Origin: an uncultured Bacteroidota bacterium
GTDB lineage: Bacteria; Bacteroidota; Bacteroidia; Bacteroidales; P3
Direction of reading: 5' to 3'
Length of the DNA stretch: 64,000 nucleotides
Assembly: GCA_902762805.1 (NCBI GenBank)
Contig: CACWPQ010000022.1
Span: 30,661 to 94,660 of the forward strand
The notes under the pieces were generated by a model. It ran no database searches, was not told the origin of the DNA, and saw only the letters and a program-made list of their open reading frames with translations. How positions within the stretch are numbered: position 1 is the stretch's first letter; every line of letters begins with the position of its first letter. Made by a program: the position numbers and the translations under genes. Positions 1 to 64,000 of this stretch are shown piece after piece.

Positions 1-603
1 GCCATAGTGCTTCTCGCTGGGGCTGTAGGGTTTGAGCACCTTGCCCTTCAGGGGAGCGAAGAAGAGGTGCATGATGGCGGGAGTGGTTTCGGTGGCGGGC
101 GAGGCGGCGGATTTTACCTGATAGCGGCTGTCTTCGCGCTCCACCTCGAGGCGCAGCAGGCTGTCCTCTTTGGAGCGTCGGTAGGCTTTGGCCACGGCGG
201 GCAGGGTGGCGAGGGTGTCGCTCCGCAGCGAGTCGGCCTCGCGCCCCAGGTCTTCGCCCGAGAGGACGGCGCGCATGGTGCGCAGCATCCACTCCTGCTG
301 CTCGAGGCGTGCCTCGAGCGAGTCCACACGCTGGGCGTTGTCGTAGGTCAGCTGTGTGGCGCGGGCGTTGGTGTAGCCGGGGATGAGTTCGCGCAGAGGG
401 GTGAAGGCGATGAGGACGGTGGTCAGCGCGACGAGGACGATGACGGCGATGCCGAGGGCAACGAAGAGGTGGGAACCGGTGAGTTCGAACGAGAACTTCT
501 CCTTGAAGGTATTGGTATCCATCACCACAAATTTGTGTTTGTGGCGCATCACCTCTCTCATCGAGCGGCTACGCAGTCGGGTCCACCATTGCTTGAGGTT
601 CAT
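1..603 (-). CDS. M23-family metallopeptidase, N-terminal part (cut by window edge)
   Basis: The minus strand is open from the ATG at 603 to the window edge (201 codons). The opening residues MNLKQWWTRLRSRSMREVMR and the following segment VVMDTNTFKEKFSF are typical of Bacteroidota cell-wall M23 peptidases. A membrane segment covers about residues 44-67, followed by a coiled-coil stretch (about 80-115). The last visible residues (LKGKVLKPYSPSEKHYG) are where the LytM/M23 beta-sheet domain normally begins, so the zinc ligands lie outside the window. Family knowledge: these anchored endopeptidases cut peptidoglycan cross-links, or act as regulators when degenerate. The gene lies 84 bases after ppiD on the same strand with a hairpin between them. 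Which of these two roles applies cannot be judged here. Confidence 0.8.
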   Translation of the reverse strand, partial: MNLKQWWTRLRSRSMREVMRHKHKFVVMDTNTFKEKFSFELTGSHLFVALGIAVIVLVALTTVLIAFTPLRELIPGYTNARATQLTYDNAQRVDSLEARLEQQEWMLRTMRAVLSGEDLGREADSLRSDTLATLPAVAKAYRRSKEDSLLRLEVEREDSRYQVKSAASPATETTPAIMHLFFAPLKGKVLKPYSPSEKHYG

Positions 604-618
604 TGTCTCGTCGAAAGC

Positions 619-666
619 CGAAGGTGGAAAGTGGAACAACCAGTAGGGCTCCGCTTTCCACCTTCG
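619..666 (-). terminator. 13-bp perfect inverted repeat between ppiD-like gene and M23 gene
   Basis: CGAAGGTGGAAAG at 619-631 is the exact reverse complement of CTTTCCACCTTCG at 654-666, with a 22-base loop. It lies just after the ppiD stop (688). No U-tract follows, so it could be an mRNA processing or stability hairpin rather than a true terminator. Confidence 0.4.
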
Positions 667-687
667 ATGCGTTGCGGTTGGTTTATG

Positions 688-2802
688 CTAGAAGAATTTG
701 TTGCGCTGGTCGGTGATGTCTGCGCTCATGCGGAGGGCCTGGGTGAGGAAGCGTGCCTTGTTGCGGAAGCCCTGCTCGAGCTGAGCCTTGACGGCGTCGG
801 CGCTGGCATTGGCGTTGGGGGTCTTGGAGTCGACCTGCACCATGTAGACGCCGCTGGAACCCTTGACGGGGCCGACGAGGCCACCCTTGGCGACGGCCAC
901 AGCGGCCTGCACCTTGGGCTCCATGCCATAGCGGCCGAGGTAGTAGTCGGCGTAGGAGATGCTGTCGAGGGTGTCTACCTGCACGGCCAGTTTGGCGGCG
1001 ATGCTGTTGATGTCTTTGCCCACCTTGGCAGCCTCTTCGGCGCGGGCCATGAGGAGTTCGGCCTTCTTCTCGTTGCGAACCTGCTGTTCGATCATGGGTT
1101 TCACCTGGTCGAGGGTGGCATAGCCTTTCTTGAAGACGTCCTTGAGGGCGGCGACGATGAACTGGCCGTCGCACTCGTAGACCTGGTCGGCGACGGTGCC
1201 CACCTTGGTCTCCTCGCCGAAGGCCCACTGGACCACCTGGCGGGCGTTGGAGACGCCGGCGAGGTTCTCGGTCATGAGGTTGACGCGGGCGTTGCGCACC
1301 TGGAGGTTTTCCTGCTGGGCGGAGGCGGTGAAGGAGGCGATGGAGCGGTTGGCGGCGGCGAATTTGTGGGCGGCGGCGAAGACGGCGTCGTTGGTGGCCT
1401 TGGAGGGTTCGATCTCGCGGGTGATGAGGGCCACGCGGTATTTCTTGGTGGCCTGGGTCTTGTCGGTCACTTTGACGACGAGGAAGCCCACGCCCTGGGG
1501 ATGCTCAGCCACGAAGTGGCCACCGACGGGGGTGTTGATAATCTGCTCGTTGAGGAAGCCGTAGCCACCGTCGAGCTGCCACTGCATGTCGCCCTTGGTC
1601 TCGTTCTTCTGGGGGTCGTCGCTGAACTGTTCGAGGGCGGCCTCGAAGGTCATCTTGTTGCCGTTGAGGAGGGCGAGCACGCTGTCGGCCAGCACTTTGG
1701 CCTGGTCGTTGGAGCGGGTGGTGATGCCGGTGCCGGCATTTTGGTTGAGGACGTAGATGACGCTGGCGCGGATGGAGTCGGGGCGGACGGCGGTGCGGAG
1801 CACTTTGGCCATCATCCACTCGTTGCCGACGATGGCGGGCTCAAACTTGGCGCCGGCTTCGGAGGCGGCGATTTGGTCGCTCAGGGGGGAGGGGAAGGAG
1901 GAGGCTTTGACGTAGGAGGAGTCGTAGCTGCGGTGGCTCTCGCCGTTGACGAAGAAGGGGATTTCGGCGTCGGCGATGGTGTCGAACTCGGCCCAAACCT
2001 TGCGCACGTCGGCTTCGATGGCGGCGAGGTCGGCGGGGGTGGGGTTGACGGGGAAGGAGATGAACTCGAGGTCGCGCATTTCTTCCATGACGCGGAATTC
2101 GGCGCGGTGCTCGTCGTAGTAGGCCTTGTAGTCGGCGTCGGAGAGGGTGACCTCGTCGTCGGCCACGTTGTGGAACGGCAGGGCGGCGACGCGCACGTTG
2201 GCGAGTTGGCTACCGAGCTCGTTCACTTTGGCGGCGATGGCCTTGGGCATGTAGAAGCCGGAGGTGATCATGCCGGAGTATTTCTGCTGCTGGCGGTCTT
2301 TTTTGACGGTTTTTTCGAGTTCGACCCACTGCAGGCGGGCGGCGGTGTCGAGCTGGTCGAAGTTTTCGATGATGCGGTTGACGTAGGCGTAGTCGTACTG
2401 GCCGGTCTGCGGATTGGTGAAGTTCTGGCGCATGTAGGGGTGGATGAACTGGCCGGTGTACATGTCGCTGACCTCGGCCGGGGTGACCTGGAGGCCGAGC
2501 TTGGAGGTCTGCTCCTCGAGGAGGGTTTCGTCGACGAACTGCTGCCAGACGGCGTCGCGGATTTGGTTCTGCACGTCGGCCGGCACCTGGCTGGTCTGCT
2601 GCTGCATTTTGTAGTTGTTTTCCATCTGCATCACCAGGTCGTCGAAGCGCTGGCGCGTCATGACGGAGTTACCCACCTTGCCCATGTCGGGGATGGACTG
2701 GTTGTTTTTGGTCAGGTCGCCGAGGATGAAGGCGATGATGGCAATACCCACGATAGCCACGGCTATCCACGAATGCTTTCTGATACTTCCAATGATTCCC
2801 AT
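688..2802 (-). CDS. ppiD: PpiD/SurA-type periplasmic peptidyl-prolyl isomerase chaperone
   Basis: This 704-residue protein starts MGIIGSIRKHSW and has one N-terminal membrane anchor (about 11-31), a layout diagnostic of PpiD. A SurA-N-like helical chaperone domain follows (about 35-200). A parvulin-like PPIC region lies around 340-450 (ends in KVTDKTQATKKYRVALI), and further helical sequence runs to the C terminus. Family knowledge: PpiD is an inner-membrane-anchored chaperone that assists folding of outer-membrane and secreted proteins at the translocon exit. Length is normal for Bacteroidota homologues (about 700). It is transcribed leftwards from a -7 promoter at 2861-2868 towards the M23 gene, suggesting an envelope-biogenesis unit. 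Whether the parvulin domain is catalytically active is not clear from sequence. Confidence 0.88.
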   Translation of the reverse strand: MGIIGSIRKHSWIAVAIVGIAIIAFILGDLTKNNQSIPDMGKVGNSVMTRQRFDDLVMQMENNYKMQQQTSQVPADVQNQIRDAVWQQFVDETLLEEQTSKLGLQVTPAEVSDMYTGQFIHPYMRQNFTNPQTGQYDYAYVNRIIENFDQLDTAARLQWVELEKTVKKDRQQQKYSGMITSGFYMPKAIAAKVNELGSQLANVRVAALPFHNVADDEVTLSDADYKAYYDEHRAEFRVMEEMRDLEFISFPVNPTPADLAAIEADVRKVWAEFDTIADAEIPFFVNGESHRSYDSSYVKASSFPSPLSDQIAASEAGAKFEPAIVGNEWMMAKVLRTAVRPDSIRASVIYVLNQNAGTGITTRSNDQAKVLADSVLALLNGNKMTFEAALEQFSDDPQKNETKGDMQWQLDGGYGFLNEQIINTPVGGHFVAEHPQGVGFLVVKVTDKTQATKKYRVALITREIEPSKATNDAVFAAAHKFAAANRSIASFTASAQQENLQVRNARVNLMTENLAGVSNARQVVQWAFGEETKVGTVADQVYECDGQFIVAALKDVFKKGYATLDQVKPMIEQQVRNEKKAELLMARAEEAAKVGKDINSIAAKLAVQVDTLDSISYADYYLGRYGMEPKVQAAVAVAKGGLVGPVKGSSGVYMVQVDSKTPNANASADAVKAQLEQGFRNKARFLTQALRMSADITDQRNKFF

Positions 2803-2860
2803 TGTTTGTTAGCGGTTTTTGTTATTATTATTTATATTTATTTTCGCGTATAAAAACGTG

Positions 2861-2868
2861 CAAAGGTA
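2861..2868 (-). promoter_or_regulatory. Bacteroidota -7 promoter element for ppiD
   Basis: On the minus strand this reads TACCTTTG followed by CAC, matching TAnnTTTG, about 60 bases before the ppiD start codon. Confidence 0.65.
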
Positions 2869-3271
2869 CGAATAAATTCGGTCGTGGAGAAATTTTTTTT
2901 ATCCCGACGCGGAATTTATTTTTATAACATTCTGTTATTCATTGTGTTTTATTATGCTTATTTAACCTTATACATCGGGTTGCCGGTGGCGAAAAGTGGG
3001 GCGAAGAGCGGGTGTGTGGAGTGAAAATGCTGCCATTTGTGGCAGTAGCGTACATGTTTTGGTATAAGATGTTGTATATTAACCACATATATTCAACGTA
3101 GGGACGCTGTCAAAAACCCGTCGAAAAAACGGTTTTTCCCCGGAAAAAGGGCGATTTTGGGTAGTTTTCAATATGGTGAAAATCAGCCTATTGGAGGCAC
3201 CCTCTTCTTCCCCTCTTCTTCCTTGCCAGGGCACTGGTAAGGCGGGTTAAAAACAGTTGCTCATATTGGGG
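2869..3271. other. Intergenic region between ppiD promoter and cdd 3' end
   Basis: About 400 bases, AT-rich, without a convincing ORF. A short polypyrimidine direct repeat (CCTCTTCTTCC twice) lies near 3200-3225. No RNA gene was recognised. Part of it must serve as upstream promoter region for ppiD and as the end of the cdd transcript. Confidence 0.5.
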
Positions 3272-3742
3272 TCAAAAATCGAAGGCGAAGGGCATGAGGC
3301 TGGCCACGGAGGGGAGCACGCGGACGCGCCCACCGGCGAGGTGGCAGAGGATGCGCATCGGGTGCCCCTGCTGCTGTTCGTATTCGAGCAGCACTTGGCG
3401 GCAGGCGCCGCAGGGCGAGGCCTCGCAGAGTTGTCCCGCAGCGTTGCGTCCGACGATGGCGAGTGCTTCATAATCACGCATTTCTGGCCGCCCGGCCGAG
3501 GCGGCGAAGATGGCTGTGCGCTCGGCGCAGAGGCCGGAGGGGTAGGCGGCGTTCTCCTGGTTGGCACCGCGCACAACACTGCCGTCTTTCAGTCGCAGGG
3601 CCGCACCCACGTGGAAGTGCGAATAGGGCGCATAGGCACCGTCGGTGGCTTCGATGGCGGCCTGCATCAATTGGCGGTCGGCAGCGGAAAGCTGCTCGAT
3701 GGCGTCATATTCTTGATAGTCAATGTGTAGCGATTTGTCCAT
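3272..3742 (-). CDS. cdd: Cytidine deaminase
   Basis: This 156-residue protein starts MDKSLHIDYQEY. It carries the cytidine deaminase signature: substrate-binding FHVGAAL around residue 43, the CAER zinc/proton-shuttle motif (Cys and catalytic Glu), and PCGACRQ with the other two zinc cysteines. Known reaction: hydrolytic deamination of (deoxy)cytidine to (deoxy)uridine in pyrimidine salvage. The length fits tetrameric homodomain enzymes. The start was placed at 3742 because a TATCTTTG promoter sits only 18 bases upstream; a longer in-frame extension to 4222 would run over the promoter and the divergent dus gene, so it is rejected. Confidence 0.93.
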   Translation of the reverse strand: MDKSLHIDYQEYDAIEQLSAADRQLMQAAIEATDGAYAPYSHFHVGAALRLKDGSVVRGANQENAAYPSGLCAERTAIFAASAGRPEMRDYEALAIVGRNAAGQLCEASPCGACRQVLLEYEQQQGHPMRILCHLAGGRVRVLPSVASLMPFAFDF

Positions 3743-3760
3743 GGGATGCTGTTTTGGCTG

Positions 3761-3768
3761 CAAAGATA
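3761..3768 (-). promoter_or_regulatory. -7 promoter element for cdd
   Basis: Minus-strand TATCTTTG followed by CAG. With transcription starting about 7 bases downstream, the cdd leader would be only about a dozen nucleotides. Confidence 0.7.
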
Positions 3769-3789
3769 CACATATTTCCGAAAAAGTAG

Positions 3790-3797
3790 TATCTTTG
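3790..3797 (+). promoter_or_regulatory. -7 promoter element for the dus gene
   Basis: TATCTTTG followed by CAT, ten bases before the dus ATG. Back-to-back with the cdd promoter, giving a compact divergent promoter pair and an almost leaderless dus mRNA. Confidence 0.7.
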
Positions 3798-3806
3798 CAT
3801 TTGGAT

Positions 3807-4778
3807 ATGGAATTGAAACTGCCCGTAAAAGACTGTGTGATAGGTCTCTCGCCGATGGACGATGTGACCGATATGCCTTTCCGCCAGCTCTGCAAGGAGA
3901 TGGGCGCCGACTGGCTGGTGACCGAGTTCATCGCCTCCGAGGCCCTGAACCGCGATGCCGAGAAGAGCCTGCGCAAGATGCGCTTCACGGACGGACAGCG
4001 TCCCATCGGCATACAGATTTTCGGCGCCAACGAGGAGGAGCTGCTGCGCTGCCTCGAGGTGGTGGAGCGTGCCGAGCCCGACTTTGTGGACATCAACTGG
4101 GGATGCCCCGTGCGCAAGGTGGCGGGCCGCGGTGCCGGCAGCGGCATCCTGCAGGATATTCCCAAGATGCTGAAAATCACCGCCTCCATGGTGCGTCGCG
4201 CCACGCTCCCCGTCACCGTCAAGACCCGCTTGGCCTACAGCGCGGAGACCATGCCGGTCGTCGACTTCGCCGAGGCGCTCCAGGACACCGGCATTGCCGC
4301 CCTGGCCATCCACGGCCGCACCAAGAGCCAGATGTATGGCGGCACGGCCGACTGGACGATGATAGGCGCCGTCAAGGCCAACCCCCGCATCCATATCCCC
4401 ATTTTCGGCAACGGCGACATTGCCGGCGGGCAGCAGGCCGTGGAGCACCATCGGCGCTACGGCGTCGACGGCATCCTCATCGGGCGCGCCGCCGTGGGCA
4501 ATCCCTGGATTTTCGAGCAGTGCCAAAGGGCTTTCGCCGGGCTGCCCGAAAGGGAAGTCACTGTAGAAGAGCGCGTTGAGGTGTGCCGCCGCCACCTGCT
4601 GGCCGCCGTCGAGTTCTATGGCGAGCGCACGGCGGTCTTCAGCCTCCGTCGCCATTACGGCAACTATTTCAAGGGATTGTACAATTTCAAGCCCCACCGC
4701 CTCGCCCTCGGCGCCGCCACCACCGTGGAGGCCACGCTCGCCATCCTCGACAAGATAGAGGAAAATTACCGCGATTGA
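3807..4778 (+). CDS. dus: tRNA-dihydrouridine synthase (Dus family)
   Basis: This 323-residue TIM-barrel flavoenzyme has GLSPMDDVTDMPFRQ at the N terminus, the catalytic-cysteine motif NWGCPVRKV, the FMN/phosphate region AIHGRTKSQMYGG, and GNGDI plus GILIGRAAVGNPWIF at the end of the barrel. Known role: NADPH/FMN-dependent reduction of uridines in the D-loop of tRNA. A small helical tRNA-binding domain follows (about 245-323). The ATG at 3807 is chosen because the promoter lies just upstream; the in-frame ATG at 3723 is before it. Assignment to a DusA, B or C subclass is not attempted, although the motif set is closest to DusB-like proteins. Confidence 0.92.
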   Translation: MELKLPVKDCVIGLSPMDDVTDMPFRQLCKEMGADWLVTEFIASEALNRDAEKSLRKMRFTDGQRPIGIQIFGANEEELLRCLEVVERAEPDFVDINWGCPVRKVAGRGAGSGILQDIPKMLKITASMVRRATLPVTVKTRLAYSAETMPVVDFAEALQDTGIAALAIHGRTKSQMYGGTADWTMIGAVKANPRIHIPIFGNGDIAGGQQAVEHHRRYGVDGILIGRAAVGNPWIFEQCQRAFAGLPEREVTVEERVEVCRRHLLAAVEFYGERTAVFSLRRHYGNYFKGLYNFKPHRLALGAATTVEATLAILDKIEENYRD

Positions 4779-4934
4779 GGCCATCTTCCCACGATTTTCA
4801 CACAACCGCAGCGTATTGGAAACGTTAAAAAAGTGTTAATGTCTTATGGACGAACCCCGATTTCGGCGCAAAGGTTACCATGAAGTAACTGACTTCCTCC
4901 TGGGTGCCTTCTTGCCGGAACGGAGGAATGGGTG

Positions 4935-4942
4935 TACTTTTG
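4935..4942 (+). promoter_or_regulatory. -7 promoter element for cupin gene
   Basis: TACTTTTG followed by CAG, 34 bases before the cupin ATG at 4977. This argues against the upstream in-frame ATG at 4932, which lies before the element. Confidence 0.65.
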
Positions 4943-4976
4943 CAGCCGAAAATCAAACAACAAAAACATTACAACA

Positions 4977-5429
4977 ATGAGAACAATCGAAACAATCAAG
5001 AGTGGCCGCAACTACAAGGCCGTCAGCGTCGGAAACATCAACCAGATCATCGAGCACGAGCTGCCGATGGGTCCCAACGTCATCCAGGGCAAGGTCTTCG
5101 TGGGCCAGGCCGTGGGCGCCATGGGCAGCGAGCTGTCGTTCCAGACCCTCGTCCCCGGTCAGGACAGCGGGTTCCTGCACACCCACAAGACCCACGAGGA
5201 GCTCTACATCATCCTGCGTGGCGAAGGTACCTACCAGGTGGACGGCGAGCAGTTCCCCGTCGGCGAGGGCACCATCGTCCGCGTGAGCCCCGACGGCCGC
5301 CGCGCCCTGAAGAACACCGGCAGCGAGAACCTGATGATGCTCTGCATCCAGTACCGCGCCGACAACTTCACCGAGGCCGACAGCCCGATGACCGACGGCA
5401 ATATCCTTGCCGATCCACTGGTGTGGTGA
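4977..5429 (+). CDS. Single-domain cupin protein
   Basis: 150 residues, start MRTIETIKSGRNYK. The first cupin motif is clear: GFLHTHKTHEELYI then GEG, with the H-x-H-x(3)-E metal-ligand pattern. In the second motif (FPVGEG...SPDGRRALKNTG) the usual histidine position appears to be Arg, so metal binding may be partial. Function is not predictable from fold: the group includes isomerases, dioxygenases and small-molecule sensors. The gene has its own promoter and lies 41 bases before the HxlR regulator gene, which also has its own promoter. A link to the ADP-ribosylation operon downstream is only positional. Confidence 0.8.
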   Translation: MRTIETIKSGRNYKAVSVGNINQIIEHELPMGPNVIQGKVFVGQAVGAMGSELSFQTLVPGQDSGFLHTHKTHEELYIILRGEGTYQVDGEQFPVGEGTIVRVSPDGRRALKNTGSENLMMLCIQYRADNFTEADSPMTDGNILADPLVW

Positions 5430-5437
5430 TTTTTTCG

Positions 5438-5445
5438 TATCTTTG
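5438..5445 (+). promoter_or_regulatory. -7 promoter element for hxlR-macro-sirTM-oxidase operon
   Basis: TATCTTTG followed by CAC, 25 bases before the HxlR start codon. It is the only -7 element found before the four overlapping genes up to 7883. Confidence 0.7.
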
Positions 5446-5470
5446 CACCGTCATTTTAAAGAAAAAAAGG

Positions 5471-5845
5471 ATGAGCAAAGATTTCATACAAGACCCCGTC
5501 TTCCCGGAGTGTCCCATCCGCAACGTGCTGGTGCGCTTCAGCAGCAAATGGGCGCTGGCGGTAATCTACACCCTCAGCGGCAGGGACACTCCTATGCGTT
5601 TCCGCGACCTGGCGGAGAAGAACCCCGACTGCTCGCAGAAAGTGCTCACGAGCACCCTGCGCGGCTTGGAGGCCGACGGCCTCGTCAGCCGCAAGGTCTA
5701 TCCCGAGGTGCCGCCGCGCGTGGAGTATGCGCTCACCGACCGCGGCCGCAGCTTCATGCCCGTCATGCAGCAACTCATGGACTGGGCCTACAACAACCTC
5801 CACGACATCGTAACCGACCGCGAAAGATACTATGGACAGAATTGA
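5471..5845 (+). CDS. HxlR-family winged-helix transcriptional regulator
   Basis: 124 residues. PECPIRNVLVRFSSKWAL is the typical HxlR opening, with the N-terminal Cys at position 14 that serves as a redox or electrophile sensor in several characterised members (HypR, QorR). The winged helix follows (MRFRDLAEKNPDCSQKVLTSTLRGLEADGLVSRKVY, then PPRVEYALTDRG). It probably binds the promoter at 5438 and controls its own operon. The gene overlaps the macrodomain gene by 14 bases, so it is translationally linked to the ADP-ribosylation pair. A redox-responsive role fits what is known of SirTM operons but is inferred. Confidence 0.9.
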   Translation: MSKDFIQDPVFPECPIRNVLVRFSSKWALAVIYTLSGRDTPMRFRDLAEKNPDCSQKVLTSTLRGLEADGLVSRKVYPEVPPRVEYALTDRGRSFMPVMQQLMDWAYNNLHDIVTDRERYYGQN

Positions 5846-6623
5846 AAACATCGACTACTGCATCCGCTACCTGCTGGAGCAGGACCATGCCCAGGCGGAG
5901 ATACCGCGCAAACTGCAGCGCAAGCAGGAGTTGCTGCGCGTCTTGATGAACATCTGGCGTCCGCAGCCGTTGGACATCGCGTTCCTCCAGGCTCAGGATG
6001 CGGAGCTGCAGGCACAACGGGAGGACAAAGGGGTCGTGTCGCTGAAGCACATCGCCGAACCCGGCCATTCGCCCCTTGCCGCCCCTGCCATCCCCCTCCT
6101 CTGGCAGGGCGATATCACACGGCTGAAGGTCGACGCCATCGTCAATGCCGCCAACAGTCGCGGTCTCGGTTGCTGGCATCCGATGCATGCCTGCATCGAC
6201 AACGCCATCCATTCGGCTGCGGGACTGCAGTTGCGCCAGGAGTGCAACCGCATCCTGCAGGGCGAGACCATCGCCACGGGCGGCGCCATCATCACCCCGG
6301 GCTACAACCTGCCCGCCAAGTATGTGATACACACCGTGGGCCCCATCATCGGCGCCGACCAGCCGACTACCGGCGAGGAGGGGCTGCTGGCAGGGTGCTA
6401 CCGCAGCAGCCTCTACCTGGCCAAAGAGCACGGTTGCCGCAGCATAGCCTTCTGCTGCATCGCCACGGGCGAGTTCCACTTCCCCAACCGCCGTGCCGCC
6501 GAGGTGGCCGTGCGCACCGTCCGCGAGTTCCACGAATCGTCGCGCTACCCCATCAAGGTGGTCTTCAACGTCTTCAAGGACATCGACTATGATATCTACC
6601 GGGAACTTCTCGCAGCGCGTTGA
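5832..6623 (+). CDS. Zinc-dependent macrodomain protein-ADP-ribose hydrolase (SirTM-linked type)
   Basis: 263 residues: a helical N-terminal part (1-85), then a macrodomain. GDITRLKVDAIVNAANS (93-109) is the ADP-ribose pocket. The following LGCWHPMHAC segment has Cys114, His119 and Cys121 at the places of the zinc ligands of the Staphylococcus/Streptococcus SirTM-linked macrodomains. HTVGPI and AFCCIATGEFHFPN complete the subfamily signature. Known role of this subfamily: it removes mono-ADP-ribose from the target modified by the partner sirtuin. It overlaps the sirtuin gene by 35 bases, so the pair is firmly coupled. The real protein substrate in this organism is unknown. Confidence 0.92.
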   Translation: MDRIENIDYCIRYLLEQDHAQAEIPRKLQRKQELLRVLMNIWRPQPLDIAFLQAQDAELQAQREDKGVVSLKHIAEPGHSPLAAPAIPLLWQGDITRLKVDAIVNAANSRGLGCWHPMHACIDNAIHSAAGLQLRQECNRILQGETIATGGAIITPGYNLPAKYVIHTVGPIIGADQPTTGEEGLLAGCYRSSLYLAKEHGCRSIAFCCIATGEFHFPNRRAAEVAVRTVREFHESSRYPIKVVFNVFKDIDYDIYRELLAAR

Positions 6624-7437
6624 CGCCCTGCGCAAACTGATTGCAGAAACCGACGCCATCATCATCGGTGCCGGCAGCGGTCTGAGCACTGCGGCAGGGC
6701 TGGACTATGCCGGCGAGGAATTCCGCCGAGAGTTCGCGCCCTGGATTGAACGCTATGGTTTCACCGACCTCTACACCTCCGCCTTCTACCCTTTCGCATC
6801 CGAAGAGGAGCGCTGGGCCTACTGGGCGCGCCACATCTGGTTCTCGCGGTTCCGCACCGGCGGCACGGAACTATATCACAGACTGCTGCCACTTGTCGAA
6901 GGGAAAGAATGGTTCGTGGTCACCACCAACACCGACGGCCAGTTCGAGCAGAGCGGCTTTGCGCGCGACCGCATCTTCGCCACGCAGGGCGACTACGCCT
7001 ACCTGCAGAGCCGCAGCGGCGAGGACAAGGAGCTTGTCTACTGCAAGGACTGGGTCTTCCGGGCGATGGCCGCCACCGAGGACTGCCGCATACCCACCAG
7101 CCTCGTGCCGCGCCATCCGCGTACCGGCGAACTGTTGGCACCCAACCTGCGCTGCGACGACACCTTCGTCGAGGACGACCGCTGGCACCGCCAGGCCGAG
7201 CGCTACCATGACTTCGTGCGCCGGCACTGCCAAGGACGTCTGCTCCTGCTGGAGTTCGGCATCGGATTCAACACCCCCGCCATCATCCGCTTCCCCTTCG
7301 AGCACATGGCCCTCAACTTCCCGCAGACGGCCCTCGTGCGCTTCAACCGCGACTACCCCGACGCCTCGCTCGAAGGCATCGAGGGGCACTTCATGGCCTT
7401 CACCGAAGATATATCCGCAATACTCAACAAACTATGA
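6589..7437 (+). CDS. SirTM (class M) sirtuin, predicted protein ADP-ribosyltransferase
   Basis: 282 residues from ATG 6589. NAD-binding GAGSGLSTAAGLDY (27-40) and TTNTDGQFEQSGF (112-124) mark a Sir2 Rossmann fold. The position of the deacetylase catalytic His (HG motif) is Gln133 in TQGDY, the hallmark of SirTM enzymes, which ADP-ribosylate rather than deacylate. NLRCDDTFVEDDRWH and LEFGIGFNTPAIIRFPF are also SirTM-specific. The usual zinc cysteine pairs are missing: the CPxCG-type segment reads SLVPRHPRTG. In Firmicutes these enzymes modify lipoylated GcvH-L; no gcvH-L or lplA gene is present in this window. Overlaps by ATGA with the next gene. Confidence 0.88.
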   Translation: MISTGNFSQRVDALRKLIAETDAIIIGAGSGLSTAAGLDYAGEEFRREFAPWIERYGFTDLYTSAFYPFASEEERWAYWARHIWFSRFRTGGTELYHRLLPLVEGKEWFVVTTNTDGQFEQSGFARDRIFATQGDYAYLQSRSGEDKELVYCKDWVFRAMAATEDCRIPTSLVPRHPRTGELLAPNLRCDDTFVEDDRWHRQAERYHDFVRRHCQGRLLLLEFGIGFNTPAIIRFPFEHMALNFPQTALVRFNRDYPDASLEGIEGHFMAFTEDISAILNKL

Positions 7438-7883
7438 TAGAACAAGCATTCCAATTCCTGCGCCAACACAACGAGGGCGTGCTGGCCACCGTCAGCGGCG
7501 ACCGCCCCCAGACGCGTGCCTTCCAGGCCATGAAGGTCGAGGGCACGACGCTCTACTTCGCCACCTCGGCCAAGAAAGCAGTCTACAGCCAGCTGCAGAC
7601 GAACCCCAACGCGGAGTTTATCGTGCTGGCCGACAAGGTGAGCGTGCGCTGCGGCGGCACGGTGGCATTCGACGTTGACGTCGACACACAACGCTGGATC
7701 TACGACCACAACGAGGTCCTGCGTCGCCTCTACGACGACTACCGACAGATGATTTACTTCCGTTTGTCCGTCGAACAGCTGGAATACTACGACCTGCGCC
7801 CCACGCCGCCCATCGTGCTGCATGCCAACCTCAACGACGGCACCGTGCGCGAAGGCTTCAAAGGCAGCAGATACAGTAAATAA
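7434..7883 (+). CDS. Pyridoxamine 5'-phosphate oxidase-like flavin-binding protein
   Basis: 149 residues of the split-barrel FMN-binding fold: an N-terminal helix, then GVLATVSGDRPQTRAFQAMKV, LYFATSAKKAVYSQLQTNPNAEFI and a C-terminal beta strand pair. This is the small PNPOx-like group (often FMN- or F420-dependent), not the biosynthetic PdxH. The start overlaps the sirtuin stop (ATGA), so the product is expected in equal supply. SirTM operons elsewhere often include an oxidoreductase, and this protein may fill that place. Substrate unknown. Confidence 0.82.
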   Translation: MIEQAFQFLRQHNEGVLATVSGDRPQTRAFQAMKVEGTTLYFATSAKKAVYSQLQTNPNAEFIVLADKVSVRCGGTVAFDVDVDTQRWIYDHNEVLRRLYDDYRQMIYFRLSVEQLEYYDLRPTPPIVLHANLNDGTVREGFKGSRYSK

Positions 7884-7934
7884 ACAAATTAGTATTCCCG
7901 CCACACGCGGAATAATCTACAAGATTTACAAGAT

Positions 7935-7956
7935 CTCGCAATGCACGCAGTGCGAG
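7935..7956. terminator. Small hairpin between convergent genes
   Basis: CTCGCA (7935-7940) pairs with TGCGAG (7951-7956). It lies between the oxidase gene (plus) and the exonuclease gene (minus). No U-run follows, so this is a weak candidate. Confidence 0.25.
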
Positions 7957-7971
7957 CAGGCGAATAAATAT

Positions 7972-8463
7972 TTACAGAATCTTCAGCGCTATCGCCGCGC
8001 AGGCCTCGGCGTCGGCCAGGGCGTGGTGGTGGTTCTCCAGGCAGTAGCCGCAGGCCTCGCTGACGGTGTGCAGCTGGTGGTTGGGCAGGCCTTTGAGTTT
8101 GCGGCGCGAGGCCCGCAGGGTGTCGTGGAAGACATACCCCGGCCAGTCCATCCGGTACACCTGCATCACCGCCCGCAGGCAGCCCTCGTCGAACATGGCG
8201 TTGTGGGCCACCAAAGGCAGCCCCTCGATGAGCGGTTCTATTTTGTGCCACACCGTAGGGAACACCTCGGCGCCGTCGGTGTCCTCGTGGCAGAGCCCGT
8301 GCACCCGCTGACAGAACCAGGCGTAGTAGTTCGGCTCCGGCTGAATGAGGCTGTAGAACGTATCCACCACCTCGCCCCCGCGCACCACTACCACCCCCAC
8401 GCTGCACACGCTGGAGCGCTCCCCGTTGGCCGTCTCAAAGTCTATGGCTGCAAAGTCCTGCAT
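7972..8463 (-). CDS. DnaQ-like DEDDh 3'-5' exonuclease
   Basis: 163 residues, one exonuclease domain. The DEDDh signature is complete: AAIDFETAN (Asp, Glu), AHNAMFDEGCL (Asp) and HHALADAEA (His plus Asp). It resembles stand-alone DNA polymerase III epsilon-like exonucleases rather than the polymerase-bound subunit because it lacks any C-terminal clamp or polymerase-binding tail. Expected to trim DNA (or RNA) 3' ends using two metal ions. The gene starts three bases after the stop of the AAA ATPase gene, so the two are cotranscribed. Its GC content is like that of the core genes, unlike the ATPase gene. Confidence 0.88.
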   Translation of the reverse strand: MQDFAAIDFETANGERSSVCSVGVVVVRGGEVVDTFYSLIQPEPNYYAWFCQRVHGLCHEDTDGAEVFPTVWHKIEPLIEGLPLVAHNAMFDEGCLRAVMQVYRMDWPGYVFHDTLRASRRKLKGLPNHQLHTVSEACGYCLENHHHALADAEACAAIALKIL

Positions 8464-8466
8464 GGG

Positions 8467-9603
8467 TCACACAATGTATTGTTTTATCCACAAACCAAAG
8501 AATCGGTCGCTGATGCGATACTTCCGGTCTGCTTCCACCACAAGGTCTTCCTCGCGAAGCTTCTTAATAGCAGCCTGCACAGAACTAGCGGTGGTCAAAC
8601 GATGTCGTTTGATGAAGGCTGCCGAGGTAATCTGCGAAGCCCAGCCGTCAGTGGCAATAGCGTAGAGAAGCGACTTTTGACGGATGGTGGTTTTGGAAAG
8701 AATCTCACGGTAAAAGCCATCATTGCCTTCCAGAATGGTATGCAGGGAGTATCGGATTGTTTCTTTGTCGCAGACTTCACCAGCCTCCGTGTTGGAAAAA
8801 GCCTCATTCATCAGCTTCTGCACATAATAGGTATGCCCCTCAAACAGGTCGTAGGCCTCCGCTGCAATGGAGTGAGGCATCGTCTTCCCGCGTTCACGGA
8901 ATTTCTCTTCAATAAAAGCAACATACTTGTCACGTGTAATAGCATCAAGTGAGATATTGTCCGCGCTTTTGTAGAACGGACGGCTGGCGCTGTCGAACAT
9001 CATGCCCAATAGGTGTCGTTCGCTGCCGGCAAAAATAAAGCGACAGTTGTCAATTTTCTGAAGGTATCCCCGTAGCAAGGCCTCCACATTCTTTTCTGGA
9101 TATTTGGCAATCTGCTGGAACTCATCTATTGCCACAATGCATGGCCGGTCGGCCTGTTGTAGATATTGGAAAATCTCCTCCAGCGTGAATTCCGGTCGGT
9201 CGATGTCGCCAAGTGCGATGTTGAACGAGGGAAGACCAGTGGCCGCATCAAATCCAAATTTTCCATTTATGCTCTTGAGTGCTTGGACGAGTTTTTGTGT
9301 CAGCTTCTTGCCATAGGGGACGGTCTGTTCGTACACCGCGCGCCCGAGGTCATAGACCAGCTCCTGAAGACACGTGGTGTGCAAAATGTCGATGAAGAAA
9401 GTGTAGTAATTGTCGGCAATCACCGTTTGATCAAAACAATATTGTATCAATCCCGTCTTGCCCATACGGCGTTCTGATCGGACAACCACATTGTTTCCGT
9501 TGCGCAGAAGCTTTATCAGTCGAGCCGACTCCTGCTCACGATCGCAGAAATACTCAGGTTTTATTCGCCCTGAAACCACAAAGGGATTCTCGTCTTCTTT
9601 CAT
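8467..9603 (-). CDS. AAA-type ATPase of the archaeal-ATPase (STAND-like) group
   Basis: 378 residues. The P-loop is the RRMGKT form (VVRSERRMGKTGLI, about 40-54), Walker B is CIVAIDEFQQI (about 165-175), and FIFAGSERH follows as sensor region. The C-terminal part (about 290-378) is a winged helix (SAAFIKRHRLTTASSVQAAIKKL). This family is common in mobile and host-interaction loci of Bacteroidota and archaea. Cellular roles are largely unknown; DNA-bound NTP-dependent switching is a reasonable inference. It has its own promoter at 9626-9633 and is followed directly by the exonuclease gene, a pairing compatible with DNA processing or defence. Confidence 0.85.
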   Translation of the reverse strand: MKEDENPFVVSGRIKPEYFCDREQESARLIKLLRNGNNVVVRSERRMGKTGLIQYCFDQTVIADNYYTFFIDILHTTCLQELVYDLGRAVYEQTVPYGKKLTQKLVQALKSINGKFGFDAATGLPSFNIALGDIDRPEFTLEEIFQYLQQADRPCIVAIDEFQQIAKYPEKNVEALLRGYLQKIDNCRFIFAGSERHLLGMMFDSASRPFYKSADNISLDAITRDKYVAFIEEKFRERGKTMPHSIAAEAYDLFEGHTYYVQKLMNEAFSNTEAGEVCDKETIRYSLHTILEGNDGFYREILSKTTIRQKSLLYAIATDGWASQITSAAFIKRHRLTTASSVQAAIKKLREEDLVVEADRKYRISDRFFGLWIKQYIV

Positions 9604-9625
9604 AATTCTCTATGTTTTTCGGCTG

Positions 9626-9633
9626 CAAAGATA
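9626..9633 (-). promoter_or_regulatory. -7 promoter element for AAA ATPase-exonuclease unit
   Basis: Minus-strand TATCTTTG followed by CAG, 22 bases before the ATPase start codon. Confidence 0.7.
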
Positions 9634-9648
9634 CAAACTTTTTCTCAT

Positions 9649-9695
9649 ATTATGCAAATTGAATTATGTAATTTGCATAATTTAATTTGCATAAT
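9649..9695. repeat. Three 12-bp repeats upstream of the AAA ATPase promoter
   Basis: ATTATGCAAATT (9649-9660) is the reverse complement of AATTTGCATAAT at 9670-9681, and the latter is repeated exactly at 9684-9695. The three sites lie just upstream of the -7 element, about 16 to 60 bases away, where a repressor or activator would bind. The neighbouring WYL regulator is one candidate; this is inference. Confidence 0.6.
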
Positions 9696-9746
9696 TATTA
9701 TATACACATGTTATCCAATGATTTAAATCATTCGTCCAGTCGGCAT

Positions 9747-10637
9747 TTAGAGATATTTATTCATCATCTCCTGTATCTCGCCACGCATGTCGGCACGGAG
9801 ACTTTCGGGTTGGAGCACTTCGACGGTGCTGCCGAGGGAGAGGAGTTTCTGTTTGAAGTCGTAGGTGGGACGCACACGCAGAGAGAAAATGGAATACTCC
9901 CCGGTGCGCTTCAGTTCGTGCTGGCTGCTGTGCAAGGGCAACGAGCGCAGGTAGTTGGCCTGGTAGGCGTCCACCTTCAGACGTATGGACTCCGTGGGTG
10001 TATCGTCCACAATGATGCCGTAGGCACCTTCGAACATCTCCTTCAGGTCGAACTTCGGGTCGCGCTTGTAGGTTTCCGCCTGCTGCTCCACCTTCGACAT
10101 GCGGTCGAGGGCGAAAATGCGATAGTCGCCGTCGCGGCGGGCAATGAGGTACCACCGCCGTTCGAACATCTTGAGGGCATAGGGCTGCACGCCACTGTAA
10201 CTGTAGGGCGACTCGCTCCAATAGGGTGCATACGTGAATTTCAGCGTGCGTTTCTCCTTCAACGCTTCCAATAGTGCCGGAAGCATTCGGCTGTCCGTGG
10301 CTTCCACCATGATATACTGTGCCGCTTCGCGACTGTCGGCCACGACATGATGCACCGCTATGGAATCCATCATCCACTGGCGGAAGTACTCCCTGCCTCC
10401 GTCGTCGGCCAGACGGTAGCGATACTGCCCCCCGTCCATGTAACACTCAACCTCGATGCCGAAGAGGTCGAGAATCTCGCTGCGGTGGCGGTGGAAACTG
10501 CGCCGTGCGAAGGCGCCCTCTTCATGCAGTTCGTCCGTGGCGTTCCAGCGGTCTGCAATCTGTTCCAGCGTCAGGCCCTTGTCGCCCACCCGCATCAGCG
10601 TCCCCACCAGCCAGGTGTATTTCTTCAGTACGTTCAT
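9747..10637 (-). CDS. WYL-domain transcriptional regulator
   Basis: 296 residues. An N-terminal winged helix (KGLTLEQIADRWN...RRSFHRHRSEILDLFGI) is followed by the WYL domain: KRTLKFTYAPYWSES, VQPYALKMFERRWYLIARRDGDYRIFALDRM, and a C-terminal WCX-like extension (ESIRLKVDAYQANYLRSLPLHSSQ). WYL proteins sense nucleic acid or nucleotide ligands and often control CRISPR and other defence loci. The gene start overlaps the stop of the RhuM-Fic gene (ATGA), so it is the last gene of a four-gene leftward operon starting at the 12346 promoter. Confidence 0.9.
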   Translation of the reverse strand: MNVLKKYTWLVGTLMRVGDKGLTLEQIADRWNATDELHEEGAFARRSFHRHRSEILDLFGIEVECYMDGGQYRYRLADDGGREYFRQWMMDSIAVHHVVADSREAAQYIMVEATDSRMLPALLEALKEKRTLKFTYAPYWSESPYSYSGVQPYALKMFERRWYLIARRDGDYRIFALDRMSKVEQQAETYKRDPKFDLKEMFEGAYGIIVDDTPTESIRLKVDAYQANYLRSLPLHSSQHELKRTGEYSIFSLRVRPTYDFKQKLLSLGSTVEVLQPESLRADMRGEIQEMMNKYL

Positions 10638-11584
10638 AGGTTGTTCTTGTTGATAAGGTTCACCACCACCTTCACCATCACATCCTTCTCCTCAGGGCGG
10701 CTCTCGGCAATCATAAGCGTGAGGGCCACGAGGGTGTTGTCGGCGAGGCGCTTGCTGCCGTCCTCGCGGTAGAGGATGCGGTTGTTGTTCAGGAACCACA
10801 GGAACAGCGTGGCGGCGATGCGTTTGTTGCCGTCGCTGAAGGAGTGGTTCTTGGTGACAAGGTAAAGCAGCATGGCGGCCTTCTCTTCGGTGCTGGGGTA
10901 GAGCTCCACGCCGTCGAAGGTTTGGTAGATCTGTCCTATGGAGCTCTTGAACGACTCATCCTTCTCGTTGCCGAAGAGTGCGCTCTCGCCGAAGCGTTCC
11001 TTCAATGAGCAGATAGCCTGCATGGCATTGTCGTAGGTGGCATGGAAAGGGGCTTCGCTGGTGGTGTCGCTGACGGTGAGCCGCTGGTAGTCGTAACTGT
11101 CGAGGGTGTCGAGGGCGTAGGTGTAGTCAGTCACCACGTCGAAGAGTGCATTGGTCTCGTCGGTCGAAAGCAGCGGCTGGTTTTGTATGGTCCGTCCGAG
11201 CATGCCCACCAGCTGCCGCAGCTCGCCAATCTGCTCCTTGTGGACATTTCTTGCCCAGATACGGAATGCAGTACCTCGCTGACTCTTCACGCGATAGCCA
11301 ACAGAGATAATGACATCAAGGTCATAAAACTTTTGCATACGCTTTATTTCTCTTACACCTTCCCTTCGAACTTGTAAGAATTCCTTACAAGTTGCACGTT
11401 CGTCCAATTCACCCTCGCTATAAGCATTTCGTATATGCATAGTTATATTCTGCGGCGTTTTCTCAAAGAGCAACGCCATCTGTGCCTGTGTCAGCCACAC
11501 GGTTTCGTTCTCCAACCGCACATCGATTGCGGTCTGCCCGTCGTCGGTCTGATAGATGATTATCTTGTCGTTTATGTTCTCCAT
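10634..11584 (-). CDS. RhuM-type N-terminal domain fused to a Fic/Doc domain
   Basis: 316 residues. The first half is the RhuM (virulence-associated) region: IYQTDDGQTAIDVRLENETVWLTQAQMALLF, then YDLDVIISVGYRVKSQRGTAFRIWA. The second half is a Fic/Doc domain with core HSFSDGNKR (His247), close to Doc-type HxFxDGNKR, and a C-terminal helix. Fic domains transfer AMP (or phosphate in Doc) onto protein hydroxyls; the RhuM part probably supplies DNA or target recognition. In family context these proteins behave like toxin or host-interaction factors. Codons 114-147 coincide with a 99-bp stretch repeated perfectly in the broken RhuM gene near 17 kb. Confidence 0.9.
   Translation of the reverse strand: MENINDKIIIYQTDDGQTAIDVRLENETVWLTQAQMALLFEKTPQNITMHIRNAYSEGELDERATCKEFLQVRREGVREIKRMQKFYDLDVIISVGYRVKSQRGTAFRIWARNVHKEQIGELRQLVGMLGRTIQNQPLLSTDETNALFDVVTDYTYALDTLDSYDYQRLTVSDTTSEAPFHATYDNAMQAICSLKERFGESALFGNEKDESFKSSIGQIYQTFDGVELYPSTEEKAAMLLYLVTKNHSFSDGNKRIAATLFLWFLNNNRILYREDGSKRLADNTLVALTLMIAESRPEEKDVMVKVVVNLINKNNL
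11145..11243. repeat. 99-bp perfect direct repeat, copy 1 (inside RhuM-Fic gene)
   Basis: Base-for-base identical to 16943-17041. Here it is in frame and encodes HKEQIGELRQLVGMLGRTIQ and the following residues to NAL. Flanking sequence differs on both sides. Confidence 0.95.
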
Positions 11585-11611
11585 GTATGCAATAACGCCA
11601 TTTGTGCCATT

Positions 11612-11953
11612 TTATTGCACAAGCACCTCTTTCAGTTTTTCCCATTTGGCTATTTCCTTCTCGCAATTCTCACGATTGAAATAGTATGCCATCTCTTCGA
11701 TAGTTAAATCCAGAAGGAAGTCTGCTTCTGCGGGACCAATGCCGAGCGTGGCCTTTAGCCTTTTGGCTGCTTGCTTTTGCGAAGCCGAGTTTTGCACCGT
11801 ACTGACTACCTCCTCTATATTGTAGTTTATCTGTCCAAAGACCGCCAGCTCTGCCAGACGTGTATCTATATACTCTGGGGTGATAGGCAGTACCTTTATA
11901 TTGATAGTGCCGTCCTCCGATGTTGTAATAATAGGTTTTGCGTAAAGTTCCAT
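11612..11953 (-). CDS. Small protein of unknown function, paralogue of the next upstream gene
   Basis: 113 residues, no signal peptide or membrane segment. I do not recognise the family. Residues around 24-32 read LPITPEYIDTRLAEL, closely matching VEITPEYIDALIEKA in the gene at 11958-12317. Both continue with a V-x-x-(V/I)-Q motif region and a short helix-turn-helix-like stretch (KQAAKRLKATLGIGPAEADFLLDL here; GSVQQMMDEYGVSRQQAEFALNN there), so the two are diverged duplicates. Located 27 bases upstream of RhuM-Fic in the same operon, where an antitoxin-like or adaptor role would fit; this is inference. Confidence 0.8.
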   Translation of the reverse strand: MELYAKPIITTSEDGTINIKVLPITPEYIDTRLAELAVFGQINYNIEEVVSTVQNSASQKQAAKRLKATLGIGPAEADFLLDLTIEEMAYYFNRENCEKEIAKWEKLKEVLVQ

Positions 11954-11957
11954 ATCT

Positions 11958-12317
11958 TCAATTATTTAAAATATCCTGTGTCTCTTGAAGTATACGTCGC
12001 AGGATAGTCATACGTTCTATCTGTTTGGGATATTCTTCCTCGTCGAAGAAAAGCGGAATATACTTCAAAGGATTATTCAATGCGAATTCCGCCTGTTGTC
12101 GCGATACACCATACTCGTCCATCATCTGCTGAACGCTACCAATCTTCTTGTCCGGCCGGTTAACTGTAATATCGGCTATCACCTGCGTGCTATAATCAAT
12201 CTTTTCAATCCCCGAGGCCTTCTCAATAAGTGCATCAATGTATTCGGGAGTAATCTCCACGGGATTCAACGGATCCCCATTTTCGCCACAGGCTTCATAA
12301 TCAATGTATAGTTTCAT
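11958..12317 (-). CDS. Small protein of unknown function, first gene of the WYL/RhuM-Fic operon
   Basis: 119 residues, acidic, soluble. It shares the ITPEYID motif and the C-terminal helical layout with the following gene (4 bases between them), so it is a tandem paralogue. The C-terminal half (MDEYGVSRQQAEFALNNPLKYIPLFFDEEEYPKQ) has the look of a short DNA- or protein-binding helical domain. Function not recognised. It is preceded by a -7 promoter 29 bases upstream and leads a unit of four genes ending with the WYL regulator. Confidence 0.8.
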   Translation of the reverse strand: MKLYIDYEACGENGDPLNPVEITPEYIDALIEKASGIEKIDYSTQVIADITVNRPDKKIGSVQQMMDEYGVSRQQAEFALNNPLKYIPLFFDEEEYPKQIERMTILRRILQETQDILNN

Positions 12318-12345
12318 AACAATAAAGATTTATTTTTTCGAGATG

Positions 12346-12353
12346 CAAAAATA
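12346..12353 (-). promoter_or_regulatory. -7 promoter element for the four-gene RhuM-Fic/WYL operon
   Basis: Minus-strand TATTTTTG followed by CAT, 29 bases before the start at 12317. Confidence 0.65.
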
Positions 12354-12418
12354 CAGCAACTTTATGCCATTTCATGACATACATATAATCTACCTTTACT
12401 GGTGTATGTGATTGTTTC

Positions 12419-12582
12419 AATCATATTGACTATCATCGCATAATACACCTATTGGTTTTGCTCCCCTTTTGCTCCTCTTTTCATCCTCTTTTGGGTGCCT
12501 ATATGGTAACTATAGTGTTCCTTCGGGGTATGTTGTACCGACAATTGGTTATGTCATTCAATCCACCTATTGTGTCGTTGCA
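12419..12582 (+). repeat. Diverged long repeat, copy A (left side of Nmad section)
   Basis: This stretch aligns with 17338-17501 in the same orientation. Shared blocks include ATCATATTGACT, GGTTTTGCTCCCCTTTT (one mismatch in copy B) and a CCTTCG-containing block followed by GTAC. Similarity is strongest in the first 70 bases and fades after about 120. No ORF lies inside. The two copies are about 4.9 kb apart and bracket the Nmad-containing genes. Confidence 0.65.
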
Positions 12583-12672
12583 GAGCACACTAAATGTTCT
12601 TAGTCCTTTCGACTGCTAAATAAAAGGAAAGTGCGCCCCATAGTGGTGTGCCCATCATTTTACAAGAGGCAA

Positions 12673-12936
12673 TCAATCCCACATTATTGCCTCTTTTATG
12701 AATTCTCTTGGTTTTTCAACCTCTCTGCCACAGAATGGACAGATAATTGGCACATCTTTGTCAAAACTTCCACCGCATTGACATTTGATATTCTCAAATT
12801 CCAGTAGTCTTTCCGTTGTCCAGAGCTCTCGGCCACATTTGTCGCAATGCAGCACATCAGCGACTGCGCCAGGTCCCTCATTCCATTCAAACGGGTTATG
12901 ACATTGAGGACATTCTATTATATACAGACAACCCAT
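12673..12936 (-). CDS. Small zinc-ribbon protein
   Basis: 87 residues with four CxxC pairs: ECPQCHNPF, HCDKCGREL, IKCQCGGSF and ICPFCGREV. This gives two predicted zinc ribbons in tandem. No other domain is visible. Such proteins usually serve as nucleic-acid or protein-binding adaptors. It lies 10 bases after the gene at 12947-13531 on the same strand and is probably cotranscribed with it. No family name can be given. Confidence 0.75.
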   Translation of the reverse strand: MGCLYIIECPQCHNPFEWNEGPGAVADVLHCDKCGRELWTTERLLEFENIKCQCGGSFDKDVPIICPFCGREVEKPREFIKEAIMWD

Positions 12937-12946
12937 TGTGATTCAA

Positions 12947-13531
12947 CTAAAAGAAACAATAATTTCGTTCCCACCTTTTGGACTTGTTCAGATAGGATGA
13001 GAAGCTCTCGTCGGGAAACGCCCGCCAGTGTTCGCGCTCGATGGTGTCGAGGATGGTGTCGTTGTATTTGTATTCGTCCGACACAATCCAACTCTCGTAT
13101 GTCTTGAAACCCGGTGTGCTATTGGGTTTGTATCGGTTCTCGTATACAAACTCGGTGGTTCTCTTTACACACATTTTCAGTTCCTCCGCTAGCAGGCGCA
13201 GCAACTCGTCCATCTCCAGCCGTTTGATTCTGTCAGCAGTCGGTTTTTGGTCGAATGGTCTCTCCTTACCCATCATCATTCGCCAGATATAGGCAAAGAT
13301 TACCCAATGAATACGGCTGCGGTAGGTCTCGGCGCGCTCTTCTGCATAGCGTTCTATGGCCCGCTTAAAGTTGCCTCCCTTCAAGGCGAACCCTCCGAGA
13401 ATAACTATTTTTTCATCAAAAGGGCTATAGGACCATTCGTGGGAAAAATCGTCCCAAATCTCGCGTGAGGAAGCCAAACGAGCCTCATACTCCCTCAAAG
13501 TACAGTCGTAAGGTTTAAAGAACTTTTCCAT
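12947..13531 (-). CDS. Protein of unknown function, 194 residues
   Basis: Soluble, rich in aromatic and charged residues (start MEKFFKPYDCTLREYEARLA). I do not recognise a domain. Features visible: a probable long central helix (GGNFKRAIERYAEERAETYRSRIHWVIFAYIWRMMMG) and a second (RIKRLEMDELLRLLAEELKMCVKR). It has its own -7 promoter (13564-13571) directly behind the terminator of the Nmad operon, and is followed by the zinc-ribbon gene. Lower GC than the core genome suggests it arrived with the island. Confidence 0.7.
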   Translation of the reverse strand: MEKFFKPYDCTLREYEARLASSREIWDDFSHEWSYSPFDEKIVILGGFALKGGNFKRAIERYAEERAETYRSRIHWVIFAYIWRMMMGKERPFDQKPTADRIKRLEMDELLRLLAEELKMCVKRTTEFVYENRYKPNSTPGFKTYESWIVSDEYKYNDTILDTIEREHWRAFPDESFSSYLNKSKRWERNYCFF

Positions 13532-13563
13532 AAGTCATATTATTACTTGTCTTTTTCTGACTG

Positions 13564-13571
13564 CAAAAATA
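13564..13571 (-). promoter_or_regulatory. -7 promoter element for 13531 gene and zinc-ribbon gene
   Basis: Minus-strand TATTTTTG followed by CAG, 33 bases before the start codon at 13531. Confidence 0.65.
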
Positions 13572-13575
13572 CAAA

Positions 13576-13613
13576 GCAGGAGTGCCATATTGTGACACTC
13601 CTGCTTTTTTTTT
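13576..13613. terminator. Bidirectional hairpin terminator downstream of the Nmad operon
   Basis: GCAGGAGTG (13576-13584) pairs perfectly with CACTCCTGC (13596-13604). A run of nine T follows on the plus strand and TTTGTATTTTT follows on the minus strand. On the minus strand it ends the operon whose last stop codon is at 13629. Confidence 0.75.
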
Positions 13614-13628
13614 ACAAAAAAGATAAAA

Positions 13629-14426
13629 TCACAAAATGATTTTTCTTACCCAGTTCATTATTTCTTGAGTGGCATCAATAACGAACTCTTGCCCTATGGC
13701 AGCAGAAAGGAAATAATCATCCTTCCAGGAATTGGGATTGTTGCTGATGTCTACATCCCTAAAGAAAGCAGGCAAGTCCCAACAGCGCCTCGTCATTCCT
13801 TCTTTGGTCAATATTCTATCCTTTCGATAGGTAAGTACATCGCATCCTTTAATGTTATCCATAAAAGACAACCATTCAGTCGGCAAGAATATTGCATTTT
13901 TTTTATCATTCCTTACTTTTTGGTCACCAATATGGGGATGATCTTTCAACCACTCCGGGGCTTTGTCCATTTGCTCGACAATCTCCCCAATTTGCATATA
14001 GGCATAAATCACATGTAAGTCTCTTGCTCCCTTCTTGTATGCTAACTTTCCATTAATTACTTCCGTTTCTTTAAACCAGCCATAAAACAGAAACAAATCT
14101 CCTTCAGTGACTCCATGATTTCGCAAATGAGTTAATGCACTACTGGCTTGTCCAAAGGCTGGCATCCAACCCGGAAGTCTGTCCTTTAATTCTTTTCTTA
14201 AATCGGGATCTAAGTGGCAATAATCTTTTGGCTGTAGTTTTGTTTTGGGTTTCAATGAACTGATAATGTCATAATAACTCACGCCATCCCATAATAAAGA
14301 ATCAAATGTATTGTTACCATCTTTGTCTGGAATTGGCAAAGACAAAAGTGTCCCATCTGGCATAATTGGGTTAGGCTGCTTTCCATTCGAAGAATCAAAG
14401 CCTTTTCTGCTTAATATAATTTTCAT
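13629..14426 (-). CDS. Nmad3 family protein (nucleotide modification associated domain 3)
   Basis: 265 residues. The opening MKIILSRKGFDSSNGKQPNP, then IMPDGTLLSLPIPD, is the recognisable Nmad3 signature, and the segment YCHLDPDLRKEL plus DLFLFYGWFKETE and LHVIYAYMQIGEIV agrees with the family along the full length. The domain was defined computationally by association with enzymes that make or read modified DNA bases; its biochemical activity is not established. It overlaps the Nmad2 gene by ATGA, as often seen for this pair. No base-modifying enzyme (TET/JBP, ADDT or aGPT type) is encoded nearby, so the partner may be among the unknown genes of the operon. Confidence 0.82.
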   Translation of the reverse strand: MKIILSRKGFDSSNGKQPNPIMPDGTLLSLPIPDKDGNNTFDSLLWDGVSYYDIISSLKPKTKLQPKDYCHLDPDLRKELKDRLPGWMPAFGQASSALTHLRNHGVTEGDLFLFYGWFKETEVINGKLAYKKGARDLHVIYAYMQIGEIVEQMDKAPEWLKDHPHIGDQKVRNDKKNAIFLPTEWLSFMDNIKGCDVLTYRKDRILTKEGMTRRCWDLPAFFRDVDISNNPNSWKDDYFLSAAIGQEFVIDATQEIMNWVRKIIL

Positions 14427-15016
14427 GATAAAGGGTAAACTATTCCGGGTTTGTAGTTGTTAATGACTTGATCAATAATCTTCTTTGCACTATTGTTTTC
14501 TAATGAGAGTTTATTTAATCGATGCACGACAAATCCTTTCTCCACATTGATAGAGATTGCATTCTCCACACCAAAGTAGTAGAACTCATTGCAAATCAAA
14601 ACATACTTTCCACTTAAGTCACGTTTTATATTAGTGGAATTGTGTCCTCCGCCATTATTGTGCTGGTGGAAATCATCACCGCCAAAGGGTTCGTAAATGT
14701 TATCACCAAAATCGTTAACCCAATCATTGGGCGAGGGTCGCTTCTCTGGATATTTTTCCCAATAATCCTTAATGAGCATTTTATCACTTACTTTAGCCAG
14801 ATAGATTAGTTTTTGACCATAATCACTAAAAGTGTACTTCTGTTTTTTCCCTTGAACCTTATTAGAAGTCCATCCAGAAATCCAATAACCTATTTCTGCA
14901 CACCTTCGAATTGTGGGTTTGCATGTAGCCAAAGTCAATACACCCTGATATGGATTTGGGGCAAATCCAGTATCATGAGTCATCTTATAACAATAAAGAA
15001 ATCTTTCTCCTTTCAT
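14423..15016 (-). CDS. Nmad2 family protein (nucleotide modification associated domain 2)
   Basis: 197 residues. MTHDTGFAPNPYQGVLTLAT followed by CKPTIRRCAEIGYWISGW is the Nmad2 signature; KYTFSDYGQKLIYLAKV and a His/Asn/Gly-rich DDFHQHNNGGGHNS segment (possible metal site) follow, then FYYFGVENAI. As with Nmad3, family knowledge says only that it is linked to modified-nucleotide systems. Start ATG at 15016 is 25 bases after the PLD gene stop, with no promoter between, so it belongs to the six-gene operon started at 16821. Confidence 0.82.
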   Translation of the reverse strand: MKGERFLYCYKMTHDTGFAPNPYQGVLTLATCKPTIRRCAEIGYWISGWTSNKVQGKKQKYTFSDYGQKLIYLAKVSDKMLIKDYWEKYPEKRPSPNDWVNDFGDNIYEPFGGDDFHQHNNGGGHNSTNIKRDLSGKYVLICNEFYYFGVENAISINVEKGFVVHRLNKLSLENNSAKKIIDQVINNYKPGIVYPLS

Positions 15017-15041
15017 GTCTTATCTGTTTTGTAAAATGTTT

Positions 15042-15554
15042 TTATCCAATCCTATCCCCACAGAAGTCTTTCCGCTTGCATTTGGCACAGTGGGTTCCTT
15101 GCCAGACGGAGTCGAGGTGGTCGGCGGCGGCATCGACCAATTGGGGGTCGTCGGTGAGGATACCGGCCTCGAAGTTGCGGTTGTTGTCGCCTTTCATACC
15201 GATGCCGGCACCCGTGAGGTTGGCGGAGCCGATATAGGCTACCGCGCAGTCGAAAATCATTATCTTGAAATGCACCCTTGGGCAGAGTCTCCGCTCCAAT
15301 CTACTCCACAATCCTGGATATTTGTCGAAATCCTCGCGGAAGTTCTCACCTGGTTCTTTTGCATGAAGCAGACGCACGTCGACACCACGTCTCAGCAACT
15401 TGTCGAGCACCGACAGAAACGGCACCATGTCCCGTCCACCTTCCACATACAAATCCTTCAAGTCGGCTGTGCTAATCCATAGGTCGTGCTTGACCTTCTC
15501 GCAACGCGAGAGGACTTCTGTGTAATGGTCCTTGTCGGCGATGTATTGTATCAT
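15042..15554 (-). CDS. Phospholipase D-like nuclease (single HKD motif)
   Basis: 170 residues with one HKD site: HFKIMIFDCAVAYIGSANLTGAG (written here in parts: His95, Lys97, Asp102, then GSANLTG). One motif per chain means it must dimerise, as in the Nuc endonuclease. The C terminus has CAKCKRKDFC, a small zinc knuckle or DNA-contact loop. PLD-fold proteins of this size are usually metal-independent DNases of restriction or defence systems. It stands between a possible glycosylase-like gene and the Nmad pair, in the same operon, which suggests it acts on DNA in that pathway. Confidence 0.85.
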   Translation of the reverse strand: MIQYIADKDHYTEVLSRCEKVKHDLWISTADLKDLYVEGGRDMVPFLSVLDKLLRRGVDVRLLHAKEPGENFREDFDKYPGLWSRLERRLCPRVHFKIMIFDCAVAYIGSANLTGAGIGMKGDNNRNFEAGILTDDPQLVDAAADHLDSVWQGTHCAKCKRKDFCGDRIG

Positions 15555-15581
15555 TATTATAAATAAAAAAGTAAGGCGAAG

Positions 15582-16190
15582 CTACAATTGACTTGAAATC
15601 ACCTTATACCACCAATCCCACTGGTAACCTGTAGATGGATGATACACAGCTATGCAGCGAACTTGATTCTTATTATTCAATTGATAAAAACCATTATTTA
15701 TATCCCATCCATCTACATTCAATGGCTTATCCCATGTCCATCTGTCCTCGGGCAAATTATTAAATAACTTACCCACGCCCCACACTATAATCAAATCAGG
15801 CTGTAAATCATTTAAAACCTCAAAAAATGCTTCCTCTGCATTTTTATAGTCTATTGGAGAACCAGATTCTCTGGCACCAGACATTGGAACTTGAAGATAA
15901 TTATAGAACGATATAGAATTCCATATTTCCTGACTTTTTTCAGGTTTTGTTTCTTCACCCACAAGCGAACGTTCAAACTTCAAATAGGTATTTGTCCAAC
16001 CACCATTATTTTCGCGGCATTCACCTTTCCTTATTGCAAGATAGTCTTCTACAATTCTTTTCGTCAATGTAGCTACAGCTTTTTCCTCTGAACAGTAAAA
16101 GCTTTCACCGATAGCTAGAATTTTTTTTCGGAAAATCCCACCGGATTCATAATTCGTTCCCTTCCAAGGCTTAAAAAATACATGTTCCAT
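15582..16190 (-). CDS. Possible uracil-DNA glycosylase-like fold protein
   Basis: 202 residues. Weak but ordered similarity to the UDG-like superfamily: KKILAIGESFYC near residue 23 (GExx position), SISFYNYLQVPM around 92-103 (the NxV/N-rich strand), LQPDLIIVWGVGKL (core strand), and AVYHPSTGYQWDWW near the C terminus (the HPS motif). No catalytic Asp/Asn can be assigned with confidence. If correct it would be a base-excising or base-recognising enzyme, which would fit a modification operon. Alternative: an unrelated alpha/beta protein. It is 12 bases downstream of the 76-residue gene. Confidence 0.6.
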   Translation of the reverse strand: MEHVFFKPWKGTNYESGGIFRKKILAIGESFYCSEEKAVATLTKRIVEDYLAIRKGECRENNGGWTNTYLKFERSLVGEETKPEKSQEIWNSISFYNYLQVPMSGARESGSPIDYKNAEEAFFEVLNDLQPDLIIVWGVGKLFNNLPEDRWTWDKPLNVDGWDINNGFYQLNNKNQVRCIAVYHPSTGYQWDWWYKVISSQL

Positions 16191-16202
16191 AATACAGATA
16201 AC

Positions 16203-16433
16203 TTAATTGATTGTTTCCAGGTCCAAATATCTTGGAGTAAATGCACCTGCTTTCTTTACATCAACGCCATACTTGGCCTTGAATGCATTAATTACAAGCT
16301 CTTGCCCCTTTCCATCGCTCAATAAAGATGCCAAGTTGGCTTTTTGGTGGAATGCCACTTCAACAGACATCCCTTTTTCTAAACGAACACCATTGGAGTT
16401 CAAGTTGGATTTAACAGTTACTTTGTACAGCAT
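16203..16433 (-). CDS. Short basic protein, DUF6140-like
   Basis: 76 residues: LYKVTVKSNLNSNGVRLEKG, then MSVEV, and a C-terminal AFKAKYGVDVKKAGAFTPRYLDLE. This pattern (V-T-V-K ... NGVRLEKGMSVEV ... KYGxDxKKAG) is one I associate with the small Bacteroidota family DUF6140, from memory only. It looks like a compact beta-rich fold with a helix, possibly nucleic-acid binding. Position: second gene in the operon, 35 bases after the first. Function unknown. Confidence 0.7.
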   Translation of the reverse strand: MLYKVTVKSNLNSNGVRLEKGMSVEVAFHQKANLASLLSDGKGQELVINAFKAKYGVDVKKAGAFTPRYLDLETIN

Positions 16434-16468
16434 AACTAATAAATATGTTAGGTTAACAATTGTTCAAT

Positions 16469-16798
16469 TTATAATTCATAATCGGGATTATTCAATCCAT
16501 CAGTAAACATTGATCTTCTCTCTGCTTCCGGGTCCGGAAAATCAAAATGGTCTTTTACGTGTTGAATCATACGCATTGTTTTTTTGTATGTTTCCAACAA
16601 TTCTTTTTGACTTTTAGTTGGTTGAATAGTACATTCAATATCTTGCTCTATCCAATCTATATCAGGTTGAATATTGACATCTATGTCGTATAGAATTCTA
16701 TTTACCGCCCATATTGCCTCATCTTGCGTGGCATCGCTGTCAATCAAATCATTCAGTTTCTCCTGAATCTGCAATAATTGTTCTTTTGTGTTTTTCAT
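16469..16798 (-). CDS. Small helical protein of unknown function, first gene of the Nmad operon
   Basis: 109 residues, strongly acidic and predicted largely helical (KNTKEQLLQIQEKLNDLIDS; KSQKELLETYKKTMRMIQHV). No recognised domain. The start at 16798 is 22 bases behind a clear -7 element, fixing it as the first gene of the six-gene unit. Confidence 0.7.
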   Translation of the reverse strand: MKNTKEQLLQIQEKLNDLIDSDATQDEAIWAVNRILYDIDVNIQPDIDWIEQDIECTIQPTKSQKELLETYKKTMRMIQHVKDHFDFPDPEAERRSMFTDGLNNPDYEL

Positions 16799-16820
16799 TT
16801 ATTAGCATATATTTATGGTG

Positions 16821-16828
16821 CAAAGATA
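16821..16828 (-). promoter_or_regulatory. -7 promoter element for the six-gene Nmad operon
   Basis: Minus-strand TATCTTTG followed by CAC. It is the only good -7 match found before the genes from 16798 down to 13629, which are separated by at most 35 bases. Confidence 0.7.
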
Positions 16829-16853
16829 CGAATATTTTCTGATATCAGAGCAT

Positions 16854-17337
16854 TTATCCTTCAAGCGGCACGTGATCGACGTTTGTGTTTATTTGGTAGT
16901 TGAAGGCGTAGGTGGTCATGCGGAGGAGGTCGGGGATGGAGTAGTGCATTGGTCTCGTCGGTCGAAAGCAGCGGCTGGTTTTGTATGGTCCGTCCGAGCA
17001 TGCCCACCAGCTGCCGCAGCTCGCCAATCTGCTCCTTGTGGGGATGCGCTCGTTCACAGCATAGCCTTTAATCAAATACTCCTTCAGCACCTTATTGGCC
17101 CATTGGCGGAACTTAATACCTCGTTTTGAATTGACTCGATAACCGACGGAGATAATCATGTCCAAATTGAAATAAGGAATGGTACGCGTAACCATTCTGC
17201 TACCTTCAGTTTGAACTTGTGCAATTTTTGCACAGGTTCCCACTCGCTCCAATTCAAATGTTATTAATATGGCGAACTATTAATGTACGGTCTGTTTGGA
17301 ACAATTGCACAAGCAGCTTTTGTTCATAGGTTGTACA
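16854..17337 (-). pseudogene. Broken RhuM-family gene
   Basis: Recognisable RhuM sequence in at least three frames: YEQKLLVQLFQTDRTLIVRH then INNI from about 17335; after a frameshift, ELERVGTCAKIAQVQTEGSR and VTRTIPYFNLDMIISVGYRV to GYAVNERI; after another shift HKEQIGELRQLVGMLGRTIQ and so on, within the 99-bp repeat. Then the sequence leaves the family. The first 20-30 codons are missing and the remaining 5' end abuts the diverged repeat copy B. The Fic half seen at 10634 is absent. This is a dead relative of the intact RhuM-Fic gene. Confidence 0.85.
16943..17041. repeat. 99-bp perfect direct repeat, copy 2 (inside broken RhuM gene)
   Basis: Identical to 11145-11243. Here it is out of frame with the upstream part of the pseudogene. 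Surrounding RhuM sequence of the two loci is clearly diverged, so the identity reflects recent recombination or gene conversion rather than ancestry. Confidence 0.95.
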
Positions 17338-17501
17338 AATCATATTGACTTTCACCTAACAAAACATCTATAGGTTTTACTCCCCTTTTACTCAAATCCT
17401 AATCATATTTTACGTGCCTCCATGGTTCCTATAGGGTAACTCTTAGGCTCCTTCGTAGTACAGGTCACTCCTAAAACGTTGGCATTTTATCTATTGTTGC
17501 A
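17338..17501 (+). repeat. Diverged long repeat, copy B (right side of Nmad section)
   Basis: Partner of 12419-12582. It begins exactly where the RhuM reading frame is cut off, which suggests that a rearrangement involving this repeat removed the gene's 5' end. Confidence 0.65.
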
Positions 17502-17514
17502 TTTTTTGCAACAA
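17494..17514. terminator. Hairpin with 8-bp stem
   Basis: TTGTTGCA (17494-17501) pairs with TGCAACAA (17507-17514) over a T-rich loop. It lies in the otherwise gene-free stretch upstream of the dual-nuclease gene. No U-tract directly follows. Confidence 0.35.
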
Positions 17515-17613
17515 CAGCATGACAAACAACAGTTCAAATAGAAAATGCAACACAAGAAATAAAAAAAGAAGCGCCAAAAACAAAAAGTTCTTGGCCCATT
17601 CGGTAAAAAGTAG

Positions 17614-17621
17614 TACTTTTG
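17614..17621 (+). promoter_or_regulatory. -7 promoter element for the dual-nuclease membrane protein
   Basis: TACTTTTG followed by CAC, 41 bases before the ATG at 17663. Confidence 0.65.
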
Positions 17622-17662
17622 CACTTTAAAACGGAAATAGTATTTTCAAATGGAAAACAACC

Positions 17663-20653
17663 ATGGATGAATTAAAAGGATGTTTTTTATGGGTTTTAGC
17701 AATTGTAGGGTGGTTTATTCTATGGGGTGCCTGTATGTATATTGGCGACTCATCTGGAATTAGCCCATTCCTTATCTTATTAATATTTGTAGGAATAGCA
17801 GCATTTGTGGGCGGAGGTGGTTTTTTCATCTATTTACGAATAGCCGACGCAAAAAAAAAGAAGAAGTTGGCAAAGGCAGATGAAATCAAAAGAAAACACC
17901 CTCTTGCCTTTAATCAATTTGTGACGAAATTAAAACAAAGTCATAGTTATTCTTCAACATTATCCGATATAGAAATAGCAGAAAAAGCCATAAAGCACCC
18001 GTATGAGAAATGGGGCGAGGAAGAAAAGAAATTGATACAGGAAGCGAAGAGAAGAAAGGAGGAAGCTGAAAAAAGCGCGGAAATTGCCCGTAAATATCCT
18101 CATGGAATAGAAAAATGGAAGAAAGAAAAGGGGTTGTATGGAAACGCAACAATAATTGCAAATATTAGTGATATACAGAAGTATGAAGAATATTACAATA
18201 AGACAGCAGAATACAATGCCTGGGAAAAAGACCAAGCCGAATTTACGAAAATGTGCCGACAAATAGGACCAGAAATGATGCCTACGTTTGGCTATTATAA
18301 CTATAATATTCCTTTTGAAAAAACAGATGATACCGGAAAAAATGTGGCCGGGAAATACCTTGTTTGGCAATTTTTTGCTGGTACATATTGCTTTGAACAG
18401 GATTTAGATTATTCTGATTTTGATTATATTAAGCGGAGCACAAAAAACGTCATACAATTCAGAGAAAGAAACAAACACTACTTGCCATCTGTTTATGAGG
18501 CGATTAAGAACTTTATAAATAAAATTGCAAAAGAACACGATGTAACACTGTATTTATGTGCAAGCAATAAAGAATGGGACGCCAAAAGCCTCAACTATCA
18601 TTATTGTCTTGTAGACGGATCTCAGTTCCATAATCTTCCCGCATCAATAGAAATATGTGATCCTGCGACAGAGTCTCTATTGTTTGACGATATTCTGGAT
18701 TATAGTGATAGTATAAAATTTTCAAATAGGCATATTATTGTTGTCGAAATGCAAACTGACAACAATCACCTTAAAGAAGTCTGCAGTAATATCCTCGCGG
18801 AAAACAAGGAGAAACACCCGCTCATTACATATATCAGTCTCCTAAAAGGATTAGATAGAAATGAAATGCTGTCCCTAATTGAAAAAAAGAATAAAGAAAA
18901 AGCAGAGGAGGAACGGAAGAAAGAAGAAGAACGACAATCGCAACAAAAAAAGCAAAGCATTGAAAAACAGATTGAAGACCTACCTGTATTATTAGAATCA
19001 AATAACATTGAACATATAGAAGCATGTATTCAATATATACAAGACAATATCAACTTCGTTTCCGAGAAAGAGAAGATTGCTTTTGAACGAAACAAAGTTG
19101 ATTATAACGCAAGAAAGGAGCTAGGTATACCACAAAAAGAAATGCTTCTTTTTGTGAATTATGATATTCCACTAATAAAATCTGAGGAAGGCTATTACGC
19201 AATTACCCGAATGCCAAAGAAAGGGTGTATTGTATGGCCATACAGGAGAAGAACTATAGCACGTAGGGGTTACACAGAACAGGATTTCGAGCTAATTCTA
19301 AAAAAACATTTGTCACCTAGAGCCATTGTTCTTGGAGACGTGAATATTCTGCCTCAGGATGGCGTAAGACCTTACGAGCCGGATATTGCTGTTGTATATT
19401 CAGAAAATGGGTATAATGTTAGAATAGATATTGAAATAGATGAACCATATGCCGCACTTACCAACAAACCAACCCACTATATAGGATGTGGTGATGACTA
19501 TCGAGATGCCAATCTTAATGCATTGGGATGGATTGTCATTAGGTTTTCCGAGCATCAAGTTTCTAAGCATCCTTTGGAATGTGCCAAATATGTTTCTGAA
19601 ATAATAAAGAACATCGATAGTAACTTTGAGTTTGAAGGATTTCAAAACATCCCGTCTCTTGAGCCTGAAAAACAATGGACAAAAATAGAGTCCCAAAAAA
19701 TGGCTCAGGAAATGCTTAGGCAAAAATATCTAAATCATAGATTTGGCAAAACCGATGAGGCTATTTACACAAATAAAGACTTAAAACTCACTCCATTTGA
19801 AACTTCAATCATAGACAAGGTCGACCATACTATCATAGGCAAACCTATACATAGTACGACTATTATTGAAGAGGATTGTGATAGCAACAATAACATACTT
19901 TACAACAAAACGAATGCCTTTGAACAAGATAAACATATTGAATTTAACCCAGATAAGCACATATATACAATAGATGGTATCCAATACAGATCTGTCAGTT
20001 CTGTAATATCTGATTTGTTTCCAGAATTTGATTCCGACTATTGGTCTTCCGTCAAAGGGCGGCAACGAGGGGTTGCTTCACAAAAGGTTGCTGAAGAATG
20101 GGATTCAAAAGGCCGACAATCCCGTGAGGTGGGAACTTTTTTGCATCAACAAATAGAGAATTATTTTTTGAAAAAGCCAATAGAGTACGAATATCATTAC
20201 GTTTATCAAGGAGCATATATAGAGGATGATTGCACCGTAGATATCTATTCAGAATTCTGTTCTTTCAAAGAGTTTTTAAATGAAGTAGCAATCAATCCAT
20301 TTCGCTCTGAATGGAGAATTTTTGACAAGTCATTAAAACTTGCCGGAACCATTGATTTGATATCAAAAAACGAAGAAGGCACATACGATATTTACGATTG
20401 GAAAAGAAGTTCTCGCTTATTTCAGAGCAACCCATATCAATCTGGATTTGGAAGACTGTGTTCCCTCGAAGACACCCCAAGAAACCACTATTACTTGCAA
20501 CAAAATTTATACAAATACATCTTAGAGCATCAATATGGTTTGAAAATACATTCTATGTCTTTAGTTGGTTTGCATCCATCTTATGGATCATTTAAATTAA
20601 TTGACGTGCCCGAAATGGCTAAAGAAATATCCTGGATAATACAAATGATGTAA
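17663..20653 (+). CDS. Membrane-anchored protein with two PD-(D/E)xK nuclease-like domains
   Basis: 996 residues, low GC, monocistronic. Order: two membrane segments (about 8-27 and 33-57), Lys/Glu-rich coiled coil (60-150), a large region without recognised family (150-400), a second coiled coil (410-450). Nuclease-like domain 1 (about 560-650) reads RPYEPDIAVVY, IDIEIDEPYAAL, and GWIVIRFSEHQV, like the VSR/DUF559 branch. Nuclease-like domain 2 (about 755-985) has the RecB/Cas4-type set: GTFLHQQIENYF, LAGTIDLISK (Asp) and YDIYDWKRSS (Asp, Lys), then a Gln-Tyr helix QQNLYKYILE. Membrane tethering plus nucleases suggests inducible DNA destruction or defence at the membrane; that function is inferred. 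Not matched to any named system. Confidence 0.8.
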   Translation: MDELKGCFLWVLAIVGWFILWGACMYIGDSSGISPFLILLIFVGIAAFVGGGGFFIYLRIADAKKKKKLAKADEIKRKHPLAFNQFVTKLKQSHSYSSTLSDIEIAEKAIKHPYEKWGEEEKKLIQEAKRRKEEAEKSAEIARKYPHGIEKWKKEKGLYGNATIIANISDIQKYEEYYNKTAEYNAWEKDQAEFTKMCRQIGPEMMPTFGYYNYNIPFEKTDDTGKNVAGKYLVWQFFAGTYCFEQDLDYSDFDYIKRSTKNVIQFRERNKHYLPSVYEAIKNFINKIAKEHDVTLYLCASNKEWDAKSLNYHYCLVDGSQFHNLPASIEICDPATESLLFDDILDYSDSIKFSNRHIIVVEMQTDNNHLKEVCSNILAENKEKHPLITYISLLKGLDRNEMLSLIEKKNKEKAEEERKKEEERQSQQKKQSIEKQIEDLPVLLESNNIEHIEACIQYIQDNINFVSEKEKIAFERNKVDYNARKELGIPQKEMLLFVNYDIPLIKSEEGYYAITRMPKKGCIVWPYRRRTIARRGYTEQDFELILKKHLSPRAIVLGDVNILPQDGVRPYEPDIAVVYSENGYNVRIDIEIDEPYAALTNKPTHYIGCGDDYRDANLNALGWIVIRFSEHQVSKHPLECAKYVSEIIKNIDSNFEFEGFQNIPSLEPEKQWTKIESQKMAQEMLRQKYLNHRFGKTDEAIYTNKDLKLTPFETSIIDKVDHTIIGKPIHSTTIIEEDCDSNNNILYNKTNAFEQDKHIEFNPDKHIYTIDGIQYRSVSSVISDLFPEFDSDYWSSVKGRQRGVASQKVAEEWDSKGRQSREVGTFLHQQIENYFLKKPIEYEYHYVYQGAYIEDDCTVDIYSEFCSFKEFLNEVAINPFRSEWRIFDKSLKLAGTIDLISKNEEGTYDIYDWKRSSRLFQSNPYQSGFGRLCSLEDTPRNHYYLQQNLYKYILEHQYGLKIHSMSLVGLHPSYGSFKLIDVPEMAKEISWIIQMM

Positions 20654-20921
20654 CTATATGTTCTGCCCGATGTTCTTTTGAGGATTATTCATGAGACAGA
20701 TCCTGAACGCACCATTTTTCCATTTACCAGTAACCGACAGGCCATGCAATCAAATCATGGCCATTCTATCGTTTAACTATCTTGATTATATGTTCCAGTA
20801 GATGTCGTAGTAAAAACAACAAAGTCATCTATGTCATCATACGGGTCAGCCATAAGATTCATCTAATGATCTTATTTTTCTTTTGATCCAACGCAAATAC
20901 GAACAACATGATCTCCTGCTA

Positions 20922-20941
20922 GTGCGTCACGTCATGACACA
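20922..20941 (+). repeat. 20-bp direct repeat with TCATGA core, copy 1
   Basis: GTGCGTCACGTCATGACACA; copy 2 at 21216-21235 differs at one base. Each contains the palindrome GTCATGAC or TCATGA and could be a protein binding site or an integration scar. Confidence 0.6.
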
Positions 20942-21215
20942 CCGCTAAAATTCTTTATAATTTGTGAGAATGACTAAACGAACTTTTTTGATATAATCGC
21001 CAAATTTAATATGAATTTGGGGATTTGGTGATGCCGTAGACGTCAGTTCACCTGCTCAATGATGGTGGAAACGGTCTTTTCTGTCCTTGCATATTACAAC
21101 GTTTTAGTTAAGCCAAATGCAGAGAGCAAATCACGTAGTGTTTGCACTATGCTGAGGCGAGAAAACGACTGTTTCAAAGAAACAAACTTTTTTCGGCTGC
21201 AAAATCAGCAAAACT

Positions 21216-21235
21216 GTGCGTCACATCATGACACA
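21216..21235 (+). repeat. 20-bp direct repeat with TCATGA core, copy 2
   Basis: GTGCGTCACATCATGACACA, same orientation, 294 bases from copy 1 and about 58 bases upstream of the rubrerythrin -7 element, so an operator role is possible. Confidence 0.6.
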
Positions 21236-21292
21236 TGAGGGGACACCCCAAATATTTTGGCAAAAAAGTTCTGTTGAAATCAATTTTTTTAT

Positions 21293-21300
21293 TAACTTTG
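21293..21300 (+). promoter_or_regulatory. -7 promoter element for rubrerythrin
   Basis: TAACTTTG followed by CAC. The leader to the ATG at 21390 is about 80 bases, longer than most in this window. Confidence 0.65.
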
Positions 21301-21389
21301 CACCTGTTATTATCGCGCTAAAACCCCGAAGGGATGCAGCATAACAGCAATGATTTCAATGAATTATCAACCTTAAAACATATAGAGAC

Positions 21390-22097
21390 ATGAAGAAGTA
21401 CCAATGCACCGTATGCAAGTATGAGTATGACCCGGCCAAGGGTGACCCGACGCAGGGCATAGCCCCCGGCACGCCTTTCGAGGCACTGCCCGCCGACTGG
21501 AAGTGCCCCCGCTGCAAGCAGGCCAAGGAGAAGTTCGCCTCCATCGAGGAGGCTCCCAAGGCCAACCCCTATGCCGGCACGCAGACCGAGAAGAACCTGA
21601 TGGAGGCCTTCGCCGGCGAGAGCCAGGCCCGCAACAAGTACACCTACTTCGCCTCGAAGGCCAAGAAGGAGGGCTACGAGCAGATTGCCGCCCTCTTCCT
21701 GCAGACCGCCGAGAACGAGAAGGAGCATGCCAAGCTGTGGTTCAAGGAGCTGAACGGCATCGGCACCACCGCCGAGAACCTGCTGGCCGCCGCCGAGGGT
21801 GAGAACCACGAGTGGACAGACATGTACGAGGGCTTCGCCCGCACCGCCGAGGCCGAGGGCTTCCCGGAGCTGGCCGCCCGTTTCCGCGGCGTGGCCGCCA
21901 TCGAGAAATACCACGAGGAGCGCTACCGCGCCCTGCTCCACAACGTGGAGGCCAAGGAGGTCTTCGCCAAGAGCGAGGTGAAGGTGTGGGAGTGCCGCAA
22001 CTGCGGCCACATCGTGGTGGGCACTCAGGCCCCGGAGGTTTGCCCCGTGTGCAACCATCCGCAGTCCTACTTCGAAATCAACAAGCAGAACTACTAA
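21390..22097 (+). CDS. rbr: Rubrerythrin with rubredoxin domains at both ends
   Basis: 235 residues in three parts. Residues 1-50 are a classical rubredoxin ([13 protein letters not shown] ... CPRCK). Residues 60-195 are the ferritin-like diiron domain ([38 protein letters not shown]). The C terminus is a second rubredoxin-like knuckle ([24 protein letters not shown]). Known role: NADH-linked peroxidase that removes hydrogen peroxide in anaerobes. Classical rubrerythrin has only the C-terminal knuckle and reverse rubrerythrin only the N-terminal one; this has both and may be self-sufficient in electron entry. Own promoter and terminator. Confidence 0.95.
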
Positions 22098-22098
22098 G

Positions 22099-22131
22099 GA
22101 AACGGGGGCCGAGGCCCCCGTTTCTGTTTCT
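22099..22131 (+). terminator. Strong hairpin terminator after rubrerythrin
   Basis: GAAACGGGGGCC (22099-22110) is the reverse complement of GGCCCCCGTTTC (22113-22124), followed by TGTTTCTT. It also lies at the 3' end of the opposing gene at 22131. Confidence 0.85.
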
Positions 22132-22508
22132 TAAAACAAGCACCGCAGCCAGTCGAAGGCCATCCGTCGCCGCGAGAGGGCAGGGGAGGCCTCGAGGCGG
22201 TAGGCGGAGCGTTCGAAGGGGATGCTGCGGTAGGCGCGGTGGGCGTTGCGGTGGCGGAGCAGGGCGGCGAGCCAAAAGGCAACGTAGAGGAGGTAGAAGG
22301 GGACTACCAGCAGTGCAGCCTGCTGCCAGAGGTGGATGCGCTCGTGGCGCAGGTCGCGCACGGAGAGGTGGCCTTTGTAGAAGATGAAGGGGAAGAGGGT
22401 GATGGCGTGGTAGGAGCCGAAGGGGAAGTGGCGGGTATGCACCAGCAAGCGGAGGCGGCGCATGCGCGCCGCCTCCGCTCCGATGGTTCTTTTCCGCGGG
22501 GTACCCAC
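22131..22508 (-). CDS. Small HExxH-like membrane protein of unknown function
   Basis: 125 residues, Arg-rich. HERIH (about residue 56), followed by LWQQ and a hydrophobic segment (AALLVVPFYLLYVAFWLAALL), resembles the zinc-binding helix plus membrane helix of small Bacteroidota proteins annotated as hypothetical or peptidase-like. Only a single short domain is present, so proteolysis is doubtful. The C-terminal part (RSIPFERSAYRLEASP) repeats a pattern seen in such proteins. It starts one base after the stop of the Ser-rich exported protein and is probably cotranscribed. An alternative start is the Met at residue 16. Confidence 0.65.
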   Translation of the reverse strand: MGTPRKRTIGAEAARMRRLRLLVHTRHFPFGSYHAITLFPFIFYKGHLSVRDLRHERIHLWQQAALLVVPFYLLYVAFWLAALLRHRNAHRAYRSIPFERSAYRLEASPALSRRRMAFDWLRCLF

Positions 22509-22509
22509 G

Positions 22510-23622
22510 CTATTCGGCTTCGTAGATAAGCAGTTGGCCGTCAGCCCAGATGAAGAGCAGGGCGTCCTTGTTGCCTTTCTTGCTGATCCAGGCTCCGCCG
22601 TTGTCGGGGTCGATCACCATGTTGCAGTATTTGCGGTGGATTTTCTGCTCAGCCAGCAGGTGGTCGTCTTTGTCGTAGACCTGCAGGTAGGTGTCGCCGT
22701 CGTCGCGCACGATGGCATACATGATGTCGCCGCTGATGCCGTAGGTGATCATGTCCACCTTGTAGGTCTCCTGCACGTACTGGCGCACCACGACGACGTC
22801 TGTCACATGGTAGTCGTACCAGTAGCTGTGGCAGTAGTGCCAGAATCCGGGCCAGTACCAGGGGCGCGGGGGCACGGGGTGCCAATAGATGGGGCGGCAG
22901 TGGACCACGTAGCCGTGCCAGGGGTGGTGGAAGTAGGGGGCAGGGCGGATGGGGCGATGGCTCGGGGGCATGACGCCGCCGGGGTGGCCGGGGCGGGCGT
23001 AGCCGCCGCTGCGGGTTTCGGCGTTGCGGTGCACGGTGGTGCCGTGCGAACTGGTGCCGCGGCCTGCTGTGGCCACGCGGCCGCTGCCGGCGGGGGCGCC
23101 GGAGCGCTGACCGTCAGTGCCGCGCACGGCGCTGGAGCGGGTGGCGCCCGCACGGCTGCTGCTGCGGAAGCCGTCGGCGCTACCCTGTGCGCGCACGGCG
23201 GAGCTGCGTGCCGAGGCGGCGGCGCTGCGGCTGCCGCGCTCGCCGCTGCTATAGGCGCTGCGGCTGGGCATCGAGGCGCTGCTGCGGCTGCTCGAGGCCG
23301 AGCTGCGACTGGGCGAGCTGTAGGAACTGCTGCGGCTCGACGAGGAGCTGCGGCTGGGGCTGCTGAAGGAAGAGCTGCGGCTGCTGGAGCTGCTGCGGCT
23401 GGGCGAGCTGTAGGAGCTGCTGCGGCTGGAGCTGCCGCTGAACGAGCTGCCGCGGCTGCTGCCACCGCTGAATCCGCCCGACGAGCGGCTCACCGACGAC
23501 GAGCTGTGGCTTCCGCCACCGCCGCCGCGCGTGCTCCCGCCACCGCCGCGCTGGGCCAGCGCCGGGGTGAAGCTCAGGGTCAAACCCACCATTGCCATTG
23601 CAATCAACTTTGTGGTTTTCAT
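22510..23622 (-). CDS. Exported Ser/Arg-rich low-complexity protein
   Basis: 370 residues. Signal peptide 1-23 (MKTTKLIAMAMVGLTLSFTP then ALAQ). Residues 24-180 are a biased Ser/Gly/Arg tract with repeated SSSRSSSYSSPSRSS-type units. Residues 210-275 are rich in His, Pro, Trp and Tyr (YFHHPWHGYVVHCRPIYWHP). The last 110 residues form a folded beta domain (YKVDMITYGISGDIMYAIVR ... GGAWISKKGNKDALLFIW). Likely periplasmic or outer-surface; function unknown. The start at 23622 has a strong Shine-Dalgarno (AAAGGAG) nine bases upstream and a promoter 50 bases away, so a longer in-frame start at 23715 is rejected. Confidence 0.8.
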   Translation of the reverse strand: MKTTKLIAMAMVGLTLSFTPALAQRGGGGSTRGGGGGSHSSSSVSRSSGGFSGGSSRGSSFSGSSSRSSSYSSPSRSSSSSRSSSFSSPSRSSSSSRSSSYSSPSRSSASSSRSSASMPSRSAYSSGERGSRSAAASARSSAVRAQGSADGFRSSSRAGATRSSAVRGTDGQRSGAPAGSGRVATAGRGTSSHGTTVHRNAETRSGGYARPGHPGGVMPPSHRPIRPAPYFHHPWHGYVVHCRPIYWHPVPPRPWYWPGFWHYCHSYWYDYHVTDVVVVRQYVQETYKVDMITYGISGDIMYAIVRDDGDTYLQVYDKDDHLLAEQKIHRKYCNMVIDPDNGGAWISKKGNKDALLFIWADGQLLIYEAE

Positions 23623-23670
23623 GTCGTTACTCCTTTCTTTGTTGGTTTTAATTCGTTTCTGTTTCTGCTG

Positions 23671-23678
23671 CAAAAGTA
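23671..23678 (-). promoter_or_regulatory. -7 promoter element for the Ser-rich protein
   Basis: Minus-strand TACTTTTG followed by CAG. Confidence 0.65.
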
Positions 23679-23688
23679 CAACCTTTCC

Positions 23689-23762
23689 CCGAGGAAATTT
23701 CCCTCGGCCACACATATTTTTCCTCCTCGGGCCAAAAGTGTCGTGTTTTTGGTCCGAGGAGG
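23689..23762. repeat. Two consecutive inverted repeats with CCGAGG arms
   Basis: CCGAGGAAATTTCCCTCGG (23689-23707) is a near-palindrome with one extra base. CCTCCTCGGGCCAAAA (23722-23737) pairs with TTTTGGTCCGAGGAGG (23747-23762), 15 of 16 matches. The pair lies immediately upstream of the Ser-rich gene promoter and downstream of metG; it could be an operator pair or a metG 3' hairpin. Confidence 0.6.
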
Positions 23763-23808
23763 GTGGGGATCGGTAGGGAAATAGGAGGACACGTGCTTTC
23801 CGGCAGGT

Positions 23809-25884
23809 TCAACCCACGCTGCATCCGGGGGCGACGAGGTCGCTCGGTGTGAGCAGCACCAGGCGGCCGTCCTTGTCCTCGGCGCTGAGGATCATGCCTT
23901 GGCTTTCGACGCCTTTGAGCTTGCGCGGCGGGAAGTTGGCGATGAAGCACACTTGGCGGCCGACGAGTTTCTCGGGCTCGGGGTAGAACTTGGCGATGCC
24001 GCTGACGATGGTGCGGGGGGTGCCGGTGCCGTCGTCGAGGCTGAATTGCAACAGTTTGTCAGCTTTGGGCACCTTGGTGCATTCGAGGATGGTGGCCACG
24101 CGGATGTCCATGCGGCCGAAGTCATCGATGGTGACGTTCTCCTTGACGGCGGCGGGCTGCCAGGCGTCGAGGGCGTTCTGCTCCTTGGTGGCCTGCAGTT
24201 TGTCGATTTGGGCCTGGATAGTCTCATCGCTGATTTGCTCGAAGAGCAGTTCGGGGGTGCCGATGGTGTGGCCTTCGGGCAGCAGGTCGGCGCGGCCGGC
24301 GTCCTGCCAACCTTTGGCGGGCAGGTTGAGCATGCGGTGGAGTTTGTCGGCTGTGAAGGGCAGGAAGGGGGCGCAGAGGATGGCCAGGTTGGCGCAGATC
24401 TGCAGCGAGAGGTTCATCACCGCGGCGGTGCGCCCGGGGTCGGTCTTGGCGAGTTTCCAGGGCTCGGTGTCGGTGAGGTATTTGTTGCCCAGGCGGGCCA
24501 GGTTCATCATCTCGCTGAGGGCTTCGCGCAGGCGGTAGGTCTCGATGGAGCGGCCGATGCGCTCGGGGAAGGTGGCCAGTTCGCGGACGAGCTCGTTGTC
24601 GAGGTCGGAGGCCGAAGGTTGGAGGTCGGAGGTGGCGGGCACGCGGCCTTCGTAGAACTTGTGCGTCAGCACGAGGGTGCGGTTGACGAAGTTGCCCAGG
24701 ATGGCCACCAGCTCGGAATTGTTCTTCAGCTGGAAGTCCTTCCAGGTGAAGTCGTTGTCCTTGGTCTCGGGGGCGTTGGAGCAGAGGGTGTAGCGGAGCA
24801 CGTCCTGCTTGCCGGGGAACTCGTCGAGGTATTCGTGCAGCCATACGGCCCAGTTTCTCGAGGTGGAGATTTTGTCGCCCTCGAGGTTGAGGAATTCGTT
24901 GGCCGGCACGTTGGCGGGCAGGATGTAGGAGCCGTCGGCGTGGAGCATCGAGGGGAAGATGATGCAGTGGAAGACGATGTTGTCTTTGCCGATGAAGTGC
25001 ACCAGCTTGGTGTCGTCGGCTTTCCACCAGCGCTCCCAGTCGTCGCCTTTGAGTTGCTTGGTGAAGGAGATGTAGCCGATTGGGGCGTCGAACCATACGT
25101 AGAGCACTTTGCCGTCGGTGCCTTCGAGGGGCACATGCACGCCCCAGTCGAGGTCGCGCGTGACGGCGCGCGGCTGCAGGCCGGCGTCGATCCATGATTT
25201 GCATTGGCCGTAGACGTTCACTTTCCAGTCGCCTTTGTGGCTGTCGAGTATCCACTCGCGCAGCCACCCCTCGTCCTGGTCCAGCGGGAGGAACCAGTGT
25301 TTGGTCTCTTTCAGCACGGGTTTGCTTCCGCTGAGCGCGCTTTTGGGGTTGATGAGGTCGGTGGCGTTGAGGCTGGTGCCGCAGGCTTCGCACTGGTCGC
25401 CGTAGGCGTGCTCGTTGCCGCAGCGCGGGCAGGTGCCGGTGATGTAGCGGTCGGCCAGGAACTGCTGCGCCTCCTCGTCGTAGTACTGCATCGAGGTCTT
25501 CTCGACGAATTTGCCTGCATCGTACAGCTTCTTGAAGTATTCGGCTGCCGTGCGGTGGTGCTCCTCGCAGCTGGTGCGGCTGTAGATGTCGAACGAGATG
25601 CCGAGGCGCTGGAAGCTGTCTTTGATGACGGCGTGGTAGCGGTCGACGATGTCCTGCGGCGTGACGCCCTCTTTGCGGGCCTTGATGGTGATGGGCACGC
25701 CGTGCTCGTCCGAGCCGCCTATGAACACCACCTCCTCGCCCTGCGCGCGCAGGTAGCGGGCGTAGACATCGGCCGGGACGTACACACCGGCCAGGTGGCC
25801 GATGTGCACGGGTCCGTTGGCGTAGGGCAGTGCCGAGGTGATGGTGTAGCGCTTATACTGTCGGTCTTTTTCGGTATATACCAT
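23809..25884 (-). CDS. metG: Methionyl-tRNA synthetase
   Basis: 691 residues. Class I signature [15 protein letters not shown] at the N terminus, zinc-binding [18 protein letters not shown], and the KMSKS loop as [10 protein letters not shown]. After the anticodon-binding helical domain comes a C-terminal tRNA-binding (EMAP/Trbp111-like) domain starting about residue 590 ([20 protein letters not shown]), which also gives dimerisation. Reaction: ATP-dependent charging of tRNA-Met. Nine bases separate it from the upstream lipoprotein gene, so it is probably the third gene of a unit led by the DUF5606 gene. Length is normal for the E. coli-like dimeric form. Confidence 0.97.
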
Positions 25885-25893
25885 TGGGAATGT

Positions 25894-26934
25894 CTATTCA
25901 ATGTAGGTGAACTGTTTCACGTCGCCATAGCTCGAGGTGACGGAGGTGGGATAGCCCTTGGCGTTGTACTGGTAGGTGTAGTTCTCGCGGTCGCTTTCGT
26001 GGGGCATGGTGTTGGCCACCATTTGGGCATACTGCTCGGGCAGCATCGAGGCCAGGGCGCCCAGTTCGAGGCGGTAGCTGGTGGAGCCGTACTGGTGCGT
26101 GCTGACAATGTTGTTCCTCGACAGCAGCCCGGGCAGCGACTCGGGGTCTTCAAATCCGCCCAGGAAACCGTGCATCGGATTGTTGTTTTGGTCGTGGGTG
26201 AAGTCGGTGGTGTCGGCGATGGTCAGGTTCAGCGGCACAGCGGTCATGCCCATCATTGCCAATCCGTTGCGGATGAGATCGGCGTATTGAGCGATCTCGC
26301 TGCCCATCATGGCGCTGGCCAGGTTCAGCAGCTGCTCCACGGGGAGGTCGTAGGTGAGGCTCATTGTGTTGACCATGCGGCTGACGTTGCTGCCGTTCCA
26401 GGTGAGGTCGACCTGCATAGAGCCTCCGGTGGCCTTGCCGCCTTTGAAGTCCATGCCGCCGCCGTTCATCATATCGCCCAGCATCTCGGCTATCAGCTGC
26501 TGCACCATCGCTTCGCTGATGGGCATCGAGAGGCCGCTCATGGCGTCACCGTTGTAGCTGACGGCCATCGATATGGGCATCGGCAGGTCGTGGTGGGCCA
26601 TCGTTACGTGCGAGATTTTGCCGCCACTGTAGGTGAACTCAATAGATTCGCTGCCAGGAAGGTCGATTTTGGTCAGCTGGTTGCCGTCGTAGGTGAAGGT
26701 GGTCGTGTTTCGCAGCGTTGCGCCGTCATAATGGTCGATGCTGGTCACCTTGTCGGAAGCCCAGTTCCAGCGGTCGATGTCGTCGTCGTCGCTGATGGAG
26801 GCGATTTTCACCGTGGGGGTGTACTCTCCGCTGCTTGCTCCGCCGCCGGGGGCTGCGGTCTTGCTGTCGTCCGGGTCGCAGGCTGCGAGGCCCAGCACGA
26901 GGGTGGCGCCAAGCGCCAACAGTGTTTTCTTCAT
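25894..26934 (-). CDS. Lipoprotein with YD-repeat-like beta strands
   Basis: 346 residues. Lipobox LGLAAC at the end of the signal peptide (Cys about residue 19), then an acidic Gly/Ser linker, and a series of beta-hairpin units with a recurring pattern (VTSIDHYDGATLRNTTTFTY, GNQLTKIDLPGSESIEFTYS, and at the end YTYQYNAKGYPTSVTSSYGD). This resembles the Bacteroidota DUF4595/YD-like lipoproteins. Probably exposed at the outer membrane; ligand unknown. Fifteen bases after the DUF5606 gene and nine before metG. Confidence 0.8.
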   Translation of the reverse strand: MKKTLLALGATLVLGLAACDPDDSKTAAPGGGASSGEYTPTVKIASISDDDDIDRWNWASDKVTSIDHYDGATLRNTTTFTYDGNQLTKIDLPGSESIEFTYSGGKISHVTMAHHDLPMPISMAVSYNGDAMSGLSMPISEAMVQQLIAEMLGDMMNGGGMDFKGGKATGGSMQVDLTWNGSNVSRMVNTMSLTYDLPVEQLLNLASAMMGSEIAQYADLIRNGLAMMGMTAVPLNLTIADTTDFTHDQNNNPMHGFLGGFEDPESLPGLLSRNNIVSTHQYGSTSYRLELGALASMLPEQYAQMVANTMPHESDRENYTYQYNAKGYPTSVTSSYGDVKQFTYIE

Positions 26935-26949
26935 AATTCTGTGTTTTTT

Positions 26950-27384
26950 TTATTGGTTTGTATTCTCTTCCTGTTTTTCGGCGTCGCCTTCGGGGTCTGG
27001 TTCCAGCTTGCCGGCGGCCAGCAGGATGTTGTACCATGCGAACAGCTTCTTCACGTCCGACGCGTGCACGCGCTCGCGGTCGTAGTCCGGCAGCACCGCC
27101 GCCAGCAGGTCGAACATCTCCTTGCTTTCGGCTTTCTTGGGGTCGAAGGCGGTCGCCTCGTGCTTCAGGTGGTCGCGTATGGCGCCGAACACCTCCTCCA
27201 GAGGCTTCTCGTCGCTCTCGGTGAAAAGGCGTATCTCGCCCAGCGAGCTGATGCGGTCGTTCTTGAAGACGGGGTATTTCTGACCCGTCACCAGGTTTTT
27301 CACTATTGCGCCGCCTTTGGTCTGCGACACCAGTTCACTCAGGTCCGGCTTGCCGGCCACTACCAGGATGTTTGATAATTCCAT
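26950..27384 (-). CDS. DUF5606 family protein
   Basis: 144 residues. MELSNILVVAGKPDLSELVS and GGAIVKNLVTGQKYPVFKND match the DUF5606 signature (ISGKPGLY-LVSQT-like opening, then a beta barrel). The middle (HEATAFDPKKAESKEMFDLL) and the acidic C terminus agree with the family. It is a conserved Bacteroidota cytoplasmic protein without a known role. The start at 27384 is preferred over 27435 because similarity begins at MEL and the extension is AT-rich leader. Confidence 0.8.
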   Translation of the reverse strand: MELSNILVVAGKPDLSELVSQTKGGAIVKNLVTGQKYPVFKNDRISSLGEIRLFTESDEKPLEEVFGAIRDHLKHEATAFDPKKAESKEMFDLLAAVLPDYDRERVHASDVKKLFAWYNILLAAGKLEPDPEGDAEKQEENTNQ

Positions 27385-27486
27385 GTTTGTTTCTGTATAG
27401 TAATTGTGTGTGTATTGGGCATGTAAAACGTCCAAAGTGGATTATTATTTCCCTCCACCTGTTAAAAAATGTTAATTTCTGAATTT

Positions 27487-27522
27487 GGAAGCTTATGGTA
27501 CCATATCCTTCCATAAGCTTCC
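27487..27522. repeat. 12-bp perfect inverted repeat
   Basis: GGAAGCTTATGG (27487-27498) and CCATAAGCTTCC (27511-27522). Directly upstream of copy 1 of the dispersed 32-bp element. Possible hairpin or operator. Confidence 0.55.
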
Positions 27523-27532
27523 AATGCCCTCC

Positions 27533-27564
27533 TATTCCCCTAGAGAACCCCTACCATTCCCCTA
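27533..27564 (+). repeat. Dispersed 32-bp intergenic element, copy 1
   Basis: Starts TATTCCCCTAGAGAACCCC and ends with TTCCCCTA. The same 32 bases recur, without gaps, at 34167, 50025 and 57636; 28 of 32 positions are invariant in all four copies. Confidence 0.85.
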
Positions 27565-27626
27565 GGCGGTAGCGGACGGACAGCGCCCGGAGGTCTGCCA
27601 TGCGCCGTATCCCGGGCAGTGTTGTG

Positions 27627-28661
27627 TCAATGTGCATCACCCTCCTCGACGATTTCCCAATGGCCACCTTTATCGGGTCCTACGCGACGTATGATGCCCT
27701 TCTCTTGCATTTTTTTCATTTGCCACTTGATTCCGTCGGCGGAAATACCGCAGAGTTCAGCGAGAGCTACCCTGCTTAGCGAAGGGTTGCTCTTGAGTGC
27801 CTCAATAATTTTCTGGGTAGTTTTCTGGGTAGTTTTCTGGGTAGTTTTTTCTTTTTTTCCGAAGGGTTGACCCTCTGTAGTTCTCAGGTAGGTGTCGATG
27901 TCGTGTCTCAGATGCTGGATGTGCAGTTGCGTCATGCAGTCGAGAAAGATGTTGATGTCCTCGTGTTTGCGGCTGTCCGACAAGGCTTGTATGTATACCG
28001 ACTTGTCTTCTTTGAGCACTTTTACGGGCAACACTCCGTATTCCCATTGCAGCAGGTTCATCAGCAGTCGGCTTGTGCGTCCGTTGCCGTCGGCCCAGGG
28101 GTGTATGGTCACCAACTCGTAGTGCGCCCAAAAGCTGAGGTTATAGACGGCAGCAAGGTCTGTTGCATCGAGAGCCTTGCGCTTGGAATTCAGTTCTTCG
28201 CAAAATGCCTGAAGTCGCGATGGCACTTTTTGGTAGGAAAGGTACGATGGACCACCTAACCCTGCCGATACATTCAGCTTGCGCAGCTCGCCCCTTGCTG
28301 CAGAGAAGTTGCCTCCGATGGTGCTGTATTCCCCTCCGGTACGTGCCATCACCTTCGACGCCAGCGTGATGAGCCATTCCACCGTGATGTCCTCGTGGCG
28401 TTGTATCCATGTCATGCCATACTCGTATGCCACTTTCAAGTCGAGGTTCATCAGTTGCTCGATCATGGGCTTGTTGGCACCGATGCCCTCATCAAAAAGA
28501 AGTTGCGCCTCTATTTCCGTTACGGTAGAGCCTTCGATGGCTGTGGAATGGGCAATAATTGAGTAGAGGTAGAATTTCTTGAAGTCAATCTGCTCGGATA
28601 TGCCTAGTCTCTGATGCTGATTCAGCAACTGGATTAATGCTGTTTTCCCTTCCTGTGTCAT
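27627..28661 (-). CDS. Fic-domain protein AMPylator with C-terminal winged helix
   Basis: 344 residues from the ATG at 28661. The inhibitory helix motif (S/T)xxxE(G/N) is STAIEG (39-44), placing it in class II (N-terminally self-inhibited). The active-site loop is HPWADGNGRTSR (His187; Trp replaces the usual Phe). A linker with the peptide TTQK repeated three times separates it from a C-terminal winged helix (SLSRVALAELCGISADGIKW). Known activity: transfer of AMP onto target proteins. It sits last in the pyrK-pyrD-kinase operon (14 bases after the kinase), a location unrelated to its likely function. An extended ORF to 28997 overlaps the kinase gene and is rejected. Confidence 0.9.
   Translation of the reverse strand: MTQEGKTALIQLLNQHQRLGISEQIDFKKFYLYSIIAHSTAIEGSTVTEIEAQLLFDEGIGANKPMIEQLMNLDLKVAYEYGMTWIQRHEDITVEWLITLASKVMARTGGEYSTIGGNFSAARGELRKLNVSAGLGGPSYLSYQKVPSRLQAFCEELNSKRKALDATDLAAVYNLSFWAHYELVTIHPWADGNGRTSRLLMNLLQWEYGVLPVKVLKEDKSVYIQALSDSRKHEDINIFLDCMTQLHIQHLRHDIDTYLRTTEGQPFGKKEKTTQKTTQKTTQKIIEALKSNPSLSRVALAELCGISADGIKWQMKKMQEKGIIRRVGPDKGGHWEIVEEGDAH
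27809..27844. repeat. Three tandem 12-bp units inside the Fic gene
   Basis: TTTTCTGGGTAG repeated exactly three times; on the coding strand it gives three TTQK units in the interdomain linker. Copy-number change would alter linker length by four residues without a frameshift. Confidence 0.9.
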
Positions 28662-28675
28662 CTTGTGCGTCCTTT

Positions 28676-29524
28676 CTATTTCAACTGATGCTGCATGCCG
28701 TGGTAGCGGCGGAGCCCTTCGATGGGGTCGGCGGTGACGGTTCCGAGGGTGAGGCCGTTGTCGCGGCAGAAGCCGGCCAGCAGGGGGCGGATGGCGGCGC
28801 CGAAGCTGCCCACCACGTGCAGCACCCGCCGCTCGGCCGTCAGCGCGAGGTCGGCCAGCTGGTAGCAGTACCAGTCGTCCAGCGCGCCGCAGAGGCATCC
28901 GTTGCAGTAGGGCTCGTCCATGTGCCGCGCCGCGAAAGGGGCCAGCGAGGCCAGGTAGCGGTTTGGGTTCGGGCGGTGGTATACGGCCTCCATCCATTCC
29001 TCGTCGATTCCGCCGTAAGTGTCATGGAACATGGTGCTTACGTTGTCCGGCATCTTGTCCGTCAGGTAGTCCTGCAGGAGCATGCGCCCCACGTGGTTGG
29101 CCGAGCCGTGGTCGCCCAGCACATAGCCCAAGCTGACGGCTTGCATGCTGATTTCCTGTCCGTTATAGTAGCAGGCATGGCTGCCGGTACCCAGTATCCC
29201 CACCAGCCCCGCGTTGCTCCCACAGGTGGCGCGGCAGGCGCCCAGCAGGTCGGTCTCGACATGTATATCGCTTGTTCCAAGATATTTAGCCAACCATTGC
29301 TGCACTTTTGCGCGTTGCTTGTCGTTGCCGCAGCCTGAGCCGTAGAAGTAAATCGAGAATTGAGAATTGAGAATTGAAAAATGGCTTCTCACCATGGCGC
29401 AGGCGGCGGCGAACTGCTCCTCAGTGGTGAAATGGGGGTTCAGCCCCTCGGTAACTATCATGTTACCAGACGCTAACTCCATCCAGGTGGTCTTCGTGCT
29501 CCCGCTGTCGGCGATGAGGGTCAT
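28676..29524 (-). CDS. BadF/BadG-type ATPase, N-acetylglucosamine kinase-like
   Basis: 282 residues, ASKHA fold. [15 protein letters not shown] is the phosphate-1 loop; [17 protein letters not shown] is phosphate-2; [13 protein letters not shown] is the adenosine motif. The closest family is the N-acetylglucosamine kinase/BadF group of Bacteroidota. Sugar phosphorylation for amino-sugar salvage or cell-wall recycling is likely. Oddity: residues about 48-57 ([10 protein letters not shown]) come from a tandem ATTCTCA-type repeat in the DNA (29350-29380) and look like an insertion in the loop before strand [12 protein letters not shown] overlap with pyrD. Confidence 0.85.
29350..29382. repeat. 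Tandem GAGAATT array inside the kinase gene
   Basis: Plus strand shows GAGAATT three times with A-rich joints (CGAGAATTGAGAATTGAGAA and on). It codes for [10 protein letters not shown] in frame. Confidence 0.85.
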
Positions 29525-30429
29525 ATAATGCCTATGATTTCGTTTATATCGTTGATTCCATGGTTCTTGCACCATGTCTCCATGCCGTCGACAATCTTGA
29601 TGGTGGCGGCGGGGTCGATGAAGTTGGCAGTGCCGACCTCGATGGCCGTGGCGCCGGCCATGAGGAACTCGATGGCGTCCTCGGCCGTGCAGATGCCGCC
29701 CAGGCCCACGACGGGTATCTTCACCGCCTTGGCCACCTGCCATACCATCCTGACTGCCACGGGTTTCACTGCAGGACCGCTTAGGCCGCCGGTGACGTTG
29801 GCCATGCAGGGGCGGCGCCGCTCGATGTCGATGGCCATGCCCAGCAGGGTGTTGATCAGGCTCACGCTGTCGGCCCCAGCGCCCTCCACTGCCTTGGCTA
29901 TCTCCGCGATGTCGGTCACGTTGGGCGATAGCTTCACTATCAGTGTTTTATGGTACACCTTGCGCACCGCTGCCACCACCTCGGCCGCCATGCCGGGTTG
30001 GGTGCCGAAGCCCATGCCGCCGTGTTTGACGTTGGGGCAGCTGATATTCAGCTCGATGGCGGGTATTTTGTCCAGCGCATCCACCTGCTCGGCCACAGTG
30101 CAGTATTCCTCGATGGAAGAGCCACTGACATTGACGATGATGTTGGTGTCTAAGTGCTTGATTCTATGATATACTTCGGTGCAGAACTTCTCCACGCCGC
30201 CGTTCTGTAGGCCCACGCTGTTGAGCATGCCCGAGGGGGTTTCCACCATGCGGGGGTAGGGGTTGCCCTCGCGGTGGGTGCCGGTGGTGCCTTTCACCAC
30301 GAAGCCTCCCAGCCGGTTGAGGTCGATAAAGTCGGCGAACTCCTCGCCGTAGCCGAAGGTGCCGCTGGCGGTCATCACCGGGTTTTTCAGCTTGAGGTTG
30401 TGTAGGTTGACGTTTAGCATTGGTACCAT
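29521..30429 (-). CDS. pyrD: Dihydroorotate dehydrogenase B, catalytic subunit
   Basis: 302 residues, TIM-barrel FMN enzyme of class 1[16 protein letters not shown] at the N terminus, the active-site loop [11 protein letters not shown] with the catalytic Cys, [31 protein letters not shown] and [11 protein letters not shown] at the phosphate site. Converts dihydroorotate to orotate with electrons passed to the PyrK subunit (NAD+). The reading frame overlaps pyrK by 16 bases if the ATG at 30429 is used; ATG at 30420 is equally possible. Followed by the kinase with an ATGA overlap. Confidence 0.96.
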
Positions 30430-31190
30430 TTTTTCATTGTGGATATATCAAACACGGGTCCTTCCTTGCAGACGCAGCGGTGGCCTTGGTCGGTGTCGGT
30501 GACGCAGCAGAGGCAGGCGCCTACGCCGCAGGCCATCATGTTTTCCAAGCTCACCTCGCAGCACACGCCGCGCTCGGCCGCCGCGCGGGCCACGGCCTTC
30601 ATCATCGGCGTCGGGCCGCAGGTGTAGATCATGTCGTAGGGTTCGGCAAAGGCGGGATGCGTGGTCACCAGCCCGTGGTGGCCCAGCGAGCCGTCGTCGG
30701 TGGCGATGCCCACGGTGGCGTAAGGCTCGAACTCGTCGCGCACAGGGATGAGCTCTGCCGTCCGTCCACCGAGCAGCACGGTGCATGCCACTCCTTTTGC
30801 TTTCAGCACTTTAGACAGCATCAGCAGCGGCGCGATGCCGGCTCCGCCCCCCACCATCAGCACGCGGCTTCCGGGTGCGATGTCGGTCGTGAAGCCGTGG
30901 CCCAGCGGGTAGACCAGATTGAGGCGGTCGCCCTCGCGCAGTTCGGCCAGGCGACGGGTGCCGCGGCCTACGGTCTGGACCAGCAGGGTCAGGGTGCCGC
31001 GCTCGGGGTCGGCGTCGTGGATGGAAATGGGGCGCCGCAGCATCACCTCGCGCACGCCGTCCACCTGCACCTCCACAAACTGACCGGGCAGCACAGGTTG
31101 CATGTTGCCAGCGTGTTGCAGCGTCAGCGCGAAGTATTGGCTGCCCAGCTGACGCCGCTGCAGGATGGTGAAGTTGTGTATCTCTTTCAT
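30414..31190 (-). CDS. pyrK: Dihydroorotate dehydrogenase B, electron-transfer subunit
   Basis: 258 residues, ferredoxin-reductase fold. [11 protein letters not shown] is the FAD-binding motif, [13 protein letters not shown] the NAD site, and [14 protein letters not shown] followed by [11 protein letters not shown] supplies the four cysteines of the [2Fe-2S] cluster. It pairs with PyrD in an (alpha beta)2 complex that uses NAD+. First gene of the unit pyrK-pyrD-kinase-Fic, with a -7 promoter 29 bases upstream. Confidence 0.96.
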
Positions 31191-31218
31191 ACCGTGGATA
31201 GTTCTATTTTTTGGGCTG

Positions 31219-31226
31219 CAAAATTA
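31219..31226 (-). promoter_or_regulatory. -7 promoter element for pyrK operon
   Basis: Minus-strand TAATTTTG followed by CAG, 29 bases before the pyrK start. Confidence 0.65.
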
Positions 31227-31279
31227 CGAAAAAATTAAAATAAATTTGTTAAATTTTTTTAACCAAAGGTTTTTTTTCG

Positions 31280-31287
31280 TATCTTTG
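31280..31287 (+). promoter_or_regulatory. -7 promoter element for xer-hpf unit
   Basis: TATCTTTG followed by CAC, only seven bases before the ATG at 31294, so the mRNA would be leaderless or nearly so. Confidence 0.65.
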
Positions 31288-31293
31288 CACCCG

Positions 31294-32190
31294 ATGAGCA
31301 TCGATCAGGCCATAGCACTTTTCCACGACTACATCGCCCACGAGCGGCGCATGGCAGCGGGCACGGTGGACAATTATTTGTCCGACCTGCGCGACTTTGC
31401 CGCCTACCTCCAGCCGCTCGAAATCGGGTCGCTCGACGAAATCACCTCGCGCGAAGTGCGCCAGTGGCAGATGCACCACCTCGACCGCGGCGAGGCCGCC
31501 GGCACCGTCAAGCGCCGCCTCTCCTCCCTCAGCTCCTTCTTCCGCTTCCTCCGCCGGCGCGGCCTCATCGAGGCCGACGTCATGGCCAAGGTCAGCGCCC
31601 CGCGACAGCCCAAGCGACTGCCGGTTTTTTTCAAGGAAGGCGAGCTCGAGCACCTCTACGACGAGGGCATCTTCCCCACCGACTTCCTCGGCCGCCGCGA
31701 CGCCCTGATGCTCCGCCTGCTCTACGAGACCGGCATCCGACGCTCCGAACTCGCCGGCCTCACCGAAGCCTCCGCCGACCTTTCTGCGCTCACCCTTAAG
31801 GTGCTGGGCAAGAGGAACAAAGAGCGCGTCATCCCCATCGAACCCGAGCTGGCACGCAATATTTCCGACTATCTCGCGTTAAAGCATCAGGAAACGGGTG
31901 ACAGCCAGTGGCTGTTCGTCAACGGCAAGGGCAAACCCATCACACCCCAGGAGGTCTACCGCGTGGTGAAAAAATACATGCCCGCCCTCTCCAACGCCGA
32001 CCGCATCAGCCCACACGTCTTCCGCCACAGCTTCGCCACCCACATCCTCAACGAAGGCGGCAACATACAGGCCATCAAAGAGCTCCTCGGCCACGCCGAC
32101 CTCGCCACCACCGAGGTCTACACCCACGTCACCCGCGAGCACCTCAAAGAGGTCTACCGCCACGCCCATCCGCGCAACAAAAGACAATAA
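31294..32190 (+). CDS. xerC: Tyrosine site-specific recombinase XerC/XerD type
   Basis: 298 residues. N-terminal SAM-like core-binding domain (FHDYIAHERRMAAGTVDNYL), then the catalytic domain with the full set: Arg in YETGIRRSELAGL, Lys in VLGKRNKERVIPI, HxxR in HVFRHSFATH, His in LLGHADLATTEVYTHV and the nucleophile Tyr in TEVYTHV. The size and absence of an extra N-terminal arm domain fit a housekeeping Xer recombinase that resolves chromosome dimers at dif, not a mobile-element integrase. XerC versus XerD cannot be separated from this sequence alone. Followed by hpf after 29 bases. Confidence 0.92.
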   Translation: MSIDQAIALFHDYIAHERRMAAGTVDNYLSDLRDFAAYLQPLEIGSLDEITSREVRQWQMHHLDRGEAAGTVKRRLSSLSSFFRFLRRRGLIEADVMAKVSAPRQPKRLPVFFKEGELEHLYDEGIFPTDFLGRRDALMLRLLYETGIRRSELAGLTEASADLSALTLKVLGKRNKERVIPIEPELARNISDYLALKHQETGDSQWLFVNGKGKPITPQEVYRVVKKYMPALSNADRISPHVFRHSFATHILNEGGNIQAIKELLGHADLATTEVYTHVTREHLKEVYRHAHPRNKRQ

Positions 32191-32219
32191 TAACCCATAA
32201 ACAAAAAAAGGAGGATATT

Positions 32220-32507
32220 ATGAACACCACCATCAACTCGGTCAAATTCAAAGCCGACGAAAAACTCGAAAAGTTTGTGCACGACAAAGTGTCCAAACTC
32301 GACCGCATGATCGACAACGCCGTTGCCTGCGAAGTCAACCTCAAAGTCGACAAACCCGAGAGCGACAACAACAAGATTGCCGACATCCGCCTCTCCGTGC
32401 CCGGCAAAGACCTCTTCGTGACCAAACAGGCCGACACCTTCGAGCAGGCGGTGTCCGACTGTGTGGACACGCTCAAAGTGCAGATTGAGAAATACAAGAA
32501 CGCCTAG
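32220..32507 (+). CDS. hpf: Ribosome hibernation-promoting factor, short form
   Basis: 95 residues. FKADEKLEKFVHDKVSKLDR at the N terminus and a beta-alpha-beta-beta-beta-alpha layout (NAVACEVNLKVDK, IADIRLSVPGKDLFVTKQAD, TFEQAVSDCVDTLKVQIEKY) fit RaiA/HPF. The short form lacks the C-terminal dimerisation domain. Binds the 30S decoding centre in stationary phase. A strong Shine-Dalgarno (AAGGAGG) precedes the start at 32220; a perfect terminator follows. Confidence 0.92.
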   Translation: MNTTINSVKFKADEKLEKFVHDKVSKLDRMIDNAVACEVNLKVDKPESDNNKIADIRLSVPGKDLFVTKQADTFEQAVSDCVDTLKVQIEKYKNA

Positions 32508-32527
32508 CCCGTCCTAAGGATGCGAGC

Positions 32528-32568
32528 AAAAAGGCTGCGGGCCGCCATCCGGCGGCCCGCAGCCTTTT
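32528..32568. terminator. Strong bidirectional terminator between hpf and tnaA
   Basis: AAAAGGCTGCGGGCCGCC pairs perfectly with GGCGGCCCGCAGCCTTTT over a 4-base loop, with A-run on one side and T-run on the other. Confidence 0.92.
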
Positions 32569-32587
32569 GTGTATTGTCGCACAGGCC

Positions 32588-33964
32588 TTAGCCCAAACGG
32601 CGGAACTGGCAGGTGAAGTGGCGCATCAGCTCGGCTTCCCAGGTGATCTCCAGACCGCGGGTAATCTGGTGGCGGCGGTCGTAGACGTTCTTGAGGGCGG
32701 CGGCGATGACGTCCATGTGGTTGTTGGTGTAGACGCGGCGCGGGATGCAGAGGCGCACGAAGTCGAGGCCGCCGAAGCGGTTCTCACGCGTAACGGGGTC
32801 GCGGTCGGCCAGCACGTAGCCGATTTCGCAGGCGCGGATGCCGGCCTCGAGGTAGAGCTCGCAGGTGAGCGTCTGGGCGGGGAACTCCTCCTTGGGTATC
32901 TCGGTCAGTATTTTGTCGGCGTCGACGAAGATGGCATGGCCGCCGGCGGGGCGCTGGTAGGGGATGCCGTACTCGTCCAGCTTGTCGGCCAGGTACTGCA
33001 CCTGCTTGATGCGGGTCTCCACCATGTCGAACTCGCAGTTCTCCTGCAGGCCCACGGCCAGCGCGTCCATGTCGCGACCGTTCATGCCGCCGTAAGTCAG
33101 GAAGCCCTCGAACGGGATGCAGAACAGCTTCGCGCCCTCGTACCAGTCTTCCTTGTTGGTGGCAATGAAGCCGCCCATGTTCACCAGGCCGTCCTTCTTC
33201 GCGCTCATCGTCATCGAGTCGACATACGAGAACATCTCCTTCACAATCTCGCGGATGCTCTTGTCGGCATAACCCTCCTCGCGCGTCTTGATAAAGTAGG
33301 CGTTCTCCACAAAGCGGGCCGAGTCCATGTTCACCGGCACGCCGTACTTGTGGCACAGCTCGCACGTCTCGCGGATGTTCTTCATGCTCACCGGCTGGCC
33401 GCCCACGGTGTTGTTGGTCACCGTCAGCACCATGAAGGGCACGTTGCCCTTGTTCTCAACGAGCACTTTCTCAAGCAGTTCGAGGCTGACGTTGCCTTTG
33501 AAGGGCAGCTCCAGCTGGGTGTCCTTGGCCTCGGGGATGGTTACGTCGATGGCGAAAGCCTTGCGGCTCTCGATGTGGCCCTTGGTGGTGTCGAAGTGGG
33601 CGTTGCCGGGGATGACCATGCCGGGCTTGACCAGGTAGGAGAAGAGCACGTTCTCGGCGGCGCGGCCCTGGTGGGTGGGGATGACGTAGTTGAAGCCGGT
33701 CAGGGCGGTGATGGTGTCCTTCATGTGGTAGAACGAGCGGGCGCCGCCGTAGCTCTCGTCGCCCTGCATCATGGCGCCCCACTGGCGGTCGCTCATGGCG
33801 CCGGTGCCGGAGTCGGTGAGGAGGTCGATGTAGACGTAGTCGCTTTTGAGCATGAAGATGTTGTTGTGGGCCTCTTCGAGCCATTTCTCGCGCTCGGCGC
33901 GGGTGGATTTCTTGATGGGTTCCACCATCTTGATTTTCCACGCTTCAGCAAAGGGGATTTCCAT
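32588..33964 (-). CDS. tnaA: Tryptophanase
   Basis: 458 residues, fold-type I PLP enzyme of the tryptophanase/tyrosine phenol-lyase family; the PLP lysine is in MSAKKDGLVNMGG. Residues that separate the two activities favour tryptophanase: Asp in HFDTTKGH (Thr in tyrosine phenol-lyase), Ile in RACEIG at the position of the phenol-lyase Arg, and His in LMRHFTCQF (Phe in phenol-lyase). It cleaves L-tryptophan to indole, pyruvate and ammonia. Monocistronic with its own promoter. No tnaC-like leader peptide was found in front of it, and no tnaB permease follows. Confidence 0.93.
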   Translation of the reverse strand: MEIPFAEAWKIKMVEPIKKSTRAEREKWLEEAHNNIFMLKSDYVYIDLLTDSGTGAMSDRQWGAMMQGDESYGGARSFYHMKDTITALTGFNYVIPTHQGRAAENVLFSYLVKPGMVIPGNAHFDTTKGHIESRKAFAIDVTIPEAKDTQLELPFKGNVSLELLEKVLVENKGNVPFMVLTVTNNTVGGQPVSMKNIRETCELCHKYGVPVNMDSARFVENAYFIKTREEGYADKSIREIVKEMFSYVDSMTMSAKKDGLVNMGGFIATNKEDWYEGAKLFCIPFEGFLTYGGMNGRDMDALAVGLQENCEFDMVETRIKQVQYLADKLDEYGIPYQRPAGGHAIFVDADKILTEIPKEEFPAQTLTCELYLEAGIRACEIGYVLADRDPVTRENRFGGLDFVRLCIPRRVYTNNHMDVIAAALKNVYDRRHQITRGLEITWEAELMRHFTCQFRRLG

Positions 33965-34022
33965 AATCGTTGTCTCTGTTTTTGTTTATTTTTATTGTAT
34001 CTTTAGTGCATAAATCGCGATG

Positions 34023-34030
34023 CAAAAATA
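34023..34030 (-). promoter_or_regulatory. -7 promoter element for tnaA
   Basis: Minus-strand TATTTTTG followed by CAT; leader of about 50 bases. Confidence 0.65.
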
Positions 34031-34089
34031 CAAAAAAAAATTGACATGAAAGCAACCAAGTGTAAAAAAATGTTAAGCATGCACCATTT

Positions 34090-34198
34090 TCCCCCATTTT
34101 CCCCCATTTTCCCACCAATCGCAGCGCACAGCGGAAAATAGCGGTAAATAGGCGAAAGGACCGAACTATTACCCTAGAGAACCCCTACCGTCCCCCTA
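34090..34198 (+). repeat. Dispersed intergenic element, copy 2, with extended flank
   Basis: The 32-bp core is at 34167-34198. Its upstream flank (GGTAAATAGGCGAAAGGACC then GAACTA, preceded by CCATTTTCCCAC) is shared with copy 4 at 57600-57667. The wider block also holds three TTTTCCCCCA-type tandem units. It lies about 205 bases before the giant gene's start. Confidence 0.8.
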
Positions 34199-34276
34199 CC
34201 GCCCCTCCTCCGCCCCGCTGCACGTTGGCGAAAATTAACAAAAAAACCGTTAAAAAAAACTGCAAAAAAAGTTTTC

Positions 34277-34307
34277 TTTGCCAGTTTCCGAAATCTTCGT
34301 ATATTTG
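34277..34307 (+). promoter_or_regulatory. Complete promoter for the giant T9SS protein gene
   Basis: -33 element TTTG (34277-34280), 19-base spacer, and -7 element TATATTTG (34300-34307). This is the full Bacteroidota consensus; the same arrangement precedes the second giant gene. Confidence 0.8.
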
Positions 34308-34405
34308 CATTTTGTACCACAAAGCCCCGATTGGCGTATTATATTATATGCCAATTAATTGGCCGAGTTGTGCGCTGTTAAAATGTTGTTGATAAATAGA
34401 AAAAA

Positions 34406-37400
34406 ATGAATACACCTAATATGAAATTGAAATCGAAACTCCTTTACACTCTTCTCGCAGCCATTGCGGTGAGTGTCTTGCCGATGAAGATTCAGGCCCA
34501 GACGGGACGGTCGTTCACCATCTCCAGTGGCCAGGTAAACTGGCTCCTGGGGGGGCAGAGTGGCTCCACCCAGATAATGTCCTACCGCCCGAACGGCTCG
34601 CCCGACTACGGTTCCTACACCGGTAGCGACGTTACCTTCCAGGTCGACGGCGGCGCCAACTACCTCGCCCTCAACCCCGCAGGCGACGGCTCGCTGACGG
34701 TAACCAACTCCTTCTCCGACCGCTGCGTGTGGCACAACTCCGACAACCCCGGCTACTGCTACCAGGAGGTTGAAGGCTACCGCTACTACCTCCGCGGCAC
34801 CGTCAACGGCTTGAGCGTATGGAAGGTCGCCGTGGGTCAGCCCATCGGCACCGCCACCAAGTGGACCGCCCTCGAAGCCGGCGGCTACCTCGACCAGAGT
34901 TTCGTCCGCAACGGCCAGTCCGTCGTGGCCCGCTACTGGATGATGTTCGACGGCAGCCTCCCCAAGATGTCCTGTGAGGCTTTCCACCGTCCCGAGTCCA
35001 GACGCTTCGTCGCCCAGACCGGCAACGCCTATACCTACTACTGCCCCAACGGCACCGGCACCGGCTCCACCGGCGTCGCGGCCGTGCTGCTGCCCGTGGA
35101 GACCATCGAGCATGCCGCCAGCGTCCCCGACGCCGCCTCGCAGAATATCGGCGTGGCTGACATCAGCGGCACCCAGACCCTCAAGCTGGGCGAGAGCTTC
35201 AGCCCCGCGGTCGTATACACCCCCGAGGCACAGGCCGGCGCCAACTACGACCTCATCGAAGCCTACCGCGAGGTGCGCGTCTGCACCAAACTCAAGGGTC
35301 TCACCCTCGCCGGCATCGGCAACGAGTACGTCCACGGCGACCACGGTATCCCCACCTGGACCTCCTATTACTACTACAGCAGCGATGGCTACGCCACCCG
35401 CCGCACCTCCACCCCCACGCCCGTAAGCACCTTTATCTCCTCCGCCTCCGTCAACCAGTGGCATTGGGAACTCGACAACGCCTCCAAGCGCTACCTCACC
35501 ATCTCCGGCGAGAACACCGCCAGCCCCACCATCACCTGCATCGCCACCCCGGCTCCCAACGATGTTACCGCCACCCTCACCGTTACCGTTACCACCACAC
35601 AGGGTATCACTGAATCCGCCACGGTAACCTTCACCGTCTCCTCCGATTTCGACCGTCAGACCCTCACCGAGAGTGAGAACTCCGTCTTCATCAACGGTGC
35701 CGTCTTCGGCGGCGGCCGTATGGCCGACATCGATGGCTCCACCGACGTCCTCGTCATCAACTGCGACTCCGTCTCCCGCGTCTATGGCGGCAACGACATC
35801 TGCGGCACCATCCGCGACAGCGCCCAGGTCGTCATCGGCAACACCGCCACCTCCGACTTCCTCGGCATCAACTCCGTCTACGGCGCCGGCAACGGCTTCT
35901 ACTCCTACGACGGCACCTCCGCACCCTTCACCGTCTGCAACACCGCCATCGGTGTGGGTACCCAGGTGCGCAATTGGGGCGACAACTCCGGCGACATCAT
36001 CGCCACCGTCGACGTGCCCACCAACGTGCCCCTTATATATAAAACTAAAGTATTCATTAATTCCGCGTACGCGCGTATAGACACCGTCTTCGGCGGCGCC
36101 CGCAACGCCGACGTGGTTCTCCGCCCGGGCATCGCCGCCAACATCGTCGACACCCTGGCCTCCGTAACCGTCAACAACGGTATCGTCTATGCTGTCTTCG
36201 GCGGCAACAACGTCGGCGGCTGCATGAACAACGACACCCTCAACCATGCCCGCTCGGCTGTCAACATCAACAAGACGGTCCTCAACCCCAACCTCGCCAC
36301 CGACACCGCTGTGGTCAACAGCTTCTACACCCGCTTCGGTCGCGAGTACGCCCTTCGCTACGTCTTCGGCGGCGGCAACAAGGTCTTCTCGGCTCTCCGC
36401 TCCGACGTCTATGTCAACGGCGGTATGATCGACACCTGCTTCGCCGGCGGCAACATGGCCTCCGTCTACCGCGCCAATGTCTATGTCGACTGTAACGACA
36501 CCAACAAGATCTACCACAACGGCTGGGTAACCGACCACGATTGGGACACCGAGGCCGACCTGGTTGACAAGTGGGTCGGCACCCGCGGCAACTACAATAT
36601 CCGCGCCCTCTTCGGCGGCAACAACCGCGCCCCCATGGAGTGCGTGCCTGACGTGCTCCTCATCGCTGGCGGCATCGGCGTCGTCTACGGCGGCGGCAGC
36701 GCCGGCGACATGGTCAACGAACGTCTCAACATCGCCTCCGATGTTACCTACGTCGAGCGCCACCGCAACGCCATCACCAACGCCAAGAACGAATTCAACG
36801 AGGCCAAGAACCGCCTCGTGGCTCCGCAGGCCGCCCTCGGCACCTTCATCCACGTCCCCGCCACCTCCACCGACCTCTGGGTCGACTATCTCTACGGCGG
36901 CTGCCGCTCGGCCAACGTCAACCACGCCACCCTCGTCCACCTCGAGGGCGGACACATCGGCACCGTCTTCGGCGGCTGCAACATCAGCGGTAACGTCGGC
37001 TGGGCCAAAGTGCAGAGTCCTACCGGCCGCGGCCGCGGCGGCACCTACGTCGTCATTGACGAGGGCGCCAAGGTCTACGTCAACGTCTTCGGCGGCTCCA
37101 ACGGCTACTACCACTGCGTCGACAACGAGCAGGCCGCTGCCGCCAAGTACATCGCCGACCCCCAGTTCACCGACAATCAGGGCACTCCCTTCGACCCCTT
37201 CAACGACTATGTCGGCTTCCTCCGTCCCACCCACAACTACACCCACCTCCTCATGAACGGCGGCGAGGTGTATGGCAACGTCTACGGCGGCGGTAACCAC
37301 GCCACCGTCGGCTACTTCAACTCCACCTACGGCTATCCCGATGTCAACGCAGCCGGCGGCTTCGCCAGCGGCGAGGCTTCGCCCAAGCACGGCTCCGTCC

Positions 37401-40400
37401 ACCTCTCCCTCATGAAGGGTACCATCCACGGCAACGTCTTCGGCGGCTCCAACATGTCCACCGTCTACGGCCTCTCCTATTTCTACATCGGCAACAAGGC
37501 CGACGGCGAATACGTAACCGTCCTCGGCGACGTCTATGGCGGCAACGACCGCCTCGGCGATGTCGGTAACGGTGTTACCCTGCCCTTCGCCGACGCCTCC
37601 GGCACCGAGCTGACGGCCTCCGACGGCACGCCCCTCAACGACGGCGGTGTCGCCAACTATAATACATATATATATGTACAGGGCACCCCGCACATCAACC
37701 GCCTCTTCGGCGGCGGCAACGGCGCCTACAACTACGGTGAGCAGCCCGAGTACGGAGAGCCCCTCGAGGCTTTCTGCACCAGCACGGCCAACCACACCAC
37801 CGTCCCTGTGCTCGCCTCCGCTTTCATCGACATCAACACCGACTCCACCGCTCGCATCGACACCGTCTTCGGTGGCGGCAACGCGGCCGACGTGCAGGAC
37901 CACGTCATGGTGCTCCTCAACACCCTCAACCACGACATCAACGACACCACCGTCGGCGTCATCTTCGGCGGCAATAACCAGGCCTCGATGAACTGTGTCC
38001 CCGAGGTGAAGGTCCAAAAGGGTGTCGTCAACACCATCTTCGGCGGTGGTAACATGGGCCACATGCTCGCCACCACCGACGCCATCCTCGACCAGTGCGG
38101 CAATACCGTCCCCTCCGTCTCCTCCTATGTGCTGCTCAACAGCGACGAGGCCACCGTCCTCGGTGCCGTCTTCGGCGGCTGCAACAAGGCCGACGTCCAC
38201 GGCATGGCCTACGTGCAGGTTGTCAACACCTCCGACCGCGGCGTCGACACCATCTACGGTGGTAACGATGTCTCCGGCCGCATCACCGGCGACACCCGTG
38301 TCGACATCTTCGGCGGTAATGTCGGTACCATCTATGGCGGCTCCAACGGCTACTACGACTACGAGGAGCACGGCATCAACGACTACCGTGTCCGCACCTT
38401 CAACCACGCCCAGAACACCGGCGAAATCCTCTATGAGAATTCCATCGGCTCGCCCTATGTCGACGAGACCACCGTCAACATCTTCGGCGGCTATGTCAAG
38501 AACAATATCTACGGTGGTGGCCGCATGGGCGACTGCCGTCTGACCAACGTCATCATCAACGACGATGTCTGCCCCGGCACCGCCGGTGGCGGCGCCATCC
38601 TCCGCGGCCGTGTCTACGGCGGTGGTGAGGGTGATACCGCTCGCCTCGACATCGCCCACCGCGGTAACGTCCGCGAGGCCACCAACGTCGAGCTCCACCA
38701 CGCCTCCGACGTTATCGCCATCGCCTACGGTGGCGGCAAGGGTGGTGATGTGCACAATGCCAACCTGACCTCCTTCGACACCTGGGACGAAAGCTTCCAG
38801 AGAATCTTCGGCGGCTGCTGGGGTTCCGATGTTACCGGTACTGCCCGCACCACCATCGACGCCAACATGACCATCCTTGCAGGCGACAATAGCATCTACA
38901 CCGCAGAGCAGATTTTTGGCGGTAACGACTTCACCGGCAACTGCTTCCGCTCCGAACTCATCCTCAACAGCGGCCGCTTCGACACTGTCTACGGTGCCGG
39001 TTGCGGTAAATACCCTGCTACGCCCTACCTCACCTCCACCGGTACCTACACCCAGAACCGCGACCTCTATGTGCCCAACAACGAAGAGGTGGTGGTTACC
39101 GTCAACGGTTCCGACCCGCTTGACCCCTCCGAGACCACCGTCTGGGTCAACGGCATTCTCTTCGGTGGCGGCCAGATGGGTACCACCATGCGCTATGTCA
39201 AGAACAGCATGGGCCATTACATTGATGCCAGCAACAATGAAATCACCTCTGCCGCCCAGGCAAAGGTGGCCGACACCAACCTCACCGTCGCCAACGCCCA
39301 CACCAACGCCAACGACTATGCCTACATCAGCGTCAATGTCCACGGTGGCCAGTTCGCCAAGGATATTTTCGCCGGTGCCCAGGGTGAGGAAGGCCACAGC
39401 CAGCTGGTCTATGGTCTCAAGATGCTCAACATGGACGGCGGTTATGTCAAGCAGTCCATCTATGGCGGTTCCCAGTCTGTCTCCGACGGCTACAGCCGCC
39501 AGGAGTGCAACAGCGATGGCGCAAACGACGGCCGCATCGACGTAACCACCACCATGCGTCCCAGCTCTGTCCTGAACCTCGTCGGCGGCACTGTCGAGAA
39601 CCACGTCTATGGTGCCGGCTTCAAGGGCTTCACCCACGGCTCCGTCTATGTCAATGTCGGTCGCGACGCTGTCGAGAATTCCACCGTATGGCGCACGCCT
39701 TACGGCCCCGCCGGCAACCGCACCGCTGCCGCCTACGCCGACTTCAAACCCGGCGTTACCGACGGCATCGCCCCCGCCCTCACCTTCGGCGAACCTCTCA
39801 TGCTGATAGCTTCCGTCTACGCCGGTGCCAACTGGGGTCAGAACGATGGCTCCTACGAATTTACCGGTGCCGGTTTCTATGGCGGTGAGAGCCGCATCTT
39901 GGTTGATGGTAAAGGCTATTCTGACGACCATACCATGATTGAAATCGGCAACTCGATTCTTGGTGCCGGTACCTCCGTTCTTGGCGGCGACCTTTACAGC
40001 CGTATTGATATTCGCAACTATGGCGGTATCCAGAACTGCGGTGCCGAGAAACGCCTCAAGGCCCTCCAGCGTGCTGACGCACTCTATTTGCATAACACCG
40101 GTATTAGATTCACAGGTACTCCTGATGCTTCTTCAGCTCTTTATTCTCCAGATTATGCAATTAACAAAGTTGATACCGTCAACGCTGTTGGCTTCAATCT
40201 GATTGAGATTGATGCGCCCAAAGCAAATATCGAGATTCTCCGCTTTTTCGAGGATGTATCCGACATGACGTGCTACGATTATACCACTTATCCCCAGTCT
40301 GGTAGTTGCCTTATTCCCGCTTCACTTAATGTTCTGCTTGACTCTGTAGTGAATTGTAGAACAACACCTCTAACCGACTGTGATAAAATTGGCAAAATCC

Positions 40401-43400
40401 ACCCTGTGACTAACAAGCACACAGCCATTTTAATGAATAATGGTGTCACTATCGATGTTCAGGCTGAAAGCGGTGACTTTGGAGAGATTACGGGTTACGC
40501 TTATCTTGTGGCCGAGGATGGAACGGATCCTACTGTACGTGCCCGTCAAAAGACTGGTGCTGGTGCCAATGATGGTGGTTTCTCGGGTCTCTGTACAAGT
40601 GAGAACTCGAATGATGGTATGGTTAATACTCCCTACTCGAATACATATCGTTATTGGAATCCCGGTGCTGGTGAGAGCAATCGCACTGTTGTTCTCCTTG
40701 CTCATGCTAACCCACATCTTCTTCCAGAGGACAAGGCCGTTAAGGTCACTGGTACGGACGGATCTACAGTCCGCAAACTCGCCCTTGCCCACACTACGAT
40801 TACTCTTCCCCCCAGCGCACAGGGCAATTATTACAAACTTGGCATTTCGGGTGTTCATATCAGCGAGTCCAATGACAAGATGAGCCTCATTGATGTTGCA
40901 TGGAACCCAGTCAGTTGGGACTCTCCTCATGATGACAGTTGGCAAACACTTGAAACATCCAGTACAGGCGAGTGGTTTGTCCCTAATGCAGCGGACGGAA
41001 GTAGTAGCTCTAATTTCCTTAAGGAGGATTATATTGCCACCGATGTCAACACAATATTTGGTCTTGTCTTGGCTTCGGGTGAAGGCTTTAAGACCTCTGC
41101 CCCCAACACCTATGTAGCACCGTCCAGCGCCACTGCAAACTTCACTAATGGAGCAACGTCAATCTCAACTAGTACGCATACCACTACATTAAATACCTTC
41201 ACTACCGCGCAAGTGGCAGAAAACGATGTTTCTCCTGTTATAGATTTGTACCTGACATATGACAGCACCCTGTTTAATTCTATACTTGGTTCGGTCAAAT
41301 TCGTTTTGGTTGAGTACGATAGTGATGGGCGCAAGACTGGTGACTCTATCAATGTCGAAGCATATGTCTCTACCATCATCAACGAGTTCAAGGATATGTC
41401 ATACGACCTCATCGCTACTACCAATGAGGGTGAATCGAATATCTTCCTGACACGAGCTATTCTTCCTGCTACTCTTAAGACTCAGGATCTCTTTATCCAG
41501 TCGGTGAAATGGTATCCTACCGAGCCGAGTCTTGTTCCTTCGCTTCCCTATTCGGGTGTGGAGAATAACAAGTTCCAGATTTCTGGCGACAGAAGTTATG
41601 GCGGCTACATCCTCACGTCTGACGAGAATTCTATCAATAGTAACAAGTATCGCTTTGGTGTTGCTGTGCAACCCATTGAAAACACTTCTTCTAGTACTAC
41701 CTCCGATGTGGGTTGGTACACCATTTCTCGCCCCAACACTGATGTCTACAATTTGGTCTATTCCGATTTGCTCGGTCGACGCACCAATGTGTCCACCACC
41801 AGCAACCAGTCCGACTATCCCGGCTATCCGCTGGCTACTGGCGATTCGCTTGAGGCCTCTCATGTCGCTTTCAATGACCTGACAGGTCCGGGTAATCAGG
41901 GCGTACAAATCGGCGTCCTTGACGGTCGTGGTATTGCCGGTCTAAACTTCGAGCTCTTCTATGATGGGCGTGTTTTGAATGATTACCCTGGCTATTACAT
42001 AGGTGATGTTGTTCTTGGTATGGCTGCATACCCCACGGGTGTTGCCTCGGCTACTCCCAGTACGTTCAACATAACTCTCCACATCAAGGTTCGCCCCGGT
42101 TCGGATACTCTCTACGTTGCATCTGCCAACAGAATACAGCGCCACAGCATCGGTATCGACTACGAAAGTGGATGGACCAATATCAGGGATGGCGTCACAG
42201 CCAAATCGCCCGTCCATTATGTCCAGACATTCGAAAATGCCATCGCTGCCGCGTCCGACAACCAGGGCAACCTCAAGCCGAATACCGTAATCTGTGTTCT
42301 CGACTCGGTTGTTGTCGGTGCAGGACAAGACATCACCATTGAAGGCAGCTCGAGTGATGAACCTCTTAAGATTATCCGCTACGAAGGCCACCACAACGAG
42401 GCTCCTCATGAAGAGGGTGTCTATCGTGGTCCTATGATTATTGTCAAGGATGGTGGTAAGCTCACCATGCGCAACGTCATCCTGCAGGGTAGTGCCGTTG
42501 CCATGCGCCAGTTCCGCAACACTCCGGACACCACTGGCATCTATCTCGAACCCAATCGACTCACCGCCCGCCCCTCCAAATCGCATCTTCTTGCTGACAC
42601 TAACGCAGCAGCAGCCCCTATTTTCTCTATCCGCAATGGCGGCACGGTTCACTTCGCTGACAATGTTGTTGTTGAGGAAAATTGGAACCACTATACTGGC
42701 AACGTTCCTCACCTTCGTGGCGGTGCTATCAGTGTCACTAATGGTGGCATCCTTCAACTCTCCAATAATGTAACTATCCGCAAAAATTTGGTCACGGATT
42801 CACGTACTTCCCATTGCAACAATGGTGCCGTCTATGTCGACCGTGGTATCGTTGAGCACCCCGAAGTTTCTGCCCCCTCGTCTGCTATCACACTCCTCCA
42901 GAACTACCTCATCGGTACCAGCGGTAGTGTACCCACCACCCAGTATTGGATTCCTACCATGAGTGAGGCGGATCCTACCAAACTCTATATGTGGAGCATT
43001 GACTCGCTCAGAATCGATACCACCCTCGACAAGGCTAACCTCTTCCTTATGCGCAAATCTAATGGCTCCAAGGGTGATGGCTATCTCAGTGATGGTATGC
43101 CCCTTTATACCTCGGCTGAGCTGACCCCCACTTCACGTATCGGTATTACCAAGTGGTTCCCTGGTGAGCCTGGAAACACTCTTGGCGAAGCACCCCGCGA
43201 TACCATCTATTTCGCCTATCAAGATGACTTCAATCAGGGTATGCCCACTAGACTCGTCGCCGCTAATGTTTTCTCCTCCGACGAGGGATACAATATCCGC
43301 TACAGCCATGGTGTAAATGAGGCGAACATTTACCTTACCCGTTGTGCCACCTTCCGCCACCAAATGGAGGGTGAGATAATGGACAGTGAGGACGATGCAC

Positions 43401-46168
43401 ATGCATTCGAACATATTATCGAGGAGGCCGTACCTCTCGAATTCTTGGGTGATGCAGATGCTACCTGTCCCAATGGAGCGGATTCCATCACCTACCGTGT
43501 TTCCAAGGGCATGCTACCGTACACCTATTCTTGGTACGACAACATCAGCCGTCGTAAGCTTCAGCCCGACTACACCACGCCGTATTCTTCTACAGAAATG
43601 TGGGATGGATATTATTGGGATTATGTCGATGCCTATTATGATGGAGATCCCGATTGGATTGCTAATGCAAAGATACCTTTGGACGAGACATTCGAAAGTA
43701 GTGTGATTATCCCCTATGTCAAATTGCCGATAGATAACACTGCCCAGGAACTTGACTACACGGTAACAGCTACTGATGCCTTTGGTTGTCAGTTGTCCAA
43801 GCGTATCAAGATTTCCATGTACAAGGATCGTGAATTGGATGTCCCCAATACCTTCCGAAAGACAGGTACTGTTGCTCACTGGACTGACACCAATTCTTAT
43901 ATCCATAGTGCTGATGTTATTGCCCAAGGTGAACGTGTCTACCGCGGCGTGGTCATCACTCCCTATGCCTGGCCGTCGCACAGCACTGCCGATGCTAGCT
44001 ATGATATCATTACGGCCACTGGTGCCAATGCCCAGTATGCCCACCTGCAGGCCGGTGGAGTCATTGACCTTGCCACCACCAGCTTCTGCGAGGGCGATGT
44101 CATCAACCTCCAGGCAGCGGATAATGCGTCTTCCGCATGTGATGAAAATGGACGCTCGAGCATGGGCTTCATCATGTGGGACTTCGATCCCTATGTAGAC
44201 CAGGTCTATTCTCCCACCTCCAACTACATTGTTCCTCCCGCCGATGCCACCGTCATGGCTTACTATGGCCCGATAAACTACTGGACCGATGTTATCTACG
44301 ATGAGGCTTCCGCTGGTGCCAAGAATGACCCCAACTACTACTTCACTCGCACCAATGACGAGGGCTACATCACCACCTACAACGACGATGTCCACATCTA
44401 CAACGAGGCCGGTCTGGCCTGGCTCATCAGCATCGCCAACGGTCTCAACCTCCAGCAGCTCCGCCAGTTCTACTTCAACCAGATCTACCTCCACAAGAAG
44501 TCTGACGGCACGCCTTACGACATGGGTTGCTACAAGTGGACGCCCATCGGTAACGCCCAGCATCCTTTCCGTGGCTGGTTCATCGGTGTCGGCAGCACAT
44601 ACAATGACACTGCCAGACTTGCCAACGGCGACTATGTTGTCATCAAGAACCTCGTTGTCGACGAGCCCCTGATGTCCAATGTCGGCTTCTTTGGCCACAT
44701 TGACACAGCCCGCATCAGCGGCATCAAGTTCGAAGGCGCCCTCATGCGCGGTGCCCACCACGTGGGTACCCTCGCCGCCCGCTCGACGCACGCCCGCATC
44801 AACAACGTGGCCGTCGTCGACAGCCTCGAGCGCGATGTAACCACTACCCTGCTTGTAACCCACAACATCTCCGGTGGTCTCATCGGCTACTCTGAGAACG
44901 ACATCATCAACAGAACCTCCATCAAGGCCAAGTACCTCGGCGATGCCGTCTACAGCGGCGGTGTGGTCGGTTATGGTAACAAGTCCACCATCGCCAACAG
45001 CGCGGCCCGTAACGACAACCGCATGAACGGTCTCTACCTCGGCGGTATAGCCGGTTACCTCAACGGCGATGCCCCGGTCTCTGGCCTCTTCCGCGCCAAG
45101 CGTGCCGGCAATCCCTCGGTGCTGCGCAACAACTATGTGCGCTTCACCACCCACTCCAGCGCCACCCAGGTGGGCGGTCTTGTCGGCCACGCCGAGAACA
45201 CCATCATGGAGAACAACTATGTCTATGGCCAGGTTACCAGCCTCTTCTCCGACGGCGGTGTCGCCTCGACGCTGGGCAACAATGCCAATGTCTCGCACAA
45301 CTACTATGCCAGTGCCGCGGCCGACAAGGCTGTCGGTTCCACCTCCGGCAACGCCAACCTCACTGATTATGCCTCCTTCCAGGGTTCCGGCAACGCCGTT
45401 ACCATGAGCGACCGTGTCGACGGTGTGAACAACCTCACCCGCGTACTTAACATTTGGGTGCGTGAGCAGAACACCAACGGTGGCGAATACCTCACCTGGA
45501 CTTCCGACATGGTGGGCGACAACCACGGCTACCCGGTCTTCGGCACTCCCGACCTCATCCCGGTCTACGACAGCGTTGTCCTCGAGAACTGCGGCGAGGT
45601 GGAATGGAACGGCATCCTCTACCATGAGGACACCCGCCTGGTGGTCAACTTCATCGACTCTGTCCAGATGATTGACTCCACCCTGGCCACCATTATCCGT
45701 GTGCACCACGCCACCTACACCCAGTACGCCGACTCGGCCACCGTCGGTCTCGAGTACTCCGGCTATGGCTTCTATGTCTCCGCCGCCGAGAGCGAGCTCC
45801 TGCGCCGCACCCTCGACAGCGCCGGCTACGCCACCCTCGTCCTCACCGACACCCTCCAGGGCGTCCATGGATGCGACTCCATCATCACCCTCTCCCTCAC
45901 CTTCTCCGGCACCAAGGGTGTTACCGATGTCAAGCCTGTGGCTGACATCAAGGTCTACCCGAACCCCACCACCTCGGTGGTCAACGTGGCGACCGACGAG
46001 ATGTCCCGTGTCGAGCTCTACGACAACGGTGGCCGCACCCTGCAGAACCACCAGGTCCACGGACAGCCCGTCTTCTCGCTCGACCTCTCGGTCTATCCTG
46101 CCGGTGTCTACTACATCCGCGTCCACACCCCGCATGGTGTAACCATCCAGAAAGTCATTAAACGATAG
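34406..46168 (+). CDS. Giant T9SS-secreted surface protein (3920 residues)
   Basis: Signal peptide (LYTLLAAIAVSVLPMKIQAQ). Residues about 430-1850 are a long solenoid of imperfect units built on VFGGG, IYGGNN or VFGGSN plus a Val/Asp strand, suggesting a right-handed beta helix. About 2560-2850 is a pectate-lyase-like stretch with IRNGGTVHFADNVVVEENWN-type coils. DATCPNGADSITYRV then PYTYSW (near 3020) resembles a SprB repeat. GLUG-like units (GGLIGYSEND, GGLVGHAENT) fill about 3490-3620. The last 85 residues (VKPVADIKVYPNPTTSVVNV ... GVYYIRVHTPHGVTIQKVIKR) are a type A T9SS sorting domain. Expected cell-surface adhesin or matrix protein, about 400 kDa. The middle third has lower GC than the flanks. 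Confidence 0.9.
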   Translation: MNTPNMKLKSKLLYTLLAAIAVSVLPMKIQAQTGRSFTISSGQVNWLLGGQSGSTQIMSYRPNGSPDYGSYTGSDVTFQVDGGANYLALNPAGDGSLTVTNSFSDRCVWHNSDNPGYCYQEVEGYRYYLRGTVNGLSVWKVAVGQPIGTATKWTALEAGGYLDQSFVRNGQSVVARYWMMFDGSLPKMSCEAFHRPESRRFVAQTGNAYTYYCPNGTGTGSTGVAAVLLPVETIEHAASVPDAASQNIGVADISGTQTLKLGESFSPAVVYTPEAQAGANYDLIEAYREVRVCTKLKGLTLAGIGNEYVHGDHGIPTWTSYYYYSSDGYATRRTSTPTPVSTFISSASVNQWHWELDNASKRYLTISGENTASPTITCIATPAPNDVTATLTVTVTTTQGITESATVTFTVSSDFDRQTLTESENSVFINGAVFGGGRMADIDGSTDVLVINCDSVSRVYGGNDICGTIRDSAQVVIGNTATSDFLGINSVYGAGNGFYSYDGTSAPFTVCNTAIGVGTQVRNWGDNSGDIIATVDVPTNVPLIYKTKVFINSAYARIDTVFGGARNADVVLRPGIAANIVDTLASVTVNNGIVYAVFGGNNVGGCMNNDTLNHARSAVNINKTVLNPNLATDTAVVNSFYTRFGREYALRYVFGGGNKVFSALRSDVYVNGGMIDTCFAGGNMASVYRANVYVDCNDTNKIYHNGWVTDHDWDTEADLVDKWVGTRGNYNIRALFGGNNRAPMECVPDVLLIAGGIGVVYGGGSAGDMVNERLNIASDVTYVERHRNAITNAKNEFNEAKNRLVAPQAALGTFIHVPATSTDLWVDYLYGGCRSANVNHATLVHLEGGHIGTVFGGCNISGNVGWAKVQSPTGRGRGGTYVVIDEGAKVYVNVFGGSNGYYHCVDNEQAAAAKYIADPQFTDNQGTPFDPFNDYVGFLRPTHNYTHLLMNGGEVYGNVYGGGNHATVGYFNSTYGYPDVNAAGGFASGEASPKHGSVHLSLMKGTIHGNVFGGSNMSTVYGLSYFYIGNKADGEYVTVLGDVYGGNDRLGDVGNGVTLPFADASGTELTASDGTPLNDGGVANYNTYIYVQGTPHINRLFGGGNGAYNYGEQPEYGEPLEAFCTSTANHTTVPVLASAFIDINTDSTARIDTVFGGGNAADVQDHVMVLLNTLNHDINDTTVGVIFGGNNQASMNCVPEVKVQKGVVNTIFGGGNMGHMLATTDAILDQCGNTVPSVSSYVLLNSDEATVLGAVFGGCNKADVHGMAYVQVVNTSDRGVDTIYGGNDVSGRITGDTRVDIFGGNVGTIYGGSNGYYDYEEHGINDYRVRTFNHAQNTGEILYENSIGSPYVDETTVNIFGGYVKNNIYGGGRMGDCRLTNVIINDDVCPGTAGGGAILRGRVYGGGEGDTARLDIAHRGNVREATNVELHHASDVIAIAYGGGKGGDVHNANLTSFDTWDESFQRIFGGCWGSDVTGTARTTIDANMTILAGDNSIYTAEQIFGGNDFTGNCFRSELILNSGRFDTVYGAGCGKYPATPYLTSTGTYTQNRDLYVPNNEEVVVTVNGSDPLDPSETTVWVNGILFGGGQMGTTMRYVKNSMGHYIDASNNEITSAAQAKVADTNLTVANAHTNANDYAYISVNVHGGQFAKDIFAGAQGEEGHSQLVYGLKMLNMDGGYVKQSIYGGSQSVSDGYSRQECNSDGANDGRIDVTTTMRPSSVLNLVGGTVENHVYGAGFKGFTHGSVYVNVGRDAVENSTVWRTPYGPAGNRTAAAYADFKPGVTDGIAPALTFGEPLMLIASVYAGANWGQNDGSYEFTGAGFYGGESRILVDGKGYSDDHTMIEIGNSILGAGTSVLGGDLYSRIDIRNYGGIQNCGAEKRLKALQRADALYLHNTGIRFTGTPDASSALYSPDYAINKVDTVNAVGFNLIEIDAPKANIEILRFFEDVSDMTCYDYTTYPQSGSCLIPASLNVLLDSVVNCRTTPLTDCDKIGKIHPVTNKHTAILMNNGVTIDVQAESGDFGEITGYAYLVAEDGTDPTVRARQKTGAGANDGGFSGLCTSENSNDGMVNTPYSNTYRYWNPGAGESNRTVVLLAHANPHLLPEDKAVKVTGTDGSTVRKLALAHTTITLPPSAQGNYYKLGISGVHISESNDKMSLIDVAWNPVSWDSPHDDSWQTLETSSTGEWFVPNAADGSSSSNFLKEDYIATDVNTIFGLVLASGEGFKTSAPNTYVAPSSATANFTNGATSISTSTHTTTLNTFTTAQVAENDVSPVIDLYLTYDSTLFNSILGSVKFVLVEYDSDGRKTGDSINVEAYVSTIINEFKDMSYDLIATTNEGESNIFLTRAILPATLKTQDLFIQSVKWYPTEPSLVPSLPYSGVENNKFQISGDRSYGGYILTSDENSINSNKYRFGVAVQPIENTSSSTTSDVGWYTISRPNTDVYNLVYSDLLGRRTNVSTTSNQSDYPGYPLATGDSLEASHVAFNDLTGPGNQGVQIGVLDGRGIAGLNFELFYDGRVLNDYPGYYIGDVVLGMAAYPTGVASATPSTFNITLHIKVRPGSDTLYVASANRIQRHSIGIDYESGWTNIRDGVTAKSPVHYVQTFENAIAAASDNQGNLKPNTVICVLDSVVVGAGQDITIEGSSSDEPLKIIRYEGHHNEAPHEEGVYRGPMIIVKDGGKLTMRNVILQGSAVAMRQFRNTPDTTGIYLEPNRLTARPSKSHLLADTNAAAAPIFSIRNGGTVHFADNVVVEENWNHYTGNVPHLRGGAISVTNGGILQLSNNVTIRKNLVTDSRTSHCNNGAVYVDRGIVEHPEVSAPSSAITLLQNYLIGTSGSVPTTQYWIPTMSEADPTKLYMWSIDSLRIDTTLDKANLFLMRKSNGSKGDGYLSDGMPLYTSAELTPTSRIGITKWFPGEPGNTLGEAPRDTIYFAYQDDFNQGMPTRLVAANVFSSDEGYNIRYSHGVNEANIYLTRCATFRHQMEGEIMDSEDDAHAFEHIIEEAVPLEFLGDADATCPNGADSITYRVSKGMLPYTYSWYDNISRRKLQPDYTTPYSSTEMWDGYYWDYVDAYYDGDPDWIANAKIPLDETFESSVIIPYVKLPIDNTAQELDYTVTATDAFGCQLSKRIKISMYKDRELDVPNTFRKTGTVAHWTDTNSYIHSADVIAQGERVYRGVVITPYAWPSHSTADASYDIITATGANAQYAHLQAGGVIDLATTSFCEGDVINLQAADNASSACDENGRSSMGFIMWDFDPYVDQVYSPTSNYIVPPADATVMAYYGPINYWTDVIYDEASAGAKNDPNYYFTRTNDEGYITTYNDDVHIYNEAGLAWLISIANGLNLQQLRQFYFNQIYLHKKSDGTPYDMGCYKWTPIGNAQHPFRGWFIGVGSTYNDTARLANGDYVVIKNLVVDEPLMSNVGFFGHIDTARISGIKFEGALMRGAHHVGTLAARSTHARINNVAVVDSLERDVTTTLLVTHNISGGLIGYSENDIINRTSIKAKYLGDAVYSGGVVGYGNKSTIANSAARNDNRMNGLYLGGIAGYLNGDAPVSGLFRAKRAGNPSVLRNNYVRFTTHSSATQVGGLVGHAENTIMENNYVYGQVTSLFSDGGVASTLGNNANVSHNYYASAAADKAVGSTSGNANLTDYASFQGSGNAVTMSDRVDGVNNLTRVLNIWVREQNTNGGEYLTWTSDMVGDNHGYPVFGTPDLIPVYDSVVLENCGEVEWNGILYHEDTRLVVNFIDSVQMIDSTLATIIRVHHATYTQYADSATVGLEYSGYGFYVSAAESELLRRTLDSAGYATLVLTDTLQGVHGCDSIITLSLTFSGTKGVTDVKPVADIKVYPNPTTSVVNVATDEMSRVELYDNGGRTLQNHQVHGQPVFSLDLSVYPAGVYYIRVHTPHGVTIQKVIKR
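36030..36078 (+). other. AT-rich patch inside the giant gene
   Basis: The codons for LIYKTKVFINSAYARID switch to AT-ending forms (ATA, AAA, ACT, GTA, ATT, AAT) within otherwise GC-ending sequence. A second patch with the 16-bp palindrome TACATATATATATGTA is at 37663-37678. Reading frame is unbroken. Confidence 0.7.
37663..37678. repeat. 16-bp perfect AT palindrome inside the giant gene
   Basis: TACATATATATATGTA, fully self-complementary, coding for part of NTYIYVQ. Confidence 0.9.
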
Positions 46169-46193
46169 TGTAACAGTCAAAAAAGCACATGAT

Positions 46194-46394
46194 ATGAAAA
46201 GAATCTATGTCAAACCTGCCCTTGAGGTTTACGATTACCTTGCCGAGGAGGGTTATGCCAACACCGTCGCCCTCCACCGCGACTATGTCCTCATCGAGGG
46301 CAACGACCACAGCACCACCCGTGCCTCGGAGGAAATCACCGATATCACCGATGCCGACGGCGAGTACACTGCCTCTACTTGGGGAACCTGGTAA
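46194..46394 (+). CDS. 66-residue conserved-looking small peptide in the surface operon
   Basis: MKRIYVKPALEVYDYLAEEG then YANTVALHRDYVLIEG, with a Thr/Ser/Asp/Glu-rich tail ending STWGTW. The opening MK-x-x-Y-x-x-P-x-x-E is a pattern I know from many short Bacteroidota ORFs next to secreted-protein genes, whose role is not established. No signal peptide. It is 25 bases after the giant gene and 35 before the lipoprotein gene, without a promoter between, so it is cotranscribed. The codon pattern matches its neighbours, supporting real coding. Confidence 0.7.
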   Translation: MKRIYVKPALEVYDYLAEEGYANTVALHRDYVLIEGNDHSTTRASEEITDITDADGEYTASTWGTW

Positions 46395-46429
46395 TAAAGT
46401 GATTACTTAAAACGAAAGAACAACTCATT

Positions 46430-48934
46430 ATGAATACAAGAAAAGCATTTTCAGCGTTCTTCGGACTGCTCCTCGCGGTGGCGTTCTTCACCGCCTGCGA
46501 GGAGCCGGAGACCCTCTCCGAGCTCTCTTTCTCCTCCACCATCGAGGGGCTCGTCTCCAGCGACACCACTTCCAACGGTGCCAAGGTCTATCTCCAGAAT
46601 GAGAAGTGGATCTACTGGGAGGATGGCGACGTCATCTCCATCAACAGCAACACCGGCGAGGGTTCCGTGCTCAACTACATGGCCCAGCTGGCCAACATCA
46701 ATGCCGGCTTCATCAACGACCCCGACGGCGACTGGCAGGATTTCAACGGCCTTTTCCTCTCCTCGCTTCCCGAGGGTTCCAGGTACTTCCTCGGCCTGCA
46801 CCCCTACAACCGCTACAACGTCATCACCCCCGCCGGTCCCACTTCCAGCGACTTCAGCGAGGTGCAGATTGTCATGCCCGATGTGCAGCCCGCCACCTCC
46901 GACATCAGCTTCGCCCGCAATGTCTTCCCCATGGTGGCCTGGTACGGCGGCGAGTGGCGCCCCGAGCAGCCCTCCACTCCCTTCAACCTCGACTTCCACT
47001 CCCTCGGCGGCCTGGTGCGCATCCAGTTCTTCACCTCTGGCGCGACGGCTTCCACGATTCAGAGCATCTCATTCACAGAATACACCGACCAGGCCATATC
47101 CGGTAATTTCCGCGTGCGCGACTACAAGACCCACTACCCCTACCTCGAGCCTGTTTCCGGCGCCACCACCAACACCATCACCATGCCCGTCGGTCGCGAC
47201 GTGGTGGCCGGCGACGGTGTCATCACCTGTTACTTGGTTCTCCCTGCCACCACCCCGAACAACGGATACACAAGATACCATCTTTCGGCACGCGTCACCT
47301 ATGCCGGTGGCGTAGAGGAAAATCTTGGTGACGTCACCGTTTCTCTCCGTCGCAATGGTATCACCTACATCCGTGCCCTCGACGTCAATAATAATAGTAA
47401 CGGCCTCGTCGGCAACGGTACCCCGGAGCGCCCCTACAAGATCTACACCGTGCGCGATATGCAATATGTGCTAAGTGCCTTCGGCGGCCCGGGTGCTGCC
47501 TATATCAACGGCCGCGAGGTAACCGAGCAGACCGTCTTCCACGTCATGCGCAATGATATCATCCTAAAACCGTCGAACTGGCTTGCAGGCATTCCCGGCT
47601 TCAAGGGCCGCATGATTTTCAAAGCGCAGACCTCCAACAAGGCCGGCATCGTCAACATCTCCGGTGTGCCCATCTTCGAGAGTGTCTCTCCGCAGGGCAT
47701 TGTCGAGGACATCCCCGTCCGCGCTGCGGGCGTCGACGACGGCCCGAATGGGGCTGGGCAAGTGTACAACTCTGACGAGATCTATTCCCCCCTCGTCCAC
47801 ACCAACTACGGCACCATTGCCAACTGCCGCGTCCTCAACCTGGATGCTTTGGGCTACGATACCCTTGTGAGCCAAGAACCTCCTGGCATGAAGATGATGA
47901 AGGGTGCCGAATTCCCTGACCAGGGCGTGCAGAGCGCGCAGCGCCACCTGGCCGGCATCTGCGCTATCAACCACGGCCTCATCATCGGCTGCAACAGCGA
48001 GGCTTACTTCGCCACCTCGGCCGGCAACGTGGCCGGCATCTGCTACGAGAACTACGGCACCATCCGCAACTGCGCCGCCGCCACCCCCATGCAGGTGGGT
48101 CTTGTTGCCGGAGAAAAGAAGGTGGCCGGCATCTGCCATCGCAACGTGGCCCCGCTCGACAAGGGCATCTATGACTCCTACTTCACCATGAACCAGACCG
48201 AGGGCAACGATTTCCATTGGAGCGGCATCGTTTCGTCCAATGCCTCTACGGTCGAGCACTGCTATACCTCCGCCACCACTTATATCAACACCAGCGGCAG
48301 GTTCTGCGGTATTGCGCAGGATAATATAGGCGTCATCAATTATTGCTATTTCCAGGGTCGTGTTACGGCTCCTTCCCTGGCTGGCATTGTGGGCTTCAAC
48401 AGCTATGAGGGTGCCATGACCGGCACCGTCACCAACTGCTATGTCCTGGCTGCCCAGATGATATTCCCCGGCGATGCCGACGAGTGCACGGCCGGCGGCA
48501 TTGCCGACACCAACATGGGTACCATCCACAACTGCTTCCTCTATGCCCCCCGTGTCCTCAAGCCCAACGTTGCCCGCTCCTACATGGTGGGTGCCATGGC
48601 GCACGAGTACCTCGAAGGCTCTGTCACCAACTGTTACGTCTTCCAGACGGGCACCCCCATCGACCCCTTCTTCTACGTGCAGATGGTTCCCGGAGTCTCC
48701 GGTTGCTTCCATGTGGGTCCCGCCACGGCGCCTGCCGGCGTAACCGTCAAGACCTCCTCCACGGCCAGCGAGATGCTTGAACCCCTCAACGCGGGTCGCG
48801 GCAGCAACGGTGCCGAGTGGGAGCTCACCACCGTGGGCGGCGTCTCCATCCCCGTCCTCAAGCCCTACACCCGCTCCAACAACCCCGACCCCTACCCCGT
48901 CATAACCAAAGGGCGTGGGTTTGCCCGCCGCTAA
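46430..48934 (+). CDS. Fimbrillin-like lipoprotein with C-terminal GLUG-type repeats
   Basis: 834 residues. Signal peptide with lipobox FFTAC (Cys about 23). Residues 25-320 resemble the Mfa1/FimA fimbrillin fold (WEDGDVISINSN, SLPEGSRYFLGLHPYN, LGGLVRIQFFTSG, then VTYIRALDVNN-type ending GNGTPERPYKIYTVRDM). Residues 470-770 are repeats of GLUG kind (HLAGICAINHGLIIGCNSEA, VAGICYENYGTIRNCAAAT, LAGIVGFNSYEGAMTGTVTN). The signal sequence lacks a T9SS tail, so it is lipid-anchored. Last gene of the operon begun by the giant protein; probably an outer-membrane partner or anchor for it. Confidence 0.82.
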   Translation: MNTRKAFSAFFGLLLAVAFFTACEEPETLSELSFSSTIEGLVSSDTTSNGAKVYLQNEKWIYWEDGDVISINSNTGEGSVLNYMAQLANINAGFINDPDGDWQDFNGLFLSSLPEGSRYFLGLHPYNRYNVITPAGPTSSDFSEVQIVMPDVQPATSDISFARNVFPMVAWYGGEWRPEQPSTPFNLDFHSLGGLVRIQFFTSGATASTIQSISFTEYTDQAISGNFRVRDYKTHYPYLEPVSGATTNTITMPVGRDVVAGDGVITCYLVLPATTPNNGYTRYHLSARVTYAGGVEENLGDVTVSLRRNGITYIRALDVNNNSNGLVGNGTPERPYKIYTVRDMQYVLSAFGGPGAAYINGREVTEQTVFHVMRNDIILKPSNWLAGIPGFKGRMIFKAQTSNKAGIVNISGVPIFESVSPQGIVEDIPVRAAGVDDGPNGAGQVYNSDEIYSPLVHTNYGTIANCRVLNLDALGYDTLVSQEPPGMKMMKGAEFPDQGVQSAQRHLAGICAINHGLIIGCNSEAYFATSAGNVAGICYENYGTIRNCAAATPMQVGLVAGEKKVAGICHRNVAPLDKGIYDSYFTMNQTEGNDFHWSGIVSSNASTVEHCYTSATTYINTSGRFCGIAQDNIGVINYCYFQGRVTAPSLAGIVGFNSYEGAMTGTVTNCYVLAAQMIFPGDADECTAGGIADTNMGTIHNCFLYAPRVLKPNVARSYMVGAMAHEYLEGSVTNCYVFQTGTPIDPFFYVQMVPGVSGCFHVGPATAPAGVTVKTSSTASEMLEPLNAGRGSNGAEWELTTVGGVSIPVLKPYTRSNNPDPYPVITKGRGFARR

Positions 48935-48946
48935 CCGATAAACTGG

Positions 48947-48979
48947 GAGGCCCGCTGCATTCGCAGCGGGCCTCTTCTT
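48947..48979 (+). terminator. Terminator of the surface-protein operon
   Basis: GAGGCCCGCTGC (48947-48958) pairs with GCAGCGGGCCTC (48963-48974), loop ATTC, tail TTCTT. Confidence 0.85.
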
Positions 48980-48984
48980 ATAGC

Positions 48985-49115
48985 TCCCCCTAGCTTAAGG
49001 GAGGAGTTTGAGATGGCCAATTTAAGGGGAGGAGTTTGAGATGGCTAATTTAAGGGGAGGAGTTGGCTAATTTAAGGGGAGGAGTGGAGGCTGGAGCGGT
49101 GTGCGTGGTATTTTC
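48985..49115 (+). repeat. Tandem GGGGAGGAGT units left of the DUF559 gene
   Basis: Four imperfect units of TTTAAGGGGAGGAGTTTGAG kind with ATGGCTAA spacers. No ORF. Confidence 0.8.
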
Positions 49116-49289
49116 ACTCCCCCTCTAAGTTAGAGGGGGTGCCCGCAGGGCGGGGGCGTGTGTCCAGTCCGCGGCTGCACACTTTTTTGTCCGCACACAC
49201 TTCTCCGTTTGCACACACTCCTCCGTTTACACACACTCCTCCGTCCGCGCTTCGCGCGTCCACCTCCCCTAGCTTAGGGGAGGAGTTTG
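49116..49289. repeat. Large repeat unit left of the DUF559 gene
   Basis: Begins with the hairpin CCCCCTCTAAGTTAGAGGGGG, continues GTGCCCGCAGGGCGGGGGCG and a purine/pyrimidine stretch with CACACTCCTCCGT units, and ends with the hairpin CCTCCCCTAGCTTAGGGGAGG. About 160 bases of this recur at 49824-49981 in the same orientation. Confidence 0.9.
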
Positions 49290-49323
49290 AGATGGCTAAT
49301 TTAAGGGTAGGAGCGTGATACCA

Positions 49324-49384
49324 AAACTCCCCCTCTAAGTTAGAGGGGGTGGCGCCGCCTGCGGCGGCGACGGGGGCGTGTGTC
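49324..49384. repeat. Partial repeat unit forming the 3' end of the DUF559 gene
   Basis: Same opening hairpin and GGGGGCGTGTGTCC block. The gene's last 16 or so codons (GHTPPSPPQAAPPPLT) are encoded by this repeat. Confidence 0.9.
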
Positions 49385-49787
49385 CCCATTCTGTAAGCAT
49401 TGTTCCACAGAAACCGTTCCGCTGCCCTTGGGCAAAGAGCCGTATGTCGTCCAGTATATGGTTCGGGCGCTCAAAGACGATGCGGTTCTCGTACCGCAGC
49501 ACCGTGATGCCGTGTTCGGCCAGTAGGAGTCTATCGCGGTCGAAGTCCTCCTGTCGCCGCCCCCAGATGCCGTTGTTGTGCACCTGCCCGTCCAGTTCCA
49601 GCGCCAGACGCAACGCTGGGCAGTAGAAATCGAGGATGGCGTTGCCCACACTGAACTGACGACGGAACATCAAGCCCTCAACCTGTCTTCCTTTGAGTCT
49701 TTTCCACAGCGCTGCCTCGGCCGGAGTGCCGTTGGTACGCAGGTCGCGGCGGAAGTCTTTCAGATAAATTAGGTTGTGGGTTTTCAT
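49335..49787 (-). CDS. DUF559 endonuclease-like protein
   Basis: 150 residues of the DUF559 (VSR-related) nuclease fold: YLKDFRRDLRTNGTPAEAAL then WKRLKGRQVEGLMFRRQFSV, catalytic ILDFYCPALRLALELDG (Asp and Glu-Leu-Asp-Gly) and RLLLAEHGITVLRYENRIVF. Family knowledge: a DNA-end nuclease fold of mostly unknown biology, often found stand-alone among repeats in Bacteroidota. The gene is boxed in by copies of one long repeat, one of which supplies its Pro-rich C terminus. That arrangement suggests the protein may act on, or move with, the repeat. Confidence 0.88.
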   Translation of the reverse strand: MKTHNLIYLKDFRRDLRTNGTPAEAALWKRLKGRQVEGLMFRRQFSVGNAILDFYCPALRLALELDGQVHNNGIWGRRQEDFDRDRLLLAEHGITVLRYENRIVFERPNHILDDIRLFAQGQRNGFCGTMLTEWGHTPPSPPQAAPPPLT

Positions 49788-49823
49788 TATTGTAGTTTTT
49801 TAATATTTGCTATATCTAGTTTC

Positions 49824-49981
49824 AACTCCCCCTCTAAGTTAGAGGGGGTGCCCGTAGGGCGGGGGCGTGTGTCCAGGCCGCGGTTGTACACTCTTCTGTC
49901 CGCGCACACTTCTCCGTTTGCACACACACTCCTCCGTCCGCGCTACGCGCGTCCACCTCCCCTAACTTAGGGGAGGAGTTT
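49824..49981. repeat. Large repeat unit right of the DUF559 gene
   Basis: Copy of 49116-49289 with a handful of substitutions and a deletion of one CTCCGTTTACACACA unit. Both copies run in the same direction. Confidence 0.9.
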
Positions 49982-50024
49982 TTGGAATGGTTCCATATCC
50001 TACCATATCCTTCCAGTGCCTTTG

Positions 50025-50056
50025 TATTCCCCTAGAGATCCCCTACCGTTCCCCTA
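50025..50056 (+). repeat. Dispersed 32-bp intergenic element, copy 3
   Basis: Preceded by CCATATCCTTCCA, also present before copy 1. It ends 8 bases from the merR stop codon. Confidence 0.85.
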
Positions 50057-50063
50057 GAGATCC

Positions 50064-50378
50064 CTAGAGCATACCCTTGAGGTCGACCAGGAATTGGCGC
50101 ACCTCCTGCAGGTGCCGTGCGGCGTCGGCGCGCGGGTCGCCCTCGGGTCGCTGGCGCAGCTGCTCGCGGGCACCTTCGAGGGTGTAGCCGCAGTCGCGGG
50201 TGAGGTAGTGGATCCTTTTCAGCAGCTCGATGTCGCGGGCGGTGTAGCTGCGGGTGCCACGGCGGTTCTTCACCGGGCGCAGCTGGTCGAACTCCATCTC
50301 CCAGAAGCGCAGCACCGATGGCGCCACGCCCAGCATCGCGGCGGCCTCGCCGATGGTGTAGTAGAGTTTTTGTTCCAT
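50064..50378 (-). CDS. MerR-family transcriptional regulator
   Basis: 104 residues. LYYTIGEAAAMLGVAPSVLR is the MerR helix-turn-helix, followed by FWEMEFDQLRPVKNRRGTRS and the wing YTARDIELLKRIHYLTRDCG. No effector-binding domain; the short C-terminal helix (DAARHLQEVRQFLVDLKGML) would dimerise. Similar short regulators are common in Bacteroidota close to envelope genes. It lies downstream of lptD on the same strand, 99 bases away, with a TTCTAG array between. Confidence 0.88.
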   Translation of the reverse strand: MEQKLYYTIGEAAAMLGVAPSVLRFWEMEFDQLRPVKNRRGTRSYTARDIELLKRIHYLTRDCGYTLEGAREQLRQRPEGDPRADAARHLQEVRQFLVDLKGML

Positions 50379-50396
50379 ATCTTGTGTCTTTTGTTT

Positions 50397-50480
50397 CTAG
50401 CGGTTCTGGACAATCTAGTTTTTCTAGCGGTTCTAGATTTTCTAGAGATTCTAGATTTTCTAGAAATTCTAGTTTATCTA
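50397..50480. repeat. TTCTAG array 1, between lptD and merR
   Basis: Seven or more TTCTAG units with 4-6-base spacers (for example TTCTAGAGATTCTAGATTTT). The last CTA of the array is the lptD stop codon (TAG on the minus strand). Confidence 0.9.
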
Positions 50481-53021
50481 GTATGAATAATACCCCTGGT
50501 TCTCCTGGTACTGCTGGCGCTTCTCGTATTTCACGTCGCGCAGGGCGTCGGCCTTGACGTTGATTTGGAAGAACCAGCTCTTGTAGTAGCCGAAGGGCAC
50601 CCAGCTGAACTTCATCTCCCAGCAGTGCAGGTCGCGCGAGATGTCGACGGTGGTGTAGGACATGCCCTTGTTGACGAAGTCGTAGCCGGTAGTGGCTGCG
50701 ATGCGCCATTTGTCGGTCAGGCTCACGTTGCCGCTCACCGAGAGGCTCTGGGTGGTCTGGTGCTCGAGGCTCATCTCGCGCGCCACGAAGGTGTTGACGT
50801 AGTTGAACGTGTAGTTGATGCTGATGTTCCATGGCACCGAGAAGTCATAGTAGCCGCCGGTCATGAGCACGGGGTTGTAGTTGTAGGGTGTCTGCAGGAT
50901 GGTGGTGGCGGCGCGGCCCTGGCTGTTGCCGCTGTTGTTGCCGCCGGAGAAGGTGCTGTTGTTGAAACTGAAGCTCACCTGTGCGCTCCAGGTGGAGCTT
51001 TGCTGCCGGAACAGCTTGCGGTCGCGGTGCCACAGCAGCTCGTCGTGCAGGTTGCCCAGACTGTCGATGACATAGGGCGAGAAGGAGCCGTTGTAGCTCA
51101 GCACCAGGTTGCGGAAGAGGGTGGTGCGGCCGCTGACCGAAAGAGGGGAGAGGCGGAGCGAGTCCTTGGCCAGGTCGTAGCTCATCGAAAGGGTGAGGTT
51201 CTCTATCAGTGTGATTTTCTTCACCTCGGCAGTGGTGTCGAAAGGGTTCTGCCACTTGAGCTCGAGGTTGTTGCCCAGCGATGCCTGCAGGGCGCCGCTC
51301 TGTCCGTCGGGCGGGCCGCCGTAGAGGCTGTGCTGGAAGATGGAATAGCGGTGCACGTAGCCCGTGGTGTCGGTGTACGACTTCCACCAGCCCAGGCTGG
51401 CCGCCCCGAAGTCGGGGTGGTAGGAGAACGAGATGCTGGGGTTGAGCACGTGGCGCAGCGCCTTCAGCGGGCCGCGCTTGAACTGGAACATGCCGTAGAT
51501 GCGGGTGGAGAGCGAGGAGGTCACGCTGAAGTCGCGGTTAGCGCGGAAGCCGCGCACCGTGTCGGTGGTCAGCTTGCCGGTGGCGGGGTCGTAGGTGCGG
51601 TCGATGGTGCTCCAGTGCCACCGCTCCTTGAGCTGCAGCGAGTTGGTCCAGTTGAAGTACTTGAGCACCTTCACCGTGCTGGAGAGGGGCACCGAGTGCT
51701 GCACGCCGTACTGCATCAGGTCGAGGGTGCGGGGAGTGAAGAGCTCGCTGTCGGCGGTGGTGATATTGTTCTCGGCGTTGAGCACGTAGGAGAGCGATAT
51801 GTTCTCGTACCAGCGGTAGGCGCCCGACGGGTTCTTGCGCCGCAGGGGGTAGATGGTGATGGAGGAGAGCGAGAGCGACGGCAGCTTGATGTTCATCACG
51901 CCCGTCTGTGCGTTGTAGCTTTCGCGCGCCGAGAGGTTCAGGTTGAGGTAGGAGCCCAGCTTGGTGCTGTAGCTGATGGAGGAGGTGGTGGTGCTGTTGA
52001 AGTAGTCGCCCCGGTTGGAGGTGTTCTTGTTGTAGTTGCGGCTTTGCAGGTTGACGTTGGCCGAGAAGCGGCGGTAGGGGTGCGCCTTGGCGTCCTGGTC
52101 GTGCTGCCAGGTGAACTTGAAGTCGGTGTACTCGTTGTAGGTGTTGTCGTCGCCGTAGATGCCCTCCTTGGTGATGCCGTAGCGGGCGTCGAATGAGCCC
52201 TTGTACTTGTACCGCTTGTAGTAGTTGGCCTTGGCCTCGGCGGCCCAGGAGAGGTTGGTGTATATGTCGCCCAGCAGCGAGAGGTCCCAGTAGTCGCCCA
52301 GGGCGAAATAGTAGCCGCCGTTCTGGAGGTAGTAGCCGCGGTAGTTCTGCCAGCCGTAGGAGGGGATGAGCACGCCGGAGGTGCGGCTCTTGGTGATGGG
52401 GAAGAAAGCGAAAGGCAGCGCCACCGGCGTGGGCACGTCCTCGATGCTGAGCCAGGCCGGGCCGGTAACAATCTTGTTGCCGGTGATGAGCTTGCTCTTG
52501 GTGAAGTTGACGGCGAAGTGCGGGTGGGCGTAGTTGCAGGTGGTGTAGCTGCCGCCGGAGAGGTACATCACGCTGTCGTTGATTTTCTTCACGCGGTTGC
52601 CGTGCAGGAAGCCTTCGCCCTCCTGGGTGATGACACCGTTGATGATGCCCTTCTTGGTAACGTAGTTGAAGGTGAGCGTGTCGGCGTGGTAGTCGGTGCC
52701 GTCCTGGTGGAAGAAGGGGCGCCCGATGGTGTTGCCGGCGGTGTCCTGTGTGCCGTGGGCGTGCAGGGTGTGGGCCTCGAAGTCCACCTCCACGCGGTCG
52801 GCCTTGAGCAGCATGCTGTCGTAGTCGATGCTGCCGTCGGTGAAGAGGAACGCCTTGCGGGTCTTGAGGTCCATCGCCACCGAGTCCTTGGCCTGGTACT
52901 TGACCACCTTGTCCACGCCGTCTTTCGACACCGCCATCAGCGTGTCGATATCCACCTGCCCCCATGCCGGCCGGCACAGGGTCAACAGCAGTGCAAACAG
53001 TATGAACTTCAACCTTTTCAA
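50478..53021 (-). CDS. lptD: LPS-assembly protein LptD (Bacteroidota type)
   Basis: 847 residues. Signal peptide (KFILFALLLTLCRPAWG). An OstA/LptA-like beta-jellyroll (about 60-170: RKAFLFTDGSIDYDSMLLKA, VEVDFEAHTLHAHGTQD) is followed by a 26-strand-type outer-membrane barrel, with LPFAFFPITKSRTSGVLIPS at the entry and alternate aromatic strands to the C terminus. Role: final step of lipopolysaccharide insertion in the outer membrane, with LptE. Gene and amidase gene are transcribed divergently from overlapping promoters. Its stop codon is inside the TTCTAG array. Confidence 0.9.
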   Translation of the reverse strand: MKRLKFILFALLLTLCRPAWGQVDIDTLMAVSKDGVDKVVKYQAKDSVAMDLKTRKAFLFTDGSIDYDSMLLKADRVEVDFEAHTLHAHGTQDTAGNTIGRPFFHQDGTDYHADTLTFNYVTKKGIINGVITQEGEGFLHGNRVKKINDSVMYLSGGSYTTCNYAHPHFAVNFTKSKLITGNKIVTGPAWLSIEDVPTPVALPFAFFPITKSRTSGVLIPSYGWQNYRGYYLQNGGYYFALGDYWDLSLLGDIYTNLSWAAEAKANYYKRYKYKGSFDARYGITKEGIYGDDNTYNEYTDFKFTWQHDQDAKAHPYRRFSANVNLQSRNYNKNTSNRGDYFNSTTTSSISYSTKLGSYLNLNLSARESYNAQTGVMNIKLPSLSLSSITIYPLRRKNPSGAYRWYENISLSYVLNAENNITTADSELFTPRTLDLMQYGVQHSVPLSSTVKVLKYFNWTNSLQLKERWHWSTIDRTYDPATGKLTTDTVRGFRANRDFSVTSSLSTRIYGMFQFKRGPLKALRHVLNPSISFSYHPDFGAASLGWWKSYTDTTGYVHRYSIFQHSLYGGPPDGQSGALQASLGNNLELKWQNPFDTTAEVKKITLIENLTLSMSYDLAKDSLRLSPLSVSGRTTLFRNLVLSYNGSFSPYVIDSLGNLHDELLWHRDRKLFRQQSSTWSAQVSFSFNNSTFSGGNNSGNSQGRAATTILQTPYNYNPVLMTGGYYDFSVPWNISINYTFNYVNTFVAREMSLEHQTTQSLSVSGNVSLTDKWRIAATTGYDFVNKGMSYTTVDISRDLHCWEMKFSWVPFGYYKSWFFQINVKADALRDVKYEKRQQYQENQGYYSY

Positions 53022-53063
53022 CCCCTGTTCACAACATTATTTTCACCATTCAATAATTCTTCG

Positions 53064-53071
53064 TATTTTTG
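53064..53071 (+). promoter_or_regulatory. -7 promoter element for amidase gene
   Basis: TATTTTTG followed by CAT. It overlaps the region used by the divergent lptD promoter. Confidence 0.6.
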
Positions 53072-53084
53072 CATTTTCGATTTG

Positions 53085-53092
53085 CAAAGATA
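53085..53092 (-). promoter_or_regulatory. -7 promoter element for lptD
   Basis: Minus-strand TATCTTTG followed by CAA, 64 bases before the lptD start. The two promoters face away from overlapping DNA, so only one polymerase can probably bind at once. Confidence 0.65.
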
Positions 53093-53137
53093 AAACTATT
53101 TATGCAAATCAAAAAACAAAAATACACAATACTGAAT

Positions 53138-54847
53138 ATGAGACGATTATTTTCACTCCTGATAGCCATGGTGCTCCTTGCGGCACCCCTCTACGCGCAA
53201 AAAAAAGATACCTATCGCGTGCGCACGGTGGTGATTGACCCGGGGCACGGCGGCGCCAAGCCCGGTGCCAAGGGTTCGCGCTCGTTCGAGAAGGACATCA
53301 CCCTCGACATCGCCCTCAAGTTCGGCAAGCTGCTCAAGGACAACTACCCCGACCTGAAGATTATCTACACACGCACCACCGATGTGGACATCTCGCTCGC
53401 CGAGCGCGCCCACATCGCCAACCGCAACAAGGCCGACCTCTTCATCTCCATCCATGCCAACTCGCACCCCACTTCGGCCCCCACCGGCGTGGAGACCTTC
53501 GTGATGGGTCTCTCGGAGAGCCGCGCCAACCTCGAGGTGGCCAAGACCGAGAATGCCGACATATTGCTCGAAGCCGACTACAAGAAGAACGAGGCGTACA
53601 AGGGCTTCGACCCCAACGCGCCGGAGAGCTTCGTCATGCTGGCCATGTTCCAGAACGCCTTCATCGACAAGAGCCTCAACCTGGCCCAGGCCATTCAGAA
53701 CCAATACAAGCAGAACCTGCGCACCATCAACCGCGGAGTGAAGCAGGCCGAGCTCTTCGTCCTCTACAAGACCACCTGCCCCTCGGTGCTCACCGAGGTG
53801 GGCTTCATCTCCAACCCCACGGAGGAGGCTTTCATGCTCAGCGAGGAGGGGCAGGCCAAGATAGCCGTCAGCCTCTTCAACGCTTTCATGGTCTACAAGG
53901 CCACTGAGGAGGGCAGCGACCGCCCGGCCAACCCCAAGATTGACATCCCCGGCTACCAGACCAAGCCCAAAGAAGAACCCAAGCCCGAACCCAAGCCCGA
54001 ACCGGCACCGGTGCCGCCAGCGCCCGCCGTCGCCAAGGCGCAGGATTCAGCCAGTTTGGCCAGTCCTACTAGAGATTCTAGTATTTCTAGAGATTCTAGT
54101 CTTTCCAGTGCGCCCGTGCTGGCCGAGGTGCCCTCGCCGGCGCCCAAACCCGTGCCTGCGGCCTCCCTGCCCGCTGCCCCTGCGCCCACGCCCACGCCCG
54201 AACCCGCCCCCGAGCCCGAACCCGCGAAGCCTACGCTGGTGCCGCCCGTGAACACCGCGCCGCCCGACGCCAAGCAGTACTACACCGTCCAGTTCCTCAC
54301 CACCCACTATCTCTTCGACGAGGGCCACCACGCGTTGGACGGCGTCACCGGAGTCGAGCGCACGCACAAGGGCAAGTACTACGCCTACTCCACCGGCCGC
54401 TTCGCCACCTTCCAGGAGGCCTCCGACTACAGCCAGCACCTCAAAGCCACCACACGCTTCAAGGACGCCTGGGCCCACCTGCACAAGCCCGACGAAACCA
54501 AAGATACTAGTACTTCTAGTTCTACTAGTTCCACTAGTACTACTAGTTCTACTAGTCCTACTAGCTCCGCCAGCCCCACCCCCCACTCCTCCAAGACCAC
54601 CTACCGCATCCAGTTCTGCACCGCCACCCGCGAGATGAAGGCCGGCGACCCCGACCTGCACGGCATCAAGGACTTCCGCTTCTCGAAGGCCGGCCAGTAC
54701 TATATCTACACCACCGGCGACTACGCCACCCATGCCGAGGCCAACCGCGCCCTGGCCGAGCTCAAGCGCAAGACCCCCTTCAAGGACGCCTTCGTCTTCG
54801 CCATCCGCGACGGCAAACGTATCCACCAGTATCTGCCGCACAAATGA
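53138..54847 (+). CDS. N-acetylmuramoyl-L-alanine amidase with two SPOR-like domains
   Basis: 569 residues from ATG 53138. Signal peptide, then Amidase_3: VVIDPGHGGAKPGAKG (zinc His), RSFEKDITLD (Glu), LFISIHANSHP (zinc His) and CPSVLTEVGFISNP (catalytic Glu). A Pro/Glu/Lys/Ser linker follows, then two repeats resembling SPOR domains (YYTVQFLTTHYLF, TYRIQFCTATREM). It splits peptidoglycan stem peptides, likely at the division septum. The two linkers (SPTRDSSISRDSSLSSAP; DTSTSSSTSSTSTTSS and on) are written by TTCTAG-type repeats. ATGA overlap with the ABC gene. An upstream start at 53102 cannot be excluded. Confidence 0.92.
   Translation: MRRLFSLLIAMVLLAAPLYAQKKDTYRVRTVVIDPGHGGAKPGAKGSRSFEKDITLDIALKFGKLLKDNYPDLKIIYTRTTDVDISLAERAHIANRNKADLFISIHANSHPTSAPTGVETFVMGLSESRANLEVAKTENADILLEADYKKNEAYKGFDPNAPESFVMLAMFQNAFIDKSLNLAQAIQNQYKQNLRTINRGVKQAELFVLYKTTCPSVLTEVGFISNPTEEAFMLSEEGQAKIAVSLFNAFMVYKATEEGSDRPANPKIDIPGYQTKPKEEPKPEPKPEPAPVPPAPAVAKAQDSASLASPTRDSSISRDSSLSSAPVLAEVPSPAPKPVPAASLPAAPAPTPTPEPAPEPEPAKPTLVPPVNTAPPDAKQYYTVQFLTTHYLFDEGHHALDGVTGVERTHKGKYYAYSTGRFATFQEASDYSQHLKATTRFKDAWAHLHKPDETKDTSTSSSTSSTSTTSSTSPTSSASPTPHSSKTTYRIQFCTATREMKAGDPDLHGIKDFRFSKAGQYYIYTTGDYATHAEANRALAELKRKTPFKDAFVFAIRDGKRIHQYLPHK
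54058..54108. repeat. TTCTAG array 2, in amidase linker 1
   Basis: CTAGAGATTCTAGTATTTCT and its repetition, in frame, coding for TRDSSISRDSSLSS. Confidence 0.9.
54506..54572. repeat. CTAGT-type array 3, in amidase linker 2
   Basis: About ten ACTAGT or TCTAGT units in frame, coding for the poly-Ser/Thr linker between the two SPOR-like domains. Confidence 0.9.
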
Positions 54848-55542
54848 TTGACATACAGAACATCACCAAGACCTTCGGCCCGCAGACGGCCGTCGACCAC
54901 GTCAGCTTCCATGTCGCCAAGGGCGAAATTGTGGGTCTGCTGGGCCCCAACGGCGCCGGCAAGTCCACCCTGATGAAAATCCTCACCTGCTACATCGCCC
55001 CCACCGAGGGCGACGCCACAGTCTGCGGCCACAGCATCTACGACGACCCCCTCGAGGTGCGCCGCCACATCGGCTACCTCCCCGAGCACAACCCGCTCTA
55101 TCCCGACATGTACGTCCGCGAGTACCTCCGCTTCGCCGCCGGCCTCGGCGGCGTCAAAGCCGTCAAGGAGCGCGCCGACGAGATGATCGAGCTCACAGGT
55201 CTCACCCCCGAAGCCCACAAGCGCATCGGCCAGCTCTCCAAGGGCTACCGCCAGCGCGTAGGCCTCGCCCAGGCCCTCATCCACGACCCCGAGGTGCTCA
55301 TCCTCGACGAGCCCACCACCGGCCTCGACCCCAACCAGCTGGAGTTCATCCGCAGCGTCATCCGCCAGGCCGGCCGCGACAAAGCCCTCCTCCTCTCCAC
55401 CCACATCATGCAGGAGGTCGCCGCCATGTGCTCCCGCGCCGTCATCATCAACCGCGGCCGCATCGTCGCCGACGACCCCGTCTCCAACCAGTCCGCCACC
55501 CAACTCACTGAGAAATTCCACAGTCTGACTTCTGGGGAGTGA
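54844..55542 (+). CDS. gldA: ABC transporter ATP-binding protein, GldA-like
   Basis: 232 residues. Walker A GLLGPNGAGKST, signature LSKGYRQRVGLAQ, Walker B VLILDEPTTGLDPNQ, then LLSTHIMQEVAAMC. The N-terminal sequence IDIQNITKTFGPQTAVDHVS and the regulatory phrase IINRGRIVADDP agree with GldA of Bacteroidota (ABC ATPase paired with GldF/GldG). Typical GldA proteins are near 300 residues; this one ends about 70 residues early, exactly where a GGGAGTGAAA minisatellite begins. No gldF or gldG follows, so it may be truncated or simply a shorter paralogue. ATGA overlap with the amidase gene. Confidence 0.78.
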   Translation: MIDIQNITKTFGPQTAVDHVSFHVAKGEIVGLLGPNGAGKSTLMKILTCYIAPTEGDATVCGHSIYDDPLEVRRHIGYLPEHNPLYPDMYVREYLRFAAGLGGVKAVKERADEMIELTGLTPEAHKRIGQLSKGYRQRVGLAQALIHDPEVLILDEPTTGLDPNQLEFIRSVIRQAGRDKALLLSTHIMQEVAAMCSRAVIINRGRIVADDPVSNQSATQLTEKFHSLTSGE

Positions 55543-55598
55543 TGTTGGGGAGTGAAAGGGAGTGAGAGGGAGTGAAGGGGAGTGAAAGGACAAATGAT
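55536..55598. repeat. GGGAGTGA minisatellite left of the four-helix-bundle gene
   Basis: Six units of GGGGAGTGA to GGGAGTGAAA. It supplies the last codons and stop of the GldA-like gene. The same unit in opposite orientation occurs at 56096-56222. Confidence 0.9.
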
Positions 55599-55633
55599 GT
55601 TTGAAAACAATGTAAGATAAAAAACACAGACAA

Positions 55634-56017
55634 ATGGACTACGGATTTCAAAGGGTCATCGCATGGCAAAAGGCGCACGAGTTTGTGCTGGCCGTGTACA
55701 GGGCTACAAGGCACTTCCCCGAGGACGAGCGCTTTGGACTGGTGTCGCAGTTCCGTCGTGCCGCTGTCTCTATTGAAGCTAATATCGCCGAAGGATACAA
55801 GAAACTGAGCAAAGCAGACAAACTGCGCTTCTTCAATATCTCCCAAGGCAGCATGGAGGAATGCAGAAACTATATCATCCTCGCCCGCGACTTGGAATAC
55901 CTCGACGACACCACACTCCACGAATTGCAAGAAAAATCGGAATATGCCAGCCGCATGATTAATTCCTACTGCGATGGCATAATGAAAAACGCCGCAATAA
56001 AAGAAAATGAATTGTAA
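55634..56017 (+). CDS. Four-helix-bundle protein (S23/IVP family)
   Basis: 127 residues. AWQKAHEFVLAVYRATRHFP, then QFRRAAVSIEANIAEGYKKL, and a C-terminal helical hairpin (SMEECRNYIILARDLEYLDD) match the four-helix-bundle family first seen encoded in 23S rRNA intervening sequences. Homopentamers of basic character; no agreed function. It is lower in GC than its surroundings and sits between inverted GGGAGTGA/TCACTCCC arrays, so it looks like a separate inserted unit. Confidence 0.9.
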   Translation: MDYGFQRVIAWQKAHEFVLAVYRATRHFPEDERFGLVSQFRRAAVSIEANIAEGYKKLSKADKLRFFNISQGSMEECRNYIILARDLEYLDDTTLHELQEKSEYASRMINSYCDGIMKNAAIKENEL

Positions 56018-56095
56018 ATAAATCAACACATACAAATGATTGAAAGAGGTGAACCTGAGTAAAAAACATGATTGACGAATAAAAAAACCATTGTC

Positions 56096-56222
56096 CTTTC
56101 ACTCCCCTTCACTCCCCCTCACTCCCTTTCACTCCCCAGAAAAAACCCGCCCCAGAAAAAACTCCCCTAAAAAACATTCGTCCTTTCACTCCCTTTCACT
56201 CCCCTTCACTCCCTTTCACTCC
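56096..56222. repeat. TCACTCCC minisatellite right of the four-helix-bundle gene
   Basis: Two blocks of CTTTCACTCCCCTTCACTCC kind separated by CAGAAAAAACCCGCC. Inverted with respect to the left array. Confidence 0.9.
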
Positions 56223-56239
56223 TTAAAAACAAAAAAAAC

Positions 56240-57118
56240 ATGACCCGCCAAGAATTAATCTCCCTCATCCGCGAGCGCCGCTCCTTCCTCTGCGTCGGCC
56301 TCGACACCGACCCCGCCAAGATGCCCGCCCACCTGCAGGGCCAGCCCGACGGCGTCTTCCAGTTCAACCGCGCCATCATCGACGCCACCATCGACCTCTG
56401 CGTCGCCTACAAGCCCAACCTGGCCTTCTACGAAGCCCTCGGCATCGAAGGCCTCCGCCAGTTGAAGCTCACCATGGACTACCTCCACGGCCTCGGCAAA
56501 CCCGTCTTCACCATCGCCGACGCCAAGCGCGGCGACATCGGCAACACCTCCGAGCGCTACGCCCGCGCCTTCCTCGACCCACAGGGCGACTTCAACTTCG
56601 ACGCCATCACCGTCGCACCCTATATGGGCGCCGACTCGGTCCAGCCCTTCATGGCCTACCCCGGCAAATGGGTCATCCTGCTGGCCTTGACCTCCAACAA
56701 GGGCGCCTTCGATTTCCAACTCCTGCCAACCGGCAACACTAGTGATTCTAGAAATTCTAGCATTTCTAGTATTTCTAACACCTCTATCCCCACCGCAATC
56801 CCCCTCTACCAGCGCGTCCTCCACACCTCGCGCCAGTGGGGCACGGACGACAACCTGATGTACGTCGTCGGCGCCACCAAGGCCGACATGCTTGCCGACG
56901 TGCGCCGCATCGTCCCCGGCGCCTTCCTCCTCGTCCCTGGCGTCGGCGCCCAGGGCGGAAGCCTCGAAGAGGTCTGCCGCCACGGCATGACCCCCGACTG
57001 CGGCCTCCTCGTCAACTCCTCCCGCGGCATCATCTACGCCTCCGCCGGCACCGACTTCGCCTCCGCCGCACGCGCCGAAGCCCTCAAACTGCAACAACAG
57101 ATGGCCGCCCTGCTATGA
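56240..57118 (+). CDS. pyrF: Orotidine 5'-phosphate decarboxylase
   Basis: 292 residues, subfamily 2 type. FLCVGLDTDPAKMP at the substrate-phosphate end, catalytic TIADAKRGDIGNT (Asp-x-Lys), VAPYMGADSVQPF, and LLVPGVGAQGG with NSSRGIIYAS at the phosphate loop. Last step of de novo UMP synthesis. Residues about 168-185 (NTSDSRNSSISSISNTS) are written by a TTCTAG array and break the loop between LLALTSNKGAFDFQ and the next helix. The position is on a surface loop in the family, so the enzyme should still fold. Followed by a membrane protein gene with a 4-base overlap. Confidence 0.95.
   Translation: MTRQELISLIRERRSFLCVGLDTDPAKMPAHLQGQPDGVFQFNRAIIDATIDLCVAYKPNLAFYEALGIEGLRQLKLTMDYLHGLGKPVFTIADAKRGDIGNTSERYARAFLDPQGDFNFDAITVAPYMGADSVQPFMAYPGKWVILLALTSNKGAFDFQLLPTGNTSDSRNSSISSISNTSIPTAIPLYQRVLHTSRQWGTDDNLMYVVGATKADMLADVRRIVPGAFLLVPGVGAQGGSLEEVCRHGMTPDCGLLVNSSRGIIYASAGTDFASAARAEALKLQQQMAALL
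56739..56790. repeat. TTCTAG array 4, inside pyrF
   Basis: CTAGTGATTCTAGAAATTCT followed by AGCATTTCTAGTATTTCT, in frame. Confidence 0.9.
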
Positions 57119-57576
57119 ACCCCAAGCCCCACCTCACCACCCTCCGCATCCTCCTGGTGCTGAGCCTCGTCTCCGCCGTGGTCTCCGCCGTGGCCTACCT
57201 CGGCATGGCCCTGCTGCTGCCCTCCATGGGCCGCATGGTCGAGGCCAACCCCGCCCTCTTCCCGGCCGAATTCGGCGTCATGTGGGAGCGCATGGCCGCC
57301 GTCCCGCGGCCCCTCTACGCCGCACAGAGCGCCCTCTACATCCTCTCCTTCGTCGGATGCATCCTCATGTGGAACCTCCGCCGCTCCGGCTTCCACGCCT
57401 ACGCCATCGCACAGCTCCTCCTCCTCCTCCTCCCGCTACTCTTCCTCGGCAAAGCCTACCTCGGCCTCGGCGACCTCATGTTCACCGCACTCTTCCTCAC
57501 CGTCTACTACCTCCTCCTCCGCCAGCTCGGCGTCTTCGACCGCGAACCGGCCGACAATCAGCCCCCCGGGGAATAA
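57115..57576 (+). CDS. Four-helix integral membrane protein of unknown function
   Basis: 153 residues. Hydrophobic segments near 10-33 (ILLVLSLVSAVVSAVAYLGM), 67-84 (LYAAQSALYILSFVGCIL), 95-112 (AIAQLLLLLLPLLFLGKAYL) and 117-136 (LMFTALFLTVYYLLLRQLGV). Small Bacteroidota membrane proteins of this layout are common and unassigned. ATGA overlap with the end of pyrF means translational coupling. Function not inferred. Confidence 0.75.
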   Translation: MNPKPHLTTLRILLVLSLVSAVVSAVAYLGMALLLPSMGRMVEANPALFPAEFGVMWERMAAVPRPLYAAQSALYILSFVGCILMWNLRRSGFHAYAIAQLLLLLLPLLFLGKAYLGLGDLMFTALFLTVYYLLLRQLGVFDREPADNQPPGE

Positions 57577-57760
57577 CCGCGCCACAATCTTCCCCTATTT
57601 TCCCACCCGTGGGTAAATAGGGGAAAAGGCCGAACTATTACCCTAGAGACCCCCTACCGTTCCCCTACCGTCCCCTCCCGTTTCGGAGGGTTTTTTGTAT
57701 GCCTCGGCAGAAAAAATGTTAAAAAAAACACATTTTGTTTGGCACATTCAAAATAATGTG
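57577..57760. other. Intergenic region with dispersed element copy 4
   Basis: Contains the CCATTTTCCCACC-like lead, GGGTAAATAGGGGAAAAGGC flank and the 32-bp core at 57636-57667, followed by a CCTCCCGTTTCGGAGGG hairpin and a T-run (57674-57696) which could terminate the pyrF transcript. Confidence 0.75.
57636..57667 (+). repeat. Dispersed 32-bp intergenic element, copy 4
   Basis: Core with the same extended upstream flank as copy 2. Both are on the same strand as, and upstream of, a giant surface-protein gene. Confidence 0.85.
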
Positions 57761-57768
57761 TATATTTG
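57738..57768 (+). promoter_or_regulatory. Complete promoter for the second giant gene
   Basis: -33 TTTG (57738-57741), 19-base spacer, -7 TATATTTG (57761-57768). Identical layout to the promoter at 34277. The leader to the ATG at 58009 is about 230 bases, unusually long, with no ORF or recognised RNA motif. Confidence 0.75.
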
Positions 57769-58008
57769 CACCTAGGTACATTGCTGCCAAGAGCTCGGCA
57801 GCGCATTGATTGCTAACACATTAATCCTTTTCGGCTTACTTCCATTTCTCCCCTCCGCTCTCCCCGACACTGCTGGAGCTGTGCCGCGCACCCCTGCCGC
57901 CACCGCGTTATTATATATTAATCCATATAAACACACAATCATACAATCACACAACCTTCAAACAGCAAACAACAAATTAACCCTATTATTAATCAACCTG
58001 TTTCTATT

Positions 58009-61000
58009 ATGAAAAAGTTATTACGATTGATGCTCCTTGCAGCCCTCTTCGTGCCTCTGGGAGCGACCGCGCAAACCACGCCGGACACCGTGCACAACAT
58101 GGCCACCTCCGGCAGCGACACGCTTCGCACCTGCAGCGCCACCATCTACGACGACGGCGGTGCCAATGGAAACTACTCCAGCAACTGCGATGCCACCTTG
58201 GTCCTCCTGCCCAACGCCCCGGGACAGTATGTTGCAATCAGTGGTACCTCCTACACCGAGTCCACCTACGACTACATCACCATCTACGAAGGCGTGGGCA
58301 CCAGCGGCTCCGTCCTTTGGACCGACTACGGCATCGATGCCCAGACCCCCTTCGGCCCCTTTGATGCCGCCGCCATCACCATCCACTTCCACTCCGATGG
58401 TTCCGTCGCCCGCTCGGGCTTCGAAATCAACGTCTCCTGCATTACCGAACCCACCTGCCTCCCCGTCACCAACCTGATTGCCGCTGCCACCAGCACCTCC
58501 AGCATCAACCTCAGTTGGACCGACCTCGAGAACACCGGCGCCTCCTATACCGTCACCTATGTGGCCACCGGCGGCACCGACACCACCACCGTCGACAACA
58601 TCAACGCCACCACCTGCGACATCACAGGCCTCACTGCCGGCACCTGGTACACCGGCACCGTCTCCCCCAACTGCACCGACGGCACCTCCGGCCGTGCTGT
58701 CGCCTTCCGCTGCTTCGTCCCCTGCGTCACCAGCCCGGTACCCTACTTCGAGGGCTTTGAGTCCTCTTCAGTCCTCGACTGCTGGGTCCGCACGCTCGAC
58801 TACGTGAGCTACGGCACCGTCTACCCCCGCATCTCCACCACTTGCTACGAAGGCAGTGGTAGCCTCTACATGTACAACGACAACTTCATCGTCTCGCCCA
58901 AGGTCAACCTCGCGGGCAACCAGATGCACGTCTCCTTCATGGCACGTAATTCCTCTGCCGGCGCCGCCACCGTGGGCTACACGACCAACCCCAGCGACGT
59001 GAACTCCTACGTTCCCGTCATCACTCTCCCCAACACCAATAGCGAATGGGTTTACTTCGAGTTCTACACCGACACCGTCACTGCCGATACCATCTACGTG
59101 GCCTTCTCCCACACCACCTACAGTGCCACCTATATCGACAACCTCCGCATCGAGGAAGCCACCGACTGCCGTCGCCCCGCCAACTATGCCATCCTCGACA
59201 CTGCCACCACCTCCAGCAACGTCACCCTCTACTGGTCTCCCAACGGCACCGCCACCGAGTACGAAGTGGCCTACAACACCGTCAAGGACCTCAACACCAT
59301 CGTGGTGGCCGGCACCGGCATCACCGACACCTCCTACGAGGTGACCGGTCTCAACCCCGGCGTCATGTACCGCTTCTGGGTTCGCTCTGTCTGCGATGAT
59401 GGCACCACCACCGAGTGGACCTACGTCGGCAAACAGCGCACCCTCTGCTCCGACACCGCTGTCGTCCCCTACCGCGAGAATTTCCTCGATTACAACAGCT
59501 ACCAGATACCCGCCTGCTGGACCCAGCTCCAGACCTACAACTCGGGTTCCTCCCTCTACCCCTACGTCAGCAGCAGTGGCTACCTCTACTTCTACCCCCA
59601 GTATGGCCAGCCCAATACCATCGCCATGCCCCGCTTCGACCTGCCGGCCAACCAGCTTGACGTGACGGTCAAATACCATAACAATAGCTGGGGCGACACC
59701 TACCAGGGCGTCATAGAGGTGGGCTATGTCACCACGCTCGACACCAACGCCATGTCCACTTTCACCGTCATCGACACCCTCGTCACCGACTACGCCACGG
59801 TGATGACCTACAACTTCAACACCAGCGAACTCGTCGAAGAAACCGACACCATCTATATCGCCTTCCGCGTCAGCTCTCCCAACGCTTACGCCTACGGCTA
59901 CATCGACGAGGTCGAGGTTGTCCGCTACAGCACCTGCCCCCGTCCCGCCAACATCGCCGTCTCCGCCCACTCCCACGAAGGCGCCACCCTCGTTTGGGAC
60001 ACCCTTGAGGTCAACACCTACGACGTTCGCTACAGCACCCGCAACAACGTCAACGATCCCGATGTGGTGGAAATCACCGGCCTCTCCGATCCCACCGTTA
60101 CCATCACCGGTTGCGACTCCAATACCACCTACTACACCTGGGTGCGCAGCGTCTGCGACGACGACGAGAGCATTTGGGTGGCCGGCCCCTCCTTCAACAC
60201 CCTCTGCGGCCCCGACGGCTGCATCGTCGACATCGAGATGTTCGACCGCTATGGCGACGGCTGGAACGGCTATGCCGTCAACGTCTTCATGGACGACTCA
60301 CTGTTCGTCTCCGCCACCATCGCCACTGGCTACGACAACCGCATCACCACCTCCATCTGCGGCTCCACCAAGCTCGACCTGGTCAGTGCCGTCGGCAGCT
60401 TCCCTGACGAGATAACCTACAAGATCACCGTCGGCCTTGTCGAGATGACCGGCACGGGCCATGAACTCATTGGCGACACCCTCTTCTCCACCGTGGGCTG
60501 CCCCGCTTGCTTCGCTCCCACCAGCATCGTGGTCGACTCCTTCACCACCACCACCATCTCCGTCAGCTGGGTCCCCAGCAACGACTATGACGACACGTGG
60601 GTCGTCAACCTCAACGGCACAATCGTCGACACCGTCAATACACCTTACTATACCTATACCGGCCTCACCGCGGTTACCACCTACACTGTCGGCGTGGCCA
60701 CCCTCTGCGGCAATGCCACCGGCTTCACCACCCTCGCCACCCGCACCGACTGCGCCACAGGCACCTGCTTCATCAACTTCGACATGGTCGACAGCTATGG
60801 CGATGGTTGGAACGACGGCGGTTTCTACGTGTCGAATGGCGACAGCCTCAATGCGGAACTGATCACCATCGAGACGGGTGCTGCCAGAACGCTCAACTAT
60901 CCCGTCTGCAACGGCGACACCATCCTGCTCACTTTCACCCGCGGCAACTACCCCGGCGAAATGTCCTTCTCGATCGCCACTGGCGACGGCTGCCGCATCG

Positions 61001-64000
61001 CCGACAATGCTAGCGGTCTCGACTACGCTGAGGGCGACACCCTTATGTTCGGCGCCCTCCAGTGCCGCTCCTGCATCGCCCCCGAAGGCCTCGCTGTCAC
61101 CCGCACCACCGCCAACAGCATCACCGCCACCTGGACTGCCGGCGCCTCCGCTTGGTACGTCACCGTGGCCGACACTGCCGGCAACGTGGTCGTTTCCGGC
61201 GCCGCCACCACTCCCACCTACACCGCTACCGGCCTGGCAGAGGCTACTCCCTATATAGTAACCCTCGCCGCCGTCTGTGGCACCGACACCTCCTGCTCCA
61301 TCTCCGTCCCGAGCGCCACCCGCTGCAGCGGCACGGCTCTCCCGTGGCACGACGACTTCTCCGCCTACACCGAACTGACTCCCGAACCCGGCTGCTGGTC
61401 GGCTCCCGTGACCAACTTCTACAATGGCTACACCTATCCCTCCATCATCGGTACGGGTCGCTACAGCCTCCTGGCCTATAGCGGCGCCGAGAGCACCAAG
61501 AGCGTCGTCATGGCTGCCACCCCGCAGCTCCTCAACCCGGCCAACAACCTCTATGTGCGTATCCTGGGCTACACCGGCGTTGTCGGCTCTGCCACCACGA
61601 CCACGTTCGAGGCTGGCGTCATGACCGACCTCTACGACACCTCCACCTTCATCCCAGTCCTCAGCTTCCCCGCCACCAATGAAATGGCCATCGAGCAGGA
61701 ATTCCTGACCAGCGCGCTCCCCATCACCGACAGCGCCTACGTGGCCATCCGTGTCAGCATCCAGAACGATGCCGACCAGGAAGGCTACATCGGCCTCGTC
61801 CTCAACAATATCTATATCGACGCCATCCCGCCGTGCGCACGTCCTGACTCCGTTGTCGCCACCGCGGTTGCCGCCGGCACCACCGCCTCGGCCACCATCA
61901 CCTGGCCCGCCGTCGCCGGCAGCACTGGCTACACCGTCGAAGTGGTAGGCGATACCACCTTCACCACCACCACCAATTCCGCCACCCTCACCGGCCTTCC
62001 CGGCAACACCAGCTACACCGTCCGCGTCTACAACCGCTGCTCTGCCAACGAGCAAAGCCTCCCGCGTACGACCTTCTTCACCACTCCCTGCGTCGGCTTC
62101 GCCGTCCCCTATCGTGAGGACTTCGAGGCGCAGCCCAGCAACGACATCGCCGACTGCTGGAACCGCCTCGCCCAGTATCCCTCCTCCGATGGCTACATGA
62201 CACCCTATGTCTACAACTACAGCTACTACGCCCATTCCGGCTCCCAGACTCTGCGTTTCCTTTCCACCTCGACCGCTCATTCCATGGCTGTCTCACCCGC
62301 CATCGTCGGCCCAATCAACAACGTCAACGTCTCCTTCTGGGTCTATGGATCCTCTTCCATGGGATTTGTGGCTGGCCTCATGACCGATCCTACCGACACC
62401 TCCACCTTCATCCCCATGCTGAACGTGCCTAACACTTCCAGCACACAAACACAGTATGAGTTCTCCACCGACTCGCTCACCCTGACCGACACCGTTTTCC
62501 ACTTCGCCCTGAAGGCCGTCGGCACCTCTACTTCTGCCTACTATCTCTATCTCGACGACATCCTCATCGCCAACATCCCCGATTGCTCCGAGGCCTTCCG
62601 CTCGGCCAGCATCGTCGATGTCATGTCTGACTCGGCAGGTGTTGTCTTTGAAGTAGACCTCGGCCGCAACGTCGGCGCAAGCTACTCGGTTCGCGTCCTC
62701 GATGCCAGCACCAATGCCCCCGTTGCCAACTTCGGCGGTGCCTCGTCGCCCATCGCTCTGACCAACCTCCTCCCCTCCACCACCTACAAGGTTTTGGTTG
62801 AACTCAACTGCAGCGGCACCGTCACCGCCACTTCCGACACCCTCATCTTCACCACCCGCTGCGCCAACGGCACCATGGTTGATCTCACTGACAGCACTTC
62901 CGCCTTCCCCACCAGCTATGGCTATGTCCCGATCCACGTCTACTTCAACAACTCCCTGTCGCAGCAGATCTACCCCGCTGCTGAACTCGGCGGCCCGCTC
63001 TCCATCAACAGCATCTCCATCAACTGCTCCACCTCCACCACCGCCGATGCCCTGACCGACTTCACCGGTCAAATCTACCTCCTCGAGGTCCCCAGCAACG
63101 TCACTACCATCTCCGACTGGTATAGCCTCGATGCGTTGAACCTCGTCTATAGCGGCACCATGAATGTGGTTGCAGGTTGGAATGAATTCCTCCTCTCCGC
63201 TCCCTTCGAGTATTCCGGCACCGGCAACCTCGTGGTCTGCTTCCACACCACTGGCAGCTACAAGGGTGGCTACTACTTCTCGCGCCACGAAGCCAGCCCC
63301 AACAGCGCCATCTATTACTACGATGACGACACCGCATGGGATACCACTGCCACTCCCAACACCTTCAGCTCGGGTTCCTATCTTGCCGACATGCGCTTCT
63401 TCTCCTGCGGCAATGCAGTCTGCGAAGCCCCGATGATCACCTCCGACACTGTGGGTGAGAACGAAATCTCCATCACCTACACCGCCACGGGCGAGAACTT
63501 CGAGGTGGCCATCATCGAGGGCGAATGGAATGACAGCACTTCCGCTGCCACCCTCACCCCCGTCGCCACCACCGACACCTTCTACACCTTCACCGGCCTC
63601 ACCGCCAACACCACCTACTCCGTCGCCGTCCGCGCCGTCTGTGGCAACAGCTTCTACTCCGACTGGGCCGTCCGCTCCATCACCACCCTCGAGCACCCCT
63701 GCTTCGTGCCCACCGCCGTCACCGTCTCCGACATCTCCTTCGACGCCGCCGTCATCGGCTGGACACCCGGCGAGAACGAAACCCAGTGGCAGGTCAACGT
63801 CACCGGCCCGAGCTACGACCAGACCTTCAACGCCAACACCAACCCCTACACCCTCACCGGCCTGGCCTCCAACGAGACCTACACCGTCCGCGTGCGCGCC
63901 ATCTGCAGCGAGACGCAGCAGAGCGACTGGAGCGAGACCGCCCAGTTCACCACCGAGCGCTGCCAGCCCGTCAGCGGCGTGACCGCCACCGCCACCACCT
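58009..64000 (+). CDS. Giant secreted surface protein with CUB and fibronectin III-like domains (cut by window end)
   Basis: At least 1997 residues visible, no stop. Signal peptide (LLRLMLLAALFVPLGATAQ). Residues 40-150 are a CUB domain (CSATIYDDGGANGNYSSNCD, YDYITIYEGVG). Then alternate fibronectin III-like modules (ATSTSSINLSWTDLENTGAS ... ITGLTAGTWYTGTVSP; LTGLASNETYTVRVRAICSE) and cysteine-framed jelly-roll modules (VPYFEGFESSSVLDCW, VPYRENFLDYNSYQIPACW, VPYREDFEAQPSNDIADCW) of choice-of-anchor/MAM type. YGDGWNGY and YGDGWNDG mark two short lectin-like modules. The T9SS tail expected at the C terminus lies beyond the window. Likely adhesin; ligand unknown. Confidence 0.9.
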   Translation, partial: MKKLLRLMLLAALFVPLGATAQTTPDTVHNMATSGSDTLRTCSATIYDDGGANGNYSSNCDATLVLLPNAPGQYVAISGTSYTESTYDYITIYEGVGTSGSVLWTDYGIDAQTPFGPFDAAAITIHFHSDGSVARSGFEINVSCITEPTCLPVTNLIAAATSTSSINLSWTDLENTGASYTVTYVATGGTDTTTVDNINATTCDITGLTAGTWYTGTVSPNCTDGTSGRAVAFRCFVPCVTSPVPYFEGFESSSVLDCWVRTLDYVSYGTVYPRISTTCYEGSGSLYMYNDNFIVSPKVNLAGNQMHVSFMARNSSAGAATVGYTTNPSDVNSYVPVITLPNTNSEWVYFEFYTDTVTADTIYVAFSHTTYSATYIDNLRIEEATDCRRPANYAILDTATTSSNVTLYWSPNGTATEYEVAYNTVKDLNTIVVAGTGITDTSYEVTGLNPGVMYRFWVRSVCDDGTTTEWTYVGKQRTLCSDTAVVPYRENFLDYNSYQIPACWTQLQTYNSGSSLYPYVSSSGYLYFYPQYGQPNTIAMPRFDLPANQLDVTVKYHNNSWGDTYQGVIEVGYVTTLDTNAMSTFTVIDTLVTDYATVMTYNFNTSELVEETDTIYIAFRVSSPNAYAYGYIDEVEVVRYSTCPRPANIAVSAHSHEGATLVWDTLEVNTYDVRYSTRNNVNDPDVVEITGLSDPTVTITGCDSNTTYYTWVRSVCDDDESIWVAGPSFNTLCGPDGCIVDIEMFDRYGDGWNGYAVNVFMDDSLFVSATIATGYDNRITTSICGSTKLDLVSAVGSFPDEITYKITVGLVEMTGTGHELIGDTLFSTVGCPACFAPTSIVVDSFTTTTISVSWVPSNDYDDTWVVNLNGTIVDTVNTPYYTYTGLTAVTTYTVGVATLCGNATGFTTLATRTDCATGTCFINFDMVDSYGDGWNDGGFYVSNGDSLNAELITIETGAARTLNYPVCNGDTILLTFTRGNYPGEMSFSIATGDGCRIADNASGLDYAEGDTLMFGALQCRSCIAPEGLAVTRTTANSITATWTAGASAWYVTVADTAGNVVVSGAATTPTYTATGLAEATPYIVTLAAVCGTDTSCSISVPSATRCSGTALPWHDDFSAYTELTPEPGCWSAPVTNFYNGYTYPSIIGTGRYSLLAYSGAESTKSVVMAATPQLLNPANNLYVRILGYTGVVGSATTTTFEAGVMTDLYDTSTFIPVLSFPATNEMAIEQEFLTSALPITDSAYVAIRVSIQNDADQEGYIGLVLNNIYIDAIPPCARPDSVVATAVAAGTTASATITWPAVAGSTGYTVEVVGDTTFTTTTNSATLTGLPGNTSYTVRVYNRCSANEQSLPRTTFFTTPCVGFAVPYREDFEAQPSNDIADCWNRLAQYPSSDGYMTPYVYNYSYYAHSGSQTLRFLSTSTAHSMAVSPAIVGPINNVNVSFWVYGSSSMGFVAGLMTDPTDTSTFIPMLNVPNTSSTQTQYEFSTDSLTLTDTVFHFALKAVGTSTSAYYLYLDDILIANIPDCSEAFRSASIVDVMSDSAGVVFEVDLGRNVGASYSVRVLDASTNAPVANFGGASSPIALTNLLPSTTYKVLVELNCSGTVTATSDTLIFTTRCANGTMVDLTDSTSAFPTSYGYVPIHVYFNNSLSQQIYPAAELGGPLSINSISINCSTSTTADALTDFTGQIYLLEVPSNVTTISDWYSLDALNLVYSGTMNVVAGWNEFLLSAPFEYSGTGNLVVCFHTTGSYKGGYYFSRHEASPNSAIYYYDDDTAWDTTATPNTFSSGSYLADMRFFSCGNAVCEAPMITSDTVGENEISITYTATGENFEVAIIEGEWNDSTSAATLTPVATTDTFYTFTGLTANTTYSVAVRAVCGNSFYSDWAVRSITTLEHPCFVPTAVTVSDISFDAAVIGWTPGENETQWQVNVTGPSYDQTFNANTNPYTLTGLASNETYTVRVRAICSETQQSDWSETAQFTTERCQPVSGVTATATT

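Follow-up and report, generated by a model that had tools for sequence, protein, structure and literature searches.

A predicted membrane-anchored double-nuclease protein from an uncultured Bacteroidota bacterium, a candidate anti-phage effector with apparently exchangeable halves

Introduction

A 64,000-nucleotide stretch of DNA from an uncultured Bacteroidota bacterium (the whole of which we call 'the window') contains, beside an operon of Nmad genes, a gene encoding a protein (P0001) in which predicted membrane segments precede two different nuclease-like domains. This arrangement raises the question of why two nuclease-like domains should be joined in one chain behind membrane segments, and whether their carrier serves defense, DNA processing or the neighboring operon. 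The original prediction, made from the sequence of the locus, had described a single-gene, membrane-tethered defense or DNA-processing protein beside the Nmad operon that was not recognized as a named system.

Results

The P0001 gene and its relatives

The P0001 open reading frame is intact (an ATG start and 996 codons followed by a stop) and is present in one copy in the host genome (2.49 Mb in 41 contigs). A scan of the locus for consensus sigma-70 promoters gave 22 matches versus 16.4 (sd 3.8) for shuffled sequence, which is near the shuffle level; the element upstream of the gene is one that we take to resemble the Bacteroidota −7 consensus TAnnTTTG. The features of the gene and its product are as follows:

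17614..17621, + strand: TACTTTTG, resembling the −7 element of Bacteroidota promoters, 41 bases before the ATG (from the sequence)
17663..20653, + strand: P0001 gene, membrane-anchored double-nuclease protein of 996 residues (open reading frame call and relatives)
17681..17737, + strand: predicted membrane segment 1, residues 7–25 (Kyte-Doolittle 2.18)
17774..17830, + strand: predicted membrane segment 2, residues 38–56, followed by KKKKK (Kyte-Doolittle 2.46; sequence)
17831..18277, + strand: helical coil stretch, residues 57–205, with two P-motif repeats, KHPLAFNQF and KYPHGIEKW (AF2 model; alignment)
18278..18871, + strand: phosphoribosyltransferase-like domain, residues 206–403, with an altered PRPP-loop region, VVEMQTDNNHL
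18872..19090, + strand: charged helical linker, residues 404–476 (AF2 helix 399–439)
19262..19621, + strand: predicted nuclease domain 1, DUF559/MTES_1575-like, residues 534–653
19382..19444, + strand: site 1, D574 ... D589-x-E591-x-D593-E594 (53-row alignment)
19916..20650, + strand: predicted nuclease domain 2, RecB/MGME1-type exonuclease fold, residues 752–996
20144..20512, + strand: site 2, H828, E883, D898, D912-W-K914, Q946-Q947, Y950 (53-row alignment)

Ten relatives that cover 75–100% of the length of P0001 (P0002–P0011, 35–71% identity) are present in the protein-cluster database, one of which (P0010) lacks the first 247 residues of P0001; 17 further proteins in the same database matched within residues 1–444 or less. 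Full-length P0001 was found, at 80% coverage, in none of 72,556 plasmid or 50,697 phage records, with partial matches in 40 and 39 of them, respectively. Eight loci were matched in a collection of viral contigs, and the front half was present in one of these. A search of the genome-contig collection with P0001 alone returned 94 pattern matches and no relative, and searches of PDB sequences with P0001 and with a profile of its nuclease pair returned nothing at E ≤ 1; a profile of the front half gave seven weak rows (E 0.086 to 2.6).

Two predicted nuclease domains

The AlphaFold model of residues 534–653 adopts a DUF559-like endonuclease fold (rmsd 1.9 over 93 residues) and that of residues 752–996 a RecB/MGME1 exonuclease fold (12–13% identity to MGME1), in fold searches that leave room for folds beyond those matched. 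Across 53 aligned proteins D589, E591 and D593 of site 1 are invariant and D574 is conserved in at least 90%, while the residues of site 2 are all invariant (residue numbers correspond to the model position plus 476). When full-length P0001 was compared with Pfam, the only matches at E ≤ 1 were to MTES_1575 (E 0.0043) and DUF559 (E 0.009). Both fall below the curated cut-off (17.5 versus 38.2 bits and 16.3 versus 20.6 bits), and we therefore describe domain 1 as DUF559-like rather than as a member of DUF559. The C-terminal piece alone scored above the PDDEXK_1 cut-off (25 versus 22 bits).

The nuclease-pair profile matched 1346 proteins at E ≤ 0.001, not all of which need hold both domains. 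Because of these matches, and because both domains match solved nuclease folds, we conclude from sequence and models that the pair is no chance resemblance and that both domains are predicted nucleases. The motifs quoted in the original prediction (PDIAV, IEIDEPY and GWIVIRFSE; GTFLH, AGTIDLI and YDWK) are all present and conserved, and its description of two different nuclease-like domains behind a membrane anchor agrees with their PD-(D/E)xK-type folds and conserved sites. It had also named the nuclease cores and the conserved acidic and lysine residues as points on which it could fail; the 53-protein alignment and the models did not refute it on either.

A predicted membrane anchor, a coiled region and a phosphoribosyltransferase-like domain

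The two N-terminal membrane segments are predicted by a hydropathy window only, at residues 7–25 and 38–56, and are followed by a run of lysines, as originally proposed; given the lysines after the second segment, the C-terminal 940 residues are predicted to lie in the cytoplasm. An AF2 model of residues 1–440 contains long helices (residues 3–31, 35–78, 114–144, 168–205 and 399–439) that fit the two coiled coils also proposed at the outset. The coil stretch was matched, in the absence of the middle domain, in 11 proteins that carry the nuclease pair.

The middle domain (approximately residues 206–403) and the capacity of both halves to be swapped were absent from the original prediction. In the model, residues 206–403 resemble phosphoribosyltransferases of the ComF/ShosT type. 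The PRPP-loop motif of phosphoribosyltransferases consists of two acidic residues and TTG, and P0001 lacks it, displaying VVEMQTDNNHL instead; T365, N367 and L370 within that stretch are invariant in seven diverse aligned rows. We rejected the idea that sequence by itself could prove the relationship, since a profile comparison gave P 0.31, worse than that obtained with a DarT control (0.17).

The front half carries other predicted effectors

The middle domain was identified in 52 collected proteins, of which 22 contain all or part of the nuclease pair and 30 do not. A DarT domain (from precomputed annotation) is found in 20 of those 30. Four others end in a C-terminal phosphoribosyltransferase; all three that were scanned lie below the Pfam cut-off, and the two tested against the PADLOC ShosT model match it (P0023, 3.3e-9; P0032, 1.3e-6). 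One (P0026) has a weak methyltransferase match behind the front half, and five end before or within an effector. A DarT fusion to the front half is also encoded in genome G031 (PF14487, E 2.2e-41), and the adjacent gene after it encodes a macrodomain protein with a match to the PADLOC DarG model (2.9e-52). Cytosine and adenine methylase genes and a DUF262-type gene, all named by eye, lie near that fusion.

The nuclease pair occurs behind many different front parts

Among the matches of the nuclease-pair profile, 120 of 1346 were listed; the 131 nuclease-pair proteins analyzed here are all collected proteins with a pair match. Fewer than 60 residues precede the pair in 57 of these proteins and more in the other 74. 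A membrane segment is predicted in 61 of the 74 with a longer front, and since some metagenomic proteins are cut at their start, counts of proteins with no segment may be too high. BLASTP sorts the front parts into 16 groups, 12 of which are single proteins. They comprise the P0001-type half and its coil-only forms, a secreted-looking domain with a membrane segment, coiled anchors and short anchors. Individual proteins place ahead of the pair an anchor together with a metallo-beta-lactamase domain (P0157), a leucine-rich-repeat-like protein (P0152) or a retron-type reverse transcriptase (P0092; Pfam 2.2e-22), the last of which matches best the PADLOC models RT-Protease_XI, RT-TIR_XII and RT-Toprim_I-C (E 1e-99 to 2e-63). 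In genome G120 the pair is joined to Sel1 repeats (Pfam 7e-51) and adjoins a gene matching a SIR2 model (E 5.7e-12), and in G064 it is joined to a UvrD helicase (Pfam 2e-53). A scan of viral contigs for reverse transcriptase fusions returned only the contig that bears the front half, by way of its nuclease part.

A tree of 112 dereplicated pairs (out of 189 proteins, after removal of near copies) was computed quickly, with a model that includes no mixture; of its 109 inner branches, 26 have poor support, and L108 sits on a long branch. The distribution of front types on this tree needs 28 changes, and for the middle-domain type the starred branches make at least three unavoidable. We therefore conclude, from sequence comparison, that front parts and nuclease pair have been swapped repeatedly.

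Distribution and gene neighborhood

Titles naming Bacteroidota accompany 78 of the 80 best genome-contig loci, the exceptions being one Chlorobiaceae and one Azovibrio assembly. The front half is rare: of 393 genomes in the order, 4 gave a match (two of them weakly); both nuclease domains were covered by one match in three of the 393, and at least one part in 26.

We compared PADLOC models among genes around anchored or extended pairs with those around a control group of bare pairs and bare exonucleases, taking as neighbors ORFs of 110–900 amino acids that lie no more than three ORFs away from the nuclease gene. The anchored group (130 ORFs at 30 loci) matched 303 models at 1e-10, including type I methylases, AbiEii, PD-T4-2 and NsnA, versus 30 models for the control group (111 ORFs at 23 loci), among them an AbiE pair and PDC-S27. 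The models overlap and several may match one protein (no single model matches more than 4 of the 130), so that these figures, which count models rather than neighbors with a match, represent a contrast and not a count of systems. The anchored group was drawn from 148 ORFs at 32 loci, after removal of L059, L104 and a few ORFs that were odd or lay at an edge, and the control group was hand-picked rather than random from 238 ORFs at 46 loci; partial-match loci (such as L046, L055 and L060) and L106–L112 belong to neither.

P0001 resides on its own insert

The DNA around the P0001 gene is approximately 35–36% GC (0.35 over the gene), as compared with more than 60% from about 21.5 kb rightward. 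Comparison with the sister genome G099, together with GC content, defined one further feature:

16950..21186, no strand assigned: insert of ~4.2 kb, containing the P0001 gene and the greater part of a RhuM fragment

At the corresponding position G099 has ~590 bp (about 5570–6156 of its contig L179), and 16950–21186 of the window is missing; the right edge of the insert was placed by a 49-bp match and should be read as approximate. Other island genes, RhuM-Fic and PLD among them, remain in that region of G099. We conclude from the sequence comparison that the double nuclease arrived with the RhuM-Fic fragment as one unit of ~4.2 kb. For a methionyl-tRNA synthetase gene (23809–25884), 57 of the 59 genomes in the genus gave strong matches, and G066 and G075 only weak ones. 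In all 12 sister regions examined beside this gene, window 17157–22130 has no match longer than 150 bp; most of them match the right flank only, and that of G120 retains two island pieces.

The Nmad genes (13629–15016) have no match in G099 either, and therefore vary on their own. Because P0001 lies on a separate insert, we rejected its membership in the Nmad operon. Of the original description, the functional tie to the Nmad genes is not upheld, while the single-gene nature of the unit is supported and its assignment to defense gains indirect support from effector swapping and gene neighborhood.

Comparison with known systems

No PADLOC family matched P0001 at E ≤ 1, in keeping with the original statement that it was not recognized as a named system. 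Two of the closest systems are toxin-based. DarT is carried by that half in 20 relatives and in G031 (there with an adjacent DarG-like gene), whereas P0001 has nucleases in place of DarT, no recognized DarG neighbor and no match to PF14487 at E ≤ 1, and is therefore not a DarTG system, of which, to our knowledge, a membrane anchor is not a part. ShosTA employs a phosphoribosyltransferase toxin (PDB 8zvb–8zvd), from which the middle domain of P0001 differs by the lack of the PRPP motif; membership was rejected on the lack of a ShosT model match (PADLOC, E ≤ 1). No DprA-like antitoxin was recognized among the neighbor ORFs scanned, which include part of the small ones.

With regard to the nucleases, domain 1 shares its fold with DUF559/MTES_1575/3hrl endonuclease-like proteins but remains below Pfam cut-offs, and domain 2 shares both the fold and the H...D...DxK...Q..Y residues of the MGME1/RecB-family exonucleases (Cas4, AddAB, AdnA and Exo5), but differs from them in being fused to both a membrane carrier and a DUF559-like nuclease. 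Retrons that have a reverse transcriptase and an effector (PADLOC types I-C, XI and XII) resemble the relative P0092, which holds the pair where they have Toprim, a protease or TIR; P0001 itself contains no reverse transcriptase domain and is not a retron. A fusion of reverse transcriptase and Toprim in a retron is described in one report (PMC12405507).

A system with a similar overall plan is SNIPE, a membrane-bound nuclease that, according to its description, cuts phage DNA during injection and combines a conserved nuclease with diverse, mostly transmembrane N-terminal regions (PMC13190303). Like SNIPE as presented there, P0001 is a single gene encoding an N-terminal membrane segment (two are predicted in P0001), a middle domain and a C-terminal nuclease, and the relatives of the pair likewise combine a conserved nuclease with diverse and often transmembrane fronts (PMC13190303). 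SNIPE comprises DUF4041 and a GIY-YIG nuclease (PMC13190303), neither of which is found among the Pfam matches of P0001 at E ≤ 1; P0001 instead has two PD-(D/E)xK-type domains and a phosphoribosyltransferase-like middle, and we rejected its membership in SNIPE. Our literature searches showed no description of the double-nuclease cassette, of the phosphoribosyltransferase-like carrier or of their two-way exchange. Membrane-tethered nuclease defense as such is already known.

Discussion

A proposed mechanism and its alternatives

Most simply read, the tether, the paired nucleases and the exchange with DarT and ShosT-like toxins would make P0001 an anti-phage nuclease, as yet without a name, whose DNA-attacking part is kept at the membrane. 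Such proteins are known mostly from Bacteroidota, and the mechanism may resemble that of SNIPE, although P0001 is not a SNIPE. Since in related proteins its front half bears other predicted toxins and the same cutters occur behind other fronts, it is likely a plug-and-play antiviral weapon. Stated as a mechanism, we place just short of an even chance on P0001 being a single-gene membrane-anchored anti-phage effector that cuts, and then digests, the DNA of phages during its entry at the membrane. The two hydrophobic segments are predicted to anchor the protein in the inner membrane; the DUF559-like domain would make a first cut in the incoming DNA, and the MGME1-type domain would degrade the resulting ends. 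The tether would keep both nucleases away from the host nucleoid, while the middle domain, having no PRPP motif, could hold the pair inactive or sense a ligand or an entry protein. Incoming phage DNA would then be destroyed at the membrane in the manner of SNIPE; the defensive role and the entry step are both our extrapolation.

The main rival to that mechanism has the middle domain sense infection (through a nucleotide, PRPP or a phage protein) and release the pair onto all DNA in the cell, the host chromosome included, so that the cell dies as in abortive infection. The company kept by the front half speaks for such a toxin: it bears DarT (once with a DarG-like gene adjacent) and ShosT-like phosphoribosyltransferase domains, whose known relatives are toxins of toxin-antitoxin defense systems, and the pair itself occupies the effector position of a retron-type reverse transcriptase protein. 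DarT acts on bacterial as well as phage single-stranded DNA with an abortive outcome, according to one account (PMC11481870). Yet no antitoxin-like gene was recognized beside P0001 (the adjoining small ORF, 16469–16798, has no assigned function), the insert otherwise holds only the RhuM fragment, and the repeated anchoring in membranes would be needless for a toxin that kills by attacking DNA in general. We consider suicide unlikely, while still regarding it as a serious contender.

A role in membrane-associated DNA processing or repair, for example in DNA uptake, conjugation or replication-linked repair, appears improbable. MGME1 is a genome-maintenance enzyme, and relatives of the pair are fused to a UvrD helicase or lie beside helicases (AAA_11/AAA_12 in L017, and helicase-like neighbors at five further loci); in Bacteroidaceae the exonuclease half on its own forms a syntenic gene next to others that look like housekeeping genes, and in phages it is annotated as an exonuclease. 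What makes this role less likely is that the front half is rare in the order and otherwise bears toxin domains; it is also absent from all 12 sister regions at the P0001 site. More improbable still is competition between plasmids or other mobile elements, in which the anchor would station the nucleases at the point of entry of conjugative DNA and the main target would be something other than phages. The P0001 gene does sit on an insert, and one contig filed as viral (L105) carries integrase/recombinase-, primase- and relaxase-like genes (assigned by eye) before a protein with the front half and the pair, but the neighbors of anchored copies include anti-phage types, and no conjugation gene was recognized among the window neighbors examined.

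Returning to destruction of DNA at the membrane, P0001 could be one member of a larger, undescribed and doubly modular immune kit of Bacteroidota, a tentative proposal toward which we lean less than halfway. Here a membrane carrier that senses through a retired phosphoribosyltransferase would hold interchangeable DNA-directed warheads, the nuclease pair would be used on other carriers as well, and invading DNA would be destroyed as it crosses the membrane. The warheads of such a kit would be the double nuclease, DarT, a ShosT-type phosphoribosyltransferase and perhaps a methyltransferase, and the other carriers of the pair include a retron reverse transcriptase. There is a real chance that the whole kit may merit a name of its own.

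Significance

Cutting of phage DNA during entry by nucleases bound to the membrane has been demonstrated only recently, with SNIPE, and P0001 points to a second, unrelated solution, mostly in Bacteroidota and with two nucleases per chain. It further suggests that a membrane carrier can be a general holder for DNA-attacking toxins, including DarT and ShosT-like enzymes. If this is true, such toxins could be kept from the host chromosome by their place and not only by an antitoxin, a catalytically changed phosphoribosyltransferase fold might serve as a sensor, and a type of retron with a double-nuclease effector would be predicted.

Genomic setting of the P0001 gene

The insert that carries the P0001 gene is bordered by a RhuM-Fic fragment, and a perfect direct repeat of 99 nt (window positions 11145-11243 and 16943-17041) links this fragment to a RhuM-Fic gene:

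10634-11584, minus strand: RhuM-Fic gene, carrying the first copy of the 99-nt repeat
16854-17252, minus strand: ORF, RhuM-Fic fragment at the edge of the insert, carrying the second copy

Between these two features lies what is likely a DNA-modification or restriction cluster, in which the PLD-domain gene resembles DrmC models:

13629-16190, minus strand: Nmad3, Nmad2, PLD-domain gene and uracil-DNA-glycosylase-like ORF (the last assigned by eye)

Other contexts of the nuclease domains

At loci L083-L103 an MGME1-like exonuclease of about 260 amino acids, lacking the partner domain, is a syntenic gene in Bacteroidaceae, and this stand-alone protein is a possible source of domain 2 of P0001. 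By eye, an apparent DNA polymerase III delta subunit gene adjoins it in 13 loci.

The DUF559-like and exonuclease domains together (the nuclease pair) were found with several partners. P0086 and 13 relatives are ordered as a secreted-looking domain, one membrane segment and the nuclease pair, and could be periplasmic sensors with a cytoplasmic nuclease. Features at other carrier loci are:

L018, 5144-7384, plus strand: two genes immediately before the Sel1-nuclease fusion, one ORF6N-like (by eye), the other matching a SIR2 model
L105, 9126-11097: two genes (386 and 269 amino acids) downstream of the nuclease gene on a mobile element, with no match in Pfam or PADLOC
L016, 8017-12306, minus strand: UvrD helicase and nuclease pair in one fusion
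L017, 1252-4597, minus strand: nuclease pair adjoining a helicase (AAA_11/AAA_12 and MkoA models)

Helicase and nuclease pair, an arrangement that in one case lies on a phage-like contig, may form a defence or repair system. By resemblance, helicase-like neighbours also occur at L063, L068, L074, L104 and L106.

In P0092 (901 amino acids; cluster of 14 member sequences), a nuclease pair of the P0001 type is joined to a retron-type reverse transcriptase, which contains the VTG stretch typical of retron reverse transcriptases. P0092 may represent a retron type with a putative double-nuclease effector.
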